IMG/VR virus record: IMGVR_UViG_3300020472_000135
Location: 1-27,999 of that record
DNA length: 27,999 nt
DNA from: a virus
Direction: 5' to 3' (one strand)
Position numbers and translations under genes: made by a program. The notes beneath the pieces were generated by a model. It saw only the letters and a list, made by a program, of their open reading frames with translations. It had not been told where the DNA came from and did no database searches. Positions 1-27,999 of the stretch are shown piece by piece. Each line of letters starts with the position of its first letter. The first letter of the stretch is position 1.

Positions 1-1001
1 TCTGAACCGGTGGTCTGTCGTATTTTAAAACCAGTTGGGGCAGGATGTATTTGACCTACGTTTGCTGCTTCAGCATTAGTTAAATTTGGGTAAAGAACGC
101 TTGCAGCATCTGTCACAGGCATTCCACGCATATTGTCTGCAATAACCCACTCTGTTCCAGAAGCAGAACTTCGTTTTATTAATACCCATTGAGGTTCAAA
201 TCCAAGTGTTATTTCAGGGCCAGTGTTATTGCCATTACCAGTATAACTACCCGTTTTTATAATCGCTTCATCACCATCATCACCAAAGATTTGTGCATCA
301 CTTTCATCACCGTCAGCAAACAAGTAGGCGACAAAATCATTTCCATTATTATTGACTTGGCCGTAAGTCCCGACACTGAAAACACTTGAAGTCGGTACTC
401 CACTATTCCAAAATCCGTCTGATGCACTACCATTTACCGCTTCGCTGGTATCGTTTAGGCATAACGCATAATTCGCGCCCAAAGACTTATGCCAAACGCG
501 CCACTTATATCCATTTGCGTCGTACATTTTGATGAGTATCATTCCGGGCTTGCAGCCTAGATTATGAGATATTGTACGATTGCTACCGTTTCCTTCGTAG
601 GTGACAACATCAAAAAATCCTTCTTGTTTCCGTAATGTCCAAGAAGCATATTCTCTTCCAGAATAATTTGTAGAAAAATAATCGTAGCCAGTGCCTAGTG
701 AAAAACCATCATTATCAAAAGATGTAACTGAGCTAGTGTCAGTATGTTCGCCATTAGTAGCGTTGCTTCGTAAACCTTTTGTTGCACCTCTTACAGTATC
801 TTCTAAAACGTGTTCTTCCGCTGAGCTTCGGTCTTTAATCCAAACCAAGCCCCCTTCACCAGATAAATCAATATTATTATCTATAGACCTAACTGAGCTA
901 TTTCCCGTGTAAAGAAACGTAGAAAATACATCTTCCACATAAACCTTGTCACCACCAGCACTTCCCGCCGATTGTATTAAGGCGTTACGAATATTCGTCA
1001 T
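1..1001 (-). CDS. Tail/fibre-associated structural protein, DUF7483-like (partial, C-terminus outside window)
   Basis: The reading frame starts at ATG 1001-999, overlapping the stop of the upstream tail-fibre gene by four bases (ATGA), and stays open for about 333 codons to the window edge, so the C-terminal end is missing. My translation shows the pattern I associate with the DUF7483 family of phage tail proteins: WIKDRSSAEEH, VRGATKGLRSN, an aromatic YASWTLRK stretch, FFDVVTYEGNG, ISHNLGCKPGM, and later a second YTGNGNN / LGFEPQWVLIK block. These are paired beta-rich units with conserved W, G and N. Such proteins usually lie beside tail fibres and are thought to be distal adhesive or structural parts; no enzymatic motif is seen. 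The role in host recognition is inferred from position. Confidence 0.75.
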   Translation of the reverse strand, partial: MTNIRNALIQSAGSAGGDKVYVEDVFSTFLYTGNSSVRSIDNNIDLSGEGGLVWIKDRSSAEEHVLEDTVRGATKGLRSNATNGEHTDTSSVTSFDNDGFSLGTGYDYFSTNYSGREYASWTLRKQEGFFDVVTYEGNGSNRTISHNLGCKPGMILIKMYDANGYKWRVWHKSLGANYALCLNDTSEAVNGSASDGFWNSGVPTSSVFSVGTYGQVNNNGNDFVAYLFADGDESDAQIFGDDGDEAIIKTGSYTGNGNNTGPEITLGFEPQWVLIKRSSASGTEWVIADNMRGMPVTDAASVLYPNLTNAEAANVGQIHPAPTGFKIRQTTGS

Positions 1002-2953
1002 GCTAAAGCCAATCCAGCAGTAAATCCGTACCAAATCGTACCACCATCACAGGTGATAAAAACTAATACGTCTGTTCCGCTTGTGGTTAATGTAGGTGCT
1101 GTAGCTGCTGGCCAATCTACTGTTCCCGGCCATGTTTGAGTTGCACTACCTCCGTTTACAAGTTTAAGTACAAATCCACAAAGTTCATCTGAAGCTGTAG
1201 GGTTACTAAAAGTCCAAGTAGTCGCACCTGTAGTCGTAGCTGTCACTGAATTTCCAGCCGTAAGGTCTATTGTCTTAGCGCCTGTAGCATTACCGATAGC
1301 GTTTGTTATCTCACCATAGTCTTTAAGATTAATTGCTGAAACAGTCTGGTCTGCACCAGTTACCGCACCAGCTAAAGTCATGCCTGTTATCGTTGGAGCT
1401 GTACCAAAGACTAAAGCCCCAGAACCAGTTTCATCTGAAACTGCCGTAATTAAATTGGCAGAAGATGGCGTAGCAAGGAAAGCATCCAAATTTGCGTTTA
1501 AATCACTGATTTGACTGATAGTCACGCTTGTCGCTGTTGGAGCTACCGCAGCCCACGCTGAACCTGTGTAAACTTTCATGGCATCTGAAGTCGTATTAAA
1601 ATAGAGATTTCCTGCAACCTGCGCGTCCCCGTCAGGGTCTGTCGCAGGGTCGCTAGAATGCCCACCTTGATATTGGTCGGTGAAATCATCCAAAGAACTT
1701 GCCGCAGAAGTTGCACTTGAAGCCGCAGATGTGGCACTTGACGCACTAGCTGTAGCACTTGTCGCTGCCTCTCCCGCTTTTGTAGTAGCCGTAGAAGCCT
1801 GAGTAGTAGCCGTAGAAGCCTGAGTGGTTGCTGTCGTGGCTGAAGCCGCTGCCGCAGTAGCGCTTGTTGCCGCTTCTCCCGCTTTTGTCGTAGCAATACC
1901 AGCATTTGTCGCAACACTACTCTCTGATGCTGCCGCCGCCGTAGCTGAACTGGCCGCCGCAGTTGCCGAAGAAGCCGCTGCCGTAGCTGAACCAGCCGCA
2001 TTAGTCTCAGCCGTTTCTGCGTTAGTCTCAGCAGTCTCAGCATTAGTCTCAGCCGTTTCCGCAGCCGTTTTAGCTGTTTCAGCCGCCGTTTTAGCTGTTT
2101 CAGCCGCTGTCTTGGCAGTCTCCGCTGCAGTTTTAGCTGTGGTAGCCGCCGTAGCCTGAGTAGTGGCAGTTGTGGCAGAAGCAGCCGCATTAGTGGCTTG
2201 AGTGCTGGCGGTGGTAGCTGAAGCCGCCGCTGCCGTGGCACTAGCAGCCGCCGCTGCACTTGTTCCTACCCACCACAAAGCATTGGCAGACGGCTCTTTA
2301 TTTAAATTTGAATTTTGTAGCGATGTATAGAAAACACCATTACTTCCTACTACGTTTTCATTAATTGCATAGGTTTTAGTCGACACCCACGCTATGCCTA
2401 TTCTTGTCCAATACGCTGTAGCGGTGCTTGGATTATTATTTAAATTATTATTTTGTATAGACTGATAAAGAATATTGTCATAAGTAGCCGTAGCCCCTTC
2501 TGAGTAGGTTATCCCTGTACTCCATTCTATTGAGTATAGTAACGTCCAGTATCCTGATGTAGACGTTGGATTATTGTTCTGATTACCCGCCGATAGTGAA
2601 CGATAATAAACACCATCACTACCTATTACGACAGCATTAGCATCGTATATTTTAGTAGCCACCCAAGCATCACCAAAACTTGCAGACGTTTCTCCAACAG
2701 GGTCAGCCGAAACTATTTGTGTCCCGCCGCTACTTGCTAATACAGCCCTTGCAGTACCAGCAAAAAATATAGCGGGTTGTCTACCTGCCGCTGTCAATAC
2801 TACTGGATTAGCATTAGGTATAGTCTGGTTAATATCAGCGTATGTGGTTTTTAATGTAGTTGTACCCGATTCATAAAACGTAATAGTACCGCTAGACAAG
2901 GGGTCTCCCGCATCATCAAAATATTGTGCTTGCACTTGTCCAAATCTAGCCAT
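998..2953 (-). CDS. Tail fibre / receptor-binding protein with Ala-rich coiled shaft
   Basis: 651 residues. Residues 1-90 resemble the virion-attaching N-terminus of podovirus tail fibres and spikes (GTITFYESGTTTLKTTYAD, NPVVLTAAGRQP, IVSADPVGET). Residues about 95-230 hold three similar repeats of roughly 43 residues, each with an aromatic start (AWVATKIY, EWSTGITY, AWVSTKTY), a G-x-Y/F-Y centre and an N-rich, W-ending tail, like small carbohydrate-binding-type modules. Residues 231-420 are almost only A, T, S, E, K and Q, including seven-residue units (AKTAAET, AETNAET), consistent with a trimeric fibre shaft. Residues 421-470 (DDFTDQYQGG, NLYFNTTSDAMKVYTGSAW) are a junction common in phage fibres; the rest is beta-rich. 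No S74 domain is present here. The ATG lies 2 bp after the preceding stop. Distal adhesive function is inferred. Confidence 0.85.
   Translation of the reverse strand: MARFGQVQAQYFDDAGDPLSSGTITFYESGTTTLKTTYADINQTIPNANPVVLTAAGRQPAIFFAGTARAVLASSGGTQIVSADPVGETSASFGDAWVATKIYDANAVVIGSDGVYYRSLSAGNQNNNPTSTSGYWTLLYSIEWSTGITYSEGATATYDNILYQSIQNNNLNNNPSTATAYWTRIGIAWVSTKTYAINENVVGSNGVFYTSLQNSNLNKEPSANALWWVGTSAAAAASATAAAASATTASTQATNAAASATTATTQATAATTAKTAAETAKTAAETAKTAAETAKTAAETAETNAETAETNAETAETNAAGSATAAASSATAAASSATAAAASESSVATNAGIATTKAGEAATSATAAAASATTATTQASTATTQASTATTKAGEAATSATASASSATSAASSATSAASSLDDFTDQYQGGHSSDPATDPDGDAQVAGNLYFNTTSDAMKVYTGSAWAAVAPTATSVTISQISDLNANLDAFLATPSSANLITAVSDETGSGALVFGTAPTITGMTLAGAVTGADQTVSAINLKDYGEITNAIGNATGAKTIDLTAGNSVTATTTGATTWTFSNPTASDELCGFVLKLVNGGSATQTWPGTVDWPAATAPTLTTSGTDVLVFITCDGGTIWYGFTAGLALA
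2000..2137 (-). repeat. In-frame 21-nt tandem repeats in the fibre shaft
   Basis: About six degenerate 21-bp units encode tandem heptads (AKTAAET four times, then AETNAET three times; residues about 273-318). They keep frame, so copy-number change by slippage would lengthen or shorten the fibre shaft without a frameshift. The units differ mainly at third codon positions, which suggests the array is maintained by protein selection rather than being freshly expanded. Confidence 0.8.
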
Positions 2954-2955
2954 TG

Positions 2956-5016
2956 TTATTCCTCTTCATTCTGTCCTATTTGCTTGCCTGCTTCTATAGA
3001 AACTACGCCTGCTGGTATACCCATTAATTGCGCTATTTTAACCTGTAACGCTCTAGGTATTGTATTTTTCGTTAATGCTTCATTTAACAGTTCTGGATTT
3101 TCTGTCGCTAAAATGTCTGCCATTCTTCTTCTTTGCCTGTCTGACATATAACTTGGTGATAATGTATTTATCAACTTTTGCGCTAATGGTGCTATAGCAG
3201 TTACATCACCCGCACCAGCTCTTGCACTTAATGCACCTACACTAGCTGTTTCTGCTACTGCAGTGCCTTGTCTTTTTTGCCTACCTTGTGTGCCAGCCGT
3301 TGGTGAACCACCTATTACAGCGCTTCTAGATGCTGATGCTTGCGCTGATAATCCCAGTTTGTTAAGTGCATCTGCATATTTATCTTCTGGAAAAACTAAT
3401 TGTAATAATTGTCCCTCTGGTGTGCCATTGTCTGATAATTTTCTTATAAAACTTTCTTTAGTTGCGCTGTTCATTCTGCTTTTTATATTAGCTAAATAGC
3501 CTAATCTAAAGGCATCTATTGCTTCTTGATTACCTGTTTCTACTAGAGTTTGCCAAACTACTTCTGCTTCATCATAGTCTCTATTTCCTAGAGATAAAAA
3601 CTTTTTACCATTTTTAAACGCATCATTAATATCAAACCCTTTGGCCGCTGATGCTCTAGCTGTAGTAACATTTGGATAATCTTCATCTATTAATTTTCTC
3701 AAATCATCTAATGGCGCTAAAAGATTATTACCTATTGTTGTATCTGCGCCACCTTTAGTAATTAATAAATCAGCTTCATCCGATAAAACTCTGCGCAAAA
3801 ATTCCGCATCTAATTGCGTTGGTGTACCTGTTAATTCTATATCACCTTCTTTTGTTACTCTAAAAAATGGCACTTTCTTAGCTGATTTGAAAGCACTTAA
3901 TACTTTTTGTACCGCTCTATCACTTCTAATTAAAACATCAAGCATAGAATCTTCTAGCTGCGGAGTTGCTTTTTTTGGTTTTATATTTTCATAAGCCTCA
4001 TTTGTAAGTTGTTTCATTTCTGCTTCACTAGCTCTAGCTATTTTAGCAGTATTAACATTCATACCTTCCGCTAAACCTTCTTTAACCAATCCTTTTTCTA
4101 CTGCACTTTTTGCTTCAACACGTTTATCTGTTGCTCTTTCATCTAATCTTTTATCAACAAAACCAATTCCACCACCTGCTTTTAGTGCTCGTAATTCTTG
4201 TGCTATTTCAGGAATATCAGATAAGACCTCACCGTTAGCTAACATTTCTGCCGCTCTATCTGGTGAAATATCGTTTTCCATTGCAATACGTCTAACTTCA
4301 TTTTTAACAACATCATCTGATATATTTCTAATACTAGGTATGCTTCTAAAAACATCTATCAAACCTGAAACGCCTCTAAACGCACCTTTTAAACCTAAAT
4401 TGATTGCTAAACCTGTAACACCACCTTGTGCGGCTTGTGTAGCATCTTCTATTTGTGTTGCTACTAAACCACTATCATCCGTTCCAACTATCCTTTCACC
4501 TATAGTGCCTTCTTTGTCTCCTAAATTATATGCTGCTGTTTCAGCTGCACCGATTCCTAAAATTCGAGCACTTTCTTTTGCAAAATTAGGAAACACCCTA
4601 GATGCTTGTTGAGATGTAATAGGCGCTGGTGTTTTTCCTCTTGTTGCCATATAAGCCGCTGCTGATGGCACTAACCCACCTAATATATTTGCTGTTGTAG
4701 ATGTTTTCGGATAATTTTCTTCACTACTTTGTAATTTGCCTCTTATGTCTGTAATAGCATCTTGATAACTTTCTCCTGTTGTTAATGCTCTTACTGCTGC
4801 TTCCATTTCATCAGCTGTGGCAAACGACAAACCTTGTAAAGCGTTTCTTATTCTTTGAGGACCAACATCTTGTAATTCTATAGGCAAAGTATTTGTAGAT
4901 TCTCCTATAGGAACTACATTCCCTTCAGAATCCATTTGGCCAACAACAGGATTACCGAATCTATCTACATTCGGCTCCTGTACTACATTTCCAAATCTGT
5001 CTACTTTTGGCGGCAT
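2956..5016 (-). CDS. Large internal virion / DNA-ejection protein candidate (P22 gp16 position)
   Basis: 686 residues with no enzymatic motif I recognise. The N-terminus has short repeats (VDRFGN twice, then a DSEGN variant). Residues about 60-110 contain a pattern (FATADEMEAAVRAL, SYQDAITDIRGKL) I associate with large virion proteins encoded after the ejection genes of podoviruses. The middle is helical and charged (residues about 230-420); the C-terminal third is Ala/Gly-rich with a basic stretch (GTQGRQKRQG). It is the third of three large genes following the P22-like head genes and the last before the tail fibre, the place of gene 16 in P22, whose product is ejected with the DNA. Function is inferred from position and composition; homology to P22 gp16 is not shown by the sequence. 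A 20-bp gap separates it from the preceding gene. Confidence 0.6.
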   Translation of the reverse strand: MPPKVDRFGNVVQEPNVDRFGNPVVGQMDSEGNVVPIGESTNTLPIELQDVGPQRIRNALQGLSFATADEMEAAVRALTTGESYQDAITDIRGKLQSSEENYPKTSTTANILGGLVPSAAAYMATRGKTPAPITSQQASRVFPNFAKESARILGIGAAETAAYNLGDKEGTIGERIVGTDDSGLVATQIEDATQAAQGGVTGLAINLGLKGAFRGVSGLIDVFRSIPSIRNISDDVVKNEVRRIAMENDISPDRAAEMLANGEVLSDIPEIAQELRALKAGGGIGFVDKRLDERATDKRVEAKSAVEKGLVKEGLAEGMNVNTAKIARASEAEMKQLTNEAYENIKPKKATPQLEDSMLDVLIRSDRAVQKVLSAFKSAKKVPFFRVTKEGDIELTGTPTQLDAEFLRRVLSDEADLLITKGGADTTIGNNLLAPLDDLRKLIDEDYPNVTTARASAAKGFDINDAFKNGKKFLSLGNRDYDEAEVVWQTLVETGNQEAIDAFRLGYLANIKSRMNSATKESFIRKLSDNGTPEGQLLQLVFPEDKYADALNKLGLSAQASASRSAVIGGSPTAGTQGRQKRQGTAVAETASVGALSARAGAGDVTAIAPLAQKLINTLSPSYMSDRQRRRMADILATENPELLNEALTKNTIPRALQVKIAQLMGIPAGVVSIEAGKQIGQNEEE

Positions 5017-5036
5017 TAAATTATCCTAATTATTTT

Positions 5037-6524
5037 TTATGGTTTTTTCATTACCGTATTATCAGGCAGAACGTAACTCGCTCCTGACGGCAATTCATCG
5101 TAAATAATTTGACCCTCATCTCCATCAGGTATCACTGTAGGTGCTGCTATTGTGTTTTGTGAAACACCAAAATATGCACCTAGCTCATCATCACCCAGAT
5201 TAAATCTCATTGCATCGCGTATTTGTTGTGCTGTAAATTCATCCCCTGCCTCTTCTGCTGCGTTTATACCTCTGTATGCTGCACTTGTGGCTATTTCTAT
5301 AGCTTGTTGTATTTGAGCAATATTACTTTCATTACTAGACCCCAGTCGTGCCGATATTCGGTCTAATCTTGCACCTTCACGCTCTGTAAATTGTGCACCG
5401 AAAGTATCTTTTAATTGTGATAATACTGCTTTTCCAAGATTTGCGGAAAGCAAACCTTCTTCAGCACTTTCTACACCAAAAAGCGATTTCGCTTGAATTT
5501 TTACTCTGTTTATACCGCCAGTTTCTATTTCTTTTAACAAACCCATAGTTCTGTTCAAAATTGGCAACGTATCAGCAATTCTCAAACCATCATCTATTTG
5601 TGTGTTTATTCTTTCACCTCTACCAGAACCTACTGCTCCGGCATAGGATTCTAATCCAGCTATTTCTACACCACTTTTCCTTCCTAAATCTACAGCATCT
5701 TCTATTGCAGCTCTGTCTGCTTCTGTTTCATCAGGCAATACACCTATGCCGGGAACACTTATTATTTTTCGTCCATCACCTGTAGTTTGTATTGTAGTGC
5801 CATTTGTAAATTTTGTTATTCCAGATGAAGAAGCATCTCTACCTCCTAACCGCATAAAATTTTTAAACTCGTCTGTTCCTTCTTCCAAACCAGCCGCTGC
5901 CGCTCTAGCTAACAAACCTAAATAATTAGATGGCATATTGCCTAAACCCATAGCGTCATAACCTTCTATATTTTCGGTCGTTATTTCCCCTGTATTTGGG
6001 TCTCTTGTTAATATTTGACCATTTTTTGTTACTTCTAAAAATTCTGGTTTCGCAATATAACCAGCACTTTGTGCTTGGCGTAGAAAATTATCTATTTCTG
6101 TATTAGCTCCACTTATATCGCCTCGCAATATTCTGTCTCGTATTTTAAATGTATCTGAGTCATCTTGATTTCGTCCTCTTAACAATGAAATCCTATCATT
6201 TAAAATATCTACCGATTCTTTTATACCTTCTTTGTTATAGGCTTGAAGGGAAGACATTAAAGGATTGTCATACATCCCTTCTGTCCATGGAGTATTTTGT
6301 TTCCCGCCTATTAGTTTTTTGATTTCTTGAGCATCAGAAATACTGGCTAGCATTAGCTCGTTTTGTTCTTTTTCACGCTGTGCGTCTAAGCTTGCTAAAT
6401 ACTCCATTCCCTTACCTTGATATCCAGCACCAAACCCTGCTACCGCTCTCCCAACTCGGTTTAATAGGCTCGGCTCTTCTGAACCTTGATACAAGGAGCC
6501 TTTAAATTTGTCATCTAATGCCAT
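5037..6524 (-). CDS. Internal virion / DNA-ejection protein candidate (P22 gp20 position)
   Basis: 495 residues, predicted mostly helical and charged. The N-terminus (FKGSLYQG, VGRAVAGFGAGYQGKGMEYL) is followed by a long K/E/Q-rich segment. A conserved-looking block near residues 375-400 (LSQLKDTFGAQFTEREG, RLDRISARLG) is a pattern I have seen in podovirus injection or structural proteins. The final 40 residues include NTIAAPTVIPDGDEGQIIYD. No catalytic motif, signal peptide or clear membrane segment is visible. It lies between the S74-bearing protein and the 686-residue protein, the place of P22 gene 20. The ejection role is inferred from this order. Confidence 0.6.
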   Translation of the reverse strand: MALDDKFKGSLYQGSEEPSLLNRVGRAVAGFGAGYQGKGMEYLASLDAQREKEQNELMLASISDAQEIKKLIGGKQNTPWTEGMYDNPLMSSLQAYNKEGIKESVDILNDRISLLRGRNQDDSDTFKIRDRILRGDISGANTEIDNFLRQAQSAGYIAKPEFLEVTKNGQILTRDPNTGEITTENIEGYDAMGLGNMPSNYLGLLARAAAAGLEEGTDEFKNFMRLGGRDASSSGITKFTNGTTIQTTGDGRKIISVPGIGVLPDETEADRAAIEDAVDLGRKSGVEIAGLESYAGAVGSGRGERINTQIDDGLRIADTLPILNRTMGLLKEIETGGINRVKIQAKSLFGVESAEEGLLSANLGKAVLSQLKDTFGAQFTEREGARLDRISARLGSSNESNIAQIQQAIEIATSAAYRGINAAEEAGDEFTAQQIRDAMRFNLGDDELGAYFGVSQNTIAAPTVIPDGDEGQIIYDELPSGASYVLPDNTVMKKP

Positions 6525-6533
6525 TTTGAACTC

Positions 6534-8885
6534 CTATTGAATATGCAACTTTGCATAATCGACTTTCAAATAACCATCTTCAGTAGAAACTGCGTCTGGT
6601 CTTGTTTCTTGCACTTCTTGTGCTATTACCCCTATCGTTGGATATTTATCAGCACCTAATTCCATGCCTTTTTCATTCCAATCCCACGAGTAAATATTAA
6701 ATCCATTTTCAACGCCTATTTTTGTAATATTATCTTTTAGTCTAATATCACTGAAAGCAGTTATAGCTGTCCCTACACCGCCAGCCGCTTTTCCTATTTC
6801 AGATAACGCCCCAGACCTTCTTTGTGGGACACCGCCTATGAGCGCGGCGCTATTAGCTCCCATGCTTTGCGCCATATTCATTCTATTTGCAGCCGCATTA
6901 CTTACCTGATTGGCAGTATTAGCACCCGCTTGCGCTAAAATGGCTTGTAAAGCATCGCCTTGCTGCCCTGTCATTTGTGAAATACCAGCACCTTGTGCAT
7001 TTTGGAAATTCGCTAGATTGCTCATTTGTGAGGCTATATTGCTTGCTATGTCACGACCAGCGGTCATTCTATCCCTGCCCACGTTCTGACCAGTTTGAAA
7101 TAGGTAATCAGCGCCTCTCTCTGCTCCCCTAGACGCTAAATCGGCTTGCCTTATAGCTCTCTGTCCATAAATATCGGCCATGCTCTCAGCACCCCTAGTG
7201 CCTAATGTGGCTGCTTGCTGTGAAGCATCAAGTCCAGTTCCTGTTATCGCTTGAAGATTGCCTATTTGATTTTGTAAATCTTGGCTTGCTAATCCTTGAC
7301 TGTATTTGGCTAATTCTTTTTGTACGTTGCCGCCACCAAGACCGCCTATTGCTGCCGCATTTCTAGCTACAGCCCTCTCGCCCCTGTCTTGCAAAAATTG
7401 CATTTGTGGTGAGGCCTGATAAGCCGCATCAAAGGCTTCTTTGCCTAATGACCCGCTCAATGCTAATTGTTTTTGTAAGGCAGATTCACCACCTACCCTG
7501 TAAGGGTCAAACATTCCCTGATTCTGGAAATATTGCTTACCGATAACACTAGAAGCATCTGTAGCGCCTAAACCAATTAAATTACTGGCTGTATTAGTGC
7601 CTCTCTGTATTCCAGTTAATGCGCCAGATAATCCTTGCGCTTGAGCATTTTCTGCGCCTATTAATCCAGTTTCATTACCAGTGGATTTATAATCTTTCGA
7701 TTGATTAGCGAAATCGCCCATATCAACGCTAGTAGCGTTAGGGTCATTGGCATTTATTGTTTTTAAATTATTTTCAACATACTTAGTGTCTACACCGTAA
7801 ATTTTAGCGGCTTCTTCGGCCGTTAGTTGGCCGCTATTTATTAATCCAGCAACTTTTAACGTATCAGCCTGAGAATATTGTCCGCTAGCATTAGCTGGAG
7901 GTAAATTTAAACTACCTGTATTAACCCCACCTGCACCTGCTGCTGTGCCGCCTGCTGTACCTCCTACCGCGCCACCAGTTACACCGCCAGTTACACCGCC
8001 AGTTACACCGCCAGTTGTGGCTACTCCACCTTTTGTATCATCTTTCCCACCAGCTACATCATCTTTCCCACCAGAACCCACTTTTCCAGTTAAGGCGTCA
8101 AGATTGCTCTGAATTTCAGCTTGCGGCACATTATAAAAATTAGACGCTTGTGCTGTTGTTAATTTCCCATCTTGTAATAATTTTGTTACTTGGTCTATTT
8201 CACCTTGTGTATAGTCACCATCTGCGTCAGGCAATCCTAAACTACCTTGCAACCTCGTATTATTGATTTGATTTAAATTAAATTTGACTTCATCTGGTGT
8301 TACGCCATATTGCGCAGCAATTTCCTCAACGGTAGTTTTACCAGAATTTAAATCGTTAACCACAGCATCTATTTGTGCTTGTGTATATTGTGGTGCTTGT
8401 GGTGCTTGTGGTGCTTGTGGTGTTCCTAATCCTGTCGGTGCTTTCGTGAGATTAGCAGCGCCTTGCGCCACCAATGGGTCACTTTGATTTATAAAAGCGT
8501 CATTACCTTCTTGTGTTCCTAACGAACCAGAACCAATGCCATAACTTGCATCGCCCGGACTGCCACTTGCCGCAGTAAAGTTATCAGCACCCGACACAAA
8601 GGAAGAATTAAGAGGAATCGCGTCAGGATTGTTTGCATAAAATGAAGCGTCATTAAGCATTGAATTGTCATTAGCAATACCACCTAATTGCTGTGGTATT
8701 TGATTAGAAATCCCTAGAGCTTGAGCAGCTTGCGATGCAGTACCCGCTGGCATATTAAACATTTGTTCCAACTGCGCAGAAGTCATATTATCAGCCGCTG
8801 CTTTTTGAAATACTTTTCTTTGTAAATCAGGCGGTATTACTTGGCCTTGTGATGCTAATCTTTGTGCCTCTACAATTGGGTCCAT
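6534..8885 (-). CDS. Virion protein with three HTH-like repeats and C-terminal S74 autoprocessing domain (P22 gp7 position)
   Basis: 783 residues. Three repeats of about 42 residues lie at 167-208, 225-265 and 337-377 (YTQAQIDAVVNDLNSGKTTV, YTQGEIDQVTKLLQDGKLTT, YSQADTLKVAGLINSGQLTA); each then reads like a helix-turn-helix (IAAQYGV, ASNFYNV, AAKIYGV). A Gly-rich linker (GGVTGG repeats) spans about 286-320. Residues about 496-548 (FLQDRGERAVARNAAAIGG, YSQGLASQDLQNQIGNLQ) match a pattern common in phage tail/ejection proteins. The C-terminus has FSDIRLKDNI with Ser712 and Lys717, the Ser-x4-Lys dyad of peptidase S74 (intramolecular chaperone) domains, then GVIAQEVQ and VDYAKL. In that family the domain cuts itself off before the Ser; here that would release about 72 residues. 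It overlaps the preceding stop by one base (TAATG). Confidence 0.75.
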   Translation of the reverse strand: MDPIVEAQRLASQGQVIPPDLQRKVFQKAAADNMTSAQLEQMFNMPAGTASQAAQALGISNQIPQQLGGIANDNSMLNDASFYANNPDAIPLNSSFVSGADNFTAASGSPGDASYGIGSGSLGTQEGNDAFINQSDPLVAQGAANLTKAPTGLGTPQAPQAPQAPQYTQAQIDAVVNDLNSGKTTVEEIAAQYGVTPDEVKFNLNQINNTRLQGSLGLPDADGDYTQGEIDQVTKLLQDGKLTTAQASNFYNVPQAEIQSNLDALTGKVGSGGKDDVAGGKDDTKGGVATTGGVTGGVTGGVTGGAVGGTAGGTAAGAGGVNTGSLNLPPANASGQYSQADTLKVAGLINSGQLTAEEAAKIYGVDTKYVENNLKTINANDPNATSVDMGDFANQSKDYKSTGNETGLIGAENAQAQGLSGALTGIQRGTNTASNLIGLGATDASSVIGKQYFQNQGMFDPYRVGGESALQKQLALSGSLGKEAFDAAYQASPQMQFLQDRGERAVARNAAAIGGLGGGNVQKELAKYSQGLASQDLQNQIGNLQAITGTGLDASQQAATLGTRGAESMADIYGQRAIRQADLASRGAERGADYLFQTGQNVGRDRMTAGRDIASNIASQMSNLANFQNAQGAGISQMTGQQGDALQAILAQAGANTANQVSNAAANRMNMAQSMGANSAALIGGVPQRRSGALSEIGKAAGGVGTAITAFSDIRLKDNITKIGVENGFNIYSWDWNEKGMELGADKYPTIGVIAQEVQETRPDAVSTEDGYLKVDYAKLHIQ

Positions 8886-9361
8886 TATACTCTCCGACCT
8901 TCTTCGTTACGTCTGCGTGTCATTTCTGTCGTGTATTCTGCATCTAAAAATGGATTAATAGGGTCATATTGAGCAAGTATTCTTAAATAGTCTGGATTTG
9001 TAATTGATTCTGGCAATTTCTGCTGCGCGTAACTTGTGTCATACGTTATATTTGCGGGCTGTGTCGGCATATTGATTGGCTGACCCTTAATAGCCTGAGC
9101 ATACATATTCATGCCGTCTATCGTAGCTTGTTGAGCATTTCTACTACCTTGATTAAAAGCATTCATTTCCTGCGGCATAGTTTGACCCAAAACATCCAAA
9201 CCTTGTCCTATCCCTTCGCTAGAAGCGTGTATTACGGAAGGAGTCGATTGAGCAACATCTTCCCGCCCTGTTGCCGTTGCAAATGCAGACTGTCTATTGC
9301 CTTTCTCCGTTTGGTGAATTTGTGCTGTTTGAGCACTTTTATCTGAAATAAGTCCACTCAT
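8885..9361 (-). CDS. Small virion or assembly protein, unknown
   Basis: 158 residues, not recognised. The sequence is polar and Gln/Asn/Ala-rich, predicted helical up to about residue 95, then Pro-rich (INMPTQPANITYDTSY), ending in an Arg-rich tail (MTRRRNEEGRRV). No signal peptide, membrane segment or catalytic motif is visible. It starts with an ATGA-type overlap on the GNAT gene and shares one base with the following S74-protein gene, so it is probably translated together with the ejection proteins. The position between the gene 14-like and gene 7-like genes suggests a minor virion or scaffolding component, as an inference. Confidence 0.6.
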   Translation of the reverse strand: MSGLISDKSAQTAQIHQTEKGNRQSAFATATGREDVAQSTPSVIHASSEGIGQGLDVLGQTMPQEMNAFNQGSRNAQQATIDGMNMYAQAIKGQPINMPTQPANITYDTSYAQQKLPESITNPDYLRILAQYDPINPFLDAEYTTEMTRRRNEEGRRV

Positions 9362-9825
9362 AATATTGCCTCAATCTGTGGTTTCGTTATACCTAATATC
9401 CATTGGTCATGTAATTGACCATATTTTTTATATGATTTTTTTAACTTACCTTCAACCTGCAATCCATTTTGTAATGCAAACAATTTAATATTTCGATAGA
9501 TAACAGGCGTTTCAGCTATTAATTTTTCAAAGTCAATATTTTCTACCAAATACAAATACAACTCTTTAGCCGCCTTATAAGCATTATGACCTCTATATTG
9601 TTTTGGTATGGCTGGATGCACACAATAGGTTACCCCATTCCTGCGCTCCAATATCCACATCCCCTCAAAATCTTTCATTTTTTGTATTAAATAATCTAGC
9701 CTAAAATTAGGCTCAAACTCTTCGTACTTGTATCCATCTTCTGCTATTTCTTCAAATATCTCTGGCGTGACAAAAGATTTTATTACTTCTACATTTTGTG
9801 TTTCATATATCAAACTAAAACCCAC
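9358..9825 (-). CDS. GNAT-fold acetyltransferase-like protein (P22 gp14 position)
   Basis: 155 residues. The N-terminal half (SFVTPEIFEEIAEDG, MWILERRNGVTYCVHPAIP) leads to QYRGHNAYKAAKE at residues 76-88, matching the acetyl-CoA-binding Q/R-x-x-G-x-G/A loop and following helix of GNAT enzymes. A later strand (TPVIYRNIKLFALQNGLQ) fits the GNAT pattern in which an Asn-bearing helix precedes the last strands. P22 carries a GNAT-like gene 14 (DUF2824) at the same place, after genes 10 and 26 and before gene 7, and it is implicated in head assembly. Substrate is unknown; protein acetylation of a virion component is a guess. It overlaps the preceding gene by 16 bases. Confidence 0.7.
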   Translation of the reverse strand: MGFSLIYETQNVEVIKSFVTPEIFEEIAEDGYKYEEFEPNFRLDYLIQKMKDFEGMWILERRNGVTYCVHPAIPKQYRGHNAYKAAKELYLYLVENIDFEKLIAETPVIYRNIKLFALQNGLQVEGKLKKSYKKYGQLHDQWILGITKPQIEAIL

Positions 9826-10061
9826 CCTCTCTTTCTGTCTCCACCTATTTCGGCAACCATCTTCCTATACTGTATTGTTCCAGCACCGCCAGCAGTATCT
9901 AAGTAAAGACTAAATTGTCTAGCCTCTACGTTCCCCTCTGGTGTTCCGCTACCAGTTATCGGAATGCTCAATGCGGCTTCTTGCGTAAATTGTCTAAAAG
10001 CCACAGCCATCGTTCCATCATCATCAATAATAGGCTGTGCGACATTTAATTTATAGCTCAC
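9810..10061 (-). CDS. Small virion-associated protein, unknown
   Basis: 83 residues, beta-rich. The core (ITGSGTPEGNVEARQFSLYL, then a DTAGGAGTIQYRK stretch, ending GWVLV) resembles a short motif, G-S/T-G-x-PEG-V...LY-DT, that recurs in phage tail fibres and head-tail proteins. It starts within the gp10-like gene (ATGA overlap) and overlaps the GNAT gene by 16 bases. It occupies the place where P22 has gene 26 (tail needle, about 230 residues, coiled coil), but is far too short and has no coiled coil, so I do not call it a needle. Function unknown. Confidence 0.6.
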   Translation of the reverse strand: MSYKLNVAQPIIDDDGTMAVAFRQFTQEAALSIPITGSGTPEGNVEARQFSLYLDTAGGAGTIQYRKMVAEIGGDRKRGWVLV

Positions 10062-11500
10062 AAAGAATTACCAATAATGTTAGCCGTTAACTGTATCAAT
10101 ACAGGTTTTACAGGGTCTGTTAGAGTAAATCTATACATTTCATACCTAGCGACCCTCCCGTTCCTTCTCCAAATAGCTCGTCTATTCCTTTCGCCAATTT
10201 TTCCTAATGTTCGGTAACGCATAGGACTCCATGTCATTCCGTTTTGACTGCGCTCCATACCTATTAATGGCTCTGGCTCATTTTGTAAGCCGACACCTGA
10301 CTCAGTTGTTAATTCGAGATAAGGCACAGTAAATGACTGCATATTGTTTTGAAAAGGCTGTGTTACTAATCGCCTTTGTATCGTATTTCCATATTCTGTA
10401 TATACATCTGCATCTAACTTTCCTATTTTCCCATCTTCAATATCGCCACAAAAAACTTGGTTATAGGCTTGAACCATTGAGTTAACACGATATGCACCTA
10501 CAACGCCTGATATACTAGATTTCCTTTCATGCCATCTTTGAGAAATAGTGTCGTAAACCAATGTTGATGAAGGTAAAGCAAAGCCGACAAAATAAGCGCC
10601 TTTCTTAGCATACGACCATGAATATATTGCTTGGACTTGTGTCTGTGTAAGCTCATCCAGTAAATTATCAATAGCGGTAGTGCTAACCTTTGTTAGTTGA
10701 TTCCCTGCTAACGACCATATTGCGGGAGATTCATTCTCGCCAGAACCTACGAATATAAATGTATCGCCTATTTGTTTTACACTAAATGGGGCGGCTATTC
10801 CTTTGCTTAAAAACAATCCTGTTCTTTGAAAAGGAAAGTCAGCACCACCAATATTTTGAAACGCCTCTATTGTTTGACTGCCTGCTATATATAACTGGTT
10901 TTTAAATACTACAGGAGCAACAATATCATCAGGGTCTGACTCAGCCGTACCAAAATCTAAAGCGTTGTAATTCAATCCATCATTTAGTGAACTGACAATA
11001 AACTTTTTAGTGTCTGTAGTGAGACAAAAATACCCATCTATAAAAACTACCTGCTGCGGGTTTCCATTCGCAGTAAAATCGCTATCCGTTATTTGTGCAA
11101 ACGCATCAGTAGAATGATTATAGATGTAACCATTACCGCTAGGAACCAAAACTAATAGCTGTGTACCATTGTCAGCCATAGAAACTCTATTAGTTCCAGC
11201 AATAGTTCCTAAATTAGTCGCTGAATATGTACCAGATGATTCTGTTAGCTTATAAAGATTAGTTCCATTGACAAAATACGGTATTCCATTCATCGCATGA
11301 GCGCCACGATTTAATTGAGTGTCTAATGGCGTTGCTGTAGTTGCTACTTCAGAAAGTCCGGGAGTTCCTAATAATGTTTCTTGATTTAACGCAGATGTTT
11401 GAACGATATTAGGATAAAAGTTAGTACATTCTTGCGCAGATATAGGCAAGCTGTCACTTACATAAAAACCATTGGCTATTGGTAATTGCGTTATTGCCAC
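10058..11500 (-). CDS. P22 gp10-like packaged-DNA stabilisation / head-completion protein
   Basis: 480 residues, close to P22 gp10 (472). The N-terminus (ITQLPIANGFYVSDSLPISA, then ECTNFYPNIV and LLGTPGLSEVATT) is characteristic of this family: a short loop, the conserved C-x-N-x-Y-P element and the GTPGL turn. The remainder is a repetitive beta-rich region (FVNGTNLYKL, QVVFIDGYFCLT, FKNQLYIAGSQTIEAF, FIFVGSGENESPAIW) consistent with the beta-propeller hub that closes the portal-adaptor channel. In P22, gp10 binds the gp4 ring and keeps DNA in the capsid until the tailspike joins. Gene order (gp4-like, 281-residue protein, then this) supports the call. Confidence 0.85.
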   Translation of the reverse strand: MAITQLPIANGFYVSDSLPISAQECTNFYPNIVQTSALNQETLLGTPGLSEVATTATPLDTQLNRGAHAMNGIPYFVNGTNLYKLTESSGTYSATNLGTIAGTNRVSMADNGTQLLVLVPSGNGYIYNHSTDAFAQITDSDFTANGNPQQVVFIDGYFCLTTDTKKFIVSSLNDGLNYNALDFGTAESDPDDIVAPVVFKNQLYIAGSQTIEAFQNIGGADFPFQRTGLFLSKGIAAPFSVKQIGDTFIFVGSGENESPAIWSLAGNQLTKVSTTAIDNLLDELTQTQVQAIYSWSYAKKGAYFVGFALPSSTLVYDTISQRWHERKSSISGVVGAYRVNSMVQAYNQVFCGDIEDGKIGKLDADVYTEYGNTIQRRLVTQPFQNNMQSFTVPYLELTTESGVGLQNEPEPLIGMERSQNGMTWSPMRYRTLGKIGERNRRAIWRRNGRVARYEMYRFTLTDPVKPVLIQLTANIIGNSL

Positions 11501-11508
11501 GTTAGTTC

Positions 11509-12354
11509 CTAACTAGATTTGAATACTGCGTTAGTTGCTACTAAATTATCTGTGCTTGTGTCATTAGCTATAAATATTTCAAAGTAATCATTAGTTGCCG
11601 CCGCATACGTCCACGTTAAAGCGATGTTTTGGTCAGCTGTTCCTAAAACCGCTGTAACTCTTGAAGCGTCTATTTTCACACCATTTCTAGCAAGATATAC
11701 AGAAACCGTTTGAGCAGAGGCTGAAGCTGTTTTTATAGATATAGTCGCATCAAAATTAATATCTATGCTTGTTCCACCGCTATATGTAAGCCTACCAGCA
11801 GTAGATGGTGTCACTGTAGATGTCTTTTGTGCCGTCCAAGTTCCCGCTACCAATACGGCTGTACCCGCTCCGGCTATAGTTGTTGCTGTAGAATTACCCT
11901 GTAAACTTCCTAAACCACCTATCAATGTGTCCGCTGTTTTAGCAACAGTTATATAGTTGCTGGTAGTGGTTAGGCTTATTCCCGAACCCGCTACCAATGA
12001 AGCTATAGTGGGCTGTGCGGCTGTTGTATCTTTGAATAAGGCGTGACCTGTGCCGTCTGCTAAAAAATTATGCTTGATTTCACAACCTTCTGAAGCAGAA
12101 ACGCTAGAAGTAATACCAGAGCCATTTTCGATATTACGAATACGATTAACCGTACCCGATATATTTAATATTGGTGTACCACTTGCAGAACCTAATGTGG
12201 TTATAGTGCCTGTTACCCCCAACCCAGCAACAAAGTCAGAATATGCTATTTTATAGTTTGTATTGCTTACAAAAAAATCCATATAGCCGCCAGCAGTTAC
12301 GCTAGTCTTTGCTATAAAACTACTTTTTTTGCGACCATCTGAGTTGTCTACCAT
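11509..12354 (-). CDS. Beta-rich virion protein with jelly-roll-like C-terminus, unknown
   Basis: 281 residues. The first half is Gly/Thr/Ser-rich with short repeats of the kind seen in fibre or decoration proteins (GTVNRIRNIENGSGI, EIKHNFLADGTG, LVAGSGISL). The C-terminal 95 residues (LTYSGGTSIDINFDATISI, then QTVSVYLARNGVKIDA, IALTWTYA, NDYFEIFIAND) follow the strand pattern of C1q/TNF-type jelly-roll heads found at the tips of phage fibres. It lies between gp4-like and gp10-like genes, where P22 has none. It could be a displaced tail needle with a knob (the Sf6 needle knob has a TNF-like fold), a head decoration or an adhesin; I cannot choose between these. Confidence 0.65.
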   Translation of the reverse strand: MVDNSDGRKKSSFIAKTSVTAGGYMDFFVSNTNYKIAYSDFVAGLGVTGTITTLGSASGTPILNISGTVNRIRNIENGSGITSSVSASEGCEIKHNFLADGTGHALFKDTTAAQPTIASLVAGSGISLTTTSNYITVAKTADTLIGGLGSLQGNSTATTIAGAGTAVLVAGTWTAQKTSTVTPSTAGRLTYSGGTSIDINFDATISIKTASASAQTVSVYLARNGVKIDASRVTAVLGTADQNIALTWTYAAATNDYFEIFIANDTSTDNLVATNAVFKSS

Positions 12355-12364
12355 TGCAATCTCG

Positions 12365-12847
12365 CTATGTAGTATTCGTTTCTAATGATATTGCGCCAGT
12401 TGTCTCCGCAAGTATTTCAGTTTCACTATCTGCATAGAAATGACCCGCCACACCAATTTTACTGTTTCCTTCATTTCCACTACCAATCGGCAATGTAGAA
12501 GGCATTTTGCTACTACCCATTGTTTGACCAATTAGCCGCATCGTTTTCATTCCTTCCTTTGCGGCTTTAACCAATCCTTCTGAAATTTGCCCACCGTAAT
12601 CGGGTGCAACTTCTATAGCCATATTAGCTATTACGCCCCTTAAAGCCCCACTAGGAATAGTGACATCATCACCGAGGTCTGACACTTCTGTAAAACCTAG
12701 AGCAACGCCTTGAGCGTTCAACTCATTCATATAATTATTTAATGCAAAAATATAATCTTCGTACTCGTCTGGCTGTAATGGTGCTTCACTAGACTGTACT
12801 AATATTCGCTGTAATGATGATTTGGCAACTTGCGCAACTGTAGCCAT
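12365..12847 (-). CDS. P22 gp4-like portal adaptor / tail accessory factor
   Basis: 160 residues, near the length of P22 gp4 (166). Typical features are the helical start (AQVAKSSLQRILVQSSEAPL), the acidic helix with aromatic residues (EYEDYIFALNNYMNELNAQG), GFTEVSDLGDDVTIPSGALR, and a second helix (VIANMAIEVAPDYGG) before a flexible C-terminal tail ending in acidic and Thr/Asn residues. In P22, twelve gp4 subunits extend the portal ring and make the platform for gp10. The muramidase activity reported for P22 gp4 cannot be judged here. It is placed after the coat gene and a 46-residue gene, as expected. Confidence 0.8.
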   Translation of the reverse strand: MATVAQVAKSSLQRILVQSSEAPLQPDEYEDYIFALNNYMNELNAQGVALGFTEVSDLGDDVTIPSGALRGVIANMAIEVAPDYGGQISEGLVKAAKEGMKTMRLIGQTMGSSKMPSTLPIGSGNEGNSKIGVAGHFYADSETEILAETTGAISLETNTT

Positions 12848-12850
12848 CAG

Positions 12851-12991
12851 TTAGTCCTTTTTGGCGGCTTTTTTCTTGGTTTTCTTCTTAGCTGTACTGC
12901 CTTTCGGCCTCCAGCCTAATTCTTTAGCAAATGATACAGATTGCTCATTAACTTCTATTTCTGCGCCATTAGGCTTGACAAATATTTTCAT
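12851..12991 (-). CDS. 46-residue lysine-tailed protein between coat and adaptor genes
   Basis: My translation from ATG 12991 gives 46 residues: a compact N-terminal part (MKIFVKPNGAEIEVNEQS, then SFAKELGW) and a strongly basic tail (KKKTKKKAAKKD). A GAGG ribosome site lies five bases before the ATG. The stop falls four bases before the gp4-like start. It is transcribed just after the stem-loop that follows the coat gene. The basic tail suggests DNA or scaffold contact, but no family is recognised; a small capsid-associated or decoration protein is possible. Confidence 0.65.
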   Translation of the reverse strand: MKIFVKPNGAEIEVNEQSVSFAKELGWRPKGSTAKKKTKKKAAKKD

Positions 12992-13003
12992 AATTACCTC
13001 GAG

Positions 13004-13028
13004 AAAATGAAAGGGGGCTTTCACCCCC
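13004..13028 (-). terminator. Stem-loop with partial T-tract after the coat gene
   Basis: On the minus strand GGGGGT-GAAA-GCCCCC forms a six-pair stem (one G-T pair) capped by a GAAA tetraloop and followed by TTTCATTTT. It begins 8 bases after the coat stop codon. The T-tract is interrupted, so it may be a leaky terminator or a 3-prime stabilising hairpin that gives coat mRNA a higher level than the following genes. This role is inferred. Confidence 0.6.
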
Positions 13029-13035
13029 AATCATA

Positions 13036-14304
13036 TTAGACACCAAAGCCTTGGCCCGCAAAGAACGGATTGAATGTTGCGTATGCTGGCAACAAGTCAA
13101 AACGTATTTTTTGCTGGTTAGTATCACCGTCTGAATATTTACTAACTCGGATAGACATACCATCAGAAGTAGTAGCAACAGTATCAGTGCTATATAGCTT
13201 AGGTAACTTGACAGTACCAAGACCAAATGCTTGCTTATGATAAAACATATTTGGCTGGTACAAAGTAGAAGCTGCACCCAGAAGAGTAACAACATCACCA
13301 GATGCCAAAGCGGTATCTGTTGTATTGTATTGTCCATTAGCTTCAAAGATGCCTGCACCCGCTATTACTAGGTTTCCAGCACCAGAGCCGTTAAGTGTAA
13401 CATCTTCTGTAACAGTTCCCGCAAATTTAATATTTGCCGCAGAACCATCCAAGATTGTGCCTCTGCTAGAGAGATTTAAACGACTGCGACCTGTAACTTG
13501 GATAACTTCACCCGCTTTAACAGTTCCATTGGCTGAAAAAGCCGTAACTGGTAGCGTTTGAGTCATCGTATCTTTAGCAGTTACATAAGTAACATCAGGC
13601 GCTCCACTTAATGTACCAGCCCTATCACTGCAAGTACCAGAAGTGTAATCAGCCAAGCCATTAGAAGTAAGTGCAGACAAACCAGCAAAATTACTAGAAA
13701 TCTGTGCTTTTTCCCATGCTGTTCTGACTAAGCCATCGGATGCGTTTAAACCATTTTGCGCACTAGCTAGCCCAGCAGTAGTAAATGGATTCATTACATA
13801 GTAACGGTCTCCATCTGTAGGAACACCAATGGAATCCATTAATGCGCCTGCACCTGCTACATCAGACCATGCGTCTACTACAGTTCCGGGAGCGCCATAG
13901 TGCAAGTTACAATTTTTAATCATGTAACTACCTAAGTCAGTCTCTAAGTCTGTAACAATACGCCTAGCCATTGGAGCTAGTATTTCCTGTAACTGGTCTA
14001 ATTCTAACGCTTCTTCAACATTTCCCCATGATGTGGCCACAGTAAAATAGTTCTGTACTGTACCAGTCGCTTTACCAGCAACAATATCGCTTTTAGTCTG
14101 ACCAGTTAAATCACCGCCAGATGTGCGAATAGAGTTGTAGTCGTGAGGGCGTTTGAAGTCTACATTAGACCCGCTAGAAGGATTGAACTTGCCGCTAAGA
14201 AGTTGTGTGTTGACGGTTTTCGTTAGAACACGATTTGATTCAAATGCGTCTAAAAAAACCCTCGCCACCTTCCGAGTGACATTTGAGGATAAATTATTAG
14301 CCAT
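13036..14304 (-). CDS. P22-like major capsid (coat) protein
   Basis: 422 residues (P22 gp5: 430). The N-terminus (NNLSSNVTRKVARVFLDAFE, then VLTKTVNTQLLSGKF) and the segment with FKRPHDYNSIRT and YFTVATSWGNVEEALELDQL match the P22 coat family. A beta-rich middle (about residues 225-345: GTVKAGEVIQVTGRSRLNL, TEDVTLNGSGAGNLVI, GDVVTLLGAA) corresponds in place to the inserted I-domain of P22 coat. The C-terminus has the expected MFYHKQAFGLGTVKLPKL and a sheet ending in FDLLPAYATFNPFFAG. An AGGTGG ribosome site precedes the ATG. HK97-fold capsid assembly with the upstream scaffold is inferred from family knowledge. Confidence 0.92.
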   Translation of the reverse strand: MANNLSSNVTRKVARVFLDAFESNRVLTKTVNTQLLSGKFNPSSGSNVDFKRPHDYNSIRTSGGDLTGQTKSDIVAGKATGTVQNYFTVATSWGNVEEALELDQLQEILAPMARRIVTDLETDLGSYMIKNCNLHYGAPGTVVDAWSDVAGAGALMDSIGVPTDGDRYYVMNPFTTAGLASAQNGLNASDGLVRTAWEKAQISSNFAGLSALTSNGLADYTSGTCSDRAGTLSGAPDVTYVTAKDTMTQTLPVTAFSANGTVKAGEVIQVTGRSRLNLSSRGTILDGSAANIKFAGTVTEDVTLNGSGAGNLVIAGAGIFEANGQYNTTDTALASGDVVTLLGAASTLYQPNMFYHKQAFGLGTVKLPKLYSTDTVATTSDGMSIRVSKYSDGDTNQQKIRFDLLPAYATFNPFFAGQGFGV

Positions 14305-14316
14305 GCTAAACCACCT

Positions 14317-15150
14317 TTACTCAAAAGTAGCACCCTTAGGACCTCCTTGCTTTTTCTGCTTACCACTACCAGCAGGTCTATCAATCGGGTCAGGCGCTTG
14401 ATTAATATTCGATTTAGCCAAACTCTTCAATTTCGTATTTACTTCCGTATATATGTAAACAGCGGCTTCGGACGGTCGCATTTGTAATACTTTGTCCGCT
14501 TCTAAAGGGTTTTGCCCTAAATACCTAGAGATTAAAGGACCATTTTCTTGATTTATAATAAATCCAGCCAATTCGTCACTCAAACCACTATTGTAAAGGT
14601 TATTGCCTGCTTCTCGCAGTTCTTCTTTCGTAATGCCTAAATCTGTCGCTCGTTTTTCATATTTTTCGGCAAGCTGGTTAGTTTCTTCTTGCTGTTTCCT
14701 TAATTGTTCGGCTTGAGCCATTCTTGCGGACTCTTGCTTAGCAACGGCAACAGCATCAGAATTAGCTTTGGCAACAATAGCTCTATCCCTGTTCTCCACC
14801 GCCTTTTTGTAATCAGCATCAGTCATGCTAAAAGCATCGGGCATTGGTGGCACTTCAACAGGAATGGGCTTGTTAACCTCATTCTCTAACTCATTCAAAC
14901 GATTCTGCAAACGTAAGTTTTGTCGCTCTACTTCTCGGAGAGATTTAACTTTTTTGCCAATCTGTTTGTCTAATACCTGTTGTTGAGCTTCACTAAATAC
15001 TACTTTTTCTTCCGGTGATGAATCCGTTTCGTCAATATTTTGACTATCTACATCAGTTTCCTGTACAGAATCGTCAATATCTTGACTTGGTTCAGTCTCA
15101 TTATCTTCAAGCGTTATTTCAGCCTCATCGACATCTGAATCTGTTTGCAT
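14317..15150 (-). CDS. Capsid scaffolding protein (P22 gp8-like)
   Basis: 277 residues (P22 gp8: 303). Residues 1-55 are very acidic (DSDVDEAEITLEDNETEPSQ). Residues about 55-190 are charged and helical with coiled-coil character (QQVLDKQIGKKVKSLREVER, LRLQNRLNELENEV, ARMAQAEQLRKQQEET). The C-terminus is basic (SGKQKKQGGPKG), as in P22 where the basic C-terminal helix-turn-helix contacts coat. It lies directly between portal and coat genes, as in P22. Composition and position carry the call; sequence similarity to gp8 itself is not obvious by eye. Confidence 0.82.
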   Translation of the reverse strand: MQTDSDVDEAEITLEDNETEPSQDIDDSVQETDVDSQNIDETDSSPEEKVVFSEAQQQVLDKQIGKKVKSLREVERQNLRLQNRLNELENEVNKPIPVEVPPMPDAFSMTDADYKKAVENRDRAIVAKANSDAVAVAKQESARMAQAEQLRKQQEETNQLAEKYEKRATDLGITKEELREAGNNLYNSGLSDELAGFIINQENGPLISRYLGQNPLEADKVLQMRPSEAAVYIYTEVNTKLKSLAKSNINQAPDPIDRPAGSGKQKKQGGPKGATFE

Positions 15151-15204
15151 CTTTTAGCCTCGCTATGAGTATTTCCTAGATTACGGTCTAGTACCTAGTT
15201 GCGG

Positions 15205-15232
15205 AATATACCACAATTTCTTTAGTTAAAAA
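15205..15232 (-). promoter_or_regulatory. Possible extended -10 promoter for scaffold and coat
   Basis: In the 86-bp gap after the portal start region, the minus strand has TGG-TATATT (extended -10, at 15210-15205) with a weak -35 (TTTTTA, 16-bp spacer). Downstream lie a small CTAGA...TCTAG inverted repeat (15176-15191) and the scaffold ATG about 55 bases on. This is the largest gap in the structural region, which suits an internal promoter raising coat and scaffold expression. Confidence 0.35.
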
Positions 15233-15236
15233 GGTC

Positions 15237-17516
15237 TTAATTCATTTTTCTTATAGCCGATTGCCCTTTGTTGACCATTTTATTCATAGCCGATTTCCCA
15301 TTAGGTTTGCTCGACATATTATCGGTAACTTCAGTTATTTGGATGAGAGCATCAGGCAAAGGATTGTTTATCTCTTCCATTTTCTGGAAGTTTTCCATTT
15401 CTTTATGTTCGTTTTCTAAATTTTTATTTATGTTATCTAAATCTTGAGCTAACTGTTTGCCAGCGTTTTCGTTTAATTTAGCGCCAACCTCTTGCGCTTT
15501 TATCTGTGTATCTAGTCTACCTGTCTGAGCATTAAACTGAGCTATTTCATTTGCAAACTGGTCTTTTAATGCTTGGTTATTTGTCTTTTCAGCATCTATT
15601 TGTAATTTAAACATTTGATTTTGCGCCTGCAACGCATCTGTTTGAGCTTTCATCAATTCGGCTTGGCCTTTTTTATCTTCTGCCATAGCCAATATCATAG
15701 CAGGGTCTTGAGGCTGTTCCATTTGCGCTGCTTGCTGTTGTTCCATTAATTCTTCTTCAGTTAGCTGGTCATTAGGAATAAGACCTTGCGCTACCATCTG
15801 AACACGCTTTCTGTCAGATATTTGCTTAGCTCCCGGAGTTGCAATATTGTCCAATAATATATCTCCAGCAACTGCCGTAATACTTGGGTCTACAGCCGCT
15901 AGGCTTGTAATAGCTTCCAATGTTTCTTTTTGTCTATTCTGAAAACTAGCACCCGCATTAACTTGTATGTCATAACTACCTATTGACAAATCATCCAGCA
16001 AAACCATTTGCCCTGTTCTTTGGTCTAAGACTAACTGCCCACTATTTATATCCGCATAATCATAGGTCTTATCTTCTTTTAATATTCTTACTGTTCTTTT
16101 CGTATCATATATTTTCGGTATTGCATCAATCAGAATGCGGCCTGTAGCAGCTATAGCATACTTCAAGCTAGTGAAATACTTTACTGTTGAATTGTCACCT
16201 TTATTTTGTAGAGTCTCTATGGCTACACCAGATTGAGCACTAGGGTTATTCCCCATATTTGCCGCAAACATACCTGATGTATAGCTAATCATTGAGCGCA
16301 TACTTTCGGATATTTTACTCAGTCCCGGATTTATTGTTGCGCCGCCTATCTGTTGCGGTGGTGGAGCCTCAGGGTCTGGATTATAAAACTGTACAGGGTC
16401 AGAGTTTGTGTTCATCGTACGCAAAGAATCCTCATGGCCCGCTGCCTGCGTTGTAGTCATCAGAAATTTAGCTCGTGGTGCTAATGCGCCCTCTTCAATC
16501 TCCCTTGAAATGGAGTAATTAAGCACCCGCTGGCTGTCTATTAGCTTTTCGACCACACCCCAATAGATAGTCTTGTCTTCATATATTTTATAATTTCCAT
16601 ATAAAGGAACTACGGGGATTGTGCTAAATACAGTTTCTTTCTTTTCTTCGAGCCATTCTTTATTGTCAAAGAAACGGCTACAAACAAATTTTTCTTTTCT
16701 AATTCTTCTTCGCTCTTCCGTTACTGGCTCCATTGCCATAGCCAAGTCATCTTTAACCTTATCCCACTCTTCAGCTTTATGCGTTTGACCATTACTAGCC
16801 AAAACCAATTCTCTGTCTCTATACTCAACATACATCAACTCGCCAACAAGTATAGTTTCAGCCTTATCATAGTAAGCTTCGCCATCCCGAGATTCTTCAA
16901 TCCCCTCACCCTTACCATCAGGCCATCTTTTCTTGTATTCTTCCTTAGAAACAGGATGTAAGACAAAACAACAAGTAGCATCTGATTTATCTTGCTTCTG
17001 AGCGCTTGGGTCAAACCATACTCTATCAACAAAGTTATGTATTTTTTCTACGACTAAATCTTGGTCAAATGTGTCATCATCTATGTATTTCTGACTAACG
17101 CGCCACCCATCAATACCTCCTATAACCATACCTCTAGCGGACTGACTATAGATATGCTTAGAATCAGATATTGATTCTATGTTTCTAATTAAACCATCAT
17201 AAGTATTGCTAATGGATTTTGTGGCATTACCCCCTGCCGGATTTACCTGTATATCGAAATCTGCTTGTTCTATTTCTCCACAAACTTGGTCGATAATGGG
17301 GTTACACATATCAAACGTGTATCGTGGCTTTTTCTCGTTAGTATTCCACCAATATGGCTCCCATTGCCCATTTCGCTTATCCAAAAATAAATGCGCCTCT
17401 CTTGCCTGCTCCCTTAAATCTTTGTCTGCCTCTTGAGCATCAGCAAGTTTTTCAAGCACTTTTTCGTGATTTTCATATTGACCTTCATAACTGTCATCAT
17501 CATTGTATTTTTCCAT
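15237..17516 (-). CDS. P22-like portal protein
   Basis: 759 residues from the preferred start at 17516; an in-frame ATG at 17528 would add four residues (MGSV). I prefer 17516 because TGATG couples it to the terminase stop and GGGG lies at ribosome-site distance, whereas the upstream ATG has CGGG directly against it. The N-terminal body (DKRNGQWEPYW, RYTFDMCNPIIDQVCGEIEQ, DFDIQVNPAGG) is diagnostic for the P22 portal family; RVWFDPSAQKQDKSDA and NTNSDPVQFYNPD follow. The last 170 residues form a long Q/K/E helix (QAELMKAQTDALQAQNQMFK, QDLDNINKNLENEHKEMENF), like the P22 portal barrel. Length is near P22 gp1 (725). The dodecameric ring is the DNA gate and terminase dock. Confidence 0.92.
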   Translation of the reverse strand: MEKYNDDDSYEGQYENHEKVLEKLADAQEADKDLREQAREAHLFLDKRNGQWEPYWWNTNEKKPRYTFDMCNPIIDQVCGEIEQADFDIQVNPAGGNATKSISNTYDGLIRNIESISDSKHIYSQSARGMVIGGIDGWRVSQKYIDDDTFDQDLVVEKIHNFVDRVWFDPSAQKQDKSDATCCFVLHPVSKEEYKKRWPDGKGEGIEESRDGEAYYDKAETILVGELMYVEYRDRELVLASNGQTHKAEEWDKVKDDLAMAMEPVTEERRRIRKEKFVCSRFFDNKEWLEEKKETVFSTIPVVPLYGNYKIYEDKTIYWGVVEKLIDSQRVLNYSISREIEEGALAPRAKFLMTTTQAAGHEDSLRTMNTNSDPVQFYNPDPEAPPPQQIGGATINPGLSKISESMRSMISYTSGMFAANMGNNPSAQSGVAIETLQNKGDNSTVKYFTSLKYAIAATGRILIDAIPKIYDTKRTVRILKEDKTYDYADINSGQLVLDQRTGQMVLLDDLSIGSYDIQVNAGASFQNRQKETLEAITSLAAVDPSITAVAGDILLDNIATPGAKQISDRKRVQMVAQGLIPNDQLTEEELMEQQQAAQMEQPQDPAMILAMAEDKKGQAELMKAQTDALQAQNQMFKLQIDAEKTNNQALKDQFANEIAQFNAQTGRLDTQIKAQEVGAKLNENAGKQLAQDLDNINKNLENEHKEMENFQKMEEINNPLPDALIQITEVTDNMSSKPNGKSAMNKMVNKGQSAIRKMN

Positions 17517-18937
17517 CACTGACCCCATCCCGAAAAATTTAGCTTAATGTGGTTATCCTTCATCAAATTTGGTCGATACATAGCCATCATCAAAGCATCG
17601 CCCATATTTGGCGATGGTAATTCGTAAGGCTTTTTAGCCATATCTACTTTAGACATGATTTGTATTTTGCCCATGTTATTACGTTTTAATGGAATTCTAC
17701 ACACTTCTGCACGTAATTGGTCTATATTTTCTATTTTACTTGACAAACTAATTAATTCATCAGGGTCTATATATTCGCCTTTAACTGCTCTGTTTGTGGC
17801 TTCAAATCTATCTCGTAATCTCCACCAATACTGTGCGCGTTTATTAATAAAAGTTTCCTTGTTAGATTTGCTTTTGCTCTTGCCGCCTGCCGTGTAAGGC
17901 TTCTCAGCATCTTCCACTGCTTCTGAGCCTTTAAACATAATGTAGTCTATTTTCTTATCGGTTAATGCGTTATCAACTTGACGCTTTAAACTTACACCCA
18001 GCCCATCACAATCCCAAACAAAATAATCCGAATTTGCTTTTAGTGCTTTATCTATAGCCCAATCCATACCTTCTGCTGCATCACCTGTTACTTTTTCTGA
18101 TACATCTAGTATGACGTTGCCATGTCTGACGGCAAAGCCTTTACTGTCTCCACCTTCATCACTAGGGTCATGGCTGGCTATAATTGCACCTTCTTGTTTT
18201 ATACCTAGCTTTTCATGCGCGTCGACAGCATTGTCAAACCAGTCGACAGGAATAATAGTGTCATCTATTTCATCGTAGTACTCTCCCTCCCATATATGCC
18301 TGTATAATGCCGTTGGCATGGTTTTTTTATCATGTATTCTCTCTTGCTCTAATACCTCTGGGAATAACTCATTATCATCGTGATTAATCCAGACAATTAA
18401 ATGTAAATCATCCTCATAATAACCATTTCGTCTTAATTCTTTTTCATAAGGTTTTATAAATCTTTGGCTAAAAGGGTCAACACTTGAACGCGGATTGCCT
18501 GAAAACCATATTTCTGAATCGGCTATACGCAATGTAGGTGTCAATGCTTTCAAACTGTTAAAACTTATCGTCTGACTCTCCTCTACCCAAAAGCGTTCGA
18601 AACCGTGCATGGATTTTACTCCATCGGTATTGCGAGCTAACCCACGAAACTTGAAAGCTGGTACACCTTCGTAAAGTATTTGATTGTTATATATTTCAAA
18701 GCCTTGCAAGTTTAATCTGTCTATTTCATCTGCAAGTATGGCTAGAACACTATCGTCAATAGATGATTGAAATTCTCTAAAACACGCTGTTTTTATACCT
18801 TGTGTCTGTGCTGCCATTAAACAACAATCAGCAAAGGTCATAGATTTACCACTACCTCTACCGCCAATAGCAACCTTGAATCTTTTAGGAGTTTCCACTA
18901 AAGGCAAGAGCTTCGGCGGTATCAGCATAGTAGGCAT
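17516..18937 (-). CDS. terL: Terminase large subunit (ATPase-nuclease)
   Basis: 473 residues (P22 gp2: 499). The packaging ATPase has Walker A GGRGSGKS at 25-32, Walker B FWVEES at 116-121 with Glu120 as the likely catalytic base, and the coupling motif SGNP at 146-149. The C-terminal RNase H-like nuclease shows three acidic sites: Asp257 (SHDPSDEGGD), Asp309/Asp311 (WDCDGLG) and Asp447 (NMGDAL). All expected motifs are intact. The start overlaps the preceding nuclease stop by one base (TAATG), and the stop overlaps the portal start. A headful packaging mode would be typical for this gene set, but is not shown here. Confidence 0.95.
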   Translation of the reverse strand: MPTMLIPPKLLPLVETPKRFKVAIGGRGSGKSMTFADCCLMAAQTQGIKTACFREFQSSIDDSVLAILADEIDRLNLQGFEIYNNQILYEGVPAFKFRGLARNTDGVKSMHGFERFWVEESQTISFNSLKALTPTLRIADSEIWFSGNPRSSVDPFSQRFIKPYEKELRRNGYYEDDLHLIVWINHDDNELFPEVLEQERIHDKKTMPTALYRHIWEGEYYDEIDDTIIPVDWFDNAVDAHEKLGIKQEGAIIASHDPSDEGGDSKGFAVRHGNVILDVSEKVTGDAAEGMDWAIDKALKANSDYFVWDCDGLGVSLKRQVDNALTDKKIDYIMFKGSEAVEDAEKPYTAGGKSKSKSNKETFINKRAQYWWRLRDRFEATNRAVKGEYIDPDELISLSSKIENIDQLRAEVCRIPLKRNNMGKIQIMSKVDMAKKPYELPSPNMGDALMMAMYRPNLMKDNHIKLNFSGWGQ

Positions 18938-19416
18938 TACTTAATAAGCCTCGCCATTAACTCATCTATGTTTCGCAGGTCGTTTTTATCTACAGCATGG
19001 TTTATAACTTGTAAAGGCCATCGTTTTGGCTCTTGGCGCAAAATATAGAGACCCCATTGCCATCCCACTATAGAACATTCTTTAATATTCCTGTCGTAAT
19101 GTATTAAGACATATATAGTTTTTGGATTAACAGTGCCTTTTTCTACTAAAAGTGTATCGCCTCTTGAAGAAGTTTTGACATCTACAGGTATTTTTTCGAT
19201 ACCGTCACCTATTACTAAGCCTATTTTGAAATCTTTACCACCATCTCCCTCACTTTTAAAAGATAAGTCTGCGCAAATATTGAATGTTTTTGAAAAGTAT
19301 TGTTCGCCTACAATACCTATAGCTGTAGTATTTTTCCCTAAGAATCTTTGAAATTTGCCTGTAACACTGTGTTTGGCATCTCTTTTTTTAGCTATAGCAT
19401 CGACAAAGTCATTCAC
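18937..19416 (-). CDS. PD-(D/E)XK-like nuclease between terminase genes
   Basis: 159 residues. I read a PD-(D/E)XK-type pattern: Glu38 in GIVGEQYF, the turn EGDGGKDFKIG with Asp62, a strand ending IPVDVKTSS with the Asp79-x-Lys81 pair, then a helix-strand (PKTIYVLIHYD) and GWQWGLYIL. This order (E, D, DxK) matches restriction-endonuclease-fold proteins. It is joined to both terminase genes by ATGA and TAATG overlaps, suggesting a job linked to packaging, for example cutting or trimming DNA, as HNH proteins do beside terminase in HK97-type phages. A Holliday-junction or restriction-like role is also possible. Fold is moderately supported; role is inferred. Confidence 0.6.
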   Translation of the reverse strand: MNDFVDAIAKKRDAKHSVTGKFQRFLGKNTTAIGIVGEQYFSKTFNICADLSFKSEGDGGKDFKIGLVIGDGIEKIPVDVKTSSRGDTLLVEKGTVNPKTIYVLIHYDRNIKECSIVGWQWGLYILRQEPKRWPLQVINHAVDKNDLRNIDELMARLIK

Positions 19417-19826
19417 TGATTATTCTCAATAACCTTAGAATTGTTCATGACTTGTATTTTCCACACAAATGGCTGTTCTTCATCGCCTACAATTTCGTGC
19501 CTGTCTGTTTCTTTCCAACCTGCTTGTGTCTTTAAATAAAAGATAGCCGCACTCGTATTACCATTTTGTGCCTGCTGTATAAGATTAGCCGCTACAGTCA
19601 CTATGGCTTTCGATTTTCCTCTTTTATATGCGGTAAAAACTTCTTCTTGTCTTTCTTCTACAGCTCTAAAAGTTTTTTCTGTCATTCCATAGTATTCTGC
19701 AATTTGTTTTTTGCTTAACATAGACGCTAGTTTTTCTACTTCCTCTGCTTGTACAGGCGTAAGCACTTTAGCGGGTCGTCCCCCACCTTCACCTTGATTA
19801 CCTTTTTTCATTAGCAAATCCGTCAT
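19413..19826 (-). CDS. terS: Terminase small subunit
   Basis: 137 residues. A basic start (KKGNQGEGGGRPAKVLTPVQ) leads to a helix-turn-helix (EEVEKLASMLSKKQIAEYYG, MTEKTFRAVEER), then a helical oligomerisation region (FTAYKRGKSKAIVTVAANLI) and the SAAIFYLKTQAGWKET signature common to small terminases of this class. This is the DNA-recognition subunit that picks the packaging site. The ATG at 19826 lies 29 bases inside the oxygenase gene; a second in-frame ATG at 19811 (MKKGNQ) has GACGGA upstream and is an equally plausible start. The stop overlaps the nuclease start (ATGA). Confidence 0.85.
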   Translation of the reverse strand: MTDLLMKKGNQGEGGGRPAKVLTPVQAEEVEKLASMLSKKQIAEYYGMTEKTFRAVEERQEEVFTAYKRGKSKAIVTVAANLIQQAQNGNTSAAIFYLKTQAGWKETDRHEIVGDEEQPFVWKIQVMNNSKVIENNQ

Positions 19827-20574
19827 AACAATACCAAATTAAACTATTTCTATAACCGTTATCATGTGTTTTTACAATTTCTGTAACGCCATGCTTATTC
19901 CTCCAAGCAGGGTAAACAAGCATAGAATTGTTTGCCGAGTCTATTGTTAAATCGTAATCAGGCAAATAAAGATTACCGCCTTTTGCGTTTAATCTTTTTG
20001 TAATAATGACATTTACACAGTTTTTCACGTTGCCTGTATCTTGGTGAATATCTGCGGATATATTGTAATTGCTGATAGAGCTAGTAAACATTTCAGCAAA
20101 TCGCCATTTTTCTGGCACTCTATCTATCATTGCCTCGTTATGTTTTTCGTATATTTTTGGTGCAATATCTTTGATTATTTTTGAAGATTTCACACCTGCT
20201 ATTGTCATAGCTTTTACAAATGTTCTAGCTGTCTTGGAAAGATGCACTGATGAGCGTGTCGCATAACTGCGCCTCATATGCTGCTTTGGTGGTACGCTAC
20301 CTATTATGCAACTGTATTGTTCTACTGATTTTTCTTTTTCCATCATCCCAGAAGAACGCCTCATTGTAGATTTCGGCACTCTCTCAGAATTTAATTCTAT
20401 GTCTGCTATTTGTACTAAATTTTTTATTTCGCTTGGTAGTTTTTTTAAATAAAAACCAATCACTTCGCCGTCATCAACAAATAAACTATCTTCTAATACG
20501 TTAGGCTCATTATTTGGCGGTCTCTGCCCTATTTTATAACTATTCTCTATAGGTTCTAAATGTAACTGTTTCAT
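19798..20574 (-). CDS. 2-oxoglutarate/Fe(II) dioxygenase, TET/JBP-like
   Basis: 258 residues. The C-terminal third has the double-stranded beta-helix signature: metal ligands His177 and Asp179 (ADIHQDTGN), GG at 199-200 with NLYLPDYDLTID, distal His228 (NKHGVTEI) and a 2-oxoglutarate-binding Arg242 (GYRNSLIWY). The H-x-D-x-x-N ... GG-x-L-x-L-P-x-Y ... HGVT ... R arrangement is closer to the TET/JBP family, which oxidises the methyl group of 5-methylcytosine or thymine, than to generic prolyl-hydroxylase-type oxygenases. The N-terminal 130 residues are of unknown fold, with a basic patch (QHMRRSYATRSS). It follows the methyltransferase by ATGA overlap and runs into terS. A DNA-base target is inferred; a protein or small-molecule substrate is not excluded. 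Confidence 0.75.
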   Translation of the reverse strand: MKQLHLEPIENSYKIGQRPPNNEPNVLEDSLFVDDGEVIGFYLKKLPSEIKNLVQIADIELNSERVPKSTMRRSSGMMEKEKSVEQYSCIIGSVPPKQHMRRSYATRSSVHLSKTARTFVKAMTIAGVKSSKIIKDIAPKIYEKHNEAMIDRVPEKWRFAEMFTSSISNYNISADIHQDTGNVKNCVNVIITKRLNAKGGNLYLPDYDLTIDSANNSMLVYPAWRNKHGVTEIVKTHDNGYRNSLIWYCYDGFANEKR

Positions 20575-21266
20575 TTTTCAAATAAAAATACATTTGTGCA
20601 AGGTGGAAACCATGATTGTTGCCAATAATATTCTCTTTTGTCGTTATAACAAATCGTATTCCAAGCTGCTTCTACCCTATAATCTTGTTTTTGTTTGTCT
20701 ATAACTTTCCATATCCTTTCTAAACTGTTGTCTATATCGAAAGACCACTCATAAACTAATTTTTTAAATTTATGTTTTAAATTCTCTAGAATAAGCATTT
20801 CAGCCCCTTCTATATCCATCTTACAACAATCTATATCATTTGCTTCTGTTTCAAAATTTAACGCTGGCACTTTTAGCCCTTTGCCATTCCAATTTTTTAT
20901 AATCGAATTACGCCACACGTTATTATTATTTCCTATAAACATATTTACGTGCTTTGTGTCATCATGAACGAGTGCTGCTTGTTTTATTTCTGCCTCTAAG
21001 TTGTTGAGTTTTAGGTTTTTTTCTATCATCTTGCAGTTGTGAGGGTCTGGCTCATAGACGGTTACTATTGCCCCTTGTTTAGCAGCTAATAATGTAAAAG
21101 CACCTACGTTACCGCCAGCATCTATCCATTTTTCATTTTTCTCTATTTTCATCCCTCTTTTTTGATATGTATTTTTCCCTATTACTTCTTCAAAAGTTTT
21201 GAAATCACTGAAACCTTCTCTATGATAAAACTCAATATCGTTTATGGATTGTTTATGCAGTTTCAT
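20571..21266 (-). CDS. FkbM-type SAM-dependent methyltransferase
   Basis: 231 residues. Motif I is WIDAGGNVGAFTLLAAKQG (residues 47-65) with Asp49 at the start of the SAM-binding loop; the acidic partner is in VYEPDPHN (Glu72, Asp74). KMDIEGAEMLILENL at 149-163 is the FkbM family hallmark. FkbM enzymes mainly O-methylate sugars or small molecules; none of the DNA C5- or N6-methylase motifs (PCQ, DPPY) is present. It begins 14 bases inside the ParB-like gene behind a weak A-rich ribosome site and ends in an ATGA overlap with the oxygenase, so the three are probably co-translated. The acceptor is unknown; a modified base or surface glycan are both possible. Confidence 0.8.
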   Translation of the reverse strand: MKLHKQSINDIEFYHREGFSDFKTFEEVIGKNTYQKRGMKIEKNEKWIDAGGNVGAFTLLAAKQGAIVTVYEPDPHNCKMIEKNLKLNNLEAEIKQAALVHDDTKHVNMFIGNNNNVWRNSIIKNWNGKGLKVPALNFETEANDIDCCKMDIEGAEMLILENLKHKFKKLVYEWSFDIDNSLERIWKVIDKQKQDYRVEAAWNTICYNDKREYYWQQSWFPPCTNVFLFEK

Positions 21267-21858
21267 TTTTTTCTTTTTCTGCTAGCAAATAATCTAATAT
21301 CATTTTACCTACATAACCGCCTCTATCACGCCAATACTTTACTACCTCTTTTGCTGGCTCATAATGCTCAGTATCAAACTCTATTTGTATAGCTTTCTTT
21401 ACATCATCAGCAAACCTATCTAATTGCGCTTCACTGTCTTCTAGGTCTAACGCGCCATAATCGGGTGATTCTATAAACTCTGGCAATTCGTCCCAACCCA
21501 ACAAAGTCACGTCAAAATCTAAATTAATCAACTCATCAAGTGATAATTGTAGTTTTTCTTCATCCCATCCAGCATTTAACGCTAACTTGTTATCTGCAAT
21601 AACGTATGCTTTGCGTTGTGCTTCTGTTAAATTTTCTAGTGTAATCGTAGGTACTTCTGGAATGTCTAACTCTTTAGCAGCTTCTAAACGACCATGACCT
21701 GCTATTATTGAGTTGTTTTCATCTATGAGTATAGGATTAGTAAAACCAAATTCTTCAATAGAATCAGATATCTGTTTTACCTGTTTTTCGGAATGAGTGC
21801 GCGAATTGTTGCTGTAAGGCTTGAGCGTATTAATAGCTCGGTAAGTAAGTTTTAGCAT
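21253..21858 (-). CDS. ParB/Srx-like nuclease-domain protein
   Basis: 201 residues. The N-terminal domain has the ParB/Srx fold signature: YRAINTLKPYSNNSRTHSE, QISDSIEEFGFTNPILID, then IIAGHGRLEAAKEL with the GHGR motif at 54-57, followed by QRKAYVIADNKLALNAGWDE. This is the variant often found in phages alone or fused to DNA methylases, rather than a chromosome-partition ParB: no downstream HTH domain is seen. The C-terminal tail (QIEFDTEHYEPAKEVVKYW) is amphipathic and of unknown role. A strong GGAGGG ribosome site precedes ATG 21858, and its promoter carries a 21-bp imperfect palindrome. Possible roles are DNA binding, nicking or acting as a nucleotide-dependent switch for the modification genes that follow. 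Confidence 0.85.
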   Translation of the reverse strand: MLKLTYRAINTLKPYSNNSRTHSEKQVKQISDSIEEFGFTNPILIDENNSIIAGHGRLEAAKELDIPEVPTITLENLTEAQRKAYVIADNKLALNAGWDEEKLQLSLDELINLDFDVTLLGWDELPEFIESPDYGALDLEDSEAQLDRFADDVKKAIQIEFDTEHYEPAKEVVKYWRDRGGYVGKMILDYLLAEKEKNETA

Positions 21859-21874
21859 AATGCCCTCCGTAAAG

Positions 21875-21912
21875 GTAGTGACATTATGCCATTACTTATA
21901 TTTAAACGTCTA
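21875..21912 (-). promoter_or_regulatory. Promoter with palindromic operator for the ParB/FkbM/oxygenase/terminase operon
   Basis: On the minus strand TAGACG (21912-21907), an 18-bp spacer and TGG-CATAAT (extended -10; hexamer 21888-21883) lie about 25-50 bases before the ParB-like ATG. A 21-bp imperfect palindrome at 21875-21895 (arms GTARTGRCAT and ATGYCAYTAC around one central base, eight of ten positions matched) covers the -10 and the expected start point, as an operator would. Confidence 0.5.
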
Positions 21913-21913
21913 G

Positions 21914-22231
21914 TTAATACATTAATTTTGGTTTCCAATACTTTGAACGTATAACCCTAGCGCCATCCCTTTTATCGCCTCGGTAAAATACTTTACCTTC
22001 TTTTTCCAACTCCTTTGGTCTACTAGAAACACTCCCGCCAGTAAGCTCTGGGCATTTACGTTGCATTTCTTTTACCGTAATTCCTGTCTCGCCTGACTCC
22101 GAAATCATCGACAAAACCTTGCTCTTTAAGCTCTCAACAGGTGCTATGATAGCGGCTTGTCTGCTTGTTTCGGGGTCTGTTTTTCTAAATAACCTATTAA
22201 AATCTGTGTCCAAACTTTTGTAATAACTCAT
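21914..22231 (-). CDS. Winged-helix-like DNA-binding protein, putative
   Basis: 105 residues. The N-terminus carries TDPETSRQAA, a motif frequent in small phage proteins with a winged helix. Residues about 34-100 read as a compact wHTH: SLKSKVLSMISES, the turn GETGITVKEMQRKCPELTG, a recognition helix SVSSRPKELEKEGK, and a wing with strands VFYRGDKRDGARVIRSKYW. The C-terminus is basic. It could be a regulator of the middle genes or a replication accessory. It ends 56 bases before the ParB-like gene, directly before that operon's promoter, making it a candidate regulator, although nothing ties it to a specific operator. Confidence 0.65.
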   Translation of the reverse strand: MSYYKSLDTDFNRLFRKTDPETSRQAAIIAPVESLKSKVLSMISESGETGITVKEMQRKCPELTGGSVSSRPKELEKEGKVFYRGDKRDGARVIRSKYWKPKLMY

Positions 22232-22241
22232 AATTTTTCCT

Positions 22242-22706
22242 TTATATTTGAATATTTTTATACATTTCGTCTAGCTGCTTATTGCTTTTTTCTATTTCCT
22301 CCATAGTCAAATCGAATGTCCTAATTAGCGTTTCGGCTGGAAGCATCAATATCGACTTTCGGCTTTTCGGGTTTTCTTTTCGCCATTTGCTGCACAAACA
22401 TACTAAAAGTGGAGTGTATGGTAAAAACCCATTACTTTCTGAACTAAAGAATTTTTCATATTTACCATTTTTGAACTTATGCTTGGCATCTGGATTTTTT
22501 TTACCAGTTACCACCTCATGAATCATAATAGAGCAGACCATTATAGGGTGGCAGTTTGTTACCTTTGCTTTTATTAATGATTTTATAACCCCATCGAAAA
22601 TGTGGTAAATCTCAGGGTTTTCATTATCGAATTTCCTAAATTTAGGCAACCACTCGGTACTGTCACCTAAATCCATCTCAATAAGTTTTCTTTCAAAACT
22701 ATCCAT
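22242..22706 (-). CDS. Unknown early/middle protein, 154 residues
   Basis: Not recognised. The sequence is helical and charged with an aliphatic, Cys-containing centre (VTNCHPIMVCSIMIHEVVTG and LLVCLCSKWRKENPKSRKS). The end is acidic-helical (FDLTMEEIEKSNKQLDEMYK). No metal-binding or catalytic pattern is clear. A good ribosome site (AAGGAGACC) precedes the ATG, which also overlaps the stop of a 17-codon mini-ORF (TAATG). It is part of a run of small minus-strand genes between the replication and ParB modules. Confidence 0.6.
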   Translation of the reverse strand: MDSFERKLIEMDLGDSTEWLPKFRKFDNENPEIYHIFDGVIKSLIKAKVTNCHPIMVCSIMIHEVVTGKKNPDAKHKFKNGKYEKFFSSESNGFLPYTPLLVCLCSKWRKENPKSRKSILMLPAETLIRTFDLTMEEIEKSNKQLDEMYKNIQI

Positions 22707-22759
22707 TATAGGTCTCCTTTTTTTGAAATATTTTTAATCAATAAATTTAATGTATCCAT
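22706..22759 (-). CDS. Possible 17-residue leader ORF
   Basis: ATG 22759 opens a 17-codon frame (MDTLNLLIKNISKKGDL) behind AAGGA, and its TAA shares a base with the next ATG (TAATG). The ribosome site of the 154-residue gene lies inside it, so translation of the leader could open that site. It may simply be spacer sequence; no conservation can be assessed here. Confidence 0.3.
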   Translation of the reverse strand: MDTLNLLIKNISKKGDL

Positions 22760-22765
22760 TATTCC

Positions 22766-22930
22766 TTACCTGCCCCTACAGTCTGGTTTTAGGTTTTTAT
22801 AATCTGGCCAATAACCATTACAAAAGTTATCTACATACAAGGCCTCGGCGTCTAGTGCGTCTTGAAAGGTTGTATTGCTAATCACCAACAACCCAATTAT
22901 CAATAACAATAAGCTAATCACTTTCATCAT
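22766..22930 (-). CDS. Small secreted or membrane-anchored phage protein, 54 residues
   Basis: My translation from ATG 22930 (or the adjacent ATG 22927) gives MMKVISLLLLIIGLLVISNT, a hydrophobic N-terminal segment that could be a signal peptide or membrane anchor, then QDALDAEALYVDNFCNGYWP and DYKNLKPDCRGR. The pattern (E-x-x-Y...G-x-WPDYK...C) is one I know from very small phage proteins of unknown function. Two Cys residues in the exported part could pair. The start overlaps the previous stop (ATGA), with AGGAG just upstream. It may be an inner-membrane or periplasmic factor acting on the host envelope; this is inference. Confidence 0.7.
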   Translation of the reverse strand: MMKVISLLLLIIGLLVISNTTFQDALDAEALYVDNFCNGYWPDYKNLKPDCRGR

Positions 22931-23313
22931 AGTTCTCCTGTAGCTAACTTGAAAAACTTTTTCACAAACTTAGGCACTTCAGTTCCACGACCAAACGTAG
23001 TAAGTTCATTGTCCTCATCCAGATACGCCCAGTCTCTATCTGCTAGCCCCTCATCCTCATTACTAACATCTTTTACAACTACAAATTGGTAGTAATCCCC
23101 ATTATCTTCTCGCTCTTTCTCTATCCCATAAGGTTCTAAATTGTTCAAGGCAATGTTGGAAGTACCCATTTGTTTCTTGTATTCCGCAATAGTGGTCTTG
23201 CTATCAAATGAAAAGAAGTGATTGTGGTCTAAAACTTCACCATCTTTTGAAGTTGTTTCCCAGTCAAACTCATAGCTTACGTTGTTAGGTTTGTGCTTTC
23301 TGTATCTCATCAT
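22927..23313 (-). CDS. Unknown acidic early/middle protein, 128 residues
   Basis: Not recognised. A GTG at 23334 would add seven residues, but the AAAGGAGAACT ribosome site points to ATG 23313 (or 23310 next to it). The protein starts with a basic patch (MRYRKHKPNN), then a beta-rich acidic region with many D, E, N and Y (SYEFDWETTSKDGEVLDHNH, DNGDYYQFVVVKDVSNEDEG) and a short basic helix at the end (VPKFVKKFFKLATG). Acidic small phage proteins are sometimes DNA mimics or inhibitors, which I mention only as a possibility. It is one of two genes led by the repeated hairpin element. Confidence 0.6.
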   Translation of the reverse strand: MMRYRKHKPNNVSYEFDWETTSKDGEVLDHNHFFSFDSKTTIAEYKKQMGTSNIALNNLEPYGIEKEREDNGDYYQFVVVKDVSNEDEGLADRDWAYLDEDNELTTFGRGTEVPKFVKKFFKLATGEL

Positions 23314-23324
23314 AGTTCTCCTTT

Positions 23325-23344
23325 GGTTATGCACATCCTTGTGC
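23325..23344 (-). repeat. Intercistronic hairpin repeat, copy 1
   Basis: The minus strand reads GCACAAGGATGTGCATAACC, identical to copy 2 at 23673-23692. The first 14 bases fold as GCACA-AGGA-TGTGC (five perfect pairs, four-base loop). It lies between the stop at 23353 and the ATG at 23313. An eight-codon mini-ORF (MCITKGEL, 23336-23310) begins in the hairpin and its TGA overlaps the next gene's ATG. Confidence 0.75.
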
Positions 23345-23352
23345 TGTTTAAA

Positions 23353-23661
23353 TTAGTCTCTGAATTTTTGTTCTGCTTCCCACTCCAGCTTCGCTTCCCA
23401 ATCCGAATCAGTCATAACTGGATTATACTGTCCAATTTCTTCACTCATATCTTTGGCAATAAGCTTCGGCAATCTTTCTCTAACCGATGAAATCATAAGA
23501 GCCGCAGCTTCGACATTTTCATTTAATACTATAGCCTCAACCTGCTCCAAAAGCGCCCAGATAGGATAATCATCAAAACTGGTACAGCTTTTTAAGTCAT
23601 TATCTATAAGCTCTCGGCAAGCCGGACTAATTAAATATGGGTTTGTTTTATCACCGTTCAT
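23353..23661 (-). CDS. Unknown early/middle protein, 102 residues
   Basis: Not recognised. A GTG at 23682 lies inside the repeated hairpin; the GGAGAG ribosome site instead favours ATG 23661. The N-terminus (MNGDKTNPYLISPACRELID) is followed by an amphipathic helical region (DYPIWALLEQVEAIVLNENV, AALMISSVRERLPKLIAKDM) and an acidic, Trp-containing tail (DSDWEAKLEWEAEQKF). Probably an all-helical small protein. It is placed between the two hairpin repeats. Confidence 0.6.
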   Translation of the reverse strand: MNGDKTNPYLISPACRELIDNDLKSCTSFDDYPIWALLEQVEAIVLNENVEAAALMISSVRERLPKLIAKDMSEEIGQYNPVMTDSDWEAKLEWEAEQKFRD

Positions 23662-23672
23662 TTTTTCTCTCC

Positions 23673-23692
23673 GGTTATGCACATCCTTGTGC
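23673..23692 (-). repeat. Intercistronic hairpin repeat, copy 2
   Basis: This is the same 20 bases as copy 1, between the stop at 23700 and ATG 23661. Its mini-ORF (MCITGEKK, 23684-23658) is also eight codons and also ends in a TGA overlapping the next ATG. The distance from the mini-ORF ATG to the gene ATG is 23 bases in both copies, although the 11 bases following the repeat differ. Confidence 0.75.
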
Positions 23693-23699
23693 GTTAAAA

Positions 23700-23978
23700 T
23701 TAAACTTCTACTAATTTTAGATTTCCGTTATTGGCTATCCTTTTAAGAAAATCTTTGCTGCGAATCTCTTCAAGCAAAGCAATATCTTCATCTGTTATGC
23801 CCTGCACTAAAGGAAAAGAATTTATGAATCTAATTACTTTCTTTGCGCTTGTTTTCGTTTTTCGCTCTCTCATTTCTTTCAGCAAAGCATCAAGGACTTC
23901 TGTTGCTGTCGTTTCTTTTTTGTACATGAGGTCGCGCATTTGGGTCATTGTTAATGTTTCTAGCTTTTGTAATGTCAT
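23700..23978 (-). CDS. Unknown helical protein, 92 residues
   Basis: Not recognised. It is helical and basic in the middle: QKLETLTMTQMRDLMYKKET, EVLDALLKEMRERKTKTSAK, then KVIRFINSFPLVQGITDEDI and ALLEEIRSKDFLKRIANNGN. The end looks like a short beta segment (LKLVEV). A GGAG ribosome site lies eight bases before the ATG. It is the first gene behind the promoter at 24015-24043, so it heads the small-gene transcription unit. Confidence 0.6.
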   Translation of the reverse strand: MTLQKLETLTMTQMRDLMYKKETTATEVLDALLKEMRERKTKTSAKKVIRFINSFPLVQGITDEDIALLEEIRSKDFLKRIANNGNLKLVEV

Positions 23979-24014
23979 TTTTTTTCTCCAAGTTATTAAT
24001 CAATGTTGACACCA

Positions 24015-24043
24015 ATTATGAGAGAGCTACCCTAAGAAGTAAA
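24015..24043 (-). promoter_or_regulatory. Promoter for the small-gene block
   Basis: The minus strand has TTTACT (24043-24038), a 17-bp spacer and CATAAT (24020-24015), a good sigma70-type match, about 40 bases before the 92-residue gene. Its -35 end overlaps a 17-bp near-palindrome (24039-24055). Confidence 0.6.
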
Positions 24044-24055
24044 ATATTTTTTTAC
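24039..24055. promoter_or_regulatory. Operator-like 17-bp near-palindrome (copy B)
   Basis: GTAAAATATTTTTTTAC matches the perfect palindrome at 25081-25097 at 14 of 17 positions, with both outer arms conserved (GTAAAAT and TTTTAC). It covers the -35 of the adjacent promoter. A shared binding site for one regulator is inferred. Confidence 0.5.
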
Positions 24056-24061
24056 ATATAT

Positions 24062-24457
24062 TCAAAGATTTAGCTGTTTTCTTAATTCCTCCAATTTTTG
24101 CTTTAATTTGCTTTTTTCCATCACTTTAGGGTTATGCTCTAATTTCGGGTATTTGCGCGGTTTAAACGCCTCACAATACTCTATTAATTTACCTAGGGTC
24201 ATATAGCCGTCATGCTTTTCTATTGCTCTAACGGCTTTAAAGAAGGTCTCAGAGGTATATTTAGATGCTATTCCGTTGTACCAAGTCTTAAACTCAATAC
24301 TTTTTCTGTCATTTTGCATTAATTCCCAGTGAATAATGCCGTATGACTGTAAAATTCTTATTCCTTTAGCAAAATCACCCTCATTGAAGTTGTATGAGGG
24401 CTTCGTCTCGTTTTTCTTGTTTTGTACGTTTATTGAAATTTCGCTGATTTTTTTCAT
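24062..24457 (-). CDS. Replication accessory protein, possibly helicase-loader-like
   Basis: 131 residues. The core (EFKTWYNGIASKYTSETFFK, AVRAIEKHDGYMTLGKLIEY, ending CEAF) gives the pattern W-x(n)-T-x-E-x-F...Y-x-T-L-x-x-L-x-x-Y-C, loosely reminiscent of lambda P-type and DnaT-type proteins that bring host helicase to the origin; this is weak evidence. The C-terminus is a basic coiled-coil-like helix (EKSKLKQKLEELRKQLNL). The start at 24457, with GAGGA upstream, lies 77 bases inside the DUF1376 gene in another frame. It acts next to the initiator in the same transcript. Confidence 0.55.
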   Translation of the reverse strand: MKKISEISINVQNKKNETKPSYNFNEGDFAKGIRILQSYGIIHWELMQNDRKSIEFKTWYNGIASKYTSETFFKAVRAIEKHDGYMTLGKLIEYCEAFKPRKYPKLEHNPKVMEKSKLKQKLEELRKQLNL

Positions 24458-25028
24458 TTATTTTTTCCTCTTTCCATTTCTGTTGTCGATTGACCCAATT
24501 CGTAGCGCAAGATTTCCAATTTTTCATAGTAACTTTGCCGACCACCCAACCCTTAGATTCATAATAATTAACAAATTCTTGTGCCGATTCTTCTGCATTT
24601 TCTGTTTTTTGTTCTATATATTTTGCTACTTCATCAACAGAAGGCTTTATAAATTGGTTATTGGTTATTGGTTTTTGGTTATTGGTTAGTAGTGCGTTCG
24701 CATTGCTTTTGTTGTCCCACCGTTTTTCTGCTGCTTTTTTTGCCTTCTGGGATTTTTCTTTATAGTGCGCTATTTCTTTGTCACACCTTGTATGATGGTA
24801 TTGACCCTTTTCTTGATAAAAATATTTATGTAATAGATAACAAAGGGCTTCCGATTCTGCGTCTTCTTTTATTGAAAATATTTTTTCTAACTCACTTATT
24901 TCCATACACAGCGGTTTTTCTTCTCGGTAATAATGCAATAACATCTGCATATAGATATCTCTTTCTATTCTGTTTAAATAAGCGGTTTCTACCGTCCAAT
25001 CCCCAATATGCAAATTAAAATAATTCAT
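24381..25028 (-). CDS. DUF1376-type phage replication initiation protein
   Basis: 215 residues. The N-terminus (MNYFNLHIGDWTVETAYLNR, then IERDIYMQMLLHYYREEKPL) is the hallmark of the DUF1376/YdaU family, a winged-helix domain common in phage replication proteins. A basic linker follows (EKSQKAKKAAEKRWDNKS). Residues 129-180 (PSVDEVAKYIEQK, EFVNYYESKGWVVGKVTMKN, WKSCATNWVNRQ) match the C-terminal region found in many phage replication proteins next to DnaT-like domains. The linker (about 113-126, TNNQKPITNNQ) is encoded by five 7-bp repeats, recalling phage origins that lie inside initiator genes. It is the first gene leftward of the divergent promoter. Confidence 0.8.
   Translation of the reverse strand: MNYFNLHIGDWTVETAYLNRIERDIYMQMLLHYYREEKPLCMEISELEKIFSIKEDAESEALCYLLHKYFYQEKGQYHHTRCDKEIAHYKEKSQKAKKAAEKRWDNKSNANALLTNNQKPITNNQFIKPSVDEVAKYIEQKTENAEESAQEFVNYYESKGWVVGKVTMKNWKSCATNWVNRQQKWKEEKINEKNQRNFNKRTKQEKRDEALIQLQ
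24654..24688. repeat. Five 7-bp tandem repeats inside the replication gene (candidate iterons)
   Basis: The plus strand has five consecutive units: TTGGTTA, TTGGTTA, TTGGTTT, TTGGTTA, TTGGTTA. They sit in the middle of the initiator gene, flanked on the left by A+T-rich sequence (TTTATAAA). The seven-base period is not a multiple of three, so the array is not simply a peptide repeat. Iterons in the middle of the initiator gene are the arrangement of lambda O; origin function is inferred. Confidence 0.6.
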
Positions 25029-25080
25029 AATTTCCCCATTTTATATTCAAACGGCAATTCTCATTCATTAATCCATAAAA

Positions 25081-25097
25081 GTAAAATTTAATTTTAC
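25081..25097. promoter_or_regulatory. Perfect 17-bp palindromic operator (copy A)
   Basis: GTAAAATTTAATTTTAC has seven-base arms that are exact inverse complements around TTA. It overlaps the -10 of the leftward promoter and the -35 of the rightward promoter, so a bound protein would block both. Copy B lies at 24039-24055. Confidence 0.6.
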
Positions 25098-25120
25098 ATT
25101 TACAGGAATATAAAGTACAA
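25091..25120 (-). promoter_or_regulatory. Leftward promoter for the replication genes
   Basis: The minus strand has TTGTAC (25120-25115), an 18-bp spacer and TAAAAT (25096-25091). The transcript would start about 55 bases before the DUF1376 ATG at 25028. Confidence 0.45.
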
Positions 25121-25121
25121 T
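25093..25121 (+). promoter_or_regulatory. Rightward early promoter
   Basis: TTTACA (25093-25098), a 17-bp spacer and TACAAT (25116-25121), five of six consensus bases in each hexamer. The first rightward gene begins at 25154 after a TAGGAGAAAATT ribosome site, leaving a leader of roughly 26 bases. Confidence 0.65.
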
Positions 25122-25153
25122 AGTTTTTTGCACACAAAAAATAGGAGAAAATT

Positions 25154-25519
25154 ATGACATTTATGGGAAAACTAGACGCACCTTGTAGCGCAACTTCAGC
25201 AGAAATATACGAGGATTTGAAATCAATGAATAATAGAATCGAGATTTCAGAAGAGCAAAAGAAGGAAAAGGCTATTGCTTGGCTCGGAGAATCAGATGAT
25301 AACCTTTGGGAGGCTATCGGATATGAAGGTGTCCAACAAAAGCAAATAATAGCTGATGGTAAGGTGGTCTTCGTTACCGGAATGGATATATCGGACAAAA
25401 TTTGTGACCTTATTGATAGAGCCACCTCTGGCGATATTACGTCCTATACACGGCTAGGCGAATTGATAGCCGACCAAGCCATTGAGTATGCAAAACTCGT
25501 AACCGAGGATAAAACATGA
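25154..25519 (+). CDS. Unknown early protein, 121 residues
   Basis: Not recognised. Mostly helical and acidic (AEIYEDLKSMNNRIEISEEQ, KKEKAIAWLGESDDNLWEAI), with a short beta part in the middle (QQKQIIADGKVVFVTGMDIS) and a final amphipathic helix (LGELIADQAIEYAKLVTEDK). No catalytic motif, Cys cluster or membrane segment. It is the first gene behind the rightward promoter, with a strong ribosome site, so it is probably made early and abundantly; such genes often encode host-takeover or anti-defence proteins, but nothing in the sequence proves this. Confidence 0.65.
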   Translation: MTFMGKLDAPCSATSAEIYEDLKSMNNRIEISEEQKKEKAIAWLGESDDNLWEAIGYEGVQQKQIIADGKVVFVTGMDISDKICDLIDRATSGDITSYTRLGELIADQAIEYAKLVTEDKT

Positions 25520-25839
25520 GTGATTTGATATTTCTTCGACCAGACGGCTCTAAGGAAGAGATGGACATCAAGGACGCGGACAAGATAAGCGTTGGCGAGG
25601 CTATGGCCAGCATGAAACGCAATGTTGACAAGATGCTAGATGATGACCCATCACTAAAAAATCATGTTGAAACTGCTAGGGAAAATTCTATAAAAACTCT
25701 GGAAACCAAATTTCGCGAGAGATTGAGGGATTTTCGTAGTCGCGCCATTCATTTAATGGAAGAGGAGGAAGATTGGGATATATACGGCGATGAAGTTTTA
25801 AAACGCCTAAGAGTAAAAATTGAGGGAAAACATGACTAA
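25516..25839 (+). CDS. Unknown early protein, 107 residues
   Basis: Not recognised. It starts with a beta-like segment (SDLIFLRPDGSKEEMDIKD), followed by long charged helices (ASMKRNVDKMLDDDPSLKNH, ARENSIKTLETKFRERLRDF) and an acidic patch (HLMEEEEDWDIYGDE). It overlaps its neighbours (ATGA with the upstream gene; eight bases with the downstream gene), so expression is coupled. The coiled-coil-like middle suggests a dimer or a partner-binding role, not a known enzyme. Confidence 0.6.
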   Translation: MSDLIFLRPDGSKEEMDIKDADKISVGEAMASMKRNVDKMLDDDPSLKNHVETARENSIKTLETKFRERLRDFRSRAIHLMEEEEDWDIYGDEVLKRLRVKIEGKHD

Positions 25840-26176
25840 TCAACAATTTCTAAAATTAAAAAATGACGCTGTAGCCACAAAACTTAATGAATACAAAGAA
25901 AGCATCAATATTGAGGATATTGGTCGCACAGTAAGTGAAAAACTGGAGACAATTAGAGGTATGCAGTTGAAGCTAGAATTAGCTGCACAAACTGAATTAG
26001 TCACTTTATACAGTAAGTGTGTTGCTAAATACGGCTATACCTACAAAGGTTGTAAAAAGGCCAATGCAATATGCGCCTGTGTACACCCTGTTTTATGGGG
26101 TATACACAAAGAAGAAGTATGGCAAATGATTGATGAAAACTTTAACAACGAGTTATTTAGGAGAAATTATGAATGA
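25832..26176 (+). CDS. Unknown early protein, 114 residues
   Basis: Not recognised. I place the start at ATG 25832, with GAGGG just upstream; a TTG at 25820 would add four residues. The N-terminal half is helical (TNQQFLKLKNDAVATKLNEY, SEKLETIRGMQLKLELAAQT). The second half has four Cys (YSKCVAKYGYTYKGCKKANA, ICACVHPVL) and a Trp-rich end (GIHKEEVWQMIDENF). The Cys/His spacing is not a clear zinc finger, though metal binding is possible. It overlaps the annealing-protein gene by eight bases. Confidence 0.6.
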   Translation: MTNQQFLKLKNDAVATKLNEYKESINIEDIGRTVSEKLETIRGMQLKLELAAQTELVTLYSKCVAKYGYTYKGCKKANAICACVHPVLWGIHKEEVWQMIDENFNNELFRRNYE

Positions 26177-26696
26177 CATAAACAAAGAGGTAAGTGAATT
26201 AACTCGTAGGAACATATTAGACCTGTCTGAGTTGTGCAAACCCTTAGATATTAATGACATAGAATTTAGGGTAGGCCATAAAAACCAAATGGGACAATTT
26301 ATTTTAGCGTACAAAACTGCACGTATTGACATGGCTAGGTTAGACCGTGTTGTAGGAGCAGAAAATTGGCAAAGATGCCATACTAAAATTGAAGGTACTA
26401 ATTTTTGCAAAGTAGGCATAAAAATTGGTAATGAGTGGGTATGGAAAGAAGATGTAGGCGAAGAATCCACACAACATTCTGAAAAGGGTGCTGCTAGTGA
26501 TTCATTTAAACGAGCCTGTACTAATTGGGGTATTGGCAGGGAGTTATATAGGCTTCCTAAAATAATTGTAAAAACACAAGAACGCATATACCCACAATCT
26601 TGGCAATGGGTAGCAAATACAAATGATGATGGTTTTATTATTGGGCTACAGGCACAAAATCAGGGTACAAAAATGCCTTTGGAGTATTTGCGATGA
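26169..26696 (+). CDS. Rad52/Rad22-family single-strand annealing protein
   Basis: 175 residues from ATG 26169 (AGGAGAAATT upstream); an in-frame ATG at 26130 lies inside the previous gene and lacks a site. The diagnostic block at 97-130 includes EESTQHSEKGAASDSFKRAC, then TNWGIGRELYRLP, the Rad52_Rad22 signature. Earlier, LAYKTARIDMARLDRVVGAE and WQRCHTKIEG form the beta-hairpin core. Such proteins form rings that anneal complementary single strands for phage recombination and end repair. The gene is followed by an exonuclease (ATGA overlap) and SSB, the usual partners, which strengthens the call. The C-terminus ([20 protein letters not shown]) is short, with no long tail as in eukaryotic Rad52. 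Confidence 0.9.
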   Translation: MNDINKEVSELTRRNILDLSELCKPLDINDIEFRVGHKNQMGQFILAYKTARIDMARLDRVVGAENWQRCHTKIEGTNFCKVGIKIGNEWVWKEDVGEESTQHSEKGAASDSFKRACTNWGIGRELYRLPKIIVKTQERIYPQSWQWVANTNDDGFIIGLQAQNQGTKMPLEYLR

Positions 26697-27478
26697 TATA
26701 TGAGCAAATTGTCCAAGGTACAGAAGAATGGTTTGAGATAAAACTAGGTGTACCGAGTGCAGGTACTTTTAACACATTATTAACGACTCAAGGCAAAAGG
26801 AGCGCACAAGTTAAATCGACTATTAAAAAACTTGCTGATGAGCTTATTCGCTACGAACACTTTGAAAGTTATACCAATGAAGATATGGAGGAAGGCAAGT
26901 TACGAGAGGCTGAAGGGCGTACACGTTACGCAGAAGCACTAGATATGACTACTATTTATCACCCTGATTTAGACCATACTAGAGGGATAGTTAAAGAGGT
27001 GGGATTTGTCACCAAAGAATTTGAGCAGCTAGAACATATAGCGCCGTTCAATAAAATTGGTTGCAGTCCTGACGGATTAGTATTTAAAAATCACAAACTG
27101 ATAGGAGGTGTCGAGATAAAAAGTCCTAGACCTTACACGCATTTAGGGTATTTAGATGACAAAAAAATACCCTCAAACTATTTACTACAAGTCGTAGGTA
27201 GTATGTATGTATGCGGTTGTGAATATTGGGATTTTTTCAGCCATCATAAAGACTATGAAAAACCGTTTTGCTTACGAGCGCACAGGGATGAAACGAGCAT
27301 ACAAGAATTATTTAATGAGTTAGAACAAGTATGTATAGATGCCTTGCTTGGTATACATAACTTGTTTAATCAATACAGCAATTCCGATAAAGAAAAAATA
27401 ATCGAACGTAAAAAACAGATATATAAACCAATAGAGGGCGCAACATGGCTAGCAGAGGAATCAATAAGGCAATTATAG
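26693..27478 (+). CDS. YqaJ/lambda-exo-type recombination exonuclease
   Basis: 261 residues. The family start ([20 protein letters not shown]) is followed by [19 protein letters not shown] with Glu74, CSPDGLVF with Asp127, [10 protein letters not shown] with Glu141 and Lys143, and [15 protein letters not shown] with Gln166: the full PD-(D/E)XK set E...D...ExK...Q of YqaJ exonucleases. These degrade one strand of double-stranded ends to give single strands for the annealing protein. Length is typical for lambda-exo-like enzymes. It overlaps the annealing gene by four bases and the SSB gene by 34 bases. All catalytic residues appear intact. Confidence 0.92.
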
Positions 27479-27867
27479 TGGGTAATGTAGGCAATGACCC
27501 TGACATACGGACAATGCCTAACGGCAATCAAGTTGTAAATTTGTCGCTAGCAACAAGTGATGAATGGAAAGATAAAGAAACAGGTGAAAAAAAAGAAAAA
27601 ACAGAATGGCATAGATGCATATTTTTTAATCAAATAGCAGATATTGCGGCTAAATATGTTAATAAAGGCTCTAAACTATATATAGAGGGGCGTTTGCAGA
27701 CTCGCAGCTATGAGCAAGATGGTGTAAAAAAATATTCTACAGAAATTGTAGTCAAAGATATGCAAATGTTAGATAGCAAAAAAGATTCTACAAACAACGA
27801 AGTGAAAGAGGCGAGTCAAAATGATTTAAGTAAATTTTCTAATTTTGACGATGACATTCCTTTTTAG
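27445..27867 (+). CDS. ssb: Single-stranded DNA-binding protein
   Basis: 140 residues. OB-fold SSB signatures are clear: [54 protein letters not shown] and [21 protein letters not shown] short disordered linker leads to the acidic tip FDDDIPF, the docking tail of bacterial SSB that recruits repair and replication proteins; the phage thus keeps the ability to use host partners. It starts 34 bases inside the exonuclease gene behind GAGGG. It is the last gene before a structured non-coding stretch at the window edge. Confidence 0.95.
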
Positions 27868-27890
27868 GTCAGGTTGTCATAGACCTTCCT

Positions 27891-27923
27891 GCACTCCGGC
27901 GGTAGTGTGACCGAAAACCGCCG
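27891..27923 (+). other. Possible H-type RNA pseudoknot after ssb
   Basis: GCACT (27891-27895) can pair with AGTGT (27904-27908; one G-U), and the loop it closes contains CGGCGGT (27897-27903), which is an exact complement of ACCGCCG (27917-27923). Loop lengths of 1, 0 and 8 bases are sterically acceptable for an H-type pseudoknot. A plain hairpin using only the seven-pair stem is the alternative. No known riboswitch consensus was recognised. The segment is non-coding as far as I can see. Confidence 0.4.
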
Positions 27924-27927
27924 CCAA

Positions 27928-27963
27928 TTAAAAAGCCCCTAGTAGGGTTAATACTAAGGGCTT
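27928..27963 (-). terminator. Stem-loop at the right edge, terminator-like for leftward transcripts
   Basis: An inverted repeat (27933-27944 with 27952-27963; 11 of 12 pairs, seven-base loop) is followed on the minus strand by TTTTTAATT. Transcription coming from the right would meet a typical intrinsic terminator. For rightward transcripts the stem lacks a T-tract and is followed by an AAGGAGAACT ribosome-like site, so it may instead be a leader structure for a gene starting beyond the window. Confidence 0.5.
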
Positions 27964-27999
27964 CAAGGAGAACTATCGCTATTTGGCTTATAGCAAAAT

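Follow-up and report, generated by a model that had tools for sequence, protein, structure and literature searches.

Which factor reads a short hairpin that a phage carries twice, letter for letter, in front of two different small genes? The window analysed here, the whole 28-kb IMG/VR viral record IMGVR_UViG_3300020472_000135, contains the 20-mer GCACAAGGATGTGCATAACC exactly twice, both copies on the minus strand (Table 1; the repeat can also be written as GCACAAGGATGTGC-ATAACC), and 100 dinucleotide shuffles of the window gave an expectation of zero such 20-mers even with three mismatches tolerated.

The two copies and their surroundings

A sequence-only reading of this stretch had described the element as occurring twice, each time just past a stop codon, with a GCACA-AGGA-TGTGC hairpin in each copy and an eight-codon mini-ORF ending in a TGA that overlaps the ATG of the next gene. 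All of this was borne out: the copies are exact and lie 7–8 nt after the stop, each folds at −4.5 kcal/mol in isolation, and both mini-ORFs exist as described in the window. The positions given there were also correct, being valid on the minus strand, which had been omitted. Read on that strand, both copies display the same order, i.e. stop codon, 7–8 nt, hairpin GCACA-AGGA-UGUGC, AUAACC, a Shine–Dalgarno sequence (SD; GGAGAG or AAGGAG) and AUG. The identical 23-base spacing to which the same reading drew attention holds from ATG to ATG in both copies, and the differing bases in between turned out to be the SDs of the downstream genes, so that this spacing is limited by ordinary start-site geometry.

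Table 1. Positions of the repeat copies and neighbouring features in the window, and of two related sites in phage T4.
Feature	Position	Strand	Remarks
92-aa gene, upstream of copy A	23700..23978	−	No Pfam family
Hairpin copy A, GCACAAGGAUGUGC	23679..23692	−	Stem GCAC/GUGC, closing C-G pair, loop A-AGGA-U (CsrA-type ANGGAN); exact repeat including AUAACC, 23673–23692
Mini-ORF MCITGEKK-stop, over the loop ATG of copy A	23658..23684	−	Judged a by-product of GGAUG, SD and ATGA
SD GGAGAG of the 102-aa gene	23667..23672	−	SD GGA starts 14 nt past the loop GGA of copy A (11 nt between)
102-aa gene, between copy A (upstream) and copy B (downstream)	23353..23661	−	No Pfam family
Hairpin copy B, 14-mer identical to copy A	23331..23344	−	Exact repeat 23325–23344; same fold
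Mini-ORF MCITKGEL-stop, over the loop ATG of copy B	23310..23336	−	Judged a by-product
SD AAGGAG of the 127/128-aa gene	23318..23323	−	SD GGA starts 17 nt past the loop GGA of copy B (14 nt between)
127/128-aa gene, downstream of copy B	22927..23313	−	ATG at 23313 or 23310; no Pfam family; weak short match to phrog_15581, function unassigned there
T4 sites L446 and L450	2430–2453; 50945–50968 (T4)	−	Located at gene 60/rIIA.1 and at nrdC.5/nrdC.4, respectively; perfect CsrA-type hairpin as 17-bp spacer, TTTACT-...CCACAAGGATGTGG-TATAAT

The Rfam search of the window returned no family above the gathering score, and an INPHARED search with the window DNA and the three flanking proteins returned no close relatives. 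Among the best matches listed, the terminase shows 42–46% identity to those of gammaproteobacterial phages. Elsewhere in the window, adjoining genes at 19798–21858 (minus strand) encode a TET/JBP-type 2-oxoglutarate oxygenase (PF12851), an FkbM-type methyltransferase (PF05050) and a protein with a ParB N-terminal domain (PF02195, slightly below the cut-off), a gene set suggestive of hypermodified bases in the phage's DNA. A recombination cluster occupies 25154–27867 on the plus strand (a Rad52-type annealing protein, PF04098; a YqaJ/RecE-like exonuclease; and an SSB-like protein with a DDIPF end), and the divergent switch of the window lies near 25.0–25.15 kb.

Conservation and position of the hairpin in phages

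The exact 20-mer was found in four further viral contigs, each time between a stop codon and an SD-preceded start and before genes other than those of the window. In contigs L126 and L127 a homologue of the 92-aa gene precedes the element and a gene different from that in the window follows it. Since the element appears with differing gene pairs across contigs, it is modular and not bound to one gene pair. Persistence at the same junctions in relatives, on which the sequence-only reading had staked its proposal, was seen at one junction and not at the other: a homologue of the 102-aa gene (57% identity, contig L124) is preceded by GCACAAGGAGGTGC, which keeps the hairpin and the loop GGA and has lost the ATG of the mini-ORF, and a homologue of the 127-aa gene (79% identical, contig L123) has no hairpin at the junction. 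At an SSB/exonuclease junction, IMG/VR relatives carry a GGA hairpin; the cultured Pseudoalteromonas H103, Vibrio pYD21-A and L1, and Alcaligenes CASP1 (L130–L133) have unrelated GC-rich hairpins there and lack the element. Among bacterial genomes the search for the 20-mer gave a single match, to the relaxed pattern (Formivibrio), within apparent coding sequence.

Occurrences counted as in context had a stop codon at most 40 nt before them and an SD-preceded start within the next 56 nt. Among the matches listed, the 14-mer of the window was in context in 32 of 108 distinct viral occurrences, compared with 3 of 90 for a control with a GAA loop (GCACAAGAATGTGC; Fisher p ~4e-7) and 4 of 108 for the 14-mer on the opposite strand (Fisher p ~2e-7); many viral matches to the 14-mer are chance ones in coding sequence. 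With the outer pair changed (CCACAAGGATGTGG), 17 of 105 occurrences were in context versus 5 of 105 on the opposite strand (p 0.012). When only the core CANGGANG was searched and the stem left unfixed, three outer pairs were present at 18 of 82 in-context sites versus 58 of 955 elsewhere (p 7e-6), and eleven scrambled loop motifs each gave 0–6 in-context sites with three outer pairs. Most hairpins began 7–14 nt past the stop codon. Strand specificity, dependence on the GGA and a position between stop and SD are thereby directly supported, as are the sequence, the hairpin and its covariation described below.

The part common to approximately 60 distinct phage elements is a hairpin with a closing C-G pair and the loop ANGGAN (C-A-N-G-G-A-N-G). 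Across 49 aligned elements the C, the A, the GGA and the G are invariant, the base before the GGA varies and any base may follow it. In the same set, 90% of the stem cells pair, double changes occur at four of the six pairs, and 31 stem cells are doubly changed versus 7.8 in shuffles, a count that is biased towards structure because the 49 elements had been selected for three outer pairs. Independent support for the stem comes from the stem-unfixed search with CANGGANG and from elements found later by model search, whose compensated stems include GCUC/GAGC, UAUACC/GGUAUA and GGAC/GUCC. Elements found without a stem seed have entirely different, compensated stems and the loops AAGGAU, AAGGAA, AAGGAC, ACGGAU, AGGGAA and AUGGAA (ATGGAA in DNA), and G-U pairs are present in some stems.

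Named phages carry the hairpin too. BLAST with the element plus SD as query located it between genes in Vibrio parahaemolyticus and Vibrio natriegens phages (after thymidylate synthase genes), in a Vibrio crassostreae phage (after a ribonucleotide reductase gene) and in phages of Erwinia, Yersinia ruckeri and Pectobacterium, the Pectobacterium site lying between DNA polymerase and endonuclease VII; the outer pairs of several of these elements are compensated. Matches in Vibrio phage eugene and in Klebsiella ST147-VIM1phi7.2 lacked the 5′ stem arm, lay inside genes and were dropped. A covariance model detected the element in T4, rV5 and ICP1, and did not detect it in six phages of cyanobacterial, alphaproteobacterial, Staphylococcus and Listeria hosts; matches of the model in KVP40 and nt-1 lie in coding sequence and were discarded.

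An unseeded genome scan of eight gammaproteobacterial phages yielded 18 intergenic CANGGANG hairpins before an SD-preceded start (five in VnaP; four each in T4 and rV5; two in 10AMN; one each in Felix O1, ICP1 and 184E37; and none in KVP40). For 17 scrambled motifs in the same eight genomes the sum was 23, or 1.35 per motif (Poisson p ~1e-14, with sites treated as independent). In five phages with other hosts the same scan produced a single match, which resembles an SD within a weak hairpin; the scan covered most, not all, of the genome for P-SSM2, KVP40 and Staphylococcus phage K. The element-bearing isolates have as hosts Vibrio, Erwinia, Pectobacterium, Yersinia and E. coli, all known to have CsrA. 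To our knowledge, the hosts of the other phages do not possess csrA, this being least certain for Listeria and the cyanobacteria.

A candidate operator for host CsrA

The hairpin type itself is already known. The SELEX consensus for CsrA/RsmE is RUACARGGAUGU, with ACA and GGA fully conserved and a hairpin hexaloop ANGGAN, and a CsrA dimer bridges two sites that are 10–63 nt apart (PMC7652899). In Pseudomonas protegens, RsmE represses lipA via ACAAGGAUGU, which overlies the lipA SD (PMC12134079). That same sequence is the exact core of the window element, letter for letter. Compared with the consensus, GCACAAGGAUGU has one mismatch (C for U at position 2) and the core ACARGGAUGU is exact; in both window copies the GGA sits in an ANGGAN loop with a closing C-G pair. 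The element thus shares with the CsrA/RsmA/RsmE target hairpins of glgC, hcnA and lipA the hexaloop, the C-G closing pair, the ACA...UGU flanks and a place at or just before the SD. Unlike those targets, it is found in phage mRNAs, mostly 7–14 nt past the preceding stop, as a portable module before unrelated genes, and is known here from sequence. Repeated GGA hairpins of the CAGGA(U/A/C)G type also occur in the sponge RNAs CsrB, CsrC, RsmY and RsmZ, whereas the phage hairpins are single and dispersed before genes and form no small-RNA cluster.

Genes for csrA have been described on phages and plasmids (PMC7366521; plasmid-borne RsmQ, PMC9928087; phage PTXU04 in PMC11879866), and their carriers are mobile elements that engage the Csr/Rsm system, as the phages studied here would. 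Those carriers encode the protein, whereas the window and the 33 carrier phage records hold sites and no detectable csrA: a gene search of the window, which recovered E. coli CsrA as positive control, and one of the 33 records detected none. A phage-encoded reader was accordingly rejected, and host CsrA would be the reader. Judging only by distant gammaproteobacterial relatives, the host of the window phage presumably has a csrA gene.

We consider it probable, from these sequence features, that the hairpin is a translational operator for host CsrA, which would repress the downstream gene within a polycistronic phage mRNA. One face of the CsrA dimer would hold the ANGGAN hairpin loop, and the other may contact the GGA in the SD next to it, 11–14 nt away; occupancy would shut out the 30S subunit and lower translation of the downstream gene, and the upstream gene on the same transcript would still be translated. 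A GGA is present in the downstream SD of 46 of the 59 in-context elements and of both window copies (11 and 14 nt from the loop GGA), compared with 69% of background SDs (p 0.16), so dual-site bridging is without statistical support; in the window copies the SD GGA is a possible second CsrA contact. We infer both the binding of CsrA and a repressive outcome as opposed to activation or stabilisation. Counting against an operator of this kind are the single site in Felix O1, the absence of any in KVP40, and the location of about a quarter of all elements within promoter spacers.

Alternative readings and promoter-nested hairpins

Even with CsrA as the binding protein, repression might not be its main effect: bound CsrA could protect the intercistronic mRNA from RNase E or activate translation, or the hairpins could jointly serve as a sponge and titrate the CsrA of the host. 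Some mRNAs are known to be activated or stabilised by CsrA; a hairpin starting mostly 7–14 nt past the upstream stop would fit 3′ protection too, and several copies per genome (five in VnaP, four in T4) on abundant phage mRNA could titrate the protein. The sites, however, stand singly before SDs, unclustered unlike those of CsrB-type RNAs, and the window has only two, and we regard these other outcomes as unlikely.

The loop also contains AAGGA and is thus SD-like, which would suit a ribosome-related element, i.e. an SD mimic or standby site, or a mini-ORF that couples translation of the upstream gene to that of the next. The sequence-only reading had proposed along these lines that the AGGA loop exposes or hides ribosome binding at the mini-ORF start. 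Among the 59 in-context elements, the mini-ORF stop falls at or a few bases from the next start in 15, mostly as ATGA, and the downstream gene starts with ATGA in 37 of 51 ATG cases versus 37% in a crude background, an excess that is possibly a background artefact or possibly tied to coupling. Against this, the loops ATGGAA, ACGGAU, AGGGAA and AAGGAC retain the GGA and no longer have the ATG or the match to an SD; the loop ATG is missing in 7 of the 59 elements and at the homologous junction in L124, and lacks a spaced SD of its own; and the frame bias is marginal (24/52, p 0.056). The frame itself can be as short as 1 codon and as long as 17 codons or more (5 codons in contig L125), and the mini-ORF was rejected as a conserved unit of leader-peptide control on account of the missing ATG, the variable length and the loss in L124. 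What had been taken for a modular translation-control unit thus survives as the hairpin, which precedes unrelated genes in many phages, is strand-specific and has a GGA-dependent loop; the mini-ORF is not conserved with it, and the evidence on the loop points to a CsrA/RsmA protein site (ANGGAN) in place of the proposed ribosome switch. For RNA processing, the other role proposed there, the sequence analysis yielded no sign of RNase III or RNase E action. A ribosome-related role appears very improbable to us. A generic intercistronic hairpin with a stabilising or insulating role, or a site for another GGA-preferring RNA-binding protein or nuclease such as T4 RegB, is the least probable of the readings. 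Ordinary GC-rich hairpins do occupy the same SSB/exonuclease junction in some carriers' cultured relatives, but such hairpins would have no need of a GGA, and few scrambled loops turn up at such positions; RegB belongs to T4-type phages, and the element is found in unrelated phages.

Promoters bear on the remaining alternative, in which the element works as DNA, either as a palindromic operator or as a favoured spacer of phage promoters. Flanking −35/−10 hexamers were detected at p <= 0.05 for 20 of 78 elements (approximately 4 expected), with the hairpin fitting exactly as the spacer of a sigma70-type promoter in T4 (TTTACT-17-TATAAT, twice; Table 1), rV5 and others; the ICP1 element lies within an annotated promoter. 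Two further T4 elements are located in the nrdC region. Most elements, both window copies included, are nevertheless without promoter flanks. At the window copies the flanking hexamers reached p values of 0.11 and 0.13 and no promoter was called, and a −10 there would place the transcript start on the SD. The asymmetric GGA centre is moreover invariant and strand-specific, and G-U stem pairs occur, all of which speaks against a DNA element. We rate it as slightly less probable still than the ribosome-related role.

For the host-CsrA operator, a hairpin inside a promoter spacer has a particular consequence: mRNA started from that promoter would be without the hairpin, and read-through mRNA alone would carry it. 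The T4 genes e, soc, 49 and I-TevI have hairpins in their early transcripts with an internal late promoter. The T4, rV5 and ICP1 elements resemble them in having the promoter and hairpin nested, so that the hairpin would be present on read-through mRNA and missing from mRNA started at the promoter. Unlike those hairpins, which sequester the start site by pairing, the short phage elements would need a bound protein, and the window copies lie outside any promoter. A broader picture, which we regard as possible if somewhat doubtful, is that a portable CsrA operator has been gained repeatedly by phages, both lytic and temperate and unrelated to one another, whose hosts bear CsrA, T4 being one of them; where a promoter is nested in it, host CsrA would silence the read-through mRNA and the promoter-started mRNA would escape, such that the carbon-storage regulator would gate the timing and level of phage gene expression.

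No description of a phage intercistronic, portable, promoter-nested CsrA-type hairpin was found in the open-access literature, a scope that leaves most subscription journals uncovered. The link between phages and the Csr system that is already known consists of csrA genes on mobile elements (PMC7366521, PMC11879866) and of the phage-fitness effect of csrA knock-down, which in an E. coli CRISPRi screen gave a broad fitness advantage against phages and was ascribed to pleiotropy (PMC7553319). Were CsrA operators present on phage mRNAs, some of that effect could be exerted directly. The idea lends itself to testing in the most tractable phage–host pair, since four candidate sites are present in T4. 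If it is true, phage gene expression would receive input from the metabolic state sensed via Csr.
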